The notes beneath the pieces were generated by a model that was not told the DNA's origin, ran no database searches, and saw nothing but the letters and a program-made list of their open reading frames with translations. Source: a virus. Taken from it: a stretch of 47,538 nucleotides of DNA. This document shows positions 1 through 47,538 of the stretch, piece after piece (the first letter of the stretch is position 1; every line of letters starts with the position of its first letter). Made by a program: the position numbers and the translations under genes. Location: positions 1 to 47,538 of the IMG/VR virus record IMGVR_UViG_3300050030_000036; one strand, written 5' to 3'.

Positions 1-46
1 TTAACGAATTGAAAGAAATCGACTTGGTTTATTCCAGCAACGGAGT
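1..46. repeat. left copy of 46-bp terminal repeat (circular join)
   Basis: These 46 bases recur at 47493-47538 with one difference: A at position 14 here, T at 47506. The overlap is what an assembler leaves when it closes a circular or circularly permuted molecule. Read in frame, the difference changes one codon, AAA (Lys) here and AAT (Asn) at the far end. Confidence 0.9.
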
Positions 47-350
47 CGCGGCGCTCCAGCTTTTCACCGACATGCCCGGCGGGGCGCTGGCGCTCCGCCT
101 GCCTACCAGCGCGCCCGTGACAGGAGGCATCAGCCTGCCCAGTTCCAGCAGCAAGCGCGTGCCCCTCACCATCCCCTTGGATGGCATCCGGGCCAAGGAA
201 TTCTACCCACTAATCACGCCGGGCAGCGCTACCCAATTCGAGCTTTATTCGATGGTCATTCACTTGAGGCCGATTGGCGTCTACATCGACGGGAGCGCCC
301 CGAACGGCGGGGAAATCTGGAGCACGGTACCGCTCGCGCCGGGGGCCTGA
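1..350 (+). CDS. tail-associated protein, 3' part of a gene spanning the join
   Basis: An open frame is already running at base 3, and the only start-like codon inside the window is TTG at 9. On the circular map the gene begins with ATG at 47477, giving a 121-residue protein that starts MEFRVVNEL. The C-terminal half (ELYSMVIHLRPIGVYIDGS, around 242-297) resembles the C-terminus of the preceding 741-residue tail protein (VYGYRVRVLPIGVYLDGS). The two probably share a small beta domain. It is followed directly by a GTG start at 351. A role in the tail tip is inferred from position and this resemblance; the exact function is unknown. Confidence 0.8.
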   Translation, partial: NELKEIDLVYSSNGVAALQLFTDMPGGALALRLPTSAPVTGGISLPSSSSKRVPLTIPLDGIRAKEFYPLITPGSATQFELYSMVIHLRPIGVYIDGSAPNGGEIWSTVPLAPGA

Positions 351-1121
351 GTGGGCTTCGAAAAATCACATCTGTTCGGCAAGATCGAACTCGATATATC
401 GAGCACGGTCGAGGGTACGTTCGCCCTGTCCACCGACGTGCCGGGCCGGGCCATGGTACAGCGGTACTCGTTCACAGTTCCCGTCACCACGCGCCGCACA
501 GTGCGGGCGCGCCTTCCTGGGCCGATGGTGGGACATCTCTGCTCGGCGATCTACACCCCAGGACAGGGCGGGACTTCGGAGATCTACGGCGTGCGCGTGT
601 GGGTGCGGGAGCTGCCCGCCGGCCAGTGGTACTGGTTCCCCTTGCCGGTAGTCGAGACTCCAGCGCTGCACGTGCAAATGCAGATCCCCGTCGAGCCGAC
701 CGGCGAGAGCTTCACCCAGATGCAGATTCCCGTCGAGCCGACCGGGCAGAGTTTCACGCAGATGCAGATCCCCGTCGAGCCGACCGGGCAGAGCTTCACG
801 CAAATGCAGATCCCCGTCGAGCCGACAGGGCAGAGCTTCACCCAGATGCAGATCCCGGTGGAGCCGACCGGGCAGAGCTTCACGCAAATGCAGATTCCCG
901 TCGAGCCGACAGGGCAGAGCTTCACGCAAATGCAGATCCCCGTCGAGCCGACCGGCGAGAGTTTCACCCAAATGCAGATCCCGGTCCCGCCCACGCCAGC
1001 GGATTTCTCAAACGTGGCTTTGCCCGTCGAGCCCACGCCGGACAGCTTCAGCCAGTTGAGCCTTCCGGCGAGGCCGACGCCTCCGGTCCCCGAATGGATC
1101 GTGGTCCCGGTGGACGATTAA
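351..1121 (+). CDS. fibre-like protein with 14-residue tandem repeats
   Basis: The 256-residue protein starts at GTG directly after the TGA of the previous gene (TGAGTG). Residues 1-105 form a globular part whose EIYGVRVWVRELP segment echoes the end domain of the two preceding tail proteins. Residues 110-207 are seven nearly identical copies of MQIPVEPTG(E/Q)SFTQ, followed by two decayed copies and a Pro-rich end. Regular repeats with Pro every turn suggest an extended shaft. It sits between tail proteins and is the best local candidate for a tail-tip or fibre extension. No catalytic motif is visible and the family was not recognised. Confidence 0.75.
   Translation: MGFEKSHLFGKIELDISSTVEGTFALSTDVPGRAMVQRYSFTVPVTTRRTVRARLPGPMVGHLCSAIYTPGQGGTSEIYGVRVWVRELPAGQWYWFPLPVVETPALHVQMQIPVEPTGESFTQMQIPVEPTGQSFTQMQIPVEPTGQSFTQMQIPVEPTGQSFTQMQIPVEPTGQSFTQMQIPVEPTGQSFTQMQIPVEPTGESFTQMQIPVPPTPADFSNVALPVEPTPDSFSQLSLPARPTPPVPEWIVVPVDD
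678..1055 (+). repeat. 42-bp in-frame tandem repeat, 7 close plus 2 degenerate copies
   Basis: The unit ATGCAGATCCCCGTCGAGCC continues to 42 bp and encodes MQIPVEPTG(E/Q)SFTQ. Copies 1-7 (678-971) differ mostly at silent positions (ccc/ccg, cag/caa, gac/aca). Copies 8 and 9 (972-1055) keep the P..PT periodicity but have diverged. Copy number is likely to vary between relatives by recombination or slippage. Confidence 0.92.
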
Positions 1122-3047
1122 ATGAACCCCGTCGTTCCGATCATGCCCGTCGCGGGGGTTCCCGACGAATTGATCCGCGTGCTCAACGACCGCTTCCGGT
1201 TCCTGGTCGACGACGTGGCGACGGCTGCCCCGGCCGCGCCGAGCGTGCCCGCAGCACCGCCCGCAGCCATAGCGCGCCCCGGAGTGGTGAGCTTTTCGCC
1301 CAAGCGGACGAATTACGGCGAGATCTCGGTTGGGGACATCGTGGTCAGAGACAACCCAGACCCCGGTGGAATCCTGCAACTTCAGATCTGCGCGCTCTAC
1401 GTGGATGAGGTTCGGATTTCGCAATACGCGACCGTTGGCGGAATGCTATTCGATCCGGAAAACCCGGAAGCGAACGACAGTATCGTCATCTCGGCAACGG
1501 AGCATGACGTAGGCGTAGAGCAGTGGGGGAACTTCGAAGTTGGTGACCTTTGCATTCTTAACGACGTAGGCACGGACTACGTTTCTCCAGCCGTCGCGGG
1601 CGCAGCCTGGGCGCCGCTGACTGCCGGGGTGGATGCGACCAGCACCACGTTACAGGTGGGCGTCCCGACCTCGACCAGCAGCGATGCCATGCCCACGTCT
1701 GGCGGGTTTTTCGCTCTGGTAGACGCTGAGTTTATTTCCGTCGGATCGGTGTCCGAAGTACGTGATGGAGGAGCCAATCTGACCGGCTACATCTGGACCG
1801 GTTGTCTACGGCACCAAATGGGGACCACGGCGGCTGCGCACCTGGCTGGGTCATTTGCTTACCACCTGACGAATCTGAGTCTTTCAAAGTACGAAATCTT
1901 TCTAATCACGGCGATTTCCGAAGCGACAGGAGCCTGGACCATTCGGCGCCACTTTCCGGGCGATGCGCCGGGCCGAGCGATGTTCGGTAGCCGGATGTCG
2001 TCACATAGCGGTGGCAAGAAGGCTTTCAAGCTCAATGTCAAACACGACACAGGCGCCCCCCGCCCGATAGATGCCTCGGTCCGGCCTCCCGCAGCCGCGG
2101 CGCCGGGCGAAACCGGTGGGTCCTCGATGGTCATTCCGGACTGCACGATGGAACTACCGCACGCTTGCGTTGCGGCGGTCATGGCTGCCGCGGTCAACGC
2201 CTCGGGTACCGGACCGTGGACCGTCTACAACTGCGCCCAGCTCGATAACCTTTCCGACCGCTCGCTTCCGGTCTTGCCCGGCATCCGCACGTTGGATGGC
2301 AGCAGCTACACCTTGCCGCAGTTCGTGGGACCTGTCAGCAATGGCCTGAGCATGCCGATCCCTTGGTCCGTACAGGTGTGGGCCAGCTTGCGATGCGCCT
2401 ACTGCTATGTCGGCAAGGCGTCCACGGGTCAGGACTTCGGCGGGCGCGGCATCACGGAAGTACAGCTCCAGATTCGCTACCTGGATGACGGATACGACGC
2501 GGACGGTAAGCCTTTGTGGAGCATCGTGTCAAGAATGTTCATCGATGCGTCCAACCTGCGCTCATGGGACTGGCGAGACTACAACCCCAACGCGGATGGC
2601 AGCACCTACCCGCCACCGACGCTCTACAACAACCCCTACTTCGTGCAAGCGGCTGGCGATGAGACGGGAGACGAGCACGATTGGCCGCAGTGGAGTCATC
2701 CGCAGGATGGAATTTTCCGCTTTCACCGCTCTCTGGAAGGAGACGCATTGCTGAGGTGGATCGTGATCGATAACGGCAGTTCAGCACCAACTTCCGCGCT
2801 CGATGGGAATATCAGCGACCGAACCAACAACGTGAAGCTCACCTCGAACCTCCAGGAATTCGCCAACGGGGACTACATCCAGATCGACGACGAGAAGCTG
2901 CTCATCTCCTACGACGGCGGAACGCAGACGGTTGTCGCGCTGCGCGGAGTTCTCGGCACGATTCCGGCGGCGCATCTCTCCGGGGCCGTGGTGAGCGGCA
3001 TCTCCGCCGGTGGAGCGGTAGACCTGAGCGTGGCGCTTCAGACTTAA
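1122..3047 (+). CDS. large virion structural protein, probably tail/fibre
   Basis: The 641-residue protein starts at ATG two bases after the previous stop. The N-terminus is followed by an Ala/Pro-rich linker (about residues 35-55). Two copies of a small module are visible, at about 165-255 and 565-640. Each runs from a TTLQVG or NVKLTSN strand through a (D/E)-E-x-(I/L) hairpin to a GCLRHQMGTTAAAHLAG or LRGVLGTIPAAHLSG segment. The same R-G-x-x-G-T pattern recurs in the protein at 4375. This module is common in phage tail-associated proteins (family knowledge). The centre (residues 340-530) is rich in Trp and Tyr. Enzymatic activity is not apparent. Confidence 0.75.
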   Translation: MNPVVPIMPVAGVPDELIRVLNDRFRFLVDDVATAAPAAPSVPAAPPAAIARPGVVSFSPKRTNYGEISVGDIVVRDNPDPGGILQLQICALYVDEVRISQYATVGGMLFDPENPEANDSIVISATEHDVGVEQWGNFEVGDLCILNDVGTDYVSPAVAGAAWAPLTAGVDATSTTLQVGVPTSTSSDAMPTSGGFFALVDAEFISVGSVSEVRDGGANLTGYIWTGCLRHQMGTTAAAHLAGSFAYHLTNLSLSKYEIFLITAISEATGAWTIRRHFPGDAPGRAMFGSRMSSHSGGKKAFKLNVKHDTGAPRPIDASVRPPAAAAPGETGGSSMVIPDCTMELPHACVAAVMAAAVNASGTGPWTVYNCAQLDNLSDRSLPVLPGIRTLDGSSYTLPQFVGPVSNGLSMPIPWSVQVWASLRCAYCYVGKASTGQDFGGRGITEVQLQIRYLDDGYDADGKPLWSIVSRMFIDASNLRSWDWRDYNPNADGSTYPPPTLYNNPYFVQAAGDETGDEHDWPQWSHPQDGIFRFHRSLEGDALLRWIVIDNGSSAPTSALDGNISDRTNNVKLTSNLQEFANGDYIQIDDEKLLISYDGGTQTVVALRGVLGTIPAAHLSGAVVSGISAGGAVDLSVALQT

Positions 3048-3051
3048 AGTT

Positions 3052-4197
3052 ATGGCGATCACCAGCCTGTTGTTTTCCGATTCCTTTGGGCACTACGACG
3101 ATACCAGCCTCAAGTGGACTATACCGGGAGGAAGCATTTCCACGGCCAACCCGCGCACCGGGACGCGTTGCCTGGATATAGGCGCTTCGGCGGGCCATCC
3201 AGGAGCAGCCACATACGGAAACATTACGGTGGGAGCGGCATTCAGGGTGCCCAGCGAAGGTACATTACAGCGCACCTTGCTCGATGCGCTCAACACGGAT
3301 TACGCGGAGGCCACATTCTCACTCAGGCAGGAGGTGGACGGGGCTGTGAGCCTGCTGGTGCTGGGGGCCGTAGTGGCTACCAGCGTGCCAGGCGTGATGG
3401 TGGCTGAGAAGTACACTTATCTGGAGGTGGCGGTGCATTTCTTCCAGGAGGAGATCCATGTCTTTGCCACCGGCGAGGACAACCTCACCACAGAAATTCT
3501 CAGCCAGCCCATCGTGGTGCCGAACCCCTACGTTCAGGTCGTGATGTTCGGCGGTACGGCTGGGGGAGGTACGGACTGGGAAGGGAAAATAGCAGACGTG
3601 TATTTAGCGGCCTGGGACGGTGCGGACCCCAAGACGTTGAGTGCTCCGCGTATTTACTGCTGCATGCCAATTGAGGATGGGCACGTTCTTATAGGCGCCT
3701 TCAGTCCGGTGCAAACCGATGCGTTTGCAGATTCCGGAGCGCCTGGGCCGTATGTTCCGTTGGTGAGTGCGGTGCCAGAGGATACGAGCACCTTCATTGA
3801 GGAGCTGGAAGTGGTGGTGGATGACGTTGAGCAAGGGATGAACATATGCGGGCGCGCATTTAAGGTGGACGTAAGCGGCGTGCCTCCAGGCTCCACGATT
3901 GCGGCCTTACAGTGCAATCTTCTGTACCAGTTTTCTGCCGGAGAAACCACTGCGTTGAATTTTGCCGCTGCTGGGGCCATGTTCCCCCGCACAGATGAAT
4001 CAGATCAGACTAATTGGTGGAAGATGTTCACGCAGAATCAGCCCGTGAACGTTCTCGACTTCCCAAACGAAACTTCAATTTATAAGTTCGCCTATAGTCC
4101 GAATGTGGTTGATGACAACGGGCTACCGTTCGTGCTGGCGGACTTCACTGGTCCATCCGCGTGGCAGTTTGGGCCATGGGTGGGACAGCCATCGTAA
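3052..4197 (+). CDS. putative tail fibre/receptor-binding protein
   Basis: The 381-residue protein has ATG four bases after the upstream stop. It opens with LLFSDSFGHYDD and a GTRCLDIG segment, and continues with strands such as YTYLEVAVHFFQEEIHVFATG and DWEGKIADVYLAAWDG. That pattern is typical of concanavalin/LamG-like jelly rolls in phage appendages. The second half (residues 200-381) is unrelated to anything I recognise. The receptor-binding role is inferred from fold impression and location in the tail cluster. Confidence 0.6.
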   Translation: MAITSLLFSDSFGHYDDTSLKWTIPGGSISTANPRTGTRCLDIGASAGHPGAATYGNITVGAAFRVPSEGTLQRTLLDALNTDYAEATFSLRQEVDGAVSLLVLGAVVATSVPGVMVAEKYTYLEVAVHFFQEEIHVFATGEDNLTTEILSQPIVVPNPYVQVVMFGGTAGGGTDWEGKIADVYLAAWDGADPKTLSAPRIYCCMPIEDGHVLIGAFSPVQTDAFADSGAPGPYVPLVSAVPEDTSTFIEELEVVVDDVEQGMNICGRAFKVDVSGVPPGSTIAALQCNLLYQFSAGETTALNFAAAGAMFPRTDESDQTNWWKMFTQNQPVNVLDFPNETSIYKFAYSPNVVDDNGLPFVLADFTGPSAWQFGPWVGQPS

Positions 4198-4204
4198 GGG
4201 TTAT

Positions 4205-4366
4205 ATGCCATCACCCGTACCAGGCTTTACCCGTGTCGCCCAGGTGGCGGTGGAGATCCTGGTGCCGACCACTACCGTCACTGAGCCTCCTCAAATGCTT
4301 CTGTATAGCCCGAACCCCTGGACACCCGGACAGTTCAGAAGTTACATAAATCTTGGAGTTAAATAG
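4205..4366 (+). CDS. small protein of the tail cluster
   Basis: The 53-residue protein (starting MPSPVPGFTR) begins at ATG preceded by GTAAGGG, a usable ribosome-binding site. It lies 7 bases after the fibre gene and 8 bases before the next one. It has no Cys and no membrane segment. It is probably a minor virion or assembly component, but no family was recognised. Confidence 0.6.
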   Translation: MPSPVPGFTRVAQVAVEILVPTTTVTEPPQMLLYSPNPWTPGQFRSYINLGVK

Positions 4367-4374
4367 GAATAATC

Positions 4375-5187
4375 ATGCGAACCGCAATCACCGAAACGAA
4401 GATCAGTCAGAACGCGCTCACCCCCTTCCCATGGACGCCCTGCGACACCACGGCGGTCTCTACGACTCTGAGCAGCGGCATCGCGGCCGCGGATCCCGAG
4501 GTCCCGGTCACCGCCTACACCGACCTCAAGATCGGGGACGTCCTGTTGTTGGGCGGAACGGAGAAGGTACTGATAACGCCGACTACCTACACCGTCATCA
4601 TCGACGCCACGGGGACGCCCGATCATTTCAAGTGGCGAAAGAACGGCGGAACTTGGACCAGCGGTGTGGCCATCACCGGCTCATCGCAGACCCTAGCCGA
4701 TGGGGTGACCATCACGTTCGCGGCGACCTCCACGCACACGCTAGCGGATCAGTGGGTCATCACCGTTGACGCCGGGGCCATCGGCGCGGTCGTATTCACC
4801 GGATCGGGCGTGAACGACGCCACCAGCGGCGGAGCGTTCAGCGGAATGCTGGATGTCACACGCGGGGTGCTGGGCACTGCCGCTATTGCCCTGTCCACCT
4901 CTGCCACCGTCGTTAACATGAGCGTCGGCAATGTGATCGCGGCGCCAAGCGCTAGTGAAGTGCTTCTGGTCCGCAACACGGATACCTCGCCGCACTACTT
5001 TACGCTCTACGGCGCGCAAGGCTCCCTGGAATACGCCATTCCTGGACCGGGACAGATCGCCATCGGAAGACTGGCTCTGGCCAGCTTCGCGCAACCCGGC
5101 ATTCAGCCCGGGAACGTGTTCGGGGGCCAGCTTTGGTTCAATGGCGATGACACGCATTTGCAGGCGGCTTTGTTGACAATCTCGTAA
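4375..5187 (+). CDS. structural protein with phage RGxxGT module
   Basis: The 270-residue protein starts at ATG after TAGGAATAATC. Residues 20-65 (DTTAVSTTL ... IGDVLLLGGTEKVLI) and 155-180 (MLDVTRGVLGTAA) form the two halves of the same module seen twice in the 641-residue protein. They are separated here by an inserted segment of about 90 residues. The C-terminal third (VLLVRNTDTSPHYFTLYG) looks like a further beta domain. Its TAA stop overlaps the -35 element of a FliA-like promoter. A tail or head decoration role is likely. Confidence 0.7.
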   Translation: MRTAITETKISQNALTPFPWTPCDTTAVSTTLSSGIAAADPEVPVTAYTDLKIGDVLLLGGTEKVLITPTTYTVIIDATGTPDHFKWRKNGGTWTSGVAITGSSQTLADGVTITFAATSTHTLADQWVITVDAGAIGAVVFTGSGVNDATSGGAFSGMLDVTRGVLGTAAIALSTSATVVNMSVGNVIAAPSASEVLLVRNTDTSPHYFTLYGAQGSLEYAIPGPGQIAIGRLALASFAQPGIQPGNVFGGQLWFNGDDTHLQAALLTIS

Positions 5188-5212
5188 GAAATCCGTTCGC
5201 AACGGGCGATAA
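5185..5212 (+). promoter_or_regulatory. FliA-type promoter upstream of 5220
   Basis: TAAGAAAT (5185-5192), a 12-base spacer, then GGCGATAA (5205-5212). The known FliA consensus is TAAAGTTT-N11-GCCGATAA. The TAA of the -35 element is also the stop codon of the preceding gene. The ATG of the next gene lies 8 bases after the -10 element, about where transcription should start. Confidence 0.65.
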
Positions 5213-5219
5213 TCAAAGC

Positions 5220-5945
5220 ATGGGACTTGACACAGTAACGGTAGGTTCGAACGTAAGGCAGATCATAGTGGTGGGCGACCCGCTGGTGGCTTCTCAGCAG
5301 CAACGGGTCCTGACGCTGGCCGATGCGCTGAGCCTCAGTGGATACTTCGGTTCCCTGGTGGGCAATGTGAACCTGCTGCTGAATCCCGCAGGTTCCTTCG
5401 ATCAGCAGAGATCAGCCGTAGGCGCTCTGGGAATCGCGGCGGTCAATACCGAGGGCTCGAAAACCACGTACTCCAACGGCATTATCGGGTTCACACCCGT
5501 GGCCACGCCCACGGATTTCTGGCAGATCATCGGCTCGGCAACCAAGACCGTGCGCGTCCTGCGCGTGTCCATCAGCGGCTTCGCCACAGCCGGCATTTCG
5601 GTGGACGTGCAACTGATCAAGCGCAGCACGGCATCGACCGGAGGCACCCCCACCGCCCCCACCATCGCGCCCCACGATTCCAACGACGCCTCTCCCACGG
5701 CAGTAGTGAACAGCTTTGCGGGCAACCCGTCGCCGCTGGGCACTATCGTCGGTATCGTCCGCGCAGCCAAGCTCAATTTGGGGGCGACTGGCGCGGCAGG
5801 CTCCATCGTTTGGGACTTCACCACGCGCAACGGCCAGGGTCTGGTCCTGCGCGGCGTGGCGCAGCAGTTGGCGCTGAACTGGAACGGCGCGGCCGTGCCT
5901 TCGGGGACGCTGCTCGCCATCGACGTGGAATTCAGCGAAGAGTAG
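5220..5945 (+). CDS. virion structural protein, unknown role
   Basis: The 241-residue protein starts at ATG with no Shine-Dalgarno sequence. The start codon falls 8 bases after the GGCGATAA element, so translation is probably leaderless. The sequence is rich in Gly, Ala, Thr and Val. It reads as beta-strands (TKTVRVLRVSISGF, ISVDVQLIKRS, LLAIDVEFSEE), which is typical of small phage capsid or tail proteins. No motif was recognised. It is the last gene before the antisense insert and the acetyltransferase. Confidence 0.7.
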   Translation: MGLDTVTVGSNVRQIIVVGDPLVASQQQRVLTLADALSLSGYFGSLVGNVNLLLNPAGSFDQQRSAVGALGIAAVNTEGSKTTYSNGIIGFTPVATPTDFWQIIGSATKTVRVLRVSISGFATAGISVDVQLIKRSTASTGGTPTAPTIAPHDSNDASPTAVVNSFAGNPSPLGTIVGIVRAAKLNLGATGAAGSIVWDFTTRNGQGLVLRGVAQQLALNWNGAAVPSGTLLAIDVEFSEE

Positions 5946-5975
5946 GGCTTGACATCGGTCGCCGTTACCAGCCCC

Positions 5976-6134
5976 TTACGGCTTGGCGGCTAAATCGCAG
6001 CAGAGGCGGCCGTCCACTTCGTGAACTTCTGGATTCACGTGGCCGTACTGTTCGTAGACGCAGGGCAGATCACCGTGCTCCGCCTTGAGCCCCTCCAAGA
6101 CTCCGATGAGTTGCGTGATGGTGAGATCGTCCAT
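5976..6134 (-). CDS. small antisense protein, phage DLPV-type family
   Basis: The 52-residue protein starts at ATG (complement of 6132-6134). Its N-terminal half (LTITQLIGVLEGLKAEHGDL) has the pattern of a widespread family of small phage proteins of unknown role, with an ..L...L..LK.EHGDLP.. core. The C-terminal half has CVYEQYG and two adjacent Cys. It is the only reverse gene inside the forward late block. It sits between 17-bp direct repeats, which suggests a late insertion. The Shine-Dalgarno sequence is weak. Confidence 0.6.
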   Translation of the reverse strand: MDDLTITQLIGVLEGLKAEHGDLPCVYEQYGHVNPEVHEVDGRLCCDLAAKP

Positions 6135-6145
6135 ATCACCCAGTT

Positions 6146-6173
6146 TAAGCCCCACCCCTCGTAGCGGCGATAT
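6146..6173 (+). promoter_or_regulatory. FliA-type promoter upstream of the acetyltransferase
   Basis: TAAGCCCC (6146-6153), a 12-base spacer, then GGCGATAT (6166-6173). The GTG start of the acetyltransferase is at 6180, 7 bases after the -10 element, so a leaderless transcript is predicted. Unlike the other sites, the TAA here is not the stop codon of a forward gene. Confidence 0.6.
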
Positions 6174-6179
6174 CCCGGT

Positions 6180-6959
6180 GTGGATGTTGCCGTTACCAGC
6201 CCCTTTCCTTTCGAAGCCTTACCCCGCATCTGGCGGTGGATCGAAACGTTCAAGCACAAGGTAAGCGACGACTTCGGCCCGCAGACTCTAGAGGATTTCG
6301 TATCGTTCGCCGCGGCCAAGTGGGATCAGCAGAAAACATGGGCGGTCTACGTCGATGGAGAACTGGGCGGTCTCATCACCTTTGAGCGGTTGAGCCCGTG
6401 GCTTGGCACCGCGCATTGGATCTTCAAGCCGGATTTCCAAGGGAAGGGGATCGCTGTCAAAGCGTCCCGGGTGGCCGTAGCGGAGATGTTCGCCGAAGGC
6501 ATCGGCAAACTGGCCGTTTACCCTCTCGCTGGGAACTATGCCATGGGCGCGCTCCTCTGTAGTCTCGGATTCGAGCGCGAAGGCACGCTGATCTCCCATA
6601 CGCTGTGCGGCGGGAAGCCCACGGATATGTGGGGGTACGGACTCACCAAATCGCAATTCGAAGGAAAACAGAATGCCGTTTCTAGCAGCACTACTCCCAG
6701 CGTTGATCGGCGGGGGCGCCTCGATAGCGGGCTCGCTCTTGTCGGGCAAGCCGAAGACCAGCACCTCGACCAGCAGCACCACGCCGACAATGACGCCGGA
6801 GATGCAGCAGCTCATGGACAAGCTCTCGGCGTACTCGACGGACTCGATGACCAACGGCGGGGGCCAGGCGTTGACCACGATGAAAAACAACTCCATCGAC
6901 CAGGTCAACCGCAACTACATGGGCGCTCCGGCGCGGCTGTCGAGCCAGTTTGCAAGTAG
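6180..6959 (+). CDS. GNAT-family N-acetyltransferase without its own stop before the next gene
   Basis: Residues 1-160 look like a GNAT acetyltransferase. AVYVDGELGGLITFERLSP gives beta-strands 2-3, HWIFKPDFQGKGIAVKAS gives strand 4 with an acetyl-CoA loop variant (FQGKGIA in place of QxxGxG/A), and GALLCSLGFEREGTL matches the conserved C-terminal N..S...LGF.REG pattern. Such enzymes occur in many tailed phages near tail genes; substrate unknown. The frame stays open for another 287 bases inside the next gene, and that extension (rich in H, D, Q and R) looks out of frame. The original stop was probably lost by mutation or frameshift, or is a sequencing error. The GTG start is preceded by a FliA-type promoter. 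Confidence 0.75.
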   Translation: MDVAVTSPFPFEALPRIWRWIETFKHKVSDDFGPQTLEDFVSFAAAKWDQQKTWAVYVDGELGGLITFERLSPWLGTAHWIFKPDFQGKGIAVKASRVAVAEMFAEGIGKLAVYPLAGNYAMGALLCSLGFEREGTLISHTLCGGKPTDMWGYGLTKSQFEGKQNAVSSSTTPSVDRRGRLDSGLALVGQAEDQHLDQQHHADNDAGDAAAHGQALGVLDGLDDQRRGPGVDHDEKQLHRPGQPQLHGRSGAAVEPVCK

Positions 6960-7317
6960 GGGCTACGGCTCCTCCGGTGATTTCGGCAATTCGCTCTACC
7001 AGACGGAATACCAGCGTCAGGGGCAACTGTCGGGACTGGAAAGCCAGTATGCGCAGATGGGTCTCAATCAGCAGAATACCGGGGCGAACCTGGGAGAGCA
7101 ACTGCTGAACTTCGGCAAGGGCAGCACTTCGACAGGCACGGGAACCACACCGGATACCTCGACACAGAACGGCTTCTTGAGCGCGGGGAACGGACTCAGC
7201 AATCTTTCGACGCTGATGATGCTCTCCAACGTGCTGAAGGGCGGCGGAAGCGGCACGGTCGGGAACTCCGTTGGGCCCGACCCCGCGTACAGCGCCGCAG
7301 GCGTCGGGAGTAACTGA
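6673..7317 (+). CDS. internal virion/ejection-type protein, small
   Basis: The 214-residue protein has a hydrophobic Ala/Gly-rich N-terminus (residues 2-24, FLAALLPALIGGGASIAGSL) followed by a Ser/Thr-rich linker. A Gln-rich helical part then carries SSQFASRGYGSSGDFGNSLY and the repeated YQ..GQL..LE pattern. A membrane-like start followed by Gln-rich helices is typical of short podoviral ejection proteins (family knowledge). It is the first of four consecutive genes with touching or overlapping ends. ATG 6673 is preceded by GAAGGAAAACAG. Confidence 0.65.
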   Translation: MPFLAALLPALIGGGASIAGSLLSGKPKTSTSTSSTTPTMTPEMQQLMDKLSAYSTDSMTNGGGQALTTMKNNSIDQVNRNYMGAPARLSSQFASRGYGSSGDFGNSLYQTEYQRQGQLSGLESQYAQMGLNQQNTGANLGEQLLNFGKGSTSTGTGTTPDTSTQNGFLSAGNGLSNLSTLMMLSNVLKGGGSGTVGNSVGPDPAYSAAGVGSN

Positions 7318-9101
7318 TGAGCACGGTCACGAATCCACTCTCCGGGCTGATCGAAGGGCTCCTGCAGGGGCATGCCATAGCCCAGCAGATGCACCAGCAG
7401 CAGCAGCAGGACCAGGCGTTCAAGACAAACCAGGCATTACACGACCAGCAGATGTCCATGCAGGACATCATGAACCGGCAGATGTTGAACGAGAGCGCGC
7501 GCCCGATCAGCGGCGCTGGCACAATCGAGAACCCCGCCGTCTCGGCGCCGGATCCCACCCCGAATATTCCCGGTATGCCCGCCGGCTCGGACGTTCCGGC
7601 CCTGCCAGCGTATCAACGGAAAGCGGACGCCTCACGCACGGTGAAGTACGGCGGCCAATCGTACGAACTAAAGACCCCCGAAGAGCAGCAGCAGGGGGCG
7701 CTCAACCGCCAAGTGAACACCAACAAGACGCTCGAAGAGGCGAAGTACGAGCAGGCGAGACGCGAGGCGATGGCGACCCGGCAGAGCACGTTGGCCTTGT
7801 ACGGCGGCGGCACCCCGGCGCACGGTTTCGCTTCGGTCGGGTATCCCGATGGAATGATGCTCGCTCCGCCAGAAGTGCGCGACGCGAAAGCCGCGCTGAA
7901 TGGCGACGTGGAAGCGCAGCAAAAGATCCGCGCGGCCAACGAAATCAAACTGGCCCCGGGAGAGACGCTATACCAGCGCCCGGGCACGCAGGCGCCTGGC
8001 ACCGCGGCGCCTGACAGCCTTGGAGTGGGAACGCCCTGGAATCCTGGACAGCCCGGAGCGCAAGCGGCGCCGGCAACTCCGGGCAACCCGACCGTGGGGA
8101 CGCAGGCACCTGGCACCACTGGAACAATGCAGCCGATTGCCACCGGGGGAGTCGCGCCACCCACAGGCGAATTCGGCGCGTATCTGCGGGCCGCGGCAAT
8201 GAAGGCCGGCTTCACCCTGCAAAACGCTCCGCCCGATGTGGTCATGAAGGCAACCACGGACTACGCGCTGAAGGCGAAGAGCCCGGAAGACATGGAGCAG
8301 GCCCGCGCCATGCGGGGTCTTACCATGCAACTCACCCAGGCCCACCTCGACGATCTGAGGACGAAGAATAACACCACGCCGATGCCGATCAACCCAGGGA
8401 CACGGGAGTACCGCGTTGCGCAGGATCTCGCCTACGGCAAGCTCACTATGCAGCAGTTCCGCTCCCTCACGGCGTACTCGCGGGACACCAACAAGAAGAT
8501 GGACATCTACGACAAGGCGGGGGAGTTGAATCCGAACTTCAACCCGGCGCAGTTCGAGATGGGCTTCAACTTGGCCAAGAATCCGAAAGTCCAGCAGCAA
8601 TTGGCGAGCCTGGATAACGTGAAACAGGGCATCCCGGATCTTCTGAAATTCTCCGATGCGGCCAGCCGATCCGGGGCGCCGCTGCTCAACAAGTTCATCC
8701 TCCCAGGCGGCGTGTCCATGGGCGGGAAGAAATATTCGGATTTCAAAACTGCTCAAATCGCGTTTGCCGATGAGTTATCGGGCGCGCTCGGCTACGGGTC
8801 GGCAACGGACATGTCCCGTGAGATGGGCTTCAGCATGACGAACCCGAACCTCAGCCCGGAGCAGTTCAGTTCCGCGGTCCAGAACGTGATCCAACCCTTC
8901 ATGGAACGGAAGCGGGGCACGCTGCTGAACCAGATGGGAATTTACGGACAGCCGGGAATGAACCCGGCGGCGGGCGCGGCGGCACCAGCGGCAGCACCGG
9001 CGGCGAGTGGCACCGTGCGCGTGAAGCGAAAGTCAGACGGCATGACAGGTTCCGTTGACGCTAAGGACTTCGACCCTGCCAAGTACGACAAGGTTCAATA
9101 A
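7317..9101 (+). CDS. internal virion protein, large
   Basis: The 594-residue protein has an ATG that overlaps the previous TGA (TGATG). The N-terminal 60 residues are Gln/Met-rich (QQMHQQQQQDQ), suggesting a coiled coil. Residues 200-290 form a Gly/Pro/Ala/Thr-rich linker (repeats of TQAPGT and GTPWNPGQP). The C-terminal half is mostly helical (residues 290-560), with a closing VKRKSDGMTGSVDAKDF segment. That tail resembles short beta motifs at the ends of phage internal proteins. It is probably ejected with DNA. No catalytic motif was found. Confidence 0.6.
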   Translation: MSTVTNPLSGLIEGLLQGHAIAQQMHQQQQQDQAFKTNQALHDQQMSMQDIMNRQMLNESARPISGAGTIENPAVSAPDPTPNIPGMPAGSDVPALPAYQRKADASRTVKYGGQSYELKTPEEQQQGALNRQVNTNKTLEEAKYEQARREAMATRQSTLALYGGGTPAHGFASVGYPDGMMLAPPEVRDAKAALNGDVEAQQKIRAANEIKLAPGETLYQRPGTQAPGTAAPDSLGVGTPWNPGQPGAQAAPATPGNPTVGTQAPGTTGTMQPIATGGVAPPTGEFGAYLRAAAMKAGFTLQNAPPDVVMKATTDYALKAKSPEDMEQARAMRGLTMQLTQAHLDDLRTKNNTTPMPINPGTREYRVAQDLAYGKLTMQQFRSLTAYSRDTNKKMDIYDKAGELNPNFNPAQFEMGFNLAKNPKVQQQLASLDNVKQGIPDLLKFSDAASRSGAPLLNKFILPGGVSMGGKKYSDFKTAQIAFADELSGALGYGSATDMSREMGFSMTNPNLSPEQFSSAVQNVIQPFMERKRGTLLNQMGIYGQPGMNPAAGAAAPAAAPAASGTVRVKRKSDGMTGSVDAKDFDPAKYDKVQ

Positions 9102-10603
9102 TGGCCGACAGTTTCAAGCCCGATGCTCCGGTGGATTCGTTCAAGCCAGACGTGGAGCAAAAGACGCTCGGCGGCTTCCTCTCGAATGCCGTCTCCTCTG
9201 CCGGAAAATTCGCCAGCGACGTAGCCGCCCCGATTTTGCATCCACAGCGGACCGTCGAAGGTCTGACGGGCCTGGCGCAAGGCATGGCGGAGAAGAGCGG
9301 CTTCCCGGCGGTCAACGGAGTATCGCATCAGGGCAATGTGGACGCCCTGGTGAACCACTACAAAGAGCGGTACGGAAGCTGGGACGGTTTCACCCATGCG
9401 CTGTATACCGACCCGGTAGGAGTCTCGGCAGATGTCGCCACGTTGGCCAGTGGCGCGGGGCTCGCCGGAAAGGGCGTGCAAGTAGCGGCGGATGCGGCGA
9501 AGCTCGGCAAGGTGGCCGACGTGGCGGGCACGGTGGCCAAGGCGGGCGATGCGGTATCGTCCGTAACCGACCCCTTGCGCGTGGCAACGAAGGCGGCAGG
9601 CCCGGTGCTGAACGCAGTCGATAAGGCGGCCCCGGCGGCAAGCGATGCGCTGAGACGTTCCGCTTTGAAGGGCGGCTACAACATCAACACCCCGGCGGCG
9701 GAAGTTACCGACGCGGTAGCCACGATGGGCGCCAACAAGATTCCGATGTCCACCGCGGGCGCGCAGAAAATCTCCGACGCGTTGGGTGCTATCCGCCAAG
9801 ATGTCCGCAGTGAGGTCACGACGGCAGCGCAGCGTGGGGCAACGATCGATCCCGGCGCGGTACGAGTCCGTCTGGCCGATACGCGGCAGAAATTCGGGCA
9901 GCAGGTAAACCCCGATTCGGATTTGCGGACCATCGACAAAGTAGGCGACAACTTCTCCGCTAACAATCCGGGGCCGATTCCGGCCGACCAGGCGCAATCC
10001 ATGAAGGTCGGGTCGAATGCTCTCAACGGCGCGAAGTACGGCAAGGTCTCGACGGCTCAAGTGGAAGCGGAAAAGGCACTGACGCGCGGGATCAAAGAAG
10101 AACTGGAAACCCAGTTGCCCGAACTCAAGGGCCTGAACGCGGCCCAGGCGAAGTTGATGAACTTGGACGATATCCTCGGCAAGGCGGTCAACAAGTACGT
10201 CAACCAGGGCGGCTTCGGCGGGACGCTACTCAACAACACAATCGGCAGCCGGGATAGCGCCATGCGTTCGGCAGCCATCGTGGGCGGCGGTGCGTTGCTC
10301 CATGACCCGGTGCTTGGCGCGGCCGCCGCGGTCACCCAAGCGATACTCTCGGACCCTGCAGTGAAATCCCGGCTGGCTACAGCCATCGACCTCGCCAACA
10401 AGGCGAATCCTACGCAATGGGGCACGCCCCGGCTGGCCACTGGACTAGCGCGCGTGGAACAATTCGCCACCGGGCTGTCGCGCACTCAGGGCGGAGGCAG
10501 AGTCATCGATGCCGCGACCGCCAGGCAATTCTATGACGCGGCCGGCAGTGATCCCGAGAAGGCCCGCGCGCTGGCGGCGCAGAGCGGCTGGAAGGCGCAG
10601 TAA
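9101..10603 (+). CDS. internal virion/ejection-type protein with doubled N-terminal motif
   Basis: The 500-residue protein has an ATG that overlaps the previous TAA (TAATG). The N-terminus carries DSFKPD twice (residues 3-8 and 12-17). Residues 80-180 are amphipathic Ala/Val/Lys helices, resembling membrane-active or coiled segments. Residues 360-420 hold hydrophobic Ala/Gly stretches (AAIVGGGALL, LGAAAAVTQAIL) that could insert in a membrane. Length, composition and place in the cluster fit a podoviral DNA-ejection protein. No enzymatic motif was recognised. Confidence 0.6.
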   Translation: MADSFKPDAPVDSFKPDVEQKTLGGFLSNAVSSAGKFASDVAAPILHPQRTVEGLTGLAQGMAEKSGFPAVNGVSHQGNVDALVNHYKERYGSWDGFTHALYTDPVGVSADVATLASGAGLAGKGVQVAADAAKLGKVADVAGTVAKAGDAVSSVTDPLRVATKAAGPVLNAVDKAAPAASDALRRSALKGGYNINTPAAEVTDAVATMGANKIPMSTAGAQKISDALGAIRQDVRSEVTTAAQRGATIDPGAVRVRLADTRQKFGQQVNPDSDLRTIDKVGDNFSANNPGPIPADQAQSMKVGSNALNGAKYGKVSTAQVEAEKALTRGIKEELETQLPELKGLNAAQAKLMNLDDILGKAVNKYVNQGGFGGTLLNNTIGSRDSAMRSAAIVGGGALLHDPVLGAAAAVTQAILSDPAVKSRLATAIDLANKANPTQWGTPRLATGLARVEQFATGLSRTQGGGRVIDAATARQFYDAAGSDPEKARALAAQSGWKAQ

Positions 10604-11133
10604 TGGCCGATGTGTTCGACCGCATCCACGCTCTCGTGTCTCCTCCGCCCGGCGGCGGAGACGTGTTCGACCGCATCCACGCTCTCGTGTCTCCTCCGCC
10701 CGTGGCTTATTCGAGGATCACCCACTCGCCGATCTCGGTTGAGGATCAACCGGGGCTGAAGGGCACGTATAAAGGCGGCGCAATCACCATCTCCCCCGAG
10801 CAGTGGGGCATCGTGCCCCACGAATCGGCGCATCAGATTTACGACAAGGCCGGCCTGGCCGCCCAGGCCCCACAGTTGGCCCCACAGGTGAGCGAGGCTA
10901 ACCGAAACCTGATCGCGGCGACACCAGTGTATCGGCAGGGGCCCAACGCCGGAACGCCCGACCAAGTGGCGAATGAGGGCCTCGGATTCTCGATCGGACA
11001 GCCGACCGAAACGGACTACGTGGAAAAGGTGGCGTCGGCAATTAAGGACCCGGTGCTAGCGACGAGGCTACGGCGCCTGAACAGCAACGCCCTCGGCGCG
11101 CGCAACGCCAAGCTTTGGGGAATCGATCAGTAG
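10603..11133 (+). CDS. putative zinc metallopeptidase-like virion protein (HExxH)
   Basis: The 176-residue protein contains HESAH (residues 73-77), a perfect HExxH zinc-binding motif. It is followed by ANEGLG with Glu125, which could be the third ligand of a gluzincin-type site. The N-terminus holds two copies of DVFDRIHALVSPPP, 17 residues apart, from a recent 51-bp duplication. The short HExxH domain lies last in the internal-protein cluster. It may trim virion proteins or the cell envelope, and it is the only candidate hydrolase near the lysis or entry genes. The ligand assignment is by eye. Confidence 0.55.
   Translation: MADVFDRIHALVSPPPGGGDVFDRIHALVSPPPVAYSRITHSPISVEDQPGLKGTYKGGAITISPEQWGIVPHESAHQIYDKAGLAAQAPQLAPQVSEANRNLIAATPVYRQGPNAGTPDQVANEGLGFSIGQPTETDYVEKVASAIKDPVLATRLRRLNSNALGARNAKLWGIDQ
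10612..10702 (+). repeat. 40-bp direct repeat, period 51 bp
   Basis: GTGTTCGACCGCATCCACGC and the following 20 bases occur at 10612-10651 and identically at 10663-10702. The duplication is in frame and lacks silent changes, so it is recent. It doubles the N-terminal motif of the HExxH protein. Confidence 0.9.
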
Positions 11134-11179
11134 CCTCAACCTCAAAGAGCAGCAACGGATTTTGAAAGGGAAATAACAG

Positions 11180-11398
11180 ATGGACACCCCCACCGCAGTC
11201 AACCTCAGCGTCTCCGATCCCATCTCCGCCGATATCCAGGCGGTGTGCAAGGCAGCGGAATCCCTGTGTACGTTCCTGTGTACCCCGGAAGGTCAGTTGG
11301 CCTGCAAGGCGTGGCGTGATAGCAGTACGGCATGGAATGCGGCGCTCGGGAAAGGTGCCCAGTGGTTTAAGAACCTGTTCGGAGGAAAACTGACATGA
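11180..11398 (+). CDS. small Cys-containing protein, unknown
   Basis: The 72-residue protein is preceded by AAAGGGAAATAACAG. It carries four Cys (residues 23-42, in CKAAESLC, FLC and ACK) and an aromatic C-terminal tail (GAQWFKNLFGGKL). No signal peptide or clear membrane segment is present. It is coupled to the next gene by ATGA. It may belong to the end of the late operon, in a place where lysis genes are often found, but nothing in it shows a lysis role. Confidence 0.6.
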   Translation: MDTPTAVNLSVSDPISADIQAVCKAAESLCTFLCTPEGQLACKAWRDSSTAWNAALGKGAQWFKNLFGGKLT

Positions 11399-11559
11399 GC
11401 ATAACATCGGGACCAATCAACGAAGGCGAGCAGGCCACGGAGAAGGCGGCGGATCACATCGCAGACCACACGGAGCCGGCCATCATCCGCATCATCGACG
11501 CGGTTTTCCAACGGCTCTGGAAGACGCGCATCATTATCGACATCACGGAGCGGCAGTAG
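11395..11559 (+). CDS. small protein, unknown
   Basis: The 54-residue protein starts at ATG overlapping the previous stop (ATGA). It has an acidic N-terminal half (NEGEQATEKAADHIADHTE) and an amphipathic C-terminal helix (PAIIRIIDAVFQRLWKTRIII) that could lie on a membrane. It is near the end of the forward late block. The function is unknown. Confidence 0.55.
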   Translation: MSITSGPINEGEQATEKAADHIADHTEPAIIRIIDAVFQRLWKTRIIIDITERQ

Positions 11560-11582
11560 CGTTGAATTGGCTGGAGGCATGA

Positions 11583-11738
11583 GTGATCTGGCTGTTCGAG
11601 GACGAGGACGAAGGGGAAACGCCTGATGTTCTGAAGTTCGGACTGCGGAAGGTTGACCCGCGCGCTTCTCACACACGCGGGCCGTTAGTGGGGGATCGCT
11701 CTACTTCGCGGCCGGCTTGCGGCCCGGTTTCTTTTTGA
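11583..11738 (+). CDS. possible small protein at the end of the late block
   Basis: A 51-residue frame starts at GTG after GGAGGCATGA, a strong ribosome-binding site. The N-terminus is acidic (MIWLFEDEDEGETPDV). The last third overlaps, on the opposite strand, the end of the basic peptide gene at 11701. A shorter ATG frame at 11579 (15 codons) shares the same site, so the call is uncertain. Confidence 0.4.
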   Translation: MIWLFEDEDEGETPDVLKFGLRKVDPRASHTRGPLVGDRSTSRPACGPVSF

Positions 11739-11793
11739 GCGCGGCCTTGGGCTTGCTCTTCATCGGCGCTTTCGTTGTACTCGTTGCTCTCAT
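11701..11793 (-). CDS. 30-residue Lys/Ala/Pro-rich basic peptide
   Basis: Starts at ATG 11793 with AAGGAG nine bases upstream. The peptide is almost entirely Lys, Ala, Pro and Arg (KSKPKAALKKKPGRKPAAK), like histone H1 tails. Such peptides bind nucleic acid non-specifically. It is the last gene of the leftward operon. An overlapping ATG at 11800 would give an acidic peptide, but its spacing to the ribosome site is too short. Confidence 0.55.
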   Translation of the reverse strand: MRATSTTKAPMKSKPKAALKKKPGRKPAAK

Positions 11794-11840
11794 CGAACAT
11801 TTCTCCTTGAATTAACTGTACAGCCTAACCCTGGTGCGAG

Positions 11841-12158
11841 TCACGGATTATTGTGCTCGTCCGGGTTGTAGTTCTCGCAGAAAGTGCAAGGCGCACGGCC
11901 CAGGAAGCACATGCAACTCGTAGCGCGTTCCCGTGCGACCCGCTCCTCACCCTCCAACCACTCCCTACGTTTCGCCGCTTCGGCGGCATCCTTCTCGGCC
12001 TTTGTGGGCCTCGGCTTAATCAGCCCCAGCCGTTTGCGGATCTGATACCGCGCCGCACGTTTCGCTTTCCGCTGCTCGGCCTTTATCCTTCCCACCTCGG
12101 CCACTCTCTGCGAGATGGCCTCAGCGAAAGCCATGATGCCATCAAACGTGTCGAGCAT
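11841..12158 (-). CDS. Arg/Lys-rich helical protein with C-terminal Cys motif
   Basis: The 105-residue protein has a helical, strongly charged middle (residues 20-80, with KAEQRKAKRAARYQIRKRL). The tail CMCFLGRAPCTFCENY holds four Cys in a possible zinc knuckle. It lies in the leftward small-gene operon. It may bind nucleic acid. The family was not recognised. Confidence 0.65.
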   Translation of the reverse strand: MLDTFDGIMAFAEAISQRVAEVGRIKAEQRKAKRAARYQIRKRLGLIKPRPTKAEKDAAEAAKRREWLEGEERVARERATSCMCFLGRAPCTFCENYNPDEHNNP

Positions 12159-12166
12159 ACTTCCTC

Positions 12167-12352
12167 CTACGCCGTGTGTGCGTCACGATATTTTCGATAC
12201 ACTTCGAGCGCCCAGCGGTGATCTTTCAGGGCGCGCGCTTTCGCGGCGTGCGCCCGGCGCAGGATGTCGATGGCCTGGGACACGGTACGCTCGGTCTGGT
12301 CACACCGCTCCTGTAATTCGGCAAGCATCGCCTTCTCGTTGGGCGTCATCAT
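12167..12352 (-). CDS. small helical protein
   Basis: The 61-residue protein is predicted all helical (LQERCDQTERTVSQAIDILR). The tandem ATGATG start overlaps the stop of the upstream gene. It probably forms a coiled coil. It is a member of the leftward operon with no recognised family. Confidence 0.6.
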   Translation of the reverse strand: MMTPNEKAMLAELQERCDQTERTVSQAIDILRRAHAAKARALKDHRWALEVYRKYRDAHTA

Positions 12353-12714
12353 CCACTTTTCTCCTGTGAACCCGCCGAGTTATTCATGGGAATCCGCCAT
12401 TCCCATCGATTACTATCTGAGTTCCATTTCGCTGGCAAGAACCCTGCTCTCCTCATCCCGGTAGCTTCCAAGAATGGGCGTGCAAATACGCGAAGCGACC
12501 CCTTGTGTTCGACCAGATACCATTCCCCGGTTTCAGCCGGCGCGATGGCGGCGAACCCTTCTCTATCCCACAGCAAATGTACTGGCCCCGGTTTGCCGTG
12601 TTTGCTGGAGGCGGGGCTCAGAATAATACAGCTCAATTCGATACGGACGAAGATATCTTCGTCCTTGCCGCGGCTTTTTCCAAGCCTGCGACGTGAGAAC
12701 ACTTCAAATGGCAT
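12349..12714 (-). CDS. hypothetical protein
   Basis: The 121-residue protein has a basic N-terminus (FSRRRLGKSRGK), then beta-strand-like stretches (DIFVRIELSCIILSP, GEWYLVEHKGSLRVFARP). The Trp-rich tail is RWEWRIPM. The next gene is coupled by a short overlap. No motif was recognised. Confidence 0.6.
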   Translation of the reverse strand: MPFEVFSRRRLGKSRGKDEDIFVRIELSCIILSPASSKHGKPGPVHLLWDREGFAAIAPAETGEWYLVEHKGSLRVFARPFLEATGMRRAGFLPAKWNSDSNRWEWRIPMNNSAGSQEKSG

Positions 12715-12726
12715 CGCTTTCGCCTT

Positions 12727-13059
12727 TCATGCGCTTCTCTCCATTTTCCCAAAGTACGTCTCATTGAATTCCCGGATCAACGCCGGGATATCGAGCCCGT
12801 GCAGTTCAGCAAACCCGCGCGGGTCCGCATCGAACTGATCGTGCTCGCGCCGAGTCAACGGGATCGCCGACAAATCGCTGCTCTTCTGCCCTACCGCATG
12901 CGGCCCCGTGTGCGCGGGGTCGCAACCACCAAAGCCCGAGACCACCGACGCCTGCCGGCGGATGAAGCGCAGGTACTTCGGATCGCGCACGGGCCGCGAA
13001 CCGCAGTACATGCGCTCGGAACGGACTGCCATAGGCTGAATCACCGTGTTACCGGGCAT
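12727..13059 (-). CDS. HNH-like (DUF968-like) putative nuclease with altered metal site
   Basis: The 110-residue protein has a core (residues 49-100) reading GGCDPAHTGPHAVGQKSSDL, then PLTRREHDQFD and FAELHGLDIPALI. This follows the phage DUF968/HNH pattern in which a Cys pair precedes (D/A)xAHH.., and xxH after PL.. completes the site. Here the usual first Cys-x-x-Cys is replaced by SVVSGFGGC, so only one Cys remains and zinc binding may be weakened. Phage members of this group are thought to act on recombination or packaging DNA. The frame from GTTATG has several in-frame starts. Confidence 0.55.
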   Translation of the reverse strand: MPGNTVIQPMAVRSERMYCGSRPVRDPKYLRFIRRQASVVSGFGGCDPAHTGPHAVGQKSSDLSAIPLTRREHDQFDADPRGFAELHGLDIPALIREFNETYFGKMERSA

Positions 13060-13267
13060 CCTGCAACCTCCCCATCATTACCAACGCCCTGCGGTCCAGC
13101 TCTTGGTCTGAGACCTCGGGCGAACGATCGCGCTTCGCCTTCGCGCGGGCTACGTTCTCTCCGATGATCCTGTCGCGATGTCTCGCATAGAAGCGCCTGC
13201 GCACGATGCGGAGCTTACAGAGGCGGCATTCGCCACACTGGCAAGATGGCGGCACGCCGCGTGTCAT
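13049..13267 (-). CDS. small zinc-finger-like protein
   Basis: The 72-residue protein has CQCGECRLCKLRIVRRRFYA (residues 9-28), four Cys in two close pairs followed by a basic helix. This is a common architecture in small phage and actinobacterial DNA-binding proteins. The remaining helix is charged. It is coupled upstream by ATGA and overlaps the next gene by 11 bases. Confidence 0.65.
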   Translation of the reverse strand: MTRGVPPSCQCGECRLCKLRIVRRRFYARHRDRIIGENVARAKAKRDRSPEVSDQELDRRALVMMGRLQDAR

Positions 13268-13620
13268 GCCCGCCTCCGCAAAATATATTCCACCCCGCGC
13301 ACTCGCGCGCCCGCGACTTCCGCGCCGGCGTTGAGCGCTTTACGAATCCGCGCGTAGTCCGGCGACTGCTTCATGAGCCCCGCGTCGGCGATCGCGCGCT
13401 CGTCGGTGATCTCGATGGCTTCGTACCGGCTCAGCCCGAGGCCGAGGTCCTCCGCGAGCTGGCACACCGCCTGATCTTCCTCGAACGGCCGCGCCAGCTT
13501 CGCCAAGCTGTACAACTCCTCTTCGGAAAAGAACGGTGTCCCGTCTGGGTTGGTGGCTATCGTGGCCTGCACCATCGCCATGCAGGACTGGCAATCGCAT
13601 CCTGGATCATGCGTGCTCAC
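13264..13620 (-). CDS. hypothetical protein with N-terminal Cys motif
   Basis: The 118-residue protein starts at GTG 13620, overlapping the upstream TGA (GTGA). A longer frame to 13689 exists but would run into the previous gene. The N-terminus has HDPGCDCQSCMAM (a possible zinc site), then helices (EEELYSLAKLARPFEEDQAV, AGLMKQSPDYARIRKALNAG). The function is unknown. Confidence 0.6.
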   Translation of the reverse strand: MSTHDPGCDCQSCMAMVQATIATNPDGTPFFSEEELYSLAKLARPFEEDQAVCQLAEDLGLGLSRYEAIEITDERAIADAGLMKQSPDYARIRKALNAGAEVAGARVRGVEYILRRRA

Positions 13621-13916
13621 AAAGCCACCCACGTTACAGGATAACCGCACCCCTCTTCGGCTTCCATAACGCCGGAATCGCAACCCCACGAACGCGCCTC
13701 CGTGGGAGACATGGGGCGGAATCTGGATTGGACCACATCCTCCACAGTCAATGCCGCGCGGGCGTCATCTGGCACATCGGAACCTGTCATCCCCCTGACG
13801 CGCTGCAGAAACTCCTCGGGATCAATGTGCCCGTTATCGTAGATGCAGGTTTTGTTGTCACCCCCTGCATAGAATCCCCAGTCGATTTCCCTAAGACCTC
13901 TCGTTTTACGCGGCAT
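13617..13916 (-). CDS. hypothetical protein
   Basis: The 99-residue protein starts at ATG 13916. It opens with a basic stretch (MPRKTRGLRE) and contains a Gly/Tyr/Trp-rich segment (DWGFYAGGDNKTCIYDNG). Its start region overlaps the end of the upstream gene by 11 bases. It is part of the leftward operon and the family is unknown. Confidence 0.6.
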   Translation of the reverse strand: MPRKTRGLREIDWGFYAGGDNKTCIYDNGHIDPEEFLQRVRGMTGSDVPDDARAALTVEDVVQSRFRPMSPTEARSWGCDSGVMEAEEGCGYPVTWVAL

Positions 13917-14568
13917 GGGCCACTCCGTTTTTCGTCATGGCAATGTAGCAGGTCGTGAGGAGCGCGCGGACGTCCTCCGGCTTCACGCGGTTGCCGTGCT
14001 GGTTCGCGTGCTCTAAGCACGCGGCGTAAGCGTCGATTAGGGCGTCCGTATTCGCCATCAGATGAATAGAGAAGGGCGTGGCGCCGGACGGCGGATGCGC
14101 CGCTGCCGGCCGAGAATCGGGCACGGCCACCGGACCGGACTCCGGCGGCTTGCGCTCCGCCACCGCGGCGCGGCGCTCCTGGATCTGGCGGAGCTGGGCG
14201 TCTACCTGCAATTCGAGTTGCGATGGCGGCTGGCTGGCCAGTATAGGTCGATCAGCCGCCCCCGATACCACGCGGCGCGCTTCCTTCGCCGCGCGGAACT
14301 TTTCGGTCTCCAGGGATAGGCCCACGTCCCAGCGGGCCTTTTGTCCCTTCTGACCATTCGAATGCTTACAGATTGTGATGCTCTCGCCGGCCTGCGGTTC
14401 CAGCATGTTGATCTGCTGGGCCACGGTGAGGTCCAGGAACATCACCTGGTCGCCGTCGAGGCCCCACATCACGCGTTGACCGAAACGCCCATCACAAAGT
14501 TTGCCTTCGGCGTACTGGAGGGTGACGGTCACCGGGGTGTTGGGCTGGAATGTGATTGTGTCGCGCAT
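13906..14568 (-). CDS. possible OB-fold-like DNA-binding protein
   Basis: The 220-residue protein starts at ATG 14568, two bases past the upstream stop; a longer frame adds 15 out-of-context residues. Residues 8-75 (VTVTLQYAEGKLCDGRFGQR, then VMFLDLTVAQQINML and GESITICK) have the strand and loop rhythm of a small beta barrel. They resemble an Acidobacteriota-phage family that I suspect binds single-stranded DNA. A Pro/Ala linker (110-160) leads to a helical C-terminus (residues 165-220). The single-strand binding role is a guess. Confidence 0.5.
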   Translation of the reverse strand: MRDTITFQPNTPVTVTLQYAEGKLCDGRFGQRVMWGLDGDQVMFLDLTVAQQINMLEPQAGESITICKHSNGQKGQKARWDVGLSLETEKFRAAKEARRVVSGAADRPILASQPPSQLELQVDAQLRQIQERRAAVAERKPPESGPVAVPDSRPAAAHPPSGATPFSIHLMANTDALIDAYAACLEHANQHGNRVKPEDVRALLTTCYIAMTKNGVAHAA

Positions 14569-14569
14569 C

Positions 14570-14749
14570 TTACGCCACCTTCCCGAGCAGATCGCCGCGC
14601 CGGGCTTGCTCATCGCGGATCATGTGAAACTCCGAGAGCTGCGCCAGCGGGTAGCCGTACTTGCCGTAGCGCAGCCGGAGCGCGGTCAGGCGATCGGCCA
14701 GTTCCGCGTCGGTGCTTGCCTGGATTTGTTCGTGCTGGATATCGCGCAT
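14570..14749 (-). CDS. small helical protein
   Basis: The 59-residue protein starts at ATG 14749, which overlaps the previous stop. Its pattern LADRLTALRLRYGKYGYPLA suggests helix-turn-helix packing, and it is Tyr-rich. It has no Cys. It is coupled on both sides in the leftward operon. Confidence 0.6.
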   Translation of the reverse strand: MRDIQHEQIQASTDAELADRLTALRLRYGKYGYPLAQLSEFHMIRDEQARRGDLLGKVA

Positions 14750-14925
14750 CACGCCCCCACCTTCCCCGCGGGGCTGATCGGCACGGGCTTGATGCGGTCT
14801 TCCCAGCCCACGATGTAGGTCCGCTGGCACTTCCGGCAGCGGTACACGCCCATCACCGGGTGCATTGGCGCGCCGTGGAACTGACGGCACCAGGCACGCG
14901 CCAGGCTCTCGTAGAGGTTGCGCAT
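14749..14925 (-). CDS. small zinc-ribbon-like protein
   Basis: The 58-residue protein starts at ATG 14925 overlapping the upstream TGA. It contains YRCRKCQRTYIVGWEDR, with one Cys-x-x-Cys knuckle, and an earlier Cys (WCRQF). A zinc or DNA-binding role is possible. It shares the CATCACGCCACC junction sequence with two neighbours. Confidence 0.6.
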   Translation of the reverse strand: MRNLYESLARAWCRQFHGAPMHPVMGVYRCRKCQRTYIVGWEDRIKPVPISPAGKVGA

Positions 14926-15185
14926 CACGCCACCCTCCTTTCGCCCGTGGGCGGCAGCTTCACGTGAAATCGGATAGGGAACCAATCACAGGCAGTTTCA
15001 GCACCCGTGTAGCTGAGGAGCCATTCACAGGTGCGGTTGAAATGGTGGCAGTCGGCGCACGTCGTGCCGGATGGCAGTTCCCGCGTGCGGTATATCTGGC
15101 CACTGCGCCCGGCGCTCCCGGGGCACACCAACGTTTCCGGCTGATGCCGTTCTTTTGGGTACCCACACATGCACGACATACTCAT
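14925..15185 (-). CDS. Cys-rich small protein
   Basis: The 86-residue protein starts at ATG 15185 (TGATG with the upstream stop). Cys occur in MSCMCGYP, CADCHHFNRTCEWLLS and ETACDWFP. The signature C..C..F.RTC.WLLS..G.ETxCDWFPIRF matches a family of small phage proteins known to me only as hypotheticals. It probably binds zinc. Confidence 0.65.
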   Translation of the reverse strand: MSMSCMCGYPKERHQPETLVCPGSAGRSGQIYRTRELPSGTTCADCHHFNRTCEWLLSYTGAETACDWFPIRFHVKLPPTGERRVA

Positions 15186-15401
15186 CACGCCACCAGCCTT
15201 TCACAGCACACCGGGGCATGCCGGTAGAGTTCGTCTCCCCCGAAACGGTCCTGATCGTGGAGGAGCCGGGGAAGGATGATATCGCACCCAGTGATGTAAG
15301 AGCCACACTGCAAACAGTACGGATGCCATGTCAGGCCAGCATCATCACTTCGCTGAATCCATAGATTCCGCATCACGCCACCAGCCTTTCGCAGCACACC
15401 G
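15183..15401 (-). repeat. 31-bp repeated gene junction
   Basis: CATCACGCCACCAGCCTTTC followed by (A/G)CAGCACACCG occurs at 15183-15213 and 15371-15401 with one mismatch. A shorter form (CATCACGCCACC) is at 14923. On the reverse strand it encodes the CCERLVA tail plus stop, contains the ribosome site GAAAGG and ends at the ATG of the next gene. It acts as a portable stop/start junction. Confidence 0.8.
15185..15373 (-). CDS. small Cys-containing protein
   Basis: The 62-residue protein starts at ATG 15373. It has CLQCGSYITGCD and a C-terminal VCCERLVA identical to that of the upstream gene. The identical tails come from a repeated gene junction, not from homology of the whole proteins. The function is unknown. 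Confidence 0.6.
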   Translation of the reverse strand: MRNLWIQRSDDAGLTWHPYCLQCGSYITGCDIILPRLLHDQDRFGGDELYRHAPVCCERLVA

Positions 15402-15663
15402 CGTCGGCCGTGACCATCAGCCGATCGCTGACCACGGTCTTTTTGGTGCAGCCGCAGTGCACGCACTCGGCTTCATGCGACCGCAAGAGGACGCGCATGG
15501 TGGCGATGGTGTCGGATGCGACGATCAGGGCATCCCGCACGGAGCATCTGGGGCCGAAGACCGCCAGCTCCTCGGCGTCCTGCGCCACCAGCATGCTCTC
15601 GGTGACTTCATTCTCCAATTGCTCGGTCTCTTCGAAGGTCGTTCGTTCTTGGAAGCGGTCCAT
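15373..15663 (-). CDS. first gene of the leftward operon, hypothetical
   Basis: The 96-residue protein starts at ATG 15663 (ribosome site AAAGGA). The acidic helical N-terminus (ERTTFEETEQLENEVTES) is followed by helices and a CVHCGCTKKTVV knuckle (CxxCxC) and the tail ADAVCCERLVA. It is the proximal gene of the promoter at 15747. The Cys arrangement suggests zinc. The function is unknown. Confidence 0.6.
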   Translation of the reverse strand: MDRFQERTTFEETEQLENEVTESMLVAQDAEELAVFGPRCSVRDALIVASDTIATMRVLLRSHEAECVHCGCTKKTVVSDRLMVTADAVCCERLVA

Positions 15664-15673
15664 ACTCTCTATC

Positions 15674-15700
15674 CTTTCCCGCGGAAAGCCCCCGCGGGGG
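15674..15700 (-). promoter_or_regulatory. leader hairpins covering the ribosome site
   Basis: In the reverse-strand leader, CTTTCC-gcg-GGAAAG (15674-15688) is a perfect 6-bp stem whose right arm overlaps the AAAGGA ribosome site of the first gene. It is adjacent to the perfect palindrome CCCCCGCGGGGG (15689-15700). The pairing could hold translation of the operon low. Confidence 0.45.
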
Positions 15701-15746
15701 GTAGGGCCGGTAGGTGCGTCTCGTACACCCATCCAACCCTAAATAC

Positions 15747-15776
15747 AGTATACAGGAACTACGCTGTTACTGTCAA
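15747..15776 (-). promoter_or_regulatory. sigma70-type promoter for the leftward operon
   Basis: On the reverse strand TTGACA (15771-15776) is followed by an 18-base spacer and TATACT (15747-15752), a near-consensus vegetative promoter. It lies 84 bases upstream of the first gene's ATG at 15663. The inverted repeat ACAGTA/TACTGT and the 12-bp site at 15757 fall within it. Confidence 0.75.
15757..15768. promoter_or_regulatory. putative operator, AACAGCG(TA)GTT
   Basis: AACAGCGTAGTT (reverse strand) sits in the spacer of the strong leftward promoter. It differs from the perfect palindrome AACAGCGCTGTT at 16029 only at the two central bases CT/TA. A bound repressor would block the promoter. Confidence 0.5.
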
Positions 15777-15807
15777 TAGGAAAAGAGAATAAATTGGTGG
15801 TTTTTTT

Positions 15808-15984
15808 TTAGGCTTGGTGCTGGCGGCGACAGATGGGCTTGTGCGCCCGAACGTCGGTCGCTGAGAAGTTCTGCTTACAGTAGGGGCAGCGGTGCATGAC
15901 GGGCTTGCGGCCACCGCGCCGATTCTTGCGCAACGAGGACAGGAGCGCTGCCGCCGCCGATCCTTCTGTGCCCTTGCATTTCAC
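15808..15984 (-). CDS. small zinc-finger protein, leaderless
   Basis: The 58-residue protein starts at GTG 15984. The core MHRCPYCKQNFSATDVRAHK with C in PIC forms a C2HC knuckle (CxxC...HxxxxC) flanked by basic residues (SLRKNRRGGRK). The family of CPYC...RAHK..C fingers is common in small Acidobacteriota and phage proteins. GTG lies 7 bases after a TAGAAT -10 element, with no ribosome site, so translation is probably leaderless. A regulatory role in the switch region is plausible but unproven. Confidence 0.6.
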   Translation of the reverse strand: MKCKGTEGSAAAALLSSLRKNRRGGRKPVMHRCPYCKQNFSATDVRAHKPICRRQHQA

Positions 15985-15991
15985 ATTTCTG

Positions 15992-16020
15992 ATTCTACGC
16001 TATTTATGTTATGCTGGCAA
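15992..16020 (-). promoter_or_regulatory. sigma70-type promoter, reverse
   Basis: TTGCCA (16015-16020 reverse), a 17-base spacer, then TAGAAT (15992-15997). It starts the small zinc-finger gene at 15984 without a leader. The -10 with its downstream CA (TAGAATCA) recurs at 23896 and 25360. Confidence 0.65.
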
Positions 16021-16028
16021 TGAGAATA

Positions 16029-16040
16029 AACAGCGCTGTT
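16029..16040. promoter_or_regulatory. palindromic operator AACAGCGCTGTT
   Basis: A perfect 12-bp palindrome nine bases upstream of the reverse promoter's -35 and about 70 bases before the forward operon start. A near copy is at 15757. It is a good candidate for a dimeric repressor site controlling both directions. Confidence 0.55.
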
Positions 16041-16107
16041 ACAGACTGTGGCGGAAAAGCTACGCGCAGAGTTGGTGCACGCCACGTCAGTGGCAGGAGG
16101 TGTAACG

Positions 16108-16635
16108 ATGAAAACGGTTGTCGAGCAATTATCAGTAGGCCAGATCCAGGCGGAATCGGAAGACCTGGCCCGTAATGCAATCGCCCTGTATCCAGACCTT
16201 CCGGCGGCAAACCTGGTGGGGAGGTGCATTGAGATGGCAGAGGCAGGGATGCTCTCGGACCTTGACCGCCTTTTAGAAACGAAGCATTTCTTGCGAGCCA
16301 TCGGAATTGTCCGGCGGCAGGACAAACCGAAGCCGGCGTCCTTATTCCAGTACGCGCCATTTCAAAAAGCAGCGTCCATCATTCCTCGAAGGCTTAAGCT
16401 GAAAAGCGGAGAGATCGTCACCCAGGACAAGTACAGCTTCGAGCACCTGGATCGCATCATCGCGCTGAGAACCGCCGCGCTTCGCAAGAAGAGCCACCAG
16501 AAGAAAGAGAACGATCCGGTGATTCTTGCCACGAAAGAGATTATGGCCGCGTGGCCAACGCGCACGAAGAAGTTGCAGGGGCTCACACTCGCTGAAGTTG
16601 ACGCCCTTCTGTTTCCTGCGGGGCTGAATCAATAA
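16108..16635 (+). CDS. hypothetical protein, first gene of the recombinase operon
   Basis: The 175-residue protein starts at ATG 16108 after AGGAGGTGTAACG, an excellent ribosome site; a longer frame begins at 16048. It is largely helical (GQIQAESEDLARNAIALY, ALYPDLPAANLVGRCIEMA) with a basic middle (IPRRLKLKSGEIV). No motif was recognised. It precedes a coupled gene at 16635. A DNA-binding or regulatory role would fit the location behind operators but is not shown. Confidence 0.65.
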   Translation: MKTVVEQLSVGQIQAESEDLARNAIALYPDLPAANLVGRCIEMAEAGMLSDLDRLLETKHFLRAIGIVRRQDKPKPASLFQYAPFQKAASIIPRRLKLKSGEIVTQDKYSFEHLDRIIALRTAALRKKSHQKKENDPVILATKEIMAAWPTRTKKLQGLTLAEVDALLFPAGLNQ

Positions 16636-16967
16636 TGAAAAGGAAAACGCGAGACGAAATGGATCCGAAGGACCGGGAGCATTTGGAGAGGCTGGAAGCC
16701 GGGATGCCCCCGGAACATAAAAACCTGCTGGAGGATGCGATTTACGAAGCGGAAAAGGGACTCATCCTGGAGGGTCACGCCTTCGAGGCCCTGGACGTTA
16801 GCGCCGCCGCCTTCACGAAACTCAGCCGCGAACACCCCGAAGAATGCGCCGCTATCCAGGACGTCATGGTGTTCGAATACATCAGGGATGAGTTCGTGAG
16901 GCAGGCAGCGATCATGTACCCTGACGCGCTCCCAATAATGGCGAAGGCAAGGAAGGCGGCGAAGTGA
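16635..16967 (+). CDS. hypothetical helical protein
   Basis: The 110-residue protein's ATG shares a base with the upstream stop (TAATG). It is highly charged and helical (DPKDREHLERLEAG, HKNLLEDAIYEAEKGLILEG). It is coupled by overlap to the membrane protein gene. The family is unknown. Confidence 0.6.
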   Translation: MKRKTRDEMDPKDREHLERLEAGMPPEHKNLLEDAIYEAEKGLILEGHAFEALDVSAAAFTKLSREHPEECAAIQDVMVFEYIRDEFVRQAAIMYPDALPIMAKARKAAK

Positions 16968-17206
16968 AACGGATTCACGTCATAGGCATGGTGCTCGGTT
17001 GCTTCGTATTGCCGTTCGCGGTTGCGTGGGTGCTGTCTACCTGGATCGTTAGGAACGTGATGTTCTTCTTCGTGATCATGGCGCTGGGTGCCTGGGCTGT
17101 TGATGGTCTGCGACAACTGTGGTTTAGGTTCCATCCAAGAGAGGATGAGCGAGTTGTGGTGATGACGCCGAGCGGAAGGGCGTATTTGGTGGCAAAGAAG
17201 AAGTGA
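16964..17206 (+). CDS. small membrane protein, two transmembrane segments
   Basis: The 80-residue protein has two hydrophobic helices at about residues 6-26 (VIGMVLGCFVLPFAVAWVL) and 31-48 (VMFFFVIMALGAWAVDGL). A basic soluble tail follows (VVMTPSGRAYLVAKKK). It is coupled to both neighbours. It could be a superinfection or lysis-related protein, but nothing specific is visible. Confidence 0.65.
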   Translation: MKRIHVIGMVLGCFVLPFAVAWVLSTWIVRNVMFFFVIMALGAWAVDGLRQLWFRFHPREDERVVVMTPSGRAYLVAKKK

Positions 17207-17871
17207 TGCGTTGCGCCATCTACGCCCGCGTGAGCACCGTCGATCAGGATTGCTCGATGCAGTTGGACGAACTGCGTCGGTACGTCAAGGCGCGCGGCTG
17301 GCCCAAGGGCGAGGAGTACGTGGATACCGGCTTCAGTGGCACAAAGGCTTCACGGCCGGAGTTGGACCGCCTGATGCGGGACGCACGGGTCCGGCGGGTG
17401 GATTGCATCGTGGTGTGGAAGTTGGATCGCTGGGGGCGCTCGCTGGGGAATTTGATCGGCAGCCTGGCGGAGTTAGGCGGCCTGGGAGTGCGTTGGATCG
17501 CCACGACCCAAAACATCGACACAGACGAGAGCAACCCAACAGGGCGGCTGCTCCTGCATATCATGGGCGCGGTCGCTGAGTTCGAGCGCGAGATGATGCG
17601 CGAGCGCACCTTGGCCGGGTTGGCCCACGCCAGGTCGCAGGGGCGCGTGGGCGGCCGGCCGGCCAGGGTATTTGATCGCTACCACGCGAAGGATTTGCGC
17701 GATCAGGGGATGAGTTGGCGCGGGATTGAGAAGGAATTGGGCATCGCGCAAAGCTCGATCCGTAAGGCGCTCGCGCACCTGCCGGTCAAACCCGTGCGCG
17801 GTAAAACGCACACGAAGGGCGGTGATCCAACCCCTTCCCCCGCGCGTCGGCCCGCGCGATCGCGCGCTTGA
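17206..17871 (+). CDS. serine recombinase (resolvase/invertase family)
   Basis: The 221-residue protein starts at ATG 17206, whose A is the last base of the upstream TGA. The N-terminal catalytic domain has the nucleophile motif YARVSTVDQ (Ser at about residue 10), the DTGFSGTKASRPELDRLM segment, and VVWKLDRWGRS with the conserved Arg pair. EFEREMMRERT is the long E-helix of the family. The C-terminus has a helix-turn-helix (MSWRGIEKELGIAQSSIRKA) and a basic tail. Small members of this family resolve or invert DNA; large ones integrate. It is the only recombinase in the window, so it could manage integration, dimer resolution or an invertible segment. Confidence 0.9.
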   Translation: MRCAIYARVSTVDQDCSMQLDELRRYVKARGWPKGEEYVDTGFSGTKASRPELDRLMRDARVRRVDCIVVWKLDRWGRSLGNLIGSLAELGGLGVRWIATTQNIDTDESNPTGRLLLHIMGAVAEFEREMMRERTLAGLAHARSQGRVGGRPARVFDRYHAKDLRDQGMSWRGIEKELGIAQSSIRKALAHLPVKPVRGKTHTKGGDPTPSPARRPARSRA

Positions 17872-17989
17872 GCGTCATGGCGTCGCAGGGGCATCGCTCC
17901 CGATCCGACCGCGGGCGCCCGCCGGCGCAGACCTTGCGGGCCGCGTTCATGCGCTTAGCGGTGGGGGTGGGGAGTGAGTGGCGGCCCAT
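17786..17989 (-). CDS. small Cys/Arg-rich protein overlapping the recombinase end
   Basis: The 67-residue protein starts at ATG 17989 with the ribosome site CGAAAGGATC. It reads KVCAGGRPRSDRERCPCDAM then TLKRAIARAD. This matches a (G)GRPRS..RCPCGAMT.KRA.ARGH pattern I know from soil phage hypotheticals. It ends inside the recombinase's 3' end on the opposite strand (86-base convergent overlap). Confidence 0.5.
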   Translation of the reverse strand: MGRHSLPTPTAKRMNAARKVCAGGRPRSDRERCPCDAMTLKRAIARADARGKGLDHRPSCAFYRARV

Positions 17990-18093
17990 GCTGAGATCCT
18001 TTCGCCGGGGTTACCTACCCGGCCCTGAGTACCATCCCAGAGGCTGTGCCTGCCCGGAGCCGCCGATGAAGGCGAGGGGCTCGGCAGAGACTT

Positions 18094-18351
18094 TCAGAAG
18101 TCCATCATAATCTCGCTGACAATCTCAGATGCCGCCTTAAGCGCCGCGCGGCGTTCGTCTCGGATCGGATCTATCCGCGACGCAAAACACTCGGTAACAC
18201 GCGCTTCCAACGCCGCGCCGATCCGTTGCGACACCCGCTCGATCAGATCCAGGCCCTCAGGCCAGGTCTGTCGGCCTGTCTCGGTCGCTAGCCCGAGTTC
18301 TTCATCCGTCGCATTTTCTCCGCACCCGAACACTTTATTTTCGTTGGTCAT
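18094..18351 (-). CDS. hypothetical helical protein
   Basis: The 85-residue protein starts at ATG 18351 with AGGAGAAAAAG in front. It has an acidic start (ENATDEELGLATE) then helices (LIERVSQRIGAALEARV, IRDERRAALKAASEIVSEIM). It lies under the promoter at 18395. The function is unknown. Confidence 0.65.
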   Translation of the reverse strand: MTNENKVFGCGENATDEELGLATETGRQTWPEGLDLIERVSQRIGAALEARVTECFASRIDPIRDERRAALKAASEIVSEIMMDF

Positions 18352-18394
18352 CTTTTTCTCCTGCCCGATGGTTTCGGGCTCTGTCTACTCTTCA

Positions 18395-18423
18395 ATCGTA
18401 CCCCGAATACGTTGTTCTGCCAA
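18395..18423 (-). promoter_or_regulatory. sigma70-type promoter, reverse
   Basis: TTGGCA (18418-18423 reverse), a 17-base spacer, then TACGAT (18395-18400). It sits 44 bases upstream of the ATG at 18351. The match to TTGACA/TATAAT is moderate. Confidence 0.5.
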
Positions 18424-18647
18424 ACCTTTTCTTCAACGTTTTTTAACTATTTTCGGGTGTGCACAAAACCCCTCCGCGAAAACCGCGAAAGCGCGCGCCA
18501 AGCAAAAGCTGACGTTTCACCCCCGCGGCAATGCAGTTTGGATCGTTTATGCACATCTGGAATCAACAACTTGCGCGCGATTGTCTCGCGTAATTCGCGC
18601 GCTGGCGCGGCGCGTGCGCGGACAGAAGTAGACGCCGCCGCGGGGTT
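18424..18647. other. non-coding stretch between reverse operons
   Basis: No convincing gene on either strand. Part is A/T-rich (AACGTTTTTTAACTATTTTC). The rest is rich in GCGCG-type short repeats that can pair locally. It probably holds the end of the upstream operon and the promoter region of the next. Confidence 0.5.
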
Positions 18648-18854
18648 TCAGGGGCGAAAACATCGCGCGCTTCCCTTGTTCGCCCGTCGCCGCTCGGCGA
18701 GACTGAGTTGCGGCGCGTGTTTGCGGCAGCCGTGGCAGAGGAAATATCCGTCCCACATATGCCCCCGCAGGGAGCAGCCGCGCTCACCGTGCTTGGGCTG
18801 CAAACACTCACAGCGGGCCACCCCTGGACGTAAGTTGACCCCGTGTTGGTTCAT
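18648..18854 (-). CDS. small zinc-ribbon-like protein
   Basis: The 68-residue protein starts at ATG 18854. Cys occur in RCECLQPKHGERGCSLRGHM and FLCHGCRK, giving a possible treble-clef or ribbon. The rest is basic. Its start overlaps the stop of the 190-residue gene (ATGA). The longer frame upstream is out-of-frame sequence. Confidence 0.6.
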   Translation of the reverse strand: MNQHGVNLRPGVARCECLQPKHGERGCSLRGHMWDGYFLCHGCRKHAPQLSLAERRRANKGSARCFRP

Positions 18855-19423
18855 AGGGCGGCCGTCAGCGCTGAATCCGCCGGCACGCGATCGCCGTCGC
18901 CCGCCGGCGCTTCCGCCGCCACCGGATCCGCGCACATCCCGCGCAGCGCCTCCGGCTCGTTGGCCATCGCTCGAGAGACCAGCCACAGCGTGAGCAGTAG
19001 TTCGGTTTGGGTGCCGAATGTGATCTGCATCAGGCCGGGGCCGACTTGCACGTTGCGCACATCGCCCAAGAGTACCCATTCATCCGCCGGCTTCACTCCA
19101 GGGATAGGCACGGCCCGCTGGCGCAGCTCCTCGGCGCTCTGTTGGAGCCGCTTGGCGAGCTTGCGCTTGCGGTCCTGCTCGCCGAGGAAGGCCTGGGCCT
19201 CTGGACAGCGCTCGACGTAGTAGCGCAGGTTCTCGCGGGTCACCACGGCGGGCAGCCCGTTGCGGACGGTGGCGCCGGCAATCTGCATCAGATCGGAGGC
19301 TTGGGACCTGCCTATTTCGAACAGCGTCTCAACATACCGGCGCGTGTAAAGCCCCTGCGGGTCAGTTTCCAAGTGTTGCAAAATAACGGGAATTCGGGCA
19401 GACCAGGACTTTATTTTTGGCAA
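18851..19423 (-). CDS. hypothetical DNA-binding-like protein
   Basis: The 190-residue protein starts at TTG 19423 with GGAG eight bases upstream. Residues 10-50 (RIPVILQHLETDPQGLYTRR, YVETLFEIGRSQASDLMQI) look like a helix-turn-helix, suggesting DNA binding. The second half is helical with a long charged segment (GEQDRKRKLAKRLQQSAEEL). It overlaps the preceding gene by 13 bases. The family is unknown, though the shape is familiar from Acidobacteriota phages. Confidence 0.55.
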   Translation of the reverse strand: MPKIKSWSARIPVILQHLETDPQGLYTRRYVETLFEIGRSQASDLMQIAGATVRNGLPAVVTRENLRYYVERCPEAQAFLGEQDRKRKLAKRLQQSAEELRQRAVPIPGVKPADEWVLLGDVRNVQVGPGLMQITFGTQTELLLTLWLVSRAMANEPEALRGMCADPVAAEAPAGDGDRVPADSALTAAL

Positions 19424-19641
19424 GGGGTAGGCTCCAGCGATCCCGGTAGGTCAGCCCTCTGCCGGGTACACTTTGGGCACCAGTGGGCGTCCCCGTCGAT
19501 AGTCCAGCCGTCCGGTTCGGTGAACTGCGACAGCTCACGCGCCAGCTCCGCCAAGTACTGCGGATCGCGCGCCGTGAAACTCCGCCCCAACTCGCGCCCG
19601 CAGTCCCCGTTGCATTTGATGAAGACCCGGTAGGCGATCAT
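19411..19641 (-). CDS. small Cys-containing protein
   Basis: The 76-residue protein starts at ATG 19641, overlapping the upstream stop (ATGA). It has IKCNGDCGRELGRSF and HWCPKCTRQR, each holding a Cys pair, consistent with a zinc ribbon. The start is chosen by coupling; a longer frame reaches 19656. The function is unknown. Confidence 0.6.
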   Translation of the reverse strand: MIAYRVFIKCNGDCGRELGRSFTARDPQYLAELARELSQFTEPDGWTIDGDAHWCPKCTRQRADLPGSLEPTPCQK

Positions 19642-19940
19642 ACGCCCCTCGCCCACTGCACGGCTCTGGCTGTCAGTTGCGGCGGATGCCCGTGAATAAT
19701 CTGGTTGATGTCGTCGACCGCCTGGCCCACCGTATCCGCCCTGGCGCTCACCACCAGGGAGCCGGCCATGGTCACGGAGTAGTAGATCAGATGGGAGAGG
19801 TTGGCGTCGACGTCAGCTCTGGATCGGAATCGCGCAATCTCAATGAGCGCGCCGATGCGCTTGTCTGTCCATTTGCCGCGCTTGTCCAACTCCTGGATGA
19901 TATGAGCCCGCTCAATACTGGAGATCGCATCGAGTTTCAC
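19638..19940 (-). CDS. hypothetical protein
   Basis: The 100-residue protein starts at GTG 19940 after AAAGGACACGCC. Its helical pattern (RAHIIQELDKRGKWTDKRIG, ALIEIARFRSRADVDANL) ends with a small beta-like piece. It starts only 15 bases after a strong reverse terminator. The function is unknown. Confidence 0.6.
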   Translation of the reverse strand: MKLDAISSIERAHIIQELDKRGKWTDKRIGALIEIARFRSRADVDANLSHLIYYSVTMAGSLVVSARADTVGQAVDDINQIIHGHPPQLTARAVQWARGV

Positions 19941-19954
19941 GGCGTGTCCTTTTC

Positions 19955-19995
19955 AAAAAACGGGGCCTGGCCGGAAGGAAGGATAGCCAAGCCCC
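19955..19995 (-). terminator. rho-independent terminator, reverse
   Basis: In RNA, GGGGCUUGGC pairs with GCCAGGCCCC (one G-U), with a 14-base loop, followed by GUUUUUUG. Stem and U-run are both strong. It ends the 20092-23883 operon. The next gene's GTG is only 15 bases beyond the U-run, so it may also serve as an attenuator for that operon. Confidence 0.8.
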
Positions 19996-20091
19996 AAGAC
20001 GTTATCAGATGAGCGGGAACCGTCGGCGTCCGCTCTTCGCCCCACCGAATTACGCATCGGGATCCGCGTTTTCCTGGGCCACCAGGGAAAG

Positions 20092-20586
20092 CTACGGAAT
20101 CGGAATCGGCTCCGGCACCGGAACCGGCACCGGGTTGCCCGCGCCTTTCTGGGCGATCGCGTTGAGGACCGGGACCAGCGCGTCGCTGGCGGCCTGGGTC
20201 GCAACCGCGGCCGTGCTCAGCGCGTCGGCCTTGTCGCTGAGCGCCTGGGCCTGGTCGATCAGCGCCTGCGACACGCCGGCTTTCTCCAGTGCGGCGATCA
20301 AGGTGTCCATCTCGTCAGAGATCGTCCCTGCGGTGGTTCCGAGGGTGCCCACGTTGGCGCCGATCGCGGTTACATTCGTACCGATGGCGGTGGTGGCCAC
20401 GTCGATTTTCTTCAATGCTGCAATTACTTGCGCTTCGTCCATAAGAAGTTTTCCTATTCCTTGCAAGGCCGCATCAAGCTTCGTTTCGAGGCGGGTTAGG
20501 GTAGGGTTGAGGGTCGTGTTGGTCTGGGCTTGCACCCAGGCTTCCATGGTCGGGGAGAGGCCAATCGTGATGCTGAGTTTGGCCAT
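20092..20586 (-). CDS. Ala/Thr-rich coiled-coil-like protein
   Basis: The 164-residue protein starts at ATG 20586. Heptad-like repeats (TTAIGTNVTAIGANVGTLGT, TLIAALEKAGVSQALIDQAQ, ALSDKADALSTAAVATQAAS) suggest a trimeric or dimeric coiled coil. The end is a Pro/Val repeat (NPVPVPVPEPIPIP). It resembles phage fibre-type or small accessory proteins, though it sits outside the structural block. The function is unknown. Confidence 0.6.
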   Translation of the reverse strand: MAKLSITIGLSPTMEAWVQAQTNTTLNPTLTRLETKLDAALQGIGKLLMDEAQVIAALKKIDVATTAIGTNVTAIGANVGTLGTTAGTISDEMDTLIAALEKAGVSQALIDQAQALSDKADALSTAAVATQAASDALVPVLNAIAQKGAGNPVPVPVPEPIPIP

Positions 20587-20591
20587 AGTCG

Positions 20592-20960
20592 TTATTGCAG
20601 AATCACCGTCGCCAGGACTTGCTTTGCGTCCCTTCGGCGCCGTTTCGCGTCTGTATATGCCGTACGGCACAGAGGGCACCGGCACCCGTGGTAAATGTAA
20701 CCGACCTCCTTGCCGTGATAGTGCACGGGGATGGGATGGGCCAAGCGCCGAAGGCGCAAATACGCCCGCCGATATGTTACGCATGGATCGCACCGGCAAC
20801 CCACCTTGTAAGCGTATAGTGCCCCGTGGGTAAGAGCACTACGCTTCCTGTTTCGGGGAGGGGGAGGGTTGTCCTCGGCGCGGATCATACGTGTCAAGGC
20901 GCGCATTCGGCCATTCCCTACAGGCTCAACTATCGGCAACATCGACACTGGCATAGTCAC
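20592..20960 (-). CDS. small duplicated zinc-finger-like protein
   Basis: The 122-residue protein starts at GTG 20960 (GTGA with the upstream stop) or ATG 20954. Two similar cores are seen: THGALYAYKVGCRCDPCVTY (about 44-63) and YHGCRCPLCRTAYTDAKRR (about 90-108). Each holds H-G..GCRC..C followed by a basic helix. The HG..GYxxGCRCxxC pattern is common in small phage and actinobacterial proteins and probably binds zinc. Confidence 0.65.
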   Translation of the reverse strand: MTMPVSMLPIVEPVGNGRMRALTRMIRAEDNPPPPRNRKRSALTHGALYAYKVGCRCDPCVTYRRAYLRLRRLAHPIPVHYHGKEVGYIYHGCRCPLCRTAYTDAKRRRRDAKQVLATVILQ

Positions 20961-21829
20961 TTCGCGGTCCAGATCGTCACTCCATCCGGTAGCACCATAG
21001 AAATCCCGATGAGGGGCAGGAGAGAGCCATCAGGCAGCCGTATGGTGGCGCGGAGCAATCCTGCGCAGTCCCAGCCGGGGCCGGACCCCACGCACTGCTC
21101 AATACCAACCAGGGAGGGCAGTGGTGGTGAAGCGTTGCGTACGTCCCCAACCACTTTCCAATCGCTGCCGGCGAAGCACCAGAACAGATGGCCGGTATCC
21201 GTGGCCAGGAAGAACGTCAGACCGGACGCGGGGCACAAGGGCGGGGCGGATTCCAGCCCAGTGAGGTAGGGAGCATACGTAGGCGGGACAGGCGGGACCG
21301 TGTCATCGTCAATCTGAATGCCCGAGATCACCGCATTCCCCTGTGAAGCCGTCAGAACGATCAGGAGCAGCGGTCCGGTGATTACCACCGGAAACGACTC
21401 CGAATAAGGTGTCAGCGCGCCCGGGGCAACCGCGAACAGGTCCAAAGACGACAGATCCAGGGACGCGATGTGCAATGCACCATTGACCGCTACCGAAAAC
21501 ACGCGCTGTCCGATGGCCGTCTTGTTTGGCTCCAGAAATTTCAGGGTCACCGTGTAGATGCCGGGGCTCATTGGAATCGTGTAGGAGACCGGCGAGCCAG
21601 CCGGATAGGCCGAATACCTCAGCGTTTTGTACGGCACCGGCAGAGTGGCCATGGTTGCCTGATTCGTCGTATCCCACCGCGCGCCGCCGGTGAAGTAGGC
21701 GTCTGGTTTCCAGACGTTGCCCTGCGCGTCCTTTCCGCCTGGCCCTCCGCACTGGATCCGCACCAGGGTTGCGGCGTGGGCGGAGAGGGCCAGGAGAAGT
21801 GGGAGTAGCAGCAGGCGGTTATCGCGCAT
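20957..21829 (-). CDS. secreted malectin-domain protein
   Basis: The 290-residue protein starts at ATG 21829 after GGGAGGGGGACGG. A Sec signal peptide (residues 1-20, RLLLLPLLLALSAHA) is followed by a malectin-like carbohydrate-binding domain (residues 21-165). Its marks are IQCGGPGGKDAQGNVW, YTIPMSPGIYTVTLKFLEP, GQRVFSVAVNG and NAVISGIQIDDD. The last 120 residues are Pro/Cys-containing and unrecognised. Malectin domains bind di- and oligosaccharides. A phage product sent out of the host cell would suggest surface modification or lysogenic conversion. Confidence 0.75.
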   Translation of the reverse strand: MRDNRLLLLPLLLALSAHAATLVRIQCGGPGGKDAQGNVWKPDAYFTGGARWDTTNQATMATLPVPYKTLRYSAYPAGSPVSYTIPMSPGIYTVTLKFLEPNKTAIGQRVFSVAVNGALHIASLDLSSLDLFAVAPGALTPYSESFPVVITGPLLLIVLTASQGNAVISGIQIDDDTVPPVPPTYAPYLTGLESAPPLCPASGLTFFLATDTGHLFWCFAGSDWKVVGDVRNASPPLPSLVGIEQCVGSGPGWDCAGLLRATIRLPDGSLLPLIGISMVLPDGVTIWTAK

Positions 21830-22037
21830 CCGTCCCCCTCCCGTGCTCATCCGATGCCATCCCGCGCGCCTTGCGGCCCGTGCTGATCTTCCGAACGACC
21901 CCTTTAGTTCCGGTGGGCATGGGCGCTCCCGTGGTGTGGTAACGGATGCCGCGCTGGCACTCTGCGCCCCATCGGCTGACATCGACGCCGCCCGGCCCCC
22001 AGTAGTTGTGATCGAACCATTCATCCTCTGTTCTCAA
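21819..22037 (-). CDS. hypothetical basic protein
   Basis: The 72-residue protein is chosen to start at TTG 22037, with GGAGGAGGG seven bases upstream and TTGA overlap with the preceding stop; GTG 22058 is the alternative. It has an acidic/aromatic start (TEDEWFDHNYWGPG) and a basic end. It overlaps the malectin gene start by 11 bases. The function is unknown. Confidence 0.55.
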   Translation of the reverse strand: MRTEDEWFDHNYWGPGGVDVSRWGAECQRGIRYHTTGAPMPTGTKGVVRKISTGRKARGMASDEHGRGTDAR

Positions 22038-22213
22038 TTTGCGACCCTCCTCCAGCACCAGACAATCCCGGAAATAACCAGCGCCCAGATGACCATCCGA
22101 AGCACCATGGACCCGCAGCCCATCGAAGGTTCACAAGGCGGCGGCCGGTACTCGGACGGACGGCTCCACCATGGCGGGTCTTTCATGTCGTCGGAACGGT
22201 GTCCCCAGGGCAT
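22034..22213 (-). CDS. small membrane protein
   Basis: The 59-residue protein starts at ATG 22213, overlapping the stop of the large upstream gene. The first half is Pro/Trp/Arg-rich. A single hydrophobic segment (residues 35-53, SMVLRMVIWALVISGIVWCW) is followed by a short basic tail, suggesting a single-pass membrane protein. The function is unknown. Confidence 0.6.
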   Translation of the reverse strand: MPWGHRSDDMKDPPWWSRPSEYRPPPCEPSMGCGSMVLRMVIWALVISGIVWCWRRVAN

Positions 22214-23883
22214 CAGGCAGCCCCCACGGCGCGCTCGGTGCCCGCCAGTTGCATCGCGGCAACGTAGGTAGCCGGCGTCTGAGTGCGGGCGCGCTCGATC
22301 TCCTCGCGCATCGCTTTGCTCGCATGGTGTTGGGGATTGTCTTGTACCCAACGCATCGTGCGCGCCAGCGTCTCCGCAGGCGAACTTCTTGCGACTTCGT
22401 CGTTCTGTCTGTCGCGCGACCGCGCCTGCTGTAGCGCTTCTTCGGCGCGTTCCGCCTCCAGTGTTTCGAGCTTGCGCGGCCAGGCATCGATAAAGCCCCG
22501 CGCGTGGCCCGGCAGCACTCCCGGCGTCTTAATGCGCGGCATGCTGCGGAGTAGATCGTCCAGGAAAGCGCGACGCGCCCATGCGTGATCCGGCAGCAGT
22601 CCCATGACTTCGCGGATCTGTCCCGGCAACGGATGGGGACGGTGTGCATCCACGAATGTGGCGATCAGGGCCTGCTTGAATTCGGCGTCGGGAATGCGGA
22701 CGTCCTCCTCGGAAGCGAGGAAGGGCTCCGCGGCGGTCTTCGGCTGCTTCCTGGGTTGGGGTGATTCGGCGGCCGTGCTGGACGGAGGCGAGGGGTATGC
22801 CTTCGTGCCGGCGGGCGGGACGGCCGCCGAGGTCTGATCGGCGGGGCGAGACGGCGAGGTTCGGGCAGTTGAATGGGCCACCATTTCTATCCCCGCCCCG
22901 TCGTTGGAATTTCGCCCCACCGAAGATTGTTCAGCGGCCCTACGGTCGGGAGATACAGTGGGTTCGATGGCGTGTCGAACGAACGGGACAGTTGGACTGT
23001 TATTCTCCTCCCCGTTTGGATTTAGGGCCGCTGAAGGTCGTTGAAGTTTGTATTGTTCGCTGGCCAGATGCACGCTCTCTTTCAGCCGAATGTTCAGGGC
23101 CAGGCGCCGTTCTTCGAGCCGCTGCACTTCGTCAAACTGAAGCCGCATGTCGTCCCTTGCGACCAGCTCCGCGGCGAACACGGGATCGTTGATGCCCTCC
23201 GCGCGTAGGAATTTGAAGGCCAGTTGCGCGCGCCCGTCCAATTCCGCGTGGATGGCTTTCGATGCCTGAGAGAGCGAGGCGGTGACGTCGTCTTCCGTCC
23301 GGCGCATCAGGGCCGTTTTTGTGGCCGGACGGGGGCGGGTGTGGACGTAGATGAATGAGCGCTGGTTCAGTTTCTTCCGCTCAAGTTGGGTCAAGTTCCC
23401 TATCGGCGTGACCAGTGTTTTCGCCATGGCTTCATCGAACGTGAGACCAATGAGCTTTTTAGGTTCGCAGTTGGCACGGACGCGGGTGACAGTGCCGTCT
23501 TCCTGTTCTAGTTCCTCCAGCGCGGTGCGCATGTTGGCGCGGGAGACTCGGAGTTGCTTGCGGTGTTCATCGTCGAGTTCGATTTTGGACCTGCGAAACT
23601 GTTCGATCGCGAACTTTTGCAGAATTGTGGTGATGGCGTACGGCGCGAGCGGCACGAAAAGGGGCTGATCTTTTTCCGCTTGCTTTTGGACTTGCATCAT
23701 CGCCAGTTCGTTGTTGTACCCCTGGCTATGGAGGATCAAGCAAATCGAGACGCGCATTTTCAGTGGCATCCCTGGGCGCATCAACCAACGCAGGCCGTCT
23801 TTGCATGCCGTGAACCAATCGCCATCTGTGACGCCGAGCTTCTTAAGCCGGTCTGGAATTGCGGGAAAACATGATTCCTTCAA
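22213..23883 (-). CDS. putative replication/DNA-binding protein
   Basis: The 556-residue protein starts at TTG 23883, with AGGAG six bases upstream. The N-terminal 180 residues look like winged-helix elements (PLKMRVSICLILHSQGYNNE, HRKQLRVSRANMRTALEELE). A charged helical middle (residues 200-275) and a Pro/Ser/Thr linker (about 300-380) follow, then a helical C-terminus. Large helical proteins with an N-terminal winged helix are a common form of phage replication initiator, and no other replication gene is visible in the window. The identification is by position and shape only. I saw no iteron array within it. Confidence 0.45.
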   Translation of the reverse strand: MKESCFPAIPDRLKKLGVTDGDWFTACKDGLRWLMRPGMPLKMRVSICLILHSQGYNNELAMMQVQKQAEKDQPLFVPLAPYAITTILQKFAIEQFRRSKIELDDEHRKQLRVSRANMRTALEELEQEDGTVTRVRANCEPKKLIGLTFDEAMAKTLVTPIGNLTQLERKKLNQRSFIYVHTRPRPATKTALMRRTEDDVTASLSQASKAIHAELDGRAQLAFKFLRAEGINDPVFAAELVARDDMRLQFDEVQRLEERRLALNIRLKESVHLASEQYKLQRPSAALNPNGEENNSPTVPFVRHAIEPTVSPDRRAAEQSSVGRNSNDGAGIEMVAHSTARTSPSRPADQTSAAVPPAGTKAYPSPPSSTAAESPQPRKQPKTAAEPFLASEEDVRIPDAEFKQALIATFVDAHRPHPLPGQIREVMGLLPDHAWARRAFLDDLLRSMPRIKTPGVLPGHARGFIDAWPRKLETLEAERAEEALQQARSRDRQNDEVARSSPAETLARTMRWVQDNPQHHASKAMREEIERARTQTPATYVAAMQLAGTERAVGAA

Positions 23884-23895
23884 TTTCTTCTCCTG

Positions 23896-23944
23896 ATTCT
23901 AAAAGACTTGCGCACGCCTAAGTAGCACGCCAGCACTACTTAGG
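23896..23944 (-). promoter_or_regulatory. promoter with overlapping inverted-repeat operator
   Basis: On the reverse strand TAGAAT (23896-23901) is a good -10 without a clear -35. Instead the perfect inverted repeat CCTAAGTAG-N10-CTACTTAGG (arms 23917-23925 and 23936-23944) lies where the -35 should be. It includes GTAGTG on one arm. This suggests a promoter controlled by a dimeric protein. Confidence 0.55.
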
Positions 23945-24242
23945 ATTTCTGCTCTGCCCGCCGTTTTTGACGCTCAGCCCATGAGTTCGCTTGTTTTTCT
24001 CTCTCACGGAGAGGTATATCCGCCGTTCGCAGGATGTGAAGCAATTTCGCCGTATTGCTGAAGCGCCAAGCCACAAACTCCTCAGAGCCTCCGCGAATAG
24101 CATATTGACCGATGATCGACCCCGATCCGTCACTGCAAATCTGGAGCCGGATGCCGTCACCAGGTGAGGTGCAAAGACGACTTTCAAGCGCGCGAAGGAG
24201 CGCCAAGAAATCCACCAAAAGGATTGTTTCCCCTTCACGCAC
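23940..24242 (-). CDS. hypothetical protein
   Basis: The 100-residue protein is taken to start at GTG 24242 (GAAGG nine bases upstream); TTG 24248 and 24260 are alternatives. Beta-strand-like stretches (GIRLQICSDGSGSIIGQYAI, FVAWRFSNTAKLLHIL) and a basic tail are visible. The stop codon lies inside the inverted repeat at 23936. The function is unknown. Confidence 0.6.
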   Translation of the reverse strand: MREGETILLVDFLALLRALESRLCTSPGDGIRLQICSDGSGSIIGQYAIRGGSEEFVAWRFSNTAKLLHILRTADIPLREREKQANSWAERQKRRAEQKS

Positions 24243-24690
24243 GGTCAATTGCCTTCTCAATCAGCCTTCGTTCGGCGTGCCAATCCGCCTCTCCCATGGC
24301 AGGGAGGTACGCTTTCTGGGTCTCGCTCTCCGGTAGCAGGCGAGCCAGCGCTATTTCGGTCTCGCACCGGGCAATGCGGCGGCGCTGGACGTCCGATTGG
24401 GCTTCGGCCAGCAGTTCGGTTTCCCGGCGGCCCTCCATTTCGGCCATGCGCAGGTTCTCGGCAGCAACTCGCTTTTCGCGGGCGCTCGGGGTATCGTTCG
24501 CTTCGTGCACCTGGAGCGCGTGGTAGGACTTGTTGTTGCGGGCGCGCATCCACGCCTGCTTCTCTTCGTGGCTGCCGTTGCGAGCCGCTTTCGCGGGCGC
24601 AAGCATGAGGGGAGCATGCTCTCGCTTGGCGCGCTTCCGGGGCTGGTACATCGCGCTGGCGGTATCGATGGCGGGCGGGTGGAAACTCAT
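24235..24690 (-). CDS. long-helix protein, highly charged
   Basis: The 151-residue protein starts at ATG 24690 (overlaps the next stop, ATGA). From residue 30 on it is nearly all charged helix (EEKQAWMRARNNKSYHALQV, REKRVAAENLRMAEMEGRRE, ETELLAEAQSDVQRRRIAR). It is probably a coiled coil. The N-terminus is basic and Pro-rich. The function is unknown. Confidence 0.65.
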   Translation of the reverse strand: MSFHPPAIDTASAMYQPRKRAKREHAPLMLAPAKAARNGSHEEKQAWMRARNNKSYHALQVHEANDTPSAREKRVAAENLRMAEMEGRRETELLAEAQSDVQRRRIARCETEIALARLLPESETQKAYLPAMGEADWHAERRLIEKAIDRA

Positions 24691-24929
24691 GCCGCGGCTC
24701 TTTGCTCGCGCTGGGCTGCGATCGATATCTCTCGGAGGTGCTCGCAGAGGGTTTCCACGGTGCAGAGCACGTCTGACGCTAATTCCTCAAGGTGTGCGCG
24801 GGCGTCAGCCTTCGCTTGGTGCCTCAACGCTCCGCGTATCTTATCGTGGTTATACTCAGTTGCCAGGTTGCATAATAACCTTGCCTGTTTCGCAGCTTCG
24901 ATCAACTCGAACTCACTGAGGGTTGTCAA
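24687..24929 (-). CDS. small helical protein with TTG start
   Basis: The 80-residue protein starts at TTG 24929 with AAAGGAG seven bases upstream; a longer frame runs to 25049 but lacks a ribosome site. It is helical (SEFELIEAAKQARLLCNLA, ARAHLEELASDVLCTVETL) with three Cys in the hydrophobic face. The function is unknown. Confidence 0.6.
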   Translation of the reverse strand: MTTLSEFELIEAAKQARLLCNLATEYNHDKIRGALRHQAKADARAHLEELASDVLCTVETLCEHLREISIAAQREQRAAA

Positions 24930-24952
24930 AATGCAAACTCCTTTCAAATCGA

Positions 24953-25177
24953 TCAGAAAAGGTTTGCGCGTGGAGGTGTTTTGCGGCACAATAGATGTGA
25001 GCCGCGTCGTCTCCCGCGCGTTGGCTTGTTGCCGCTCCTGACCTGCCAAGATTCGAAGCGGTGATGAGAAGCAATGGGAGGCGGTCTCGCGCGGCCACCG
25101 GGCTTCCGATAGCGGATGTTAGGTCCGAAGGTGGACACAATATTCGTTATCAGAAGTGAACCCACTTTTCTGGTCAT
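24953..25177 (-). CDS. possible small Arg/Pro-rich protein
   Basis: A 74-residue frame starts at ATG directly overlapping the upstream TAA (TAATG) and stops just before the ribosome site of the 24687 gene. The sequence (KPGGRARPPPIASHHRFESW, KPTRGRRRGSHLL) is very basic and may be only a leader region. Coding is uncertain; two other frames are open here. Confidence 0.35.
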   Translation of the reverse strand: MTRKVGSLLITNIVSTFGPNIRYRKPGGRARPPPIASHHRFESWQVRSGNKPTRGRRRGSHLLCRKTPPRANLF

Positions 25178-25350
25178 TATGCCGCGTGCTCCTCTGCGGC
25201 CAGAACTTTGCGCCACCGTGCGTTAGCGACGGCGCGCATGGTCTCAGCCACCTGCTCGGGCGTTCTGCCCTCCCGTTGTTTCTTGGCGGCGTTGCGGCCA
25301 CCCTTCCGACCCAACTTGGCGAACAGCTTGCTAATTTCAGCCTTGCGCAT
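25177..25350 (-). CDS. small GRKGG...ARW-type protein
   Basis: The 57-residue protein starts at ATG 25350. KLFAKLGRKGGRNAAKKQRE followed by RTPEQVAETMRAVANARWRK has the spacing GRKGG..AA...TPEQ......A..ARW. That spacing is shared by many small bacterial and phage proteins of unknown role that look like compact nucleic-acid binders. It is the first gene after the reverse promoter at 25360, which starts 9 bases before the ATG. Confidence 0.65.
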   Translation of the reverse strand: MRKAEISKLFAKLGRKGGRNAAKKQREGRTPEQVAETMRAVANARWRKVLAAEEHAA

Positions 25351-25359
25351 TTCTTAGTG

Positions 25360-25388
25360 ATTCTAATTCATGCGAAGCTGTAGCGCAA
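25360..25388 (-). promoter_or_regulatory. sigma70-like promoter, reverse
   Basis: TTGCGC (25383-25388), a 17-base spacer, then TAGAAT (25360-25365). The ATG at 25350 lies 9 bases after the -10. It has the same TAGAATCA core as at 15992 and 23896. Confidence 0.55.
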
Positions 25389-25399
25389 GGCTTTTTAAT

Positions 25400-25586
25400 G
25401 TAGTGCGTCAAGCACTACGTCTTGTAGTGATCCAAGCCACCCAATATGTAGTGACTGAAGGCGAGCGTATTGAAAGGACTTAGAAAGGAAGAGGGAAAGG
25501 CTCGGCCGCGCTCTTCTTCTGAAGTCTTTTCTTCTGTCGTCGTCGTCGTCTTTTCTTCCGTGAATGTAGTGAGATCCCACTACATT
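25400..25586. promoter_or_regulatory. GTAGTG operator cluster
   Basis: Four sites: an inverted repeat GTAGTGC-gtcaa-GCACTAC (25400-25418), single TGTAGTGA sites at 25423-25430 and 25447-25454, and an inverted repeat AATGTAGTG-N6-CACTACATT (25563-25586). They lie between the divergent starts at 25350 and 25593. A related half-site is in the 23917 repeat. They are likely sites for one phage regulator. Confidence 0.6.
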
Positions 25587-25592
25587 GGGGAG

Positions 25593-25697
25593 ATGACTCT
25601 CAATTTCGAGCTTTTTGACGACGACGAGAGAGAAAAAGTCCCGGTACTCCCTGAGTACGAAGCCCCTGCCGCACTCCGCACCCCGCCTTCACCATGA
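25593..25697 (+). CDS. possible 34-residue acidic peptide
   Basis: The frame starts at ATG 25593 immediately after the inverted repeat (25563-25586) and GGGGAG, which is too close to the start for a normal ribosome site. The peptide is acidic (NFELFDDDEREKVPVLPEYE). Its stop overlaps the region before the 25702 gene. It may be a leader peptide or a real small protein. Confidence 0.4.
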   Translation: MTLNFELFDDDEREKVPVLPEYEAPAALRTPPSP

Positions 25698-25701
25698 AGG
25701 C

Positions 25702-26217
25702 ATGGAGCCCAGCATCCGCCTGCCGAACACCTCCCCAGAGAACCGCCGAAGCTATACGCACGTCAAGCTGCTCACAGCGGTGCACGCGCAGGCCTGGAAC
25801 GCCGCCGGCTTCGAAGGGGTGCTCTACGCGGCGGGCGCGCGGATCCCAGCGGCGGAACTGCCGCGCGGCGCCATCCTGCTCGAATACGCAGGACCCCAGG
25901 GCACCTGGAAGCGGCGCCCGCGGGAGAACCTCTGGATTCTGTGGCGCTACGACCAAGAGTCCCATGGTTGGCGCGAGATCGCGCGGGCGTTGGCTTTCGG
26001 GTGGGAGTGGGCTCTTATCCTGCGCCAGCCGGCGATTGAGGCACTGCGGCCGCCGGCGGCGGAAAGGCCGCTTGTCGATCGCGGCAGGGAAGTGACGGCG
26101 GCGCTGCTGCGCACCATCGACTCGGCGGTCTCGCGCGAGCTGCCCGCGGTGCGCAAGGCCGTGATGAGCGCGGTCTACGACTCATTGGCAGGGAGACTGG
26201 CGGCTGAGGCGGCGTAA
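25702..26217 (+). CDS. hypothetical protein
   Basis: The 171-residue protein is taken to start at ATG 25702; a longer frame begins at 25615. It has ENLWILWRYDQESHGWREIA (strand-turn-helix with Trp) and a helical C-terminus (AALLRTIDSAVSRELPAVR). The last 43 bases overlap, convergently, the reverse gene at 26175. No family was recognised. Confidence 0.6.
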   Translation: MEPSIRLPNTSPENRRSYTHVKLLTAVHAQAWNAAGFEGVLYAAGARIPAAELPRGAILLEYAGPQGTWKRRPRENLWILWRYDQESHGWREIARALAFGWEWALILRQPAIEALRPPAAERPLVDRGREVTAALLRTIDSAVSRELPAVRKAVMSAVYDSLAGRLAAEAA

Positions 26218-26360
26218 GCGCGGAGATCGCGTGGCCGCGGCGGGCAATAGAGGCCGATGAAGCGGAAAAGTTCATCAACGAGGCAGATCTGTTCCGATTC
26301 AGTGAGGTCTGAGCGCTGTTGTGCAACCACTTCGCCCAGGTACAGGCGGAGGAAGGTCAT
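26175..26360 (-). CDS. small hypothetical protein
   Basis: The 61-residue protein starts at ATG 26360 after GGTGGG. It is the second gene of the LuxR-type operon. Its helical pattern (GEVVAQQRSDLTESEQICLV, DELFRFIGLYCPPRPRDLRA) ends with Ala/Ser residues. The function is unknown. Confidence 0.5.
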   Translation of the reverse strand: MTFLRLYLGEVVAQQRSDLTESEQICLVDELFRFIGLYCPPRPRDLRAYAASAASLPANES

Positions 26361-26378
26361 CCCACCAGCGTAACCCTG

Positions 26379-26756
26379 TCAGGCCGCAATCGGAAGCGGG
26401 ATCCGCTGCCCCACTTCAGTGCAGTGTACGCACCGGCAACCTCCCACATGCTCCCCCGCCTGGCTTGTGCGAAGCCGGGCCCAAGTACACCATGGCGATT
26501 CGCATCGGCAACCGGTGACATGGAGCCCGATTTCGCAGTACACCCCCGCTTCCAGGCAGTTGGGATGCTGCATTGCCCACTTCGGAATCTGCAATCGACT
26601 GGTCAGCCCCAGCTTTTGGGTCAAAAGGACGACGCGGCCGTTGACCCCTCCCGTTGATAATTCAAGCGGCCCGGCGATCTCTTTCACAGCCTGGCCGTTC
26701 AAAAGTCCGGCGACAATGTCTCGTTCGCGCGGGGCTAACTTAACCCGTTTGTTCAG
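26379..26756 (-). CDS. LuxR/GerE-type transcription regulator with CTG start
   Basis: The 125-residue frame carries a LuxR-type helix-turn-helix in residues 5-65: LAPRERDIVAGLLNGQAVKE, then IAGPLELSTGGVNGRVVLL and TQKLGLTSRLQIPKWA. The pattern PRERxIv.lL..G...kEIA..L..S...V..hv..l..KLG is that of the family. A Cys-rich tail (GCRCESPWC, GCRCVHC) follows and may bind metal. No ATG, GTG or TTG fits; the best start is CTG 26756 with GGAGG six bases upstream. It lies opposite the early operon, with ACTACA/TGTAGT repeats in its own control region. Confidence 0.6.
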   Translation of the reverse strand: MNKRVKLAPRERDIVAGLLNGQAVKEIAGPLELSTGGVNGRVVLLTQKLGLTSRLQIPKWAMQHPNCLEAGVYCEIGLHVTGCRCESPWCTWARLRTSQAGEHVGGCRCVHCTEVGQRIPLPIAA

Positions 26757-26778
26757 TTTGTGCCTCCAAAATTGAAAT

Positions 26779-26814
26779 ACTACAAACTACTACAGTGTTT
26801 AGCATAAAAGTAGT
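26779..26814. promoter_or_regulatory. TGTAGT repeats upstream of the regulator
   Basis: ACTACA at 26779-26784 and 26789-26794 are exactly 10 bases apart (one helix turn). A GTAGT at 26810-26814 faces them. They sit between the regulator's ribosome site and the 26863 gene and may form its autoregulatory site. They resemble the GTAGTG sites at 25400-25586. Confidence 0.45.
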
Positions 26815-26862
26815 AAAAGACACCATTCCCTCATTTAGGGGTATCGGCGAGCCTGGAATCAT

Positions 26863-27312
26863 ATGGCAGGCCCAGTGTTGGTTCCGAAATCGCCAAGCCG
26901 CAAGCAAATCGTGGATGAATACGGCGAGGTCGACCGCAAACTCCGCCTCTGGCAACCCCAACAGAACCCTCACCAGGCGCGCCACGCCGAACTCGAAGCC
27001 ATCATATTGAGCTGGGCCGCCGATGAGCCGGCCTATCAGTCCAAAGTGGTCTCCGGGTTGGCCTATCAGGTTGAGGTCTCCGCCCGCGGAATGCGGAGCA
27101 CTTTCACCCCGGCAGCGCAGGCCAAGGCATACGAGCTTCTAAAGCACGCCAAGGTACCGCTCATGCAGTTTTTCAGCCTCACTTTGGCCGAGGCGAAGGC
27201 CCACTTGGGACCCGAATTTGTGCTGACCAACATCCCCAAACTCCAAACCGGTCCCCGCTCCGTGAACGTAGTCCCGCGCGTTGAAGCCGCCGCGACAAAG
27301 AAGGTGGCTTAG
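26863..27312 (+). CDS. hypothetical protein
   Basis: The 149-residue protein starts at ATG 26863 in ATCATATGG. Its first half is helical (KQIVDEYGEVDRKLRLWQPQ). The middle has VSGLAYQVEVSARGMRSTFT and a PAAQAKAYELLKHAKVPLMQ helix. The end (VVPRVEAAATKKVA) is like a DNA-binding tail. No family was recognised. It starts the middle operon that leads through small genes to the terminase. Confidence 0.6.
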   Translation: MAGPVLVPKSPSRKQIVDEYGEVDRKLRLWQPQQNPHQARHAELEAIILSWAADEPAYQSKVVSGLAYQVEVSARGMRSTFTPAAQAKAYELLKHAKVPLMQFFSLTLAEAKAHLGPEFVLTNIPKLQTGPRSVNVVPRVEAAATKKVA

Positions 27313-27314
27313 GG

Positions 27315-27524
27315 ATGGACATGCAGCCGGTGGAAAGCTCGAACATCAAGGCCGTCGGCTACGACCAGCCCAACGGGACGCTGAGGGTGCAATTCCTGAG
27401 CGGCGCGACACACGATTACCCGGACGTCTCATCCGCGGAATACGCGAGCTTCCTGGCGGCCGATTCCAAAGGCAAGCACTTCCACCGGCATATCAGGTCC
27501 CGGAAATCAAAGCAGGTAGCATGA
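27315..27524 (+). CDS. KTSC-domain protein
   Basis: The 69-residue protein matches the KTSC domain (Pfam PF13619, from memory). PVESSNIKAVGYD, TLRVQFLSGATHDYPDVSS and LAADSKGKHFHRHIR are the characteristic segments. KTSC occurs alone in phage proteins and fused to lysyl-tRNA synthetase-like proteins; its ligand is not known. The stop overlaps the next ATG. Confidence 0.85.
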   Translation: MDMQPVESSNIKAVGYDQPNGTLRVQFLSGATHDYPDVSSAEYASFLAADSKGKHFHRHIRSRKSKQVA

Positions 27525-27655
27525 CCAATCTCAGCGCAGAGAGCGGAGTCTTCCTCCAAGGGCGCGCCCGGCTCGTCGACGTGACGGACGCGCGCTCCGC
27601 AACCAATCCACAAGAACGAGGAGTACAGCCATGGCAGACCAAGCATGTCGCATAA
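27521..27655 (+). CDS. small hypothetical protein
   Basis: The 44-residue frame starts at ATG 27521 (ATGA with the KTSC stop) and ends overlapping the start of the XhlA-like gene. It has no motif (TNLSAESGVFLQGRARLVDV). It may be a coupling frame only. Confidence 0.45.
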   Translation: MTNLSAESGVFLQGRARLVDVTDARSATNPQERGVQPWQTKHVA

Positions 27656-27840
27656 CGTCGGATGTCAGTGCGCTTCACCAACGGATGTTCGATCTGGAAG
27701 CCTGGCAGACGCGGCAGAACGGGACGCTACAACGGCTGGAGGACAAACTCGACAGGCTCACGAGCTGGATCATGGGCGCCATGTTCACGAGTCTGGTAGC
27801 CCTGATCGGCGGGACTGTGGCCGCGCTGCTCAAGAAATAA
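27631..27840 (+). CDS. XhlA/holin-like membrane protein
   Basis: The 69-residue protein starts at ATG 27631 after GAGGAGTACAGCC. An amphipathic coiled-coil half (LHQRMFDLEAWQTRQNGTLQ, RLEDKLDRLTSW) precedes one transmembrane helix (residues 47-67, IMGAMFTSLVALIGGTVAAL) and a KK end. Coiled coil plus one C-terminal membrane helix is the haemolysin XhlA layout seen next to phage lysis genes. No endolysin follows, so the lysis role is tentative. Confidence 0.6.
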   Translation: MADQACRITSDVSALHQRMFDLEAWQTRQNGTLQRLEDKLDRLTSWIMGAMFTSLVALIGGTVAALLKK

Positions 27841-27866
27841 AACTGGCCAGCCATACCGAAATCGCG

Positions 27867-27974
27867 TTGGCACGGATCCACTGGCAAGACCTCACCGCTG
27901 AGGACGCGAAGCACGAACAGGATCACCCGGGGAACTACCAGTATTTCCAACTTTCACCCAAGGAGAACGAATGA
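27867..27974 (+). CDS. possible small protein
   Basis: A 35-residue frame (start TTG 27867) ends in ATGA overlapping the next gene. The sequence (RIHWQDLTAEDAKHEQDHPG) is acidic. There is no clear ribosome site. Support is weak. Confidence 0.35.
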   Translation: MARIHWQDLTAEDAKHEQDHPGNYQYFQLSPKENE

Positions 27975-28357
27975 TTCGCATAAACGGACTGACCATTTCG
28001 GTGGTTGACGACAAGACCGGTGCCACCACAATGTCCTTTGGCATCTGGGACCAGCGGTGCAACGTGTTGCTCGAAGCCGACGACTTGCAGCGCAACACGA
28101 ACATCCAGAACGTCCTCGCGTACCAGGACTACAACCGGAAACTGGCCAACTACCAGGGAGCCGTGGACGCCGGCCGGCTGGAAACGACCGTGCCGGCGCT
28201 GGTGTTGCCCGTGAAGCCGCTGAAGCAGTTCGTCAGCGACCCTTTCTTCGACGAAAACGAAGTATTGAAACCCGCGGTCCTGACCTCGGGCCCCTGGGTT
28301 CCAGCGCTGCGCGATGTGGTCTATCCGAAGATCACACCGACCCAGGTCAACACCTAG
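27971..28357 (+). CDS. hypothetical protein
   Basis: The 128-residue protein starts at ATG 27971 after AAGGAGAACGA, a strong ribosome site. Beta-strand start (GLTISVVDDKTGATTMSFGI), then helical (ADDLQRNTNIQNVLAYQDYN, RKLANYQGAVDAGRLETTV) and a Pro-rich end. It precedes the terminase operon. The function is unknown. Confidence 0.65.
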   Translation: MIRINGLTISVVDDKTGATTMSFGIWDQRCNVLLEADDLQRNTNIQNVLAYQDYNRKLANYQGAVDAGRLETTVPALVLPVKPLKQFVSDPFFDENEVLKPAVLTSGPWVPALRDVVYPKITPTQVNT

Positions 28358-28369
28358 CGGTTGAGCCGC

Positions 28370-28501
28370 ATGAAGCACCGCAGGCCATGGTTCGACAAGT
28401 GGGCTTTCTGGCGCACGCCACGGCGGCGCTGGGCCTTCGCTCGCGTCGATTGGAGTACCCCATGGTTCAAGGTCGGAATTCAGTGGCGCCCATGGCTTTA
28501 A
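28370..28501 (+). CDS. possible 43-residue Trp/Arg-rich peptide
   Basis: ATG 28370; the peptide has seven Trp and many Arg (RRPWFDKWAFWRTPRRRWAF). Amphipathic Trp/Arg peptides often interact with membranes or nucleic acids. The start lacks a strong ribosome site. It overlaps the next gene by 10 bases. Confidence 0.4.
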   Translation: MKHRRPWFDKWAFWRTPRRRWAFARVDWSTPWFKVGIQWRPWL

Positions 28502-28716
28502 CGAAGCTCCAGGCTGCTGCGAAGCTCCAGGCTGCTGGGGAGTTCGTTGAATCGACCGCAAAAGTCCTGGCCGATGAATTGACCATTGTGTTGCTCAAAG
28601 AGGGGACGGATTTGAATCTATCGGGAGACGATCGGGCAGCATTTCGCTATTCTCTCACCCGGTGTGGCCAGCTACTCAACGGGCTCGTGACGATGGCCAG
28701 AGAGATGAAAGCATGA
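28492..28716 (+). CDS. hypothetical helical protein
   Basis: The 74-residue protein starts at ATG 28492. An 18-bp tandem duplication near the start doubles AAKLQA. The rest is helical (VESTAKVLADELTIVLLKEG, RCGQLLNGLVTMAREMKA). It is coupled by ATGA to the small terminase gene. The function is unknown. Confidence 0.55.
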   Translation: MALTKLQAAAKLQAAGEFVESTAKVLADELTIVLLKEGTDLNLSGDDRAAFRYSLTRCGQLLNGLVTMAREMKA

Positions 28717-29174
28717 ACCGCTCCCCCATCTTTTTGGCCGCCTACCGCGAAACCGGCTCCGTCACCCGGGCGGCGGAAGCGGCGGGCATCCACCGGAGCA
28801 TCCACTACCGGAGATTGCAGGAAGATCCCGCCTACAAGGCGGCCTTCGAGCGGGCCCACGAAGTGGCGATCGCGGTCCTCGAAGACGAAGCGATCCGGCG
28901 GGCGGTGGAGGGCGTAGAAGAGCCCCTGACGTATCAAGGCCAGTTTCAATACGCAGACCTGGATGACGACGGGAACCCCGCTGGAAAGCCGCTGGCCATC
29001 CGCAAATACTCCGACAGCCTGCTCCAGTTCCTGCTCAGGGGAGCCAAACCGGAGAAGTACCGCGAACGGTTCTCGCATGACGTGAACGCCAAGGTGACTC
29101 ATAAGTTTGATGGCACGCTTGAAGATCTGCTCACCACATATCGCGCTCTCACGGCGGACGATTCGAAAGCGTGA
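28713..29174 (+). CDS. terminase small subunit
   Basis: The 153-residue protein starts at ATG 28713 overlapping the previous stop. The N-terminal helix-turn-helix (FLAAYRETGSVTRAAEAAGI, HRSIHYRRLQEDPAYKAAF) is followed by helices (ERAHEVAIAVLEDEAIRRAV) and IRKYSDSLLQFLLRGAKPEK with the C-terminal YRERF. This is the small-subunit pattern of many phages, which binds the packaging site. Its last 65 bases overlap the FliA-like sigma gene. Confidence 0.8.
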   Translation: MNRSPIFLAAYRETGSVTRAAEAAGIHRSIHYRRLQEDPAYKAAFERAHEVAIAVLEDEAIRRAVEGVEEPLTYQGQFQYADLDDDGNPAGKPLAIRKYSDSLLQFLLRGAKPEKYRERFSHDVNAKVTHKFDGTLEDLLTTYRALTADDSKA

Positions 29175-29718
29175 CGGCCTGGTCCTGGAGCACCTGGAAT
29201 GGGCTCACGGGATCGCGCGTCGCGTCGCCTCACTGCTGCCGACGTGGTTCACCTTCGAAGACCTTTGCGGCCCCGTGGAACTCGCCTTGTTTGAGCGGGC
29301 GGCATCATTTGATCCCAAGCGTGGCATCCCCTTCAAAGCTTATGCCTCGCGGCGCATCCACGGTGCCTGTTTCGATTCGGTACGGCGCAAGGAGTACCGG
29401 GAGCGGGGACACTTGTCGCTGTCAACCCATCGGCTCGGTTTGCTTCGAGATGACGGTGGCAACCGGGAGATGGACGGGGTGGACGCCCAGGCGTGCGACC
29501 CAAATCCTTCCCCCGAAGCGCAGGCGGCTTCTCACGAACAAGTCCACGTCTGGGCGCAGGTGCAGCAGCTCCCCCCGCGCCACGCCCTGGTAATCCTGGC
29601 GGTCTACGGCGGCGGCATGACGCTTGAGACTTTGGCCACCAAGGTGGACGTGGGATCGAGCAGGCTCTCCCAGATCCATCATGAGGCGCTGAGGATGCTC
29701 AAAGGGATGGCCGCGTGA
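29110..29718 (+). CDS. FliA/WhiG-type sigma factor
   Basis: The 202-residue protein is taken to start at ATG 29110, so the overlap with the terminase gene is long; TTG 29107 is an alternative. Region 2 (residues 24-95) carries HLEWAHGIARRVASLLP, FTFEDLCGPVELALFERA and FDPKRGIPFKAYASRRIHGA. The F-D-P-x-R-G..F..YA..RIrGA..D..R signature marks flagellar/WhiG-type sigma factors. Region 4 (residues 150-200, LPPRHALVILAVYGGGMTLE, LSQIHHEALRMLKGM) has the C-terminal helix-turn-helix. It is the likely reader of the TAAG-N11/12-GGCGATA sites. Confidence 0.85.
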   Translation: MARLKICSPHIALSRRTIRKRDGLVLEHLEWAHGIARRVASLLPTWFTFEDLCGPVELALFERAASFDPKRGIPFKAYASRRIHGACFDSVRRKEYRERGHLSLSTHRLGLLRDDGGNREMDGVDAQACDPNPSPEAQAASHEQVHVWAQVQQLPPRHALVILAVYGGGMTLETLATKVDVGSSRLSQIHHEALRMLKGMAA

Positions 29719-30218
29719 TCCTGACCGGCGAGGCCGAATTGCTGGCGAAGGTCCGCTACTCGCTCCTGGCCAGGGGGGTGAGATATGACGACGTGGACGA
29801 TTGCGCGCAGGACGTGATACTGGCCCTTTTGACAACGCGAGTGGATGTCAAGGACCAAGGGGCCTACGCTATCGGGATCGCGCGCCATGCCGCCTTGGAA
29901 TGGATGGCGGGCTCGATCCGGGAACGGCTGCGGGACGATTTGGCGCTGATCGAAAACGTGACGCCCTCGCGCGAGCCGGACGCCTTAGCCCAGTTGGAGC
30001 GCCGCGAGAAACTGGGACTCGCGGGCGCGGTGCTCCGGGGGCTGCCAACGGAGCAACGCGACATCCTGACGCGTTTCTATTTGCAGGGACAGAAGGAACC
30101 AGAGATACGCCAGGCGATGAGCCTCACCCCGACGCAATTCCGCCTGGGCAAGCACCGCGCCAAGGCAACTTTGAGCGCCCGCGTGCAACGCGCACTGGCC
30201 GCCAAGGTGGCGGCATGA
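29715..30218 (+). CDS. ECF-like sigma-70 family factor
   Basis: The 167-residue protein starts at GTG 29715 (GTGA). Region 2 (residues 5-75): AELLAKVRYSLLARGVRYDD, VDDCAQDVILALL and YAIGIARHAALEWM. The DDxxQDV..AL core is typical of ECF sigma factors. Region 4 (residues 108-158): LPTEQRDILTRFYLQGQKEP, EIRQAMSLTPTQFRLGKHRA. The start and stop overlap both neighbours, which guarantees co-translation. It may read a second set of promoters that I could not define. Confidence 0.8.
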   Translation: MILTGEAELLAKVRYSLLARGVRYDDVDDCAQDVILALLTTRVDVKDQGAYAIGIARHAALEWMAGSIRERLRDDLALIENVTPSREPDALAQLERREKLGLAGAVLRGLPTEQRDILTRFYLQGQKEPEIRQAMSLTPTQFRLGKHRAKATLSARVQRALAAKVAA

Positions 30219-31939
30219 GCCTCACGGTACAGGAAAGCGCCCAACTGATCCGCGCCTTCGCCGATCACCCGCAGTTCGCCCGTGAATCACTGCGCATCCG
30301 CGCCAAGTCCGGCGCCATGGTGCCCTTCGAGCTTCAGCCAGCGCAAACCAAGCTGAATCGGGCCATCCTGAAGCAGCGGAACGCCGGACTCCCGGTTCGG
30401 ATCTGCTACCTGAAGGCCGGCCAGGTCATGGTCTCCGCCGGAACCGCGGCGCAGAACTTCCACGCCGTGCCCTTCATGCCGGGTCGGCACTGCCTGGCGC
30501 TTGCGGACTCGGCGGCGCACGCCGACCTCGTTTTCAACTACTACAAGGGCTTCCAAGACCATTACCAGCCCTTCACCGGCGGCATCCCCGGCGCCCAAGT
30601 CACGCTTCCGGAGCTGGTGAACGACCGGGACGAAACCCTGAAGTGGGCCAACGACAGCTTCATCCAGATCGCCACCGGCCGGAACGTCCACGTGGGGCGT
30701 GCTCACCCCTGGCAGTTCGTCCAGGTCTCGGAATTTGGTTTCCAAGAGGGTGGCGCGACGTTGATGGACGGCTTGATGCAGCGGGTTCCAAACTCGCCCG
30801 AGACCATGGTCATCGTCGAATCCACCGGCTTTGGTGAGGGCGGCCCGTTCTACGAGCTTTGCCAGCGCGCGCAAGATCCCCAGCGCGCCGGCGGCTGGCT
30901 CTTCGTCTTCTTCGGCTGGCAGGAACACCCGGAATATCAGATGCCGGTACCGGGCGGCGATCGCGGGGCCTTCCAGCGCGACCTCGACCGCGGCGAGCTC
31001 GAAGTCATGCAGCAGTACGGCCTCAAGCTCGAACAGATGGCCTGGCGGCGCTGGGCCATCCTCAACAACTGCGAAGGCCATGTCTCGACCTTCCAGCAAG
31101 AGTTCCCGAGCAACCCGCGCGAGTGCTTTCAATCGAGCAACCGGACCTACCTGGACCTGGGCGCCCTGGAACGTTGCGTCCGGGTAGAAGAGCCGATGCG
31201 CGGCGAGCTGGATATCCACCAGGTCGGGCCGGAACGGCGGGTGCAATTCCTGCAAAAGGACGGCGGCACGCTGGCCATCTACCGGTTGCCGAAAAAGGGC
31301 GGCCGGTACGTGATCGGCGCGGACAGCGCGCAGGGCAAGGACCCCGAGGCAAAAAAGGGCGGCCGGAGCGATCCCGACTACGCAAGCGCGGACGTCACGG
31401 ACGCCGACACCGGAGAGCAGGTGGCGAAGTACAACGAGCGCGTCACAGAAAGCCACTTCGGGCGCATCATTTACGCCCTGGGCTGGTACTACAACTGGGC
31501 CTACGTGGTGCCAGAGACGGTGGGCGCCGGCCGGGCCTTCCTCCAGGCGCTCTTGGCACTGGAGTACCCCACCGACAGGATCTACCGAAAGCAGCGACCG
31601 GCCGGCGACATGCGCCCGGTCACGTTCAACGAGTTGGGCTACGACACCAATACGGTCACGCGCCCGCAATTACTGAGCGCGCTCGACGTGGCGCTGCTCG
31701 AAGGGTCGATCACGATTCACGACGCGGGGACGGCCATGCAATGCCGGACGCTGGTGCGGGATGCGGACGGGCACGTGGCGGCGAAGCTGGGCACCCATGA
31801 CGACGACGTGTTCAGCAAGGCGCTGGGAGTAATCGGGCTCCGGTTCATCCCGAAGGATGCGCCGATGTCTTCGCAGGAATTTCAGAAGCAGTGGAACCCG
31901 CAGAGTTACAAAACGAAAACGAGGGAAGACGATGACTGA
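30215..31939 (+). CDS. terminase large subunit
   Basis: The 574-residue protein starts at ATG 30215 overlapping the sigma stop. The ATPase domain has LKAGQVMVSAG (residues 66-76) where the usual Walker A is KxRQxGxST, so the P-loop Arg and Gly are replaced by Gly and Met. Walker B is MVIVESTGFGEGG (198-210), with catalytic Glu202. The nuclease domain has YVIGADSAQG (Asp370), VPETVGAG (Glu434) and HDDDVFSKALG (Asp530/531), the three acidic sites of a RNase H-like nuclease. It cuts and pumps DNA into the procapsid. Confidence 0.9.
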   Translation: MSLTVQESAQLIRAFADHPQFARESLRIRAKSGAMVPFELQPAQTKLNRAILKQRNAGLPVRICYLKAGQVMVSAGTAAQNFHAVPFMPGRHCLALADSAAHADLVFNYYKGFQDHYQPFTGGIPGAQVTLPELVNDRDETLKWANDSFIQIATGRNVHVGRAHPWQFVQVSEFGFQEGGATLMDGLMQRVPNSPETMVIVESTGFGEGGPFYELCQRAQDPQRAGGWLFVFFGWQEHPEYQMPVPGGDRGAFQRDLDRGELEVMQQYGLKLEQMAWRRWAILNNCEGHVSTFQQEFPSNPRECFQSSNRTYLDLGALERCVRVEEPMRGELDIHQVGPERRVQFLQKDGGTLAIYRLPKKGGRYVIGADSAQGKDPEAKKGGRSDPDYASADVTDADTGEQVAKYNERVTESHFGRIIYALGWYYNWAYVVPETVGAGRAFLQALLALEYPTDRIYRKQRPAGDMRPVTFNELGYDTNTVTRPQLLSALDVALLEGSITIHDAGTAMQCRTLVRDADGHVAAKLGTHDDDVFSKALGVIGLRFIPKDAPMSSQEFQKQWNPQSYKTKTREDDD

Positions 31940-32180
31940 CCGCGACGGCCCGCGCTCCAACCCCTACCACCCGGACCCGGAGAAGTGCTGCGAAGCGTGC
32001 GTCTTCGGAAGCGGCGAGCATGCCCGATGGTGCGCTCTCTACCAATGCTCCATGTGTGGCGAATTCCACGGGCCGCCGAACGACCTCGCCTGTCCGCGGC
32101 CCTGGCTTCATTGGAAGGATTGGCCACTCAGGCCGACCCGAACCGATGGCGATACCTCAGACGTGAAGCATGCCTCCTAA
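31932..32180 (+). CDS. small Cys-rich protein
   Basis: The 82-residue protein starts at ATG 31932, inside the terminase stop region (8-base overlap). It has CCEACVFGSGEHARWCALYQ and CSMCGEF plus ACPRPW, giving several Cys-x-x-Cys pairs for one or two zinc ions. Its stop overlaps the portal start by 11 bases. The function is unknown. Confidence 0.6.
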   Translation: MTDRDGPRSNPYHPDPEKCCEACVFGSGEHARWCALYQCSMCGEFHGPPNDLACPRPWLHWKDWPLRPTRTDGDTSDVKHAS

Positions 32181-34431
32181 ATCCTTTCAAATCCAACTGA
32201 GCGACGGCGAGAAAAACAACCTGGTCAACCGGATCGAGTTGGACTTCCTCACCGACAAGTCGAGCCACCTTTCTTGGTCGACGCGTTGCGCCGGATGGAT
32301 GAAGAAATGGGAAGCCCGCGTTGAGGCGCCCAGAGTCGGCGACGAAGACAAACCGAACCACGTGGTGCCCCTGATTCAGTGGCAGTGCTTCAACAAGTTG
32401 GCACGGGAAATCCAGGCGCTGCTCGGCGATAACGCGGAGATCACCGCGCGCGGCACCGGCCCATCGGACAAGAAAGTGGTTGCCAAGGTCGGCGCCTACA
32501 TGACCTCGCGCGTGTTCGACCAGATGCAATTGATCAACCCGCTCTGCGAGTTCGAATTCCGTCGCATCCTGAACGGCTGGGCAGCGGCGTATCGCCCATG
32601 GTGGCGCCGCGAGTTTGATACTTTGCAAAACGGCAAGATCAAGCGCGTGTGCGACTACGAAGGCCCCGGATTCTTTCCCCTCGAACCCGATGACCTCATG
32701 GTCCCTCCAGAGCGCGGCGTGAGATCCCTCCAGGAATTCAGCCATGTGATCCGCCGCGTGCGGGTGACGGTGGATGATCTGCAACGTGGCGACGGCACGC
32801 TTTACCAGGGGACCAGCGACCCGGACATGGTCACCAAGCTGATCAACTGGGCCAAGATTGGCGGGCAGGGCAACGACTACACCATGGACGGGCAAGACCC
32901 GGTGAGAGAAGAGCGCGAGCGCTCCGAAGGCGTGGACTACAGCGCCTACTCGCTGGGACGGCGCTCGATTTGGATGTGGGAGTGGTACGGATATTGGCGG
33001 CCGCTGAAGAAACAGAGCAGGGACGGCGCTATCGACGATCTGGAAACGCGGCTGCCGTACGAAGCGGACTACGTCGTCAAGTTCATCCCCGGCCTGCGAG
33101 AGATCGTGGGCTGTCAGGATCTGTTGCAACTGTATCCGAAGATGCGCCGCAGACGTCCGTTCGTCGAGAGCACGCTCATCAAGGACGGCACGTACCGGCC
33201 CAAGGGATTCGGCGCGCTCCTGGAAGATCTGGAAGACGAACTGACCGCCAATTCCCGCTTGTTTCAGGCGGCCGGCGAGCTGAGCGTCTGGCCCATCGTG
33301 TTCTTCAAGCCGGGCGGCGGCATGAAGCCGGGCAACTTCCGATTGGAACCGGGCATGGCAATTCCCACGGAGGACCCGGCGTCCGTAAATATCGTCAAAC
33401 TCAATCCGAATCTGGATTTTCTGGTGGCGCGGCAGCAGGACATCCTCACCACCTCAGAGCGGATCACCAACATCAACGATCAGTCCATGGGTCGCTCCAT
33501 GAGCCAGCCGAACGCGCCGAAGACCGCCACCGGCCAGCTCGCGCTGATCGAAGAGGGCAATGTTCGCGCCTATTTGGACAGCACGATTCTCCGGGAGGAC
33601 ATGGAAGAGATCGTAGGCGACTTCTGGGACCTGGACTGTGACCTGGCCCCGAAGACGCAACCCGGCCTATTCTTCCGCGTGACGGAAGAGCAGGCAAACG
33701 GCCTCTTCGACGTGTCCAAGGGCGGCGCTCACATGACGCCCAAAGAATTCGGCGGAGTCTACGACTTCCGGCTGAAGTTCGCCACCAGCGTCTGGGCGCG
33801 CAATGCCAAGAAACAGGAGTTCATCGGCTTCTATCAGGCCGCGATGATGAACCCGCTCTGCATGCAGAATCCCACGGCCATGTGGCACCTGCTGAACATG
33901 CTGGCGAAGCAGTTCGACATCGACTTCCAGGACGTGATCCCCAAGCCGCCGGAACCCGATGCGCCGAAGACACCGGACCAGGAATGGACCGAGATGCTGG
34001 AAGGGGAGACGGTCAACGTCAACCCGCTGGATAACGACGATCAGCACATCCAGGAGCACATCCAGCAGTTGGAAGACGAGCGCAAGGACCCGGATCGGGA
34101 TGTCCAGGCCATTGGCATGAATGTGAAGCACATCCTGGATCACCAGCAGCAGAAACGGGCCAAGATGCTCATGCAGACCCTGACCTCTCAGCTCATGCAG
34201 AGCATTCAACCGCCTCAACAGAGTCCGGCACAGCAGACGATTCAGCAGCTCCAGCAGATGTACGGCGGCCAACAGCAGCAGCAGCAGCAACCCGGTCCAC
34301 CCCAAGGAATGCCCCCACAGCAACCCGCAATGGGCGGCCCGCCGCAGTCCGGCGCGCCCGGGGATGTCCAGGCTCCGCCGCAAGCCGTGGGCTCCCAGGC
34401 GGCCCCGCAACCCGTGGATGGGCAACTCTGA
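32170..34431 (+). CDS. portal protein
   Basis: The 753-residue protein is of the size and layout of P22-type portals: a helical N-terminus, wing region, a long helical stem, and a C-terminal Gln/Pro-rich tail (residues 680-753). Marks are IQWQCFNKLAREIQALLGDN, PDDLMVPPERGVRSLQEFSH, SERITNINDQSMGRSMSQPN (a clip-like segment) and EEGNVRAYLDSTILREDMEE. The last is a stretch found in podoviral portals. Position directly after the terminase fits. It forms the dodecameric DNA gate. Confidence 0.8.
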   Translation: MPPKSFQIQLSDGEKNNLVNRIELDFLTDKSSHLSWSTRCAGWMKKWEARVEAPRVGDEDKPNHVVPLIQWQCFNKLAREIQALLGDNAEITARGTGPSDKKVVAKVGAYMTSRVFDQMQLINPLCEFEFRRILNGWAAAYRPWWRREFDTLQNGKIKRVCDYEGPGFFPLEPDDLMVPPERGVRSLQEFSHVIRRVRVTVDDLQRGDGTLYQGTSDPDMVTKLINWAKIGGQGNDYTMDGQDPVREERERSEGVDYSAYSLGRRSIWMWEWYGYWRPLKKQSRDGAIDDLETRLPYEADYVVKFIPGLREIVGCQDLLQLYPKMRRRRPFVESTLIKDGTYRPKGFGALLEDLEDELTANSRLFQAAGELSVWPIVFFKPGGGMKPGNFRLEPGMAIPTEDPASVNIVKLNPNLDFLVARQQDILTTSERITNINDQSMGRSMSQPNAPKTATGQLALIEEGNVRAYLDSTILREDMEEIVGDFWDLDCDLAPKTQPGLFFRVTEEQANGLFDVSKGGAHMTPKEFGGVYDFRLKFATSVWARNAKKQEFIGFYQAAMMNPLCMQNPTAMWHLLNMLAKQFDIDFQDVIPKPPEPDAPKTPDQEWTEMLEGETVNVNPLDNDDQHIQEHIQQLEDERKDPDRDVQAIGMNVKHILDHQQQKRAKMLMQTLTSQLMQSIQPPQQSPAQQTIQQLQQMYGGQQQQQQQPGPPQGMPPQQPAMGGPPQSGAPGDVQAPPQAVGSQAAPQPVDGQL

Positions 34432-34664
34432 TGCAGTCTGAACCTTTCGACTCCGCCGACCTGGACGCCATGCTGGAGTTCGACCGCTCGCGTGGTTGGG
34501 GCCTGGTGCAAACCCGCATCCGCGAGGAACTGACGCGGAGACGGACGGACCTCGAAGGCTCGGGCGACGTGCCGCGGCTCCGGGGAGAAATCAAAGCGCT
34601 GCTCGAAGTGCTCTCCTACCCGGAGTTCCTGAAGCACGAGATTCGAGGACAGATCAGACCGTGA
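34431..34664 (+). CDS. small charged protein
   Basis: The 77-residue protein starts at ATG 34431 (TGATG). It is helical and acidic/basic (FDSADLDAMLEFDRSRGWGL, VQTRIREELTRRRTDLEGS). It is coupled to the secreted protein gene by GTGA. It is probably a head-assembly accessory protein by position. The function is unknown. Confidence 0.6.
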   Translation: MQSEPFDSADLDAMLEFDRSRGWGLVQTRIREELTRRRTDLEGSGDVPRLRGEIKALLEVLSYPEFLKHEIRGQIRP

Positions 34665-34918
34665 AACGCGCGCTCATTCTCGGGTTCCTGTGCCTGGTGA
34701 TGGTGGGCTCCGCCGGCACGTCCAACCCCAGCTTTGAAGCGAACCTGGCGCGCTTCCATCTGCACTACGACAAGTTCATCCGCGCGTACGAGGGATGTCC
34801 CAAGGGCGCGGCGTTCATCGAAGAGTGCAAGCCGGCGTTGGGCACCTTCGATTGGTACGAATTCAACCACGCGGCGAAAGAAGCGCGGCCGCTATTCAGT
34901 TTGGAAAAGGAAAAGTGA
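34661..34918 (+). CDS. small exported protein
   Basis: The 85-residue protein starts at GTG 34661. A signal peptide (residues 1-18, KRALILGFLCLVMVGSAG) is followed by a soluble part with two Cys (EGCPKG and EECKPA) and an amphipathic helix (FNHAAKEARPLFSLEKEK). An exported phage protein between portal and scaffold could act on the envelope or block superinfection. No family was recognised. Confidence 0.6.
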   Translation: MKRALILGFLCLVMVGSAGTSNPSFEANLARFHLHYDKFIRAYEGCPKGAAFIEECKPALGTFDWYEFNHAAKEARPLFSLEKEK

Positions 34919-34919
34919 A

Positions 34920-35099
34920 ATGGCATTCCCGAAGAAGAAGACCGCTCCCGTTCCGCCCGTGAAGAAGAAGGCCACCCCCTGGAGCAGCCAGAACAAGGGC
35001 GCAAAGAAGAAGCCCGCCGCGAAACCCGCGCCGCAAACCCAATGGCAGGGGATCGCCAGCAAGATGCTGGGGAGCAAGAGCGGTCCCGGCGGCTGCTAA
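34920..35099 (+). CDS. Lys/Pro-rich basic protein
   Basis: The 59-residue protein starts at ATG 34920. It consists largely of Lys, Pro and Ala (AFPKKKTAPVPPVKKKATPW, KGAKKKPAAKPAP) with a short globular end (WQGIASKMLGSKSGPGGC). It resembles histone H1-type tails and the small peptide at 11701. It may bind DNA in the capsid. Close spacing (2 bases) to the next gene. Confidence 0.55.
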   Translation: MAFPKKKTAPVPPVKKKATPWSSQNKGAKKKPAAKPAPQTQWQGIASKMLGSKSGPGGC

Positions 35100-35101
35100 C
35101 T

Positions 35102-35317
35102 ATGAAACTGACCTACACCCACACGTGCTCGATCTGCGGCGCCGAAACAATGCAGACGTTGAAACTGCCGCGCGGTGGAGAGATTCCCAAACCTCTGGCG
35201 CCCACGGGATGGCGCGATGTACTGGGCGAGATGGTTTGTTCTCAACATCGCGTTCACGCCAATGTGTATGTCACAGGGTACCCCCATTCGCTGTGGCGCG
35301 CCGAAGTGGAATTATGA
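35102..35317 (+). CDS. small zinc-finger-like protein
   Basis: The 71-residue protein starts at ATG 35102; a longer frame at 35042 adds 20 residues of the previous gene's sequence out of frame. CSICGAET and the later CSQHRVH could form a C2CH finger. Its stop overlaps the next start (ATGA). The function is unknown. Confidence 0.6.
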   Translation: MKLTYTHTCSICGAETMQTLKLPRGGEIPKPLAPTGWRDVLGEMVCSQHRVHANVYVTGYPHSLWRAEVEL

Positions 35318-35649
35318 CCCCAGGCATCATCATCGGCGAGCAGTGCCCGTACTGCTCGAAGTTCCGCTCTCCCCGCGACATCATGTACATGCCCGGCGGG
35401 GCGAAGATCTGCAGGCCCTGCGAACAGCGGCACCTGGAAGCGCTCGACGCCCTGTCCACGGGCAACTTCGCGGGGCAATGCAGCGAGTGTGGGAAAGTGC
35501 CTGACCAACTCGCCAACCGCGCGATGGCAGTCCACTTTGAAAACGGCGTCTACCGCATGATGTGCATGGCTTGCGATGCCGTCTACGTCACGAAGCGCCG
35601 CGACCTCTACGGCAAAACGCAGTTTGGCCACGACTTGAAGCTCAACTAG
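35314..35649 (+). CDS. zinc-ribbon protein
   Basis: The 111-residue protein has several Cys pairs: EQCPYCSKF, KICRPCEQRH, GQCSECGKVP and MCMACDAVY. These form two treble-clef-like fingers. The remaining part is beta-rich. It lies just before the scaffold gene and could be a nucleic-acid-binding head protein or a regulator. The family was not recognised. Confidence 0.6.
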   Translation: MTPGIIIGEQCPYCSKFRSPRDIMYMPGGAKICRPCEQRHLEALDALSTGNFAGQCSECGKVPDQLANRAMAVHFENGVYRMMCMACDAVYVTKRRDLYGKTQFGHDLKLN

Positions 35650-35655
35650 GAGATT

Positions 35656-36468
35656 ATGCCAGCAACAGAATTTGACGACGCAACCGAGGAAATCACCCCG
35701 CCCGTAGTCCCAGCGGAAACTCCAAACGACAAAGTAACCCTCACCCGCGCGGAAGTCGACGGGCTCCGCCGCGACCGCGACGAAGCGCGCGAGAGCGAGA
35801 AGTACTGGGCCGGCGTGGCGCGCAACGGCAGAGCAGCCGAACCAGCAGCCGAACCCGAAGACGACGACGCCCGCGAGTTTATCGACGACGAAACCCCGGA
35901 CGGCATCGAAGGCGACACCCCAGAAAAGCTGGTGGACGAATTCGCGGCCAAAGGCGTGGCGGCTCTCAAATCGCGCGGCTTCATCACGGCCAAGGACGCG
36001 CAGAAGCTCGCCGCCGAAGTGGCCGTCAAAGTGGCCCGGCAGATGATCGGCCAGCAGGTCACCCGCTCCACCACCGATGCCCAGATCATGAGCGCGTATC
36101 CCGAGCTGAAGGATCAGACCTCGGAGCTGTTCAAGGCGACGGCCAAGATCTACCAGGAAGCTGTGGCTATGGACCCGAACGCGAAGAAAACGCCGGCGGC
36201 GCTCTTCCTTGCGGCGAAGGCGGCGAAGGCGAGCCTGAAGCCCGCGCCCAAACCGCGGGAAGACGACGATGACGAGCCGGAAGTCGAGAGCGACCGGCGC
36301 CGGCGCGCCGATTCCCAGGACAGCAGACCGCGGGGGCGCGGGCAGACCGAAGACCACGACGACATGATGGGCCCCGAAGCGCGCCAGATCTGCAAGGACA
36401 TGGGGATCACAGAGGCGGAGTTCAAGGAAGGCCAAAAGGCCGCGGGCAGACCCAGGGGGAGACGCTAA
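35656..36468 (+). CDS. scaffolding protein
   Basis: The 270-residue protein starts at ATG 35656 after TAGGAGATT. It is strongly charged and helical with an acidic N-terminal third (ATEEITPPVVPAETPNDKVT, PEDDDAREFIDDETPDGIEG), long helices (AAKGVAALKSRGFITAKDAQ, KVARQMIGQQVTRSTTDAQI) and a low-complexity Arg/Asp end. Composition and place between portal and capsid genes are those of phage scaffolds, which guide capsid assembly and then leave. Confidence 0.7.
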   Translation: MPATEFDDATEEITPPVVPAETPNDKVTLTRAEVDGLRRDRDEARESEKYWAGVARNGRAAEPAAEPEDDDAREFIDDETPDGIEGDTPEKLVDEFAAKGVAALKSRGFITAKDAQKLAAEVAVKVARQMIGQQVTRSTTDAQIMSAYPELKDQTSELFKATAKIYQEAVAMDPNAKKTPAALFLAAKAAKASLKPAPKPREDDDDEPEVESDRRRRADSQDSRPRGRGQTEDHDDMMGPEARQICKDMGITEAEFKEGQKAAGRPRGRR

Positions 36469-37071
36469 ATGTCGAAGAAAATTCAAAGCGCCGGCGGTAT
36501 CGGCGAGTCGAAGATGTTCAACGCACCGGACGCGGAACCCGATCCCATCCTTGCCTGCCACATCAACGGCGTGCTCATCAGCGAGCTGGGTCTGGAGCCC
36601 CACATCCTGGCCGTGCTCAACCGCCAACTCACCGACGAAGGCATCGCGGAGAAGAACGCGCGGCCAGAAGTGCGCGAGTCCTCGGGCGTCACGCTCGGCC
36701 GCGACGGCTGGGACAAGTCGCTCGAGCAGCGCCGCGACGACGTCAAGGACCGGGACATGGATCTCTACCAGGCGCGCGACCCGTTCAAGGAAGCCGCGGC
36801 ATTCGCAGCTCCGGGCATGCGGCCGAAGATGCTGTCCGCCAGGAAGATCAAAGAAGGCGGCCTCGGAGACCACCAGGTGGTGAAGTACCCCGCTGGTCAC
36901 CCCCTCGCGGGCGACCCGGTGATGGTCAAAGGCATGGTACTCGGCGAGATGCCGGAGCGCCGCGCCATCGCGCGCAACAAGCACTACCGCGACAAGTCCA
37001 CCGAACTCCTGAAGCAGGTCGAATCCAAACACCAATTGCAGGGCGGCGCCGTCGTCGCCAATCAGGATTAA
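36469..37071 (+). CDS. head-region protein, unknown
   Basis: The 200-residue protein starts at ATG 36469 right after the scaffold stop (TAAATG). It is charged (RDGWDKSLEQRRDDVKDRDM) with repeated DKS, RNKHYRDK and QVESKHQ motifs. It sits between scaffold and decoration genes and is probably a minor head or assembly protein. Its TAA stop is also the -35 of the promoter at 37069. Confidence 0.6.
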   Translation: MSKKIQSAGGIGESKMFNAPDAEPDPILACHINGVLISELGLEPHILAVLNRQLTDEGIAEKNARPEVRESSGVTLGRDGWDKSLEQRRDDVKDRDMDLYQARDPFKEAAAFAAPGMRPKMLSARKIKEGGLGDHQVVKYPAGHPLAGDPVMVKGMVLGEMPERRAIARNKHYRDKSTELLKQVESKHQLQGGAVVANQD

Positions 37072-37095
37072 GCTCTCTCGCGCGACTGGCGATTA
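37069..37095 (+). promoter_or_regulatory. FliA-type promoter of the capsid genes
   Basis: TAAGCTCT (37069-37076), an 11-base spacer, then GGCGATTA (37088-37095). The TAA is the stop of the previous gene. A GTG follows after five bases as part of a GTG-TGA or GTG-AAG-TAA start/stop cluster. The capsid operon proper starts at 37223. Confidence 0.6.
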
Positions 37096-37122
37096 TCTCA
37101 GTGTGAAGTAACGCGAAGCAGG

Positions 37123-37159
37123 CGTCTGCAACACCGTCCCGCAAGGGCACCCGCAGACG
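37123..37159 (+). promoter_or_regulatory. leader inverted repeat upstream of the decoration gene
   Basis: CGTCTGC (37123-37129) pairs with GCAGACG (37153-37159) around a 23-base loop in the 5' leader of the capsid operon. It could shape or protect the leader. There is no U-run, so it is not a terminator. Confidence 0.35.
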
Positions 37160-37222
37160 GCTTACCTCGGCCCCCAGGTCTTCGCTCGCTTGAGGCGTTT
37201 CTCAAATCTCAAGGAGTGAAGT

Positions 37223-37741
37223 ATGGCAAACGTGAATTTCCCGCACGGTTTCCGCCCGCTTATGCGGTCGATCACCGGCGGCCCCGGAGCGGCCTGCCTG
37301 CCCGCCCACAAGATCGTCGGCGCGAGTCCCGCGCTGTTTATCGGCGATGCGGTGGACCTCGGCGGCAGCGGCACCAAAAACAACGCCTCCATCGTCGCGG
37401 CTTCGGCCGGAAGCGATATCTACGGCGTCAACCTGAATTACGGCGCGGCTGCGACTGCCACCGATCACATCATCGTCCCCGGACAGTTCCAACTGTTCGA
37501 AGTGCAGATCGACACCCTGACCATCGCTCAGTTGCAGTTCAACGCAGCTTTGGTGGCCACGGCCGGCGATGCCGCAACCAAGCTCTCCAAGCACTCCCTG
37601 GGCAGTGTGGCAACCACCAACTCCCTCGAAGTCAAAATTCTGAAGCTCTACGAATCGGTTGACAACGTGGCGGGCGCTTATGCGCGCGTCATCGTGACCC
37701 TCAACCAGTCCAGGCTTCAAGACCAGGTGGCAGGAGTCTAA
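37223..37741 (+). CDS. capsid decoration/head-fibre-like protein
   Basis: The 172-residue protein starts at ATG 37223 with AAGGAGTGAAGT upstream. It has beta-rich segments (FPHGFRPLMRSITGGPGAAC, ADHIIVPGQF is replaced by TDHIIVPGQFQLFEVQID) and the small-residue composition of phage head decoration proteins. It is directly followed by the major capsid gene, which supports that role. The family was not recognised with certainty. Confidence 0.65.
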   Translation: MANVNFPHGFRPLMRSITGGPGAACLPAHKIVGASPALFIGDAVDLGGSGTKNNASIVAASAGSDIYGVNLNYGAAATATDHIIVPGQFQLFEVQIDTLTIAQLQFNAALVATAGDAATKLSKHSLGSVATTNSLEVKILKLYESVDNVAGAYARVIVTLNQSRLQDQVAGV

Positions 37742-37743
37742 TC

Positions 37744-38676
37744 ATGCAAATCAGAGGACAGTTTTCCGACTTCTTTTTCGAAACGGCCCTGCCCGCCCTT
37801 AACGCGAAAGTGAAACAGGGCTTCAAGGCCAAACCCCCGATGTTCAAGCGCATCTTGGACACCATGACCACCACCCGCTCGATCGAGCAGTTCAGCCAGG
37901 TGACCGGCGTGGGTCTTCCCCAACTGGTGGGAGAAGGCGAGGACATCTCGGTCGACACCCAGGTGCAGGGGTTCAACAAGACCTTCCGTCCGCTCAAGTA
38001 CGCGGGCGGCATCGCGTGCAGCCAGGAACTGGTCGAAGACGACAAAATGGGGATCGTTTCCCAGCGCGCCGTCAGCTTGACCAACTCCGTGAACCAACTG
38101 CGCGAGATCCAAGGCGCCTCGGTTCTCAACAACGCCTTCGATCAAACCAACTTCCAGGGGCCGGACGGCTACTGCCTGTGCTCGGCTTCCCACCCGCTGG
38201 TGAAAGCCGGCGGCGCGCAGGCCAACCTGCTCTCCGTGCCCGCCGACTTGGACACCACGAGTTTGGAACTGGCGCTCACCGACTGGGAACTGATCAAGAC
38301 CCCGGAAGGTTACCTCCAGTTGCTCTCCCGGCCGCGCGTCGTCGCGGCTGCCCAGAACCGCTGGAACATGGCGGAAATCCTGAAATCTCAGACCCGTCCC
38401 GACACGATGAACCGCGTGTCCATCAACGCTTTCCAGGTTGCCACGGAGCAGGGCGGGGCGATCGAAGGTCTGACCTGGTCCTTCCTTTCGGATCCCGACG
38501 CCTGGTTCCTGTGCGCGCCTCCGAGCGAGACCAACATGCTGTGGCTCGACCGCAAAGCGCCGTCCACCACCAGTGACTTCGTGGAAAAGAGCCAGACCGG
38601 CTTCATGTACATCTCCTACCGCGCCGTTGTGGGTTTCTACGGCTGGCAGGGCGTGTACGGCTGTCCTGGCGCGTAA
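37744..38676 (+). CDS. major capsid protein
   Basis: The 310-residue protein starts at ATG 37744. Sequence elements KRILDTMTTTRSIEQFSQVT, GLPQLVGEGEDISVDTQV, FNKTFRPLKYAGGIACSQEL and DNKMGI-type loops, then YCLCSASHPLVKAGGAQANL and SDPDAWFLCAPPSETNMLWL resemble Mu gpT-like phage head subunits. The N-terminal part may include the flexible arm. Location after scaffold and decoration genes is the expected one. The exact family would need a structural comparison. Confidence 0.75.
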   Translation: MQIRGQFSDFFFETALPALNAKVKQGFKAKPPMFKRILDTMTTTRSIEQFSQVTGVGLPQLVGEGEDISVDTQVQGFNKTFRPLKYAGGIACSQELVEDDKMGIVSQRAVSLTNSVNQLREIQGASVLNNAFDQTNFQGPDGYCLCSASHPLVKAGGAQANLLSVPADLDTTSLELALTDWELIKTPEGYLQLLSRPRVVAAAQNRWNMAEILKSQTRPDTMNRVSINAFQVATEQGGAIEGLTWSFLSDPDAWFLCAPPSETNMLWLDRKAPSTTSDFVEKSQTGFMYISYRAVVGFYGWQGVYGCPGA

Positions 38677-38697
38677 GAGCGCTTCTCCTTTATACTT

Positions 38698-38721
38698 AGG
38701 GAGCCTGGCAACGGGCTCCCT
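38698..38721 (+). terminator. hairpin after the capsid gene
   Basis: AGGGAGCC pairs perfectly with GGCTCCCT (8 bp) around an 8-base loop. It follows the capsid gene stop by 22 bases but has no U-run. It may be a processing or stabilising hairpin or a weak terminator. Confidence 0.5.
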
Positions 38722-38787
38722 GACCTTCAAACTTTGAGCCCTGGGGACCTCCGGTAAACCGCGCCCCCTAAGAGGAAAACAATCAAC

Positions 38788-39450
38788 GTGGTTAAACCTT
38801 CCAACCTTTCCCGGGTGGCCTTCGGGGACTCGCGCAGCCTCGGGATCACCCCAGCCACCAACGCCATTCTCCATGGCGCTGGATCTTCCACAGCACCGGC
38901 CTCCTACGCCGCCACAGACCTCAATTTCCTGGAATATTACCTGAAAAACACGAGCGCCACCGGCACTGCGCGCGGCCTCTACATGAGGCTGTACCATTCG
39001 ACGGCCGGCGCGGACGGCGAAGCGGCCAGGATCTTCACCACGGTGAGCAACGTCGCCGCGGCCAACGCCAAAGGCGCCCACATCTCGCTGTCGTTTGGCA
39101 CTTCGGGACGCGTCACGGGAGAGGGCATCGCCAACCGCAACACCCTCCAGATCCCGAATAGCGCATTCGCTGGCGGGACCTACGCGGCGCACGAAGCCGA
39201 GATCTCGTGTGACGGCAGCTCGAGCACGGTGGCAGGGGTTACCCAGTTGTCCCTGTTCCGCGCGGTCTTGAGCGGCGACCCAACCGGCCTGGCGTTGGTC
39301 GATTCCAAGGCGGCGCTACTCGCCCTCGACGGAAACGCCATCAACACCGGCAAGATCATGCAGAGCACAAGCGATGTCACGGCAACCCACACCTTGAGAA
39401 TTCTGGTGAACGGCACACCGTTCTACATCCTGGTCTCCAGCAGCCAGTAG
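38788..39450 (+). CDS. virion structural protein
   Basis: The 220-residue protein starts at GTG 38788 after AAGAGGAAAACAATCAAC. Its beta-rich, Ala/Ser/Thr-rich sequence (VVKP-type start, LNFLEYYLKNTSATGTARGL, YMRLYHSTAGADGEAARI, HISLSFGTSGRVTGEGIANR) is typical of a phage beta-sheet protein, perhaps a head or tail component. The family is unknown. Confidence 0.6.
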   Translation: MVKPSNLSRVAFGDSRSLGITPATNAILHGAGSSTAPASYAATDLNFLEYYLKNTSATGTARGLYMRLYHSTAGADGEAARIFTTVSNVAAANAKGAHISLSFGTSGRVTGEGIANRNTLQIPNSAFAGGTYAAHEAEISCDGSSSTVAGVTQLSLFRAVLSGDPTGLALVDSKAALLALDGNAINTGKIMQSTSDVTATHTLRILVNGTPFYILVSSSQ

Positions 39451-39457
39451 GGCAGCC

Positions 39458-39607
39458 ATGGAGATCCCGCTCGAAGTACTCGCAGCGGAGCAACGTCGGC
39501 TAGCCGAACTCCGCGAACGCCTGTTTTCCGAACTCTGTGAATGTACGGGAGCCTTGCGCCAGGTGGAAGCCATCATGGCGTGGAAGCCCGAAGGGGAGAA
39601 CGCATGA
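39458..39607 (+). CDS. small coiled-coil protein
   Basis: The 49-residue protein starts at ATG 39458 with GTAGGGCAGCC upstream. It is one helix rich in Glu/Arg/Leu (LEVLAAEQRRLAELRERLFS) with two Cys (ELCECTG). It is coupled to the next gene by ATGA. The function is unknown. Confidence 0.6.
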   Translation: MEIPLEVLAAEQRRLAELRERLFSELCECTGALRQVEAIMAWKPEGENA

Positions 39608-39969
39608 GCCTGGTCACCAAGACCGGAACCGTAACCATCGCCATCAATACCGCCCTCTCCGGGGCCATCAGCCTGGGAGTTGGGGTGCTGTGCGCAATCA
39701 AAATGTCCGCTGGCTGGGATGCGGCGGCGCTTACCTTCCAGGTATCCGACGACGGCGGAACGACGTGGGATGAATTGAGAGACAGCTCGGGAACTGCGAT
39801 CACGGTGGCCTCACCGACTGCCGGCCAGCGCCTCGAACTCGACGCCAGCGACTTCAAGAGCGCCGTGTCCCTGAAGGTGCGCAGCGGAACGTCCGGTTCG
39901 CCGGTAAATCAGACCGGGGCGGCGCGCGTCCTGACGGTCATCAGCCGCAAATTCTACCCTGTGAGTTGA
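39604..39969 (+). CDS. small structural protein
   Basis: The 121-residue protein is taken to start at ATG 39604 overlapping the previous stop; the longer frame begins at 39541. It is beta-rich (AINTALSGAISLGVGVLCAI, LTFQVSDDGGTTWDELRDSS, LRVLTVISRKFYP-like end). It lies before the LamG-domain protein and could be a neck or fibre base protein. The family is unknown. Confidence 0.6.
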   Translation: MSLVTKTGTVTIAINTALSGAISLGVGVLCAIKMSAGWDAAALTFQVSDDGGTTWDELRDSSGTAITVASPTAGQRLELDASDFKSAVSLKVRSGTSGSPVNQTGAARVLTVISRKFYPVS

Positions 39970-39972
39970 TTC

Positions 39973-41112
39973 ATGGCATTCCCAACGGGATGGACTCGCA
40001 ACTGTGCCCTGGTGATCCAGCACGGACAGGTACCAGCCGATCAGTCGGCGTTCCCGGTGCTGATCACCGAGGCTTCACTACCCGACGAAATGAAAACCTC
40101 GGGAGGAAGCAACGCGGCGCAATCGGACGGGGGGGACATCCGGTTCTCGTCGGACTCGGCTGGTGCGTCGCAACTCGCATGCGAAGTCGCACTCTGGACC
40201 CAGAACGCTACTCCATCTCTTGCCAAGGCGGAGATTTGGGTCCCTGTTAGTGTTCTGACCGCTTCCGACGTGACTATCTACGTCTGGTATAACGCAGGCG
40301 GAGGACTCACCCAGCCAGCAGCCAGCGCGGCGTTCGGATCGGAGGCGGTGTGGGACGACAACTACTCTGGCGTCTGGCATTTTAGCGAGTCTGGGAGTGT
40401 TACCGCTTGGGCGGATAGTACGAGCAATTCGCGGAACGGAGTCAACTCTGGGGCAACGTCCTCAGCATCGGGCAAAATTGGTCTGGCTGCCAGTTTCGAC
40501 GGCTCTTCTCAATACATCACGCTATCCTCTCCGCTGTCCTTCAGTCCGTTCACTTACAGTGCCTGGGTAAAGAGGGCAGACCACTCCACGTATCACTCAA
40601 TCATCGGAAGTAACTGTTGGTATCGTGGGGCTGTCGGGGTCGATTGGGCTTTGGACCAGGTTTCCCCGTACGGCCAGTACCTAGCGAAGAATCATACGGC
40701 GCTGATCGGATCGGGATCCACCGTTGTCAGCGATACGACCTGGGAATACCTGACGGTCTTCTACGACGGCTCAAATTGGTCGTTTACTCGCAACGGTGCC
40801 GCAAATGGCAGCGGAACCGCTGCCCAAACCTTAGCGCAGACCGAAAACTACATCGGCGCCAGCGTCGGCGATGGTGAGGTGCAGAGCGAATTCTTTGCCG
40901 GTTCGCTAGACGAGATTCGCGTTTCCAACATCGCCCGTTCGGCCAACTGGATTCTGACGGAGTACAACAACCAGAACGCGCCGGGCTCGTTCGTAGTCGC
41001 GGGGACGCCCGGAGCAGTCGGCGGCGGCGGCGCAACCACAAGCCTTTTCCGGTCCTCCACGCTGTCCGGGCTAGGCTCAGGCGGCCCATTCTTTCATAAC
41101 CCATTGAACTGA
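39973..41112 (+). CDS. tail fibre with DUF2341 and LamG-like domains
   Basis: The 379-residue protein starts at ATG 39973. Residues 1-115 fit the DUF2341 pattern (NCALVIQHGQVPADQSAFPV, GGDIRFSSDSAGASQLACEV, IYVWYNAGGG). Residues 120-330 are LamG/concanavalin-like: DDNYSGVWHFSESG, KIGLAASFDGSSQYITLSSP, FTYSAWVKRADHSTYHSIIG, NWSFTRNGAANGSG and FFAGSLDEIRVSNIARSANW. These are a classic LamG-3 signature. The C-terminus is Gly-rich. Such proteins bind carbohydrates and are common host-recognition parts. Confidence 0.85.
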   Translation: MAFPTGWTRNCALVIQHGQVPADQSAFPVLITEASLPDEMKTSGGSNAAQSDGGDIRFSSDSAGASQLACEVALWTQNATPSLAKAEIWVPVSVLTASDVTIYVWYNAGGGLTQPAASAAFGSEAVWDDNYSGVWHFSESGSVTAWADSTSNSRNGVNSGATSSASGKIGLAASFDGSSQYITLSSPLSFSPFTYSAWVKRADHSTYHSIIGSNCWYRGAVGVDWALDQVSPYGQYLAKNHTALIGSGSTVVSDTTWEYLTVFYDGSNWSFTRNGAANGSGTAAQTLAQTENYIGASVGDGEVQSEFFAGSLDEIRVSNIARSANWILTEYNNQNAPGSFVVAGTPGAVGGGGATTSLFRSSTLSGLGSGGPFFHNPLN

Positions 41113-41113
41113 T

Positions 41114-42832
41114 ATGAAACTCTCCATCCAAGCCGGCTCTACTTCGCAGACGATCAACGTCTTCATCCAGGACAGCAGTTCCACCACGGGCGCAGGCCTC
41201 GCCGGTCTGGTGTACGGCTCAAGCGGCCTGACGGCGTACTATGCGCTTCCGAAAGCGGCGGCGGCGGCGATCACGCTGGCCACGCTGGCGGCAATCACTA
41301 CGGCCTGGAGTTCGGGCGGTTTCAAAGAGATCGACGCCACGAATATGCCGGGCTGGTACCGGCTGGACATTCCCGACGCGGCGCTGGCCAGCGGACGCTT
41401 CGTTTCGATCCACCTACAGGGCGCGACCAACATGGCCCCCCTGCCCATCGAAATCGAATTGACGGGTTGGAACAATCAGGACGCGGTCCACGGTGGCATG
41501 ACGGCGCTGCCGAATGTGGCCGCAGGCATATCGGGCGGGATGCCCCTCGCCGCGGACACATCCGGGCGCGTCGACGTGCTGAAGGTCAACGGCACCTCAC
41601 AGACTGCGCGGGATCTTGGTGCGAGCGTGCTGCTCTCCCCCGGGACGGGTACAGGGCAATTGAGCCTGGCGAGCGGGTTGGTGACTTTGGCCGCGGTCAC
41701 GCACACCGGGGCGCGAATTCCCAACGTCACCTTGGCGGATACGGTGACCACCTATACCGGCGACACGCCGCAGACCGGCGACGGGTACGCGCGCATGGGC
41801 GCGGCGGGCGCGGGGTTGACCGCCCTTGGGGATACCCGTATTGCCAACCTGGACGCCGCGATCAGCAGCCGTACCAAACCTGCTGATACGCAAGCGGCGG
41901 TCACGACGGTTACCAACCTGACCAATGCTCCCACGGCCGGGGATCTGACGGCGACCATGAAGACTTCGGTCACCACGGCGGCGACGGCGGCAACTCCGAC
42001 CGTTACGGCCGGTACGGTAAGCGACAAGACCGGTTATGCCCTTGCGACCGCGCCGCCGACAGCGGCGGCAATCGGCGTTGCGGTCGTAGATCAAACCATG
42101 TCCGGCCACACCACAGGCGGCACTGTAGGCGGCGCCCTCAACGCAGCCGGCTCCGCGGGCGATCCGTGGAGTACCCCGTTGCCGGGAGCTTATTCCGCCG
42201 GATCGGCCGGCAACATCGTCGGCACTCGTCTGGATGCGGCAGTGAGCGGCGTGGCGGCGGCAGTCTGGGCAGTGAGTGTCCGCACCCTCTCCTCCTTCGG
42301 GACCCTGGTGGCGGACGCAGCTACGGCAGTGTGGGCGGCGGCAACCCGTACGCTCTCGGCGTTCGCCTTCACGGTAACGGCGGCAACGGTGAGTGACAAG
42401 ACAGGTTATGCCCTTGCGACCGCGCCTCCCACGGCCGCGGCGATCCGCACCGAGATGGACTCGAACAGCACGAAGCTGGCGTACCTCGATGCCACGACTT
42501 CCAGCCGTTCGACCTATGCCGGCGGCGCAGTAGCTTCCGTAACCGCACCGGTCACCGCCGGGACGGTGAGTGATAAGGCCGGGTACAGCCTGGCAACGCC
42601 TCCCCCCACTGCAATTCAGAATGCCGACGCGCTGCTCACGCGCGATTGGACGGCGGTCTCGGGCGAAGCTGCCCGCTCGGTGCTCAACGCGTTGAGATTC
42701 CTCCGCAATAAGTGGAGCGTGGCGGCGGGGACCTTGACCGTCACCAAGGAAGACGACACGGCGGCGGCATGGACCGGCACAGTGACCACCGACGCGGCGG
42801 CGCTGCCCATCACCGGGAGCGACCCGACATGA
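41114..42832 (+). CDS. repetitive tail fibre protein
   Basis: The 572-residue protein starts at ATG 41114, one base after the previous stop. Residues 1-110 form a phage fibre head (VFIQDSSSTTGAGLAGLVYG, IDATNMPGWYRLDIPDAALA, FVSIHLQGATNMAPLPIEIE). After this it is largely Ala/Thr-rich with the motif GTVSDKTGYALATAPPTAAA at about 297-320 and again around 429-450, and a third version near 490-515. The repeats probably form a long trimeric shaft. The C-terminus (NALRFLRNKWSVAAGTLTVT) looks like a phage fibre end domain. Confidence 0.75.
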   Translation: MKLSIQAGSTSQTINVFIQDSSSTTGAGLAGLVYGSSGLTAYYALPKAAAAAITLATLAAITTAWSSGGFKEIDATNMPGWYRLDIPDAALASGRFVSIHLQGATNMAPLPIEIELTGWNNQDAVHGGMTALPNVAAGISGGMPLAADTSGRVDVLKVNGTSQTARDLGASVLLSPGTGTGQLSLASGLVTLAAVTHTGARIPNVTLADTVTTYTGDTPQTGDGYARMGAAGAGLTALGDTRIANLDAAISSRTKPADTQAAVTTVTNLTNAPTAGDLTATMKTSVTTAATAATPTVTAGTVSDKTGYALATAPPTAAAIGVAVVDQTMSGHTTGGTVGGALNAAGSAGDPWSTPLPGAYSAGSAGNIVGTRLDAAVSGVAAAVWAVSVRTLSSFGTLVADAATAVWAAATRTLSAFAFTVTAATVSDKTGYALATAPPTAAAIRTEMDSNSTKLAYLDATTSSRSTYAGGAVASVTAPVTAGTVSDKAGYSLATPPPTAIQNADALLTRDWTAVSGEAARSVLNALRFLRNKWSVAAGTLTVTKEDDTAAAWTGTVTTDAAALPITGSDPT

Positions 42833-42990
42833 GGAGTCTCCTAGCATTTTGGATGGGTGGCGCGGCCTCTACGTCGTTTATCGCGCCACCAGTTCCGAAG
42901 GGCAACATCTTCCGCGTCGATCAGACGGCCACGGGCGGCGATCTATACCGCACTTCTCCAGGTGGCTCGGGAAAGATCTTCCGGCCCTAA
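42829..42990 (+). CDS. small hydrophobic-start protein
   Basis: The 53-residue protein starts at ATG 42829 (ATGA with the fibre stop). Its first 20 residues (RSLLAFWMGGAASTSFIAPP) are hydrophobic, and the rest reads KGNIFRVDQTATGGDLYRTS. It may be a lipoprotein-less membrane tether or a small virion protein. The function is unknown. Confidence 0.55.
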   Translation: MRSLLAFWMGGAASTSFIAPPVPKGNIFRVDQTATGGDLYRTSPGGSGKIFRP

Positions 42991-43006
42991 CGGATCGCGG
43001 GTGAAA

Positions 43007-43034
43007 TCAGCCGTCCTCCGTCTTCTGGCGATAC
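43007..43034 (+). promoter_or_regulatory. weaker FliA-like promoter site
   Basis: GGCGATAC (43027-43034) is preceded at 12 bases by TCAGCCGT, which matches TAAGnnnn only at T..AG. The GTG start at 43041 lies 7 bases after the -10 element, the same offset as at 6180. It is listed mainly for this offset. Confidence 0.35.
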
Positions 43035-43040
43035 CCCCAT

Positions 43041-43895
43041 GTGACGTATGGCTCTCTGAAATTCCGCTTAACCCAGATGTTCCCCGGCGTATCCCTCGAT
43101 CTGATCGAGGGATGGTGCAACGACCGCTATGCGGAGATTCTGGGAGAACTTCCCTGGTCCCGCCTCACCGTCCAATCCAGGCTCCTGACCACCGCGCCCT
43201 ACAGCGCGGGTACAGCGGCCGTCGTCGGTGGAAGCGCCGCGGTTACTGGCGTGGGGACTGCCTGGGCCACGGAATTGTCGGGTCGCGCCTTCCGGGTCGC
43301 CGGACGAAGCGAATTCTACGAGTTCACCTGGCTCACGGCCACCACAGGCACGCTGGACCGGCCCTACGAGGGCACGGACTCGCCCCTGGCCGGGTATTCG
43401 ATTTTCCAGAACGTCTACCCCTTGCCTGCCGACTGCCGGCTGCTGAACGATGACGCGTTCTCGGACATCTACGGGCCGATGGTCCGCTTCACCCATGGCG
43501 AGCTGAACGAAAGCGATCCCTCGCGCCTGCAAACCGGAACTCCCCGGGCCTGGGCGTCGTACATGGATGACAGCTCGACGCCGCCCCGAATGCAGGTCGA
43601 AATCTGGCCCGTCCCGGACGTCGGCATTGGGATCCCCTTCCAGTACGTAGGGGACGCGGCGCCGTTAACGGACACCAGCACGATCTTGCAGGTCTGGATG
43701 CAGCCCGCGGCCCTGGTGGAAGGCATCGTTGCCAAGATCAAGGCGCACCTCAAGGATTACCCGGGGGCGCAGCTCGCCATGGTGGCGGCCAAATCGGCTC
43801 TCCAGAATATGCGGAGCTCCGAAGCGCAAGGCATGGCGCCGGCGCAGATGAAATTGGATTCCTACTACACCTCCCACCGGAGGCGCCGTTGGTAG
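43041..43895 (+). CDS. head-tail connector protein
   Basis: The 284-residue protein starts at GTG 43041 with no ribosome site and a GGCGATA element 7 bases upstream. It begins with a helix (SLKFRLTQMFPGVSLDLIEG), then WCNDRYAEILGELPWSRLTV, a beta-rich middle (FRVAGRSEFYEFTWLTATTG) and a helical end. The order helix, beta domain, helix, with a LDLIEGWCNDRYAEIL opening, is that of podoviral adaptor proteins that sit below the portal. It is the first of three such proteins in a row. Family membership is inferred. Confidence 0.65.
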   Translation: MTYGSLKFRLTQMFPGVSLDLIEGWCNDRYAEILGELPWSRLTVQSRLLTTAPYSAGTAAVVGGSAAVTGVGTAWATELSGRAFRVAGRSEFYEFTWLTATTGTLDRPYEGTDSPLAGYSIFQNVYPLPADCRLLNDDAFSDIYGPMVRFTHGELNESDPSRLQTGTPRAWASYMDDSSTPPRMQVEIWPVPDVGIGIPFQYVGDAAPLTDTSTILQVWMQPAALVEGIVAKIKAHLKDYPGAQLAMVAAKSALQNMRSSEAQGMAPAQMKLDSYYTSHRRRRW

Positions 43896-44569
43896 CGCAA
43901 GAGATCAGCGATCGCATCTGTCAGCGGCTTGACGACGATCCCACGTCCCCCGCTTCCTTTACGGCAGCGGAGGTATTGGCGGCGATCAACGAGGGCCAGG
44001 AGCTGGCCAGCCTGCTAACGCTCTGCATTGAGCGCGTGGCGACGCTCGCCATCCCCGGAGTCTCCCCATTCTTTCAGATCCGCGGAACCCTGCCGGATTT
44101 CCTGGTGCCCTTGCGTCTCTCAATTGCGGGCGTGCGGATACGTCCGGCGACATTGGCGAATCTGGACGCGCAAGACGCCGCATGGCAAGCCACCCCAGGC
44201 ACTCCCACGCGGTACCTCGCGCTCGGCTGCAATCTACTGGGTGTGACGCCACAGCCGGCCACATGGATGGACTCGGAGCTGATCTACGCGGCGGCGCCGC
44301 ACGCGCTCTTGAGCGGGTCGACACCCGAAATGCCGGAAGCCTACCACCAATCACTGATCGATTACGGCTGCTACCGAGTGAAGTTGAAAGAGGGCGGCCA
44401 AGGACTGCAACGCGGGCTAGCGTACTTCCATCGCTATCTCGACGACATGACGCGCCTGGGAGACTTCGTGCGCGCCAAGTCGCGGGCGGCGAATAACGAT
44501 ACGCTGCCCTTCGAGCTGGCCCTGTTCGACCGCTCCCGGCTGATTACCAAACTGCTACCCAAGGCTTAA
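43889..44569 (+). CDS. second connector/adaptor protein
   Basis: The 226-residue protein starts at TTG 43889, overlapping the previous stop by seven bases. It has an N-terminal helical part (VLAAINEGQELASLLTLCIE), a beta-rich middle (FQIRGTLPDFLVPLRLSIAG) and a helical end (YRVKLKEGGQGLQRGLAYFH). This matches the paralogous neighbours in length and layout. Its TAA stop is part of the promoter at 44567. Confidence 0.6.
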   Translation: MVAQEISDRICQRLDDDPTSPASFTAAEVLAAINEGQELASLLTLCIERVATLAIPGVSPFFQIRGTLPDFLVPLRLSIAGVRIRPATLANLDAQDAAWQATPGTPTRYLALGCNLLGVTPQPATWMDSELIYAAAPHALLSGSTPEMPEAYHQSLIDYGCYRVKLKEGGQGLQRGLAYFHRYLDDMTRLGDFVRAKSRAANNDTLPFELALFDRSRLITKLLPKA

Positions 44570-44594
44570 GAAACCGCCCCTCACGCGGCGATAA
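44567..44594 (+). promoter_or_regulatory. FliA-type promoter of the tail genes
   Basis: TAAGAAAC (44567-44574), a 12-base spacer, then GGCGATAA (44587-44594). It is nearly identical in -35 and -10 to the site at 5185. The TAA is the stop of the upstream gene. The GTG start at 44602 lies 8 bases after the -10, so the transcript is predicted leaderless. Confidence 0.65.
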
Positions 44595-44601
44595 CCCGGT
44601 A

Positions 44602-45252
44602 GTGCCCATCTACGGCTTCGATTCGACCCTCGTTATCGATAACCTGCTCCCAGCGCTGCACGCCTCCTCCCGGTCGGCGCTGGGGCCTTGGGCCGATTCT
44701 GCCCTGCCCTGGACCGAAGCCGATCTGATTCAGTGGATGGACGAAGCCCTGAAGCGCCTGGCGCGGCTGGCGGCCGCCTTCGTGCAGCGGGATACAGCAA
44801 GTTCGACGGCAAATGGAACGGCCACCTATCCTTTGCCGGCGAATCACGTGTCTACCCTCCATGTGTCGGTGAACGGCGTTCCGCTGCGTCCCGGCAACAT
44901 GGCGGAGTTGGAAGCGCGGGAACCCACGTTCCGAACCATTTCAGGAACTCCCGATCACTGGTATGAGGATTTGATCGGCCTGGCAACCTTGGGACTGACG
45001 CCGGTACCAACGGTGGCGGCGAAGATGGTCTCCGTCGTCTATGCGGCTTGGCCGGACACGCTCGACGTGGCCAAGACGCAGACCATGGTCGGCGCCCCGG
45101 CCCCGGTGAAGGGCTATCTCGCCCTCGCGGTGCTCAAAGAGGCGTACGGGCGCGAGTCGGACATGGAGATGCCGGATGTGAGCTCCCACTGCAAGTCCCG
45201 AATGGATCTGTTCGAGGCGCTTTGGCTCTCCTACTACGGGGCGGCCTCATGA
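44602..45252 (+). CDS. third connector-type protein
   Basis: The 216-residue protein starts at GTG 44602, 8 bases after the promoter -10 and without a ribosome site. It has an N-terminal helical part (LIQWMDEALKRLARLAAAFV), a beta middle (LPANHVSTLHVSVNGVPLRP), and a helical end. It shares this layout with its two upstream neighbours, which suggests related proteins of the portal-to-tail ring stack. It is coupled to the tail protein by ATGA. Confidence 0.6.
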   Translation: MPIYGFDSTLVIDNLLPALHASSRSALGPWADSALPWTEADLIQWMDEALKRLARLAAAFVQRDTASSTANGTATYPLPANHVSTLHVSVNGVPLRPGNMAELEAREPTFRTISGTPDHWYEDLIGLATLGLTPVPTVAAKMVSVVYAAWPDTLDVAKTQTMVGAPAPVKGYLALAVLKEAYGRESDMEMPDVSSHCKSRMDLFEALWLSYYGAAS

Positions 45253-47474
45253 GCTATAAACTTCGTGAGCAGAAGATCATTCCGAACGGGCTGAACCTTC
45301 TGGCCCCTGGCGACCAGACCGCAGAGGGCGATTGCCTTGACCTGAGCGGTTGGTGGAGCGCCGCGATCGGCAAGCTCGAGCAGGCGCCGACCTTCGCGCT
45401 GGCTAGCATTCCCACGGTCATGACGCCCCAGGATAGCCTGTGCCAGGCGGACGGCCGCCTGTACTACGGAGGCGGAGGGAATCTGCGGCAGATCGGCCGC
45501 AACGGCGATGGGACCATCGACAGCGGCTATGACGGCGCGCCACTCGGTCTGCTGTCTTACCAGGGATTCTGCTGGATCATGAACCGCGCGAAGCAGCGCA
45601 AGGACGACGGAACGACGGTCACTAACTGGACCCCGGCGCCGCCCGCGGCCGCGCCGACCTTGGAAGATTTGGGACACACCGGGGCGGGCGCCTCGCCGGC
45701 AGTAGGGAATCCGCCGGAGATCGGCGCGCTCATCAACGATCAGTACACGTACTACATCACCTGGCAGATTGAGGGTTTAGGGGAGACCGGCCCCTCTCCG
45801 GCCGGCAACGTCACCCCAACCGACGCAACTGGCAGTATCGTGCGAATTGGGCACGGAACCCCGCCGGCAGACGCCACCGGCTGGAACATCTACCGCAAAA
45901 GTCCGGCCCTGGCAACGCCCTATCGCCTGAACGAATTCACGCTCGATCTGACGCGCCTCTACGTGGATGACTACGGCGACGACGTCCACACGCACGCCGA
46001 TGCGCAGCTCCTTTCTCTCGGCATCATCCTGTCCTTTGATAATGGCGCGGCTCCGCCGGCCCGCGTGATCGCCAATCAAACCTACAACGGGCGGATGGTG
46101 GTAGCCAACAGCGCGGAACATCCCTCGCGGGTCTGGTTCTCTCCAGCCCTGCAACCGGCATTCTTCCGTGGAGCGGCCAATCCCAACGACGGGGACTGGG
46201 TCGATATCGGCACCGACAAAGGCGATGAGATTCTGGCGATGATCGTCCACCCGACCATGCTGGTGATCTACAGGTCAAAGTCGATCTGGCGCCACGTCGG
46301 AGACTTCAACGCGCCGGCCGCGCGCATCGAGCCCGCGGTTGCGGACATGGGGACCGTGGGCTACCGCAGCGTGGTCTCAACTTCGCTCGGGGACTACTTC
46401 ATTTGGCAGGACGGCGTCTACAAGTTCAACGGCGATTGGGCGCAGAAACTCTCCGCGAAAGTCGAGCCAGTTTTCCGGGGACTGCCCACTGATAACTTGG
46501 CAACGCTGAACACCGCGAACCGCGCTCGATGCGCCATCGGCGCAAAGAACGGGCGAATCTGGGTCTCCTACCCCTGGGGCGACGGCGCCGGCGCCGCCTC
46601 CCTGATCTACCACGTGGACACCCAGCGCTGGTTCAACGATCCGTTGGGCTACAGGGTCTTCCTTGATACCGGCGCGGAGTTCTTCGGCGGAGGCCAGGGC
46701 GTATATTCCCTAGAAAACTCCTACGGGGGCGGCCTCATCCTGGCGTACCAATCCGAATACCAGGACTGCGGCCTGCCGGACCATGAAAAGACCTGGGGCG
46801 ACCTGGTCATCAACCACAACACCCAAGGCCGGACGTTGACCATCACCATTCGGACGAACAAGGGAGCGGATCCGCTCACCGACACCTTTGTGCTGGCGAC
46901 GATCAATTCTACCCAGATGACGAAGCAGGTCATCCCGATGCTTTATCCCGCAGGTTATCCCGTCATCCCGAACTGGCTGCTACCCGTCCGGTCCTACAAC
47001 CTGTCGGTTCGGATCACAGGGAACGGCGGGACTACGCCCATCACCATCGACACGCCGATTCTCCTTCACTACTACCTGGAATCGCGCAAAGGCAAGACCT
47101 TCGATACCGGGATCACGAGCCACGGATTGGACGGCGTGGGAACGATTGACGAGGTGGAGCTGGACATCGACACCTCGGACGGACTGGCCTTCCCGCTGGG
47201 CGCGACCAAGCTCCATATTGAGGCGGACATTCCGCTGGGGATGATGATGCGACAAACGGGCACCGGCGTTCCGGTTCCACGGACCATCGGGCGCCAGGTG
47301 CTGCGCCTGGTGCTGCCCACGCCGATTGACGGCCGGCGCTTCCGGCATCGGATCTTCAGCGACTACACTTTCCAGGTTTACGGGTATCGCGTTCGCGTGT
47401 TGCCCATCGGGGTCTATCTCGACGGGTCGCAGAGCGAAGTTTGGCAGACAGGATCGATCACAACAGGAGTTTAA
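45249..47474 (+). CDS. tail nozzle-type beta-propeller protein
   Basis: The 741-residue protein starts at ATG 45249 overlapping the previous stop. Repeating blocks such as ADGRLYYGGGGNLRQIGRNG, LGLLSYQGFCWIMNRAKQR, GDEILAMIVHPTMLVIYRSK, SIWRHVGDFNAPAARIEP and GTVGYRSVVSTSLGDYFIWQ give the strand-turn rhythm of a beta propeller. This is the layout of podoviral tail nozzle and stabilisation proteins (P22 gp10-like). The last 60 residues, with VYGYRVRVLPIGVYLDGS, recur in the gene that follows across the join. It is the main tail hub by inference. Confidence 0.7.
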   Translation: MSYKLREQKIIPNGLNLLAPGDQTAEGDCLDLSGWWSAAIGKLEQAPTFALASIPTVMTPQDSLCQADGRLYYGGGGNLRQIGRNGDGTIDSGYDGAPLGLLSYQGFCWIMNRAKQRKDDGTTVTNWTPAPPAAAPTLEDLGHTGAGASPAVGNPPEIGALINDQYTYYITWQIEGLGETGPSPAGNVTPTDATGSIVRIGHGTPPADATGWNIYRKSPALATPYRLNEFTLDLTRLYVDDYGDDVHTHADAQLLSLGIILSFDNGAAPPARVIANQTYNGRMVVANSAEHPSRVWFSPALQPAFFRGAANPNDGDWVDIGTDKGDEILAMIVHPTMLVIYRSKSIWRHVGDFNAPAARIEPAVADMGTVGYRSVVSTSLGDYFIWQDGVYKFNGDWAQKLSAKVEPVFRGLPTDNLATLNTANRARCAIGAKNGRIWVSYPWGDGAGAASLIYHVDTQRWFNDPLGYRVFLDTGAEFFGGGQGVYSLENSYGGGLILAYQSEYQDCGLPDHEKTWGDLVINHNTQGRTLTITIRTNKGADPLTDTFVLATINSTQMTKQVIPMLYPAGYPVIPNWLLPVRSYNLSVRITGNGGTTPITIDTPILLHYYLESRKGKTFDTGITSHGLDGVGTIDEVELDIDTSDGLAFPLGATKLHIEADIPLGMMMRQTGTGVPVPRTIGRQVLRLVLPTPIDGRRFRHRIFSDYTFQVYGYRVRVLPIGVYLDGSQSEVWQTGSITTGV

Positions 47475-47476
47475 GA

Positions 47477-47538
47477 ATGGAATTCAGAGTCGTTAACGAA
47501 TTGAATGAAATCGACTTGGTTTATTCCAGCAACGGAGT
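47477..47538 (+). CDS. tail-associated protein, 5' part of the gene spanning the join
   Basis: ATG 47477 follows the previous TAA by two bases; the sequence upstream is CAGGAGTTTAAGA. The frame (MEFRVVNELNEIDLVYSSNG) continues without a break into base 1 once the 46-bp overlap is merged, giving 121 residues. The window end cuts the gene here. Confidence 0.85.
   Translation, partial: MEFRVVNELNEIDLVYSSNG
47493..47538. repeat. right copy of 46-bp terminal repeat
   Basis: Identical to bases 1-46 except T at 47506 (A at 14). The single difference inside an otherwise exact overlap suggests either an assembly or sequencing error or a mixed population. Confidence 0.9.

Follow-up and report, generated by a model that had tools for sequence, protein, structure and literature searches.

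In phage lambda, the divergent early promoters of the OR and OL regions are overlaid by a series of related operators, and the repressor is translated from a leaderless mRNA. A similar organization has been described for phage PY54, where an operator lies between divergent phage repressor genes and leaderless mRNAs are produced from strong promoters at the start codons; operator specificity varies among related phages of this group (PMC4488713, partial text). The region that we analyzed is like immB of PY54 (and of N15 and phiKO2), with divergent genes of which one is a candidate regulator, operator-like sites and predicted promoters right at start codons, and it shares with the lambda and PY54 systems divergent promoters that bear repeated operator-like sites, the rightward promoter being weak. 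It differs from these known systems in its proteins. PY54 uses CI/Cro-type repressors (PMC4488713, partial text), whereas among the proteins flanking the operators we found no CI/Cro helix-turn-helix repressor gene and no helix-turn-helix family of any kind, and the candidate regulator is a very small C2HC zinc-finger protein of 58 aa. Unlike in PY54, the operators are on both flanks of the candidate gene, and relative to lambda OR/OL the operator unit is only ~12 bp with one clear copy per side. Word searches of one literature library identified no paper uniting zinc finger, phage repressor, lysogeny and operator, and no full match for leaderless immunity repressors or prokaryotic zinc fingers.

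The window, by which we mean the whole 47,538-base virus record (GC content 61.7%), looks like a complete contig of a soil phage from an uncultured family. Its ends share a 46-nt near-perfect repeat, and it is therefore probably a circularly assembled phage genome. The encoded terminase resembles that of many Vibrio phages and of coliphages including Stx phages, and the window also encodes a major head protein, two sigma-like proteins and a small serine recombinase. A tandem pair of sigma-factor-like genes (29107-29718 and 29715-30218) was noted directly before the large terminase, 42-nt tandem repeats occur within a structural-region gene (633-1078), and a 7-kb minus-strand block between the recombinase and the late operon, which contains a malectin-domain protein (20957-22024), is missing from most relatives. 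Named phages were distant, since the portal protein gave two weak matches with 28% identity over a quarter of its length, and the control region had no DNA similarity to named phages. The portal scan recovered 17 viral contigs at 68-76% identity, and an alignment scan gave 80 loci, part of them duplicates of loci fetched earlier. The genome collections contained just two matches, both Acidobacteriota MAGs, and when 396 genomes drawn from the phylum were scored for further prophages of the family, the only one detected was in G026 itself, one of the genomes discussed below. Acidobacteriota are abundant in soil, but little is known about the viruses of this phylum; phage isolates exist in the Tunturi viruses (PMC11924767, partial text).

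The region lies between a leftward operon of small genes, extending from 15663 to about 11841 and including an HNH-like DUF968 protein, and a rightward operon in which three genes without assignment precede the recombinase (Table 1). An earlier note on this DNA had placed a recombinase operon at 16108; the operon does start there, with the recombinase only as its fourth gene. The same note had proposed two reverse sigma70-type promoters, and both are present: P1 and P2 are the sole sites with at least 10/12 matches in the entire 47.5-kb window, and P1 is the best of them. The note had missed PR, which overlaps P2 face to face. The P1 leader can be folded into two hairpins, the second of which directly precedes the Shine-Dalgarno sequence of the leftward operon, and Rfam and tRNA searches gave no matches. 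The exact sequence TAGAATCA was found only three times in the window (15990, 23894 and 25358), always on the minus strand and just upstream of a gene start. Between P1 and P2 is the zinc-finger ORF, encoding a CxxC...H...C finger and a basic RRGGRKP stretch, and from the distance between the -10 and the start codon its mRNA is predicted to be leaderless. Leaderless starts with GTG are unusual. Leaderless genes have been predicted in Acidobacteria (PMC3160421, partial text).

Table 1. Positions of features in the control region, its flanking operons and the second locus (window coordinates).
Feature	Position	Strand	Remarks
Leftward operon, first gene	15373-15663	-	Similar start in L036
GC hairpin, 8 bp, in predicted P1 leader	15678-15698	-	Just before Shine-Dalgarno; z -2.6
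P1, strong sigma70-type promoter of leftward operon	15776-15747	-	TTGACA-18-TATACT, 11/12
O1, near copy AACTACGCTGTT	15757-15768		In P1 spacer
Duplicated promoter block, copy 1	15759-15793		Local alignment
C2HC zinc-finger gene, 58 aa	15984-15809	-	GTG start ~7 nt after P2 -10
PR, weak rightward promoter-like site	15980-16010	+	TTCACA-19-TATGTT, 9/12; long 19-bp spacer
P2, promoter of zinc-finger gene	16020-15992	-	TTGCCA-17-TAGAAT, 10/12
O2, weak third operator-like copy TTCTACGCTATT	15993-16004		Within 36-nt duplication
Duplicated promoter block, copy 2	15995-16030		Local alignment
O3, perfect palindrome AACAGCGCTGTT	16029-16040		Upstream of P2, downstream of PR
Rightward operon, first gene	16108-16635	+	Strong Shine-Dalgarno; protein modelled as all-helical
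Small serine recombinase (resolvase/invertase type)	17203-17871	+	Fourth gene of rightward operon
KGG-type small gene	25346-25176	-	TTGCGC-17-TAGAAT promoter-like site 9 nt before ATG
LuxR/GerE-type HTH ORF	26379-26756	-	Clear GerE match; CTG after GGAGG or uncertain start

We then considered the repeats. The 12-bp palindrome O3 and its near copy O1, both described earlier, are real, and allowing up to 2 mismatches they are the only matches to AACAGCGCTGTT in the window. O1 forms part of an imperfect dyad of 22 bp (15752-15773) with 8 of 11 pairs matching. A repeat search identified a third related 15-mer at 15995-16009, overlooked before, where O2 overlaps the -10 of P2 and sits in the PR spacer; the copies start at 15759, 15995 and 16031, giving spacings of 236 and 36 bp. 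Also overlooked was a 36-nt duplication that bears O1, O2 and the tract GAGAATAAA and was equalled in only 2 of 2000 shuffles. Perfect palindromes of at least 12 bp are not rare (20 in the window), and taken by itself the near copy has no significance window-wide, where a mean of 1.82 near matches to AACAGCGCTGTT is expected by chance. A perfect palindrome together with a copy at up to 2 mismatches within the same 444 bp was obtained in 3 of 1000 dinucleotide shuffles, with thresholds that were set after the data were seen. The P1 dyad was borderline, its score being reached by 7 of 100 shuffles, or by 1 of 100 when the copy was included in the score, and a stricter dyad-plus-copy script detected no scoring spacer dyad with a copy at P1.

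The zinc-finger gene and the 16108 product had both been named as possible repressors. We rejected the latter, which gave no sign of DNA binding: no DNA-binding domain was recognized and a fold search of its all-helical model found nothing. IMG/VR patterns and phage tblastn returned no homologues of it; one partial match lies elsewhere in relative L046, and there is a distant likeness to the junction proteins of L039, L045 and L048 (weak, E 0.017). Named collections likewise held no homologues of the first leftward gene or of 13906-14613. The zinc-finger protein is favored as the binder because operator copies flank its gene, just as those of relative L041 flank a KGG-type gene, and a homologue and a modelled finger point the same way. 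In Pfam and PHROGs its zinc-finger matches were only sub-threshold (14.0 bits for PF13913 against a curated cut-off of 27). AlphaFold2, run on a two-row alignment, gave a helix and a beta-beta-alpha finger with pLDDT of ~92 over the finger, and Foldseek matched the finger model weakly to zinc fingers (best E 0.58). Archaeal virus protein B-129 (PDB 2wbt) is also a small viral zinc finger, but the sequence match (E 1.4) is weak and not significant, and it belongs to a different virus world. The only homologue found, and again the only one in IMG/VR, is in L094, a phage of the broader group, and is distant (40% identical). Its GTG start is 6 nt after a -10-like hexamer in TTGACA-17-GACCCT, of which the -10 is weak, and a 25-bp dyad covers the -35. 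After TTGACA, L094 has AGTACAGCGC and window P1 has GTAACAGCGT, with ACAGCG in common nearly in register; this likeness is short and could be due to chance. We regard the 58-aa protein only tentatively as the regulator of the control region, and a lone finger may bind RNA or protein.

The model that we infer from this layout is a divergent operator-controlled switch with the zinc-finger protein as local repressor, to which we give a probability of roughly 0.45. P1 would drive the leftward operon, P2 would drive the zinc-finger protein from its predicted leaderless GTG mRNA, and the weaker promoter facing P2 would drive the rightward operon, the last gene of which encodes the recombinase. The zinc-finger protein would bind AACAGCGCTGTT-type sites on both flanks of its own gene, blocking P1 from O1, and shutting the rightward promoter and tuning its own P2 from O2/O3. 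As the rightward promoter overlaps P2 in the opposing direction, only one of them could fire at a time, which would give two stable states. What the sequence shows is the promoters, the repeats, the order of the genes and the recurrence of this layout in relatives; leaderless transcription, the identity of the binder, repression and bistability are parts of the model.

We next asked how the junction is organized in related phages. The recombinase was present in 10 of 17 portal-fetched records and in 14 of the 24 searched in all, four of which had been retrieved with the recombinase as query, and it was present in 11 of 35 further records. A leftward-operon gene (homologue of 13906-14613 or 12727-13059) was divergent from the recombinase in 8 of 13 recombinase-holding loci, namely L036, L039, L041, L042, L045, L047, L048 and L050. 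The junction set consisted of 22 regions, the window and 21 loci (11 from the first set and 10 from the second) taken solely from loci with a recombinase match; L043 and L044 were left out since their upstream sequence was short or not a junction. In these regions, sigma70-like promoters (at least 8/12) whose -10 is followed at 4-9 nt by an ATG or GTG occurred 37 times, compared to 11.3 in single-base shuffles. Two such promoters in divergent orientation and no more than 260 bp apart were found in 9 of 22 regions and in 0-2 (mean 0.27) across 15 dinucleotide-shuffled sets, 8 of 21 being the fairer count as L124 and L125 are near-identical. The pair counted in the window is P2 with the weak rightward site, P1 excluded. 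Of the two promoters of a pair, the leftward one reads into the leftward operon and the rightward one into the gene for a small protein, which is a rubredoxin-like zinc finger in L040, L042, L124/L125 and L130, KGG-type in L047 and cysteine-containing in L050; in L041 the called rightward partner is the gene following its KGG-type gene. The window's zinc-finger gene is on the leftward strand, unlike the small-protein genes of the relatives, and the window junction plan is thus similar but not identical to theirs.

Operator-like sites were also observed in some of these relatives, and their sequences differ from phage to phage. The clearest case is L041, in which three 16-bp palindrome copies, ATCCGTGCGCACGGAT, ATCTGTACGCACGGAT and ATCCGTGCGTACGGAT, flank a small basic KGG-type gene, the same plan as around the window's zinc-finger gene. 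ATCCGTGCGCACGGAT and ATCCGTGCGTACGGAT are in called promoter spacers (TTGCTA-17-TAGAAT and TAGAGA-17-TATAAT), while ATCTGTACGCACGGAT occupies the spacer of a weak third promoter and directly precedes its weaker -10 (GATATT). Dyads over the leftward promoter outscored shuffles in L041 (0/100), L036 (1/100), L045 (1/100) and L047 (4/300), were borderline in L050 (6/100), scored 9/100 in L130 and 15/100 in L040, and were absent from the rubredoxin-like zinc-finger loci L042 (62/100) and L125 (66/100). In the stricter dyad-plus-copy test the L041 score was reached in none of 300 shuffles; L047, whose dyad is gapped, was missed. Scanning 25 loci for a dyad plus copy gave 6 loci at the 12-bp setting against 1.1 expected, the only setting above chance, and 4 loci at each of the 16- and 15-mer settings, where 2.8 and 2.6 were expected. 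The operator logic, as read from sequence, is strong in some relatives, moderate in the window and not universal.

These data bear on a simpler explanation, that the region is a plain host sigma70 early promoter pair without a dedicated repressor and that the repeats are remnants of promoter duplication. The P1 and P2 blocks are indeed duplicated, 12-bp palindromes are common in the genome, the P1 dyad is modest and several relatives have no dyad. However, the perfect palindrome O3 falls outside the duplicated core, the three near-identical palindromes of L041 at three promoters are beyond chance, and a small-protein gene recurs at the junction. We consider this explanation unlikely.

A second alternative is that the operators serve the LuxR/GerE-type or the KGG-type protein and that the zinc-finger gene is merely co-regulated. 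The GerE-type ORF of the window is divergent from the late operon at 26863, and many relatives conserve it beside this operon. KGG-type genes adjoin paired palindromes in L041, L047 and prophage L121, and the window has such a gene at 25.2 kb. In L121, the integrated relative, a tyrosine recombinase, the KGG-type gene and the GerE gene are found at 10723-12340 beside a ribosomal-S1-like host frame, and two near-identical 15-bp palindromes (11955 and 11984) lie upstream of the KGG-type gene. Against this, the KGG/GerE locus of the window has its own GTAGTG-type palindromes, different from AACAGCGCTGTT, and, allowing 2 mismatches, no AACAGCGCTGTT-like site. GTAG/CTAC ends are common to its inverted repeats (23917-23944, 25400-25418 and 25563-25586), which have them in two cases in the form GTAGTG...CACTAC and sit upstream of the 22213-23883 gene and around the KGG-type gene. 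We consider control of the operators by these proteins decidedly unlikely. The palindrome-rich 23.9-26.8 kb segment is a second switch-like locus, which competes for the lysis-lysogeny role.

The sites at which resolvases act are often close to the promoter of the resolvase gene, and a Tn3-type res site has three subsites within ~120 bp beside the resolvase gene. It is very improbable that the repeats are res-like subsites at which the recombinase encoded by the fourth operon gene resolves or inverts DNA, with the promoter overlap incidental, since the three copies are spread over ~290 bp and do not have the compact three-subsite layout, and the L041 sites fall in promoter spacers. Small serine recombinases also occur in the plasmid prophages phiCD38-2, D6 and pBC52 (PMC8026635, partial text), which the window resembles in its resolvase/invertase-type enzyme and phage size. 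Unlike in plasmid prophages, no partition gene, and no plasmid replication gene, was recognized among the window proteins scanned (a subset of the ORFs, with many proteins lacking assignment), and one relative is chromosomally integrated with a tyrosine recombinase.

In this relative, G026:C86, host-like frames (fabF-like and ribosomal-S1-like) are followed by a tyrosine recombinase and a small KGG-type gene, and next by a LuxR/GerE-type gene ahead of the phage genes; the host-to-phage order indicates that it is an integrated prophage. Its portal protein is 70% identical to that of the window, and it is a separate phage. With a prophage among the members of the family, a switch for lysogeny is plausible. 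The earlier note had assigned the region the shape of a lysogeny control region. The control function stands: with divergent operons, the two best promoters of the window, operator-like repeats on promoters and similar junctions in relatives, the region is very probably a real control region. The lysogeny label fares less well, as the control region yielded neither a CI-like repressor nor a recombinase of integrase size, and the integrase of the prophage adjoins KGG- and LuxR-type genes whose window counterparts are at 25.2-26.8 kb, away from it. That lysis or lysogeny is decided at this control region seems doubtful, and either control locus, or both, may take the decision.

The divergent switch with a zinc-finger repressor may also extend to the family, although we hold this wider proposal to be rather speculative. 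According to it, a family of Acidobacteriota phages would run its switch with an interchangeable protein of ~50-70 aa, either a single zinc finger or a KGG-type basic protein, and not with a helix-turn-helix repressor; the protein would be made from a leaderless mRNA and have its own operator in divergent-promoter spacers, and the cassette would be swapped like an immunity cassette. The corresponding sequence rule, a spacer dyad in a promoter with a start codon 4-9 nt away, might find such switches in unannotated phages. If true, a phage family of Acidobacteriota would have a switch that relies on very small proteins, zinc-finger or basic, and on promoters that bear operators and give leaderless mRNAs.

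Follow-up and report, generated by a model that had tools for sequence, protein, structure and literature searches.

Two sigma factor genes of separate origin overlap between the terminase genes of an uncultured phage

Between the two terminase genes of an uncultured phage, we found two genes for sigma factors that overlap each other and both of their neighbours. The two proteins have separate origins: sig1 belongs to a sigma family present at this position in roughly half of the related phages, while sig2 appears to be a lineage-specific, local addition. We give about even chances to the reading that sig1 is a late sigma factor produced together with the terminase and that sig2 is a second specificity, peculiar to this lineage, acting in parallel. 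One of the main ways in which phages seize host transcription is by means of their own sigma factors, of which, to our knowledge, few are known outside the phages of model bacteria. The host is probably a member of the soil Acidobacteriota, an important and little-studied soil phylum; it is suggested by homologues of the portal-position protein, about 70% identical, in two Acidobacteriota bins. Among the relatives, L034 comes from a 97-kb contig of a Terriglobia bin and L033 from an Acidobacteria bin.

The window, that is, the whole stretch analysed, is the complete IMG/VR virus record IMGVR_UViG_3300050030_000036 (47,538 bases). A 46-base direct repeat is present at its ends (positions 1-46 and 47493-47538, 98% identical), so that the genome is probably complete, in a circularly permuted assembly. 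The relevant genes are the following.

28713..29174, + strand: TerS, small terminase subunit, type 1, PHROG 4044-like (PHROG 4044, E 2.8e-33, and homologues in relatives)
29110..29718, + strand, ATG start: sig1, two-domain sigma factor, FliA/WhiG-like, without domain 3 (HMMs, PDB, AlphaFold2, Foldseek, VIA)
29715..30218, + strand, GTG start: sig2, ECF-type sigma factor with a shortened sigma2 and a well-kept sigma4 (LTPTQFRLGKHRAKA) (profile and homologue matches)
30215..31939, + strand, ATG start: TerL, large terminase subunit (tblastn to annotated large terminases)
31857..32180, + strand: small Cys-rich ORF between TerL and the portal-position gene, kept in many relatives
32170..34431, + strand: portal-position protein, the family marker, with about 70% identity among close relatives and 37-44% among distant ones

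TerS, sig1, sig2 and TerL overlap by 65, 4 and 4 bases and so follow one another without a gap; these overlaps and the sigma gene coordinates, given already in the initial annotation, were exact when the frames were read again. The overlaps suggest that the four genes are translationally coupled. Alternative TTG starts exist in the sig1 frame at 29107 and 29119. The Cys-rich ORF is part of the same gene string and lies outside the sigma unit. The protein at 32170..34431 matched no family model in Pfam and PHROG profile searches, and its name rests on its place after TerL and on its size. In the whole record, PF04542 (sigma region 2) matched nothing but sig1 and sig2.

Several features elsewhere in the window may be recorded here. 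A serine recombinase or resolvase (17257-17871, PF00239, 2e-34) is a candidate for integration or inversion, and a Malectin-domain protein on the minus strand (20957-21829, PF11721, 6e-15) is unusual for a phage. A 42-base unit is repeated eight times in tandem at 633-1078, within an ORF (351-1121) beside a tail-like gene. A 30-base motif occurs at 14915-14944, 15175-15204 and 15363-15392, close to small genes on the minus strand; in that orientation it contains GCGAAAGG..GGTGGCGTGATG and is perhaps a common translation-start or regulatory element.

Judged by its sequence, sig1 clearly belongs to the sigma-70 family. The initial annotation had proposed a search with models of the sigma regions, and in this search sig1 passed the curated cut-offs for both region 2 (PF04542, 44.8 bits, cut-off 24, E 1.1e-11) and region 4 (PF04545, 40.0 bits, cut-off 24.1, E 2.7e-10). 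Of the NCBIfam models, FliA_WhiG matched sig1 at 4e-21, and that of the sigma70-ECF superfamily scored 66.5 bits (cut-off 42.9); the sequence matches of sig1 in the PDB were FliA and WhiG. The protein consists of sigma2 (about residues 20-95), a disordered linker and sigma4 (about residues 135-200). An AlphaFold2 model built with 11 family members showed two helical domains, mostly with pLDDT above 90, joined by a linker (residues 98-129) below 50. Compared with known structures by Foldseek and VIA, this model matched sigma28, WhiG and sigmaA, and domain 2 aligned with 8b3z over 78 residues (Z 11.5, rmsd 1.4).

The spacer between regions 2 and 4 separates sig1 from its cellular counterparts. 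It measures 62 residues in sig1, where it is largely disordered in the model, and 36-70 residues across all phage relatives measured, as against 93-108 in nearly all FliA-like proteins of Acidobacteriota (the exceptions have 81 and 67). Therefore, domain 3 is missing from sig1. In a quick tree with long branches, sig1 grouped with 12 other phage sigma factors, apart from the FliA-like proteins of the host phylum (support 86 for the phage group). The description of sig1 as FliA/WhiG-like in the initial annotation thus holds for the sequence, in domain 2, and not for the layout, since domain 3 is absent; by the quick tree, sig1 would also belong to a phage-only group separate from host FliA/WhiG. 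We would describe sig1 as FliA-like in sequence with an ECF-like layout, and it should not be classed as FliA.

Ten other phages encode proteins 38-54% identical to sig1 in which region-2 and region-4 residues are invariant, so that sig1 looks constrained. No model of the ArpU, RinA, Ltr or Xpf type was among the best 25 NCBIfam families listed for it, and the match to PHROG 36 ('transcriptional regulator') had an E value of 0.098. A search of viral contigs with the single sig1 sequence gave no match, and tblastn against INPHARED matched three 'phage' records. Upon inspection, two of these entries, MT837366.1 and MT840071.1 ('Bacteriophage sp.'), were rejected as phage relatives: their genes read as bacterial, one of the two carrying chemotaxis and FliA-type genes, and they are thus probably mislabelled bacterial fragments.

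We opened up the phage family with the portal-position protein as marker, many viral contigs encoding a version with about 70% identity, and compared 32 TerL lineages (95% clusters) with a readable upstream region. TerL itself is 44-48% identical in the main relatives and 67% in L050, and its homologues lie upstream of the portal-position gene. L050 and L070 are the TerL lineages nearest to the window. Fifteen of the 32 lineages encode a sig1-like sigma factor shortly before TerL, in most cases right behind TerS (the window, L023, L025, L027, L033, L044, L046, L049, L050, L054, L057, L059, L060, L065 and L081); we refer to it as the slot sigma. As L081 was found via the sigma factor itself, the count without it is 14 of 31. 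A sigma factor at this site is thus not restricted to the phage of the window. The slot sigma is present in the deepest TerL branches (L059, L060 and L065), and to explain its distribution on the TerL tree about seven changes are needed, six or more of them on supported branches, suggesting that it is old and has been repeatedly lost or regained.

When 25 whole records were searched for sigma region 2, nearly all of the matches fell in the TerS-TerL neighbourhood. The profile searches found no sigma region 2 anywhere in seven of the relatives, whose records measure 36-51 kb. Late expression therefore does not depend on a sigma factor in every member of the family, and the relatives that lack it provide natural comparisons. 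We also noticed a family of proteins with an N-terminal CxxC...CxC pattern and a helix-turn-helix-like part, encoded before or just after TerL and sometimes in the place of the sigma factor (L017 1784-2257, L018 5133-5708, L049 3909-4535, L059 5050-5598, L060 7025-7576 and L063 1207-1761). The L018, L049 and L060 members had no Pfam or NCBIfam match, and the L063 copy weakly matched a broad sigma HMM (8e-11); this family is possibly a sigma4-like regulator.

The overlaps seen in the window recur in the relatives. An overlap of exactly 4 bases between the sigma stop and the next possible start is present in 13 of the 15 slot-sigma lineages, and most of these 13 also have a start of the sigma frame within the end of TerS. 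The gene that follows varies: it is TerL in L023, L025, L049, L059 and L060, another sigma factor in the window and L054, a DUF3102-like gene in L033, L050 and L081 (Pfam 1.1e-8 for L081), and a small unnamed ORF in L027 and probably in L046 and L057. At least one other gene lies between the sigma factor and TerL in L050, L033 and L081. The slot after sig1 therefore seems to be a place for accessory genes, with sig2 as one of its guests.

This guest is a weaker ECF-type protein and, as far as its sequence indicates, is closest to chromosomal ECF sigma factors of Acidobacteriota. Its Pfam scores lie under the curated cut-offs (PF08281, 19.2 of 25.7 bits; PF04542, 18.7 of 24 bits), as does its score with the sigma70-ECF model TIGR02937 (37.5 of 42.9 bits, E 1.7e-9). 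Nevertheless, the homology to sigma factors is clear from the NCBIfam profile Sig-70_gvs1 (E 2.5e-10) and from ECFs in Acidobacteriota genomes (best E 1.3e-12, about 30% identical overall), and the PDB ECF sigma 9isn was matched at 4e-6. The ECF profile alignments cover residues 10-159 and leave no room for domain 3, in line with a two-domain layout. Sigma2 is shorter than in the host ECFs. In sigma4, the segment RDILTRFYLQGQKEPEIRQAMSLTPTQFRLGKHRAKA closely resembles the host REILTRFYLEEQSQEQICSEMDLSDTQFRLLKSRAKA, and sig2 and the Acidobacteriota ECFs have a common recognition segment in sigma4 (..LTxTQFRLxKxRAKA). In the tree, sig2 groups with Acidobacteriota ECFs, its nearest rows being L088-L091 (support 80-82). 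A single-sequence AlphaFold2 model of sig2 reached a pLDDT of 56 and gave no significant fold match, with sigma factors as the best-ranked chains; this model was excluded from the evidence. The label ECF-like given to sig2 at the outset is thus upheld by its layout, closest kin and whole-length profile matches, with the reservation that the Pfam and TIGR02937 scores stay under the curated cut-offs.

An anti-sigma gene linked to an ECF sigma gene is common, though not universal. None lies beside sig2, whose neighbours are sig1 and TerL. The closest host gene (L088), as read from translations, is flanked by a large TPR/CHAT-like ORF and, downstream, by an ORF for a putative zinc-finger anti-sigma protein. 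We found no match to sig2 in viral contigs (single-sequence search) or in INPHARED (tblastn), and no orthologue of it beside a terminase. Together with the low scores and the shortened sigma2, this leaves the function of sig2 uncertain.

The first and second sigma factors do not align with each other and stand apart in the tree. A recent duplication as the source of the pair can thus be ruled out. The profiles, the tree and this failure to align bear out the original observation of two different sigma subfamilies in series between terminase genes. Such pairs are rare: two sigma genes near TerL occur in three lineages only, namely the window, L054 and L049. In L054 a second, unrelated sigma (TIGR02937, 3.8e-15) lies directly 3' of the first; it does not align with sig2 and is unrelated to it. 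The other sigma gene of L049 (TIGR02479, 2.6e-13) is located about 1.6 kb upstream of TerS. An ECF related to sig2 is encoded among tail-like genes on a viral contig (L132, 5890-6438) and is 42-47% identical to Acidobacteriota ECFs; it represents an independent capture.

The proteins encoded by sig1 and sig2 would both act as specificity factors of the sigma-70 family that bind host RNA polymerase and redirect it to phage promoters. Since sig1 forms one overlapping operon with TerS and TerL, initial weak transcription across the packaging genes would yield sigma factor and terminase together. The sigma factor would then switch on the packaging and virion genes from late phage promoters, and the resulting positive feedback would make a self-reinforcing late switch. 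The initial annotation had seen a hint of a two-step cascade instead, with one sigma factor perhaps controlling the other; such a cascade would split the late programme into two times. Two different sigma factors are indeed present, and cascades of phage sigma factors exist, with gp28 of SPO1 acting in the middle and gp34 in the late phase (PMC9429907). However, the 4-base overlap leaves no space between sig1 and sig2, so that they are most simply co-transcribed, and one transcript would give both at one time. Nor did the promoter search reveal a promoter: the sigma-70 consensus occurred no more often than by chance (3 times, with 3.4 expected), late intergenic regions showed no common motif, and a search for a dyad motif in 13 late segments gave none that was convincing, the best one recurring no more often than in resampled controls. 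An internal promoter before sig2 or post-transcriptional control could still be at work, but we regard a cascade as very unlikely. Parallel specificities fit better, with sig2 made simultaneously with sig1 and adding a second promoter specificity rather than a later step.

The parallel role of sig2 has to be weighed against other functions. Sporulation-type sigma factors of Bacillus phages reprogramme their host, and one or both sigma factors, sig2 above all, might likewise act on host ECF promoters. The recognition segment that sig2 has in common with Acidobacteriota ECFs, one of them beside the putative anti-sigma ORF, would agree with this, as would the ECF on viral contig L132; phage sigma factors that alter host genes are known (PMC9429907). 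A position within the run of terminase genes is more in keeping with late phage genes, and a host-directed role seems to us rather unlikely. It is also conceivable that sig2 is degraded or repurposed and does not start transcription, for example as a sigma4-like competitor or modulator of sig1. The shortened sigma2 and the low Pfam scores would be expected in this case, but the ORF is intact, has a phage-typical GC3 of 0.80 and overlaps both neighbours, so we hold such a fate to be highly improbable. The location between TerS and TerL, with conserved overlaps, raises yet another possibility, namely that the sigma factor contacts TerS or TerL and helps to load the packaging motor on phage DNA. 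In T4, gp17 contacts gp55 (PMC3012670), and a motor-loading role has been proposed for the two, which makes a packaging role a live alternative here.

The TerS proteins bear on this point. They fall into two types with a common C-terminal motif (F-x-G-T/S ... L-L-x-x-Y/F-R-x-L-T), the second type (L027 4416-4925, L054 3466-4149, L081 625-1041 and others) being unlike PHROG 4044 except in this motif. All 10 type-2 lineages have a slot sigma, compared with 3 of 17 type-1 lineages (9/0 versus 3/14 in the subset tested, Fisher 7e-5 with kinship ignored). On the TerL tree this comes down to 4-5 independent contrasts, none contrary and not significant in a sign test. The association is therefore strong in raw counts, not independent of kinship, and a lead only. 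Gene adjacency alone is no demonstration of contact, and many relatives without the sigma factor keep both terminase genes, so that we consider a coupling of transcription to packaging improbable. Still more doubtful is the wider proposal that, in a widespread family of uncultured Acidobacteriota phages, the terminase module includes the sigma factor as a working component, which would be produced alongside TerS and TerL by way of the gene overlaps and would both start late transcription and take part in loading the motor. If it were true, transcription and packaging would be physically linked, and the tandem pair of the window would represent two such specificities. The conserved overlaps with the neighbouring genes make the sigma-terminase contact of T4 testable in an unrelated system.

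Phage sigma factors, several of them per genome and regulators near terS are all known. Apparently new are the sigma factor between TerS and TerL and the overlapping pair, for which we found no description in the titles and abstracts scanned in the open-access literature (a weak kind of absence). For the two-domain sigma family in the terminase module of these soil-phylum phages, tblastn found no convincing phage relative among 50,697 phage records. Compared with the group 3 factors FliA and WhiG, sig1 is alike in the sequence of sigma2 and sigma4, with its best NCBIfam and PDB matches there, and it differs, with its phage relatives, in the missing domain 3 and in its separate group in the quick tree. 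The group 4 ECFs of Acidobacteriota have the sigma2-sigma4 layout of sig2, about 30% identity and a similar recognition helix, whereas sig2 has a shortened sigma2, no adjoining putative anti-sigma gene and a setting among packaging genes. In T4 the sigma function is split between gp55 and gp33; a split of this type can be ruled out here, since sig1 and sig2 each have both sigma2 and sigma4.

Contrary to the initial annotation, phage sigma factors are not known singly only. In a survey, 4,350 phage genomes contained one sigma factor in 11.7% of cases, two in 1.1% and three in 0.7%, i.e. two or three in 1.8% (PMC9429907). SPO1 (gp28, gp34 and gp2.21) and SP10 (three sigma factors) resemble our phage in having more than one; they are Bacillus phages, and in the passages of the survey consulted neither an overlapping pair nor a placement among terminase genes is described (PMC9429907). 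Among the late transcriptional regulators of Gram-positive phages, small ones encoded close to the terminase genes, such as RinA and Ltr, switch on packaging and virion genes (PMC13123087), and Xpf, linked to prophage PBSX, is likewise a sigma2-sigma4 protein (PMC10141391). With the model TIGR01637 of ArpU, another regulator of this class, sig2 reached 18.2 bits, short of the cut-off of 43.1. The genes for RinA and Ltr precede terS, and Ltr acts on a promoter immediately 3' of the gene that encodes it (PMC13123087), while here the sigma factor follows TerS with no gap. The role that we favour for sig1 would resemble that of phage factors that take host RNA polymerase to late promoters, as gp55 does in T4 (PMC2988020) and the sigma factor of the phiEco32-like phage 7-11 in its host (PMC8948821); T4 gp55 and SPO1 gp28 and gp34 are essential middle or late sigma factors (PMC9429907). 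The sigma gene of phiEco32 belongs to the middle class and is read in the direction opposite to the late cluster (PMC8948821), whereas in the present family the sigma gene lies inside the terminase gene string itself.
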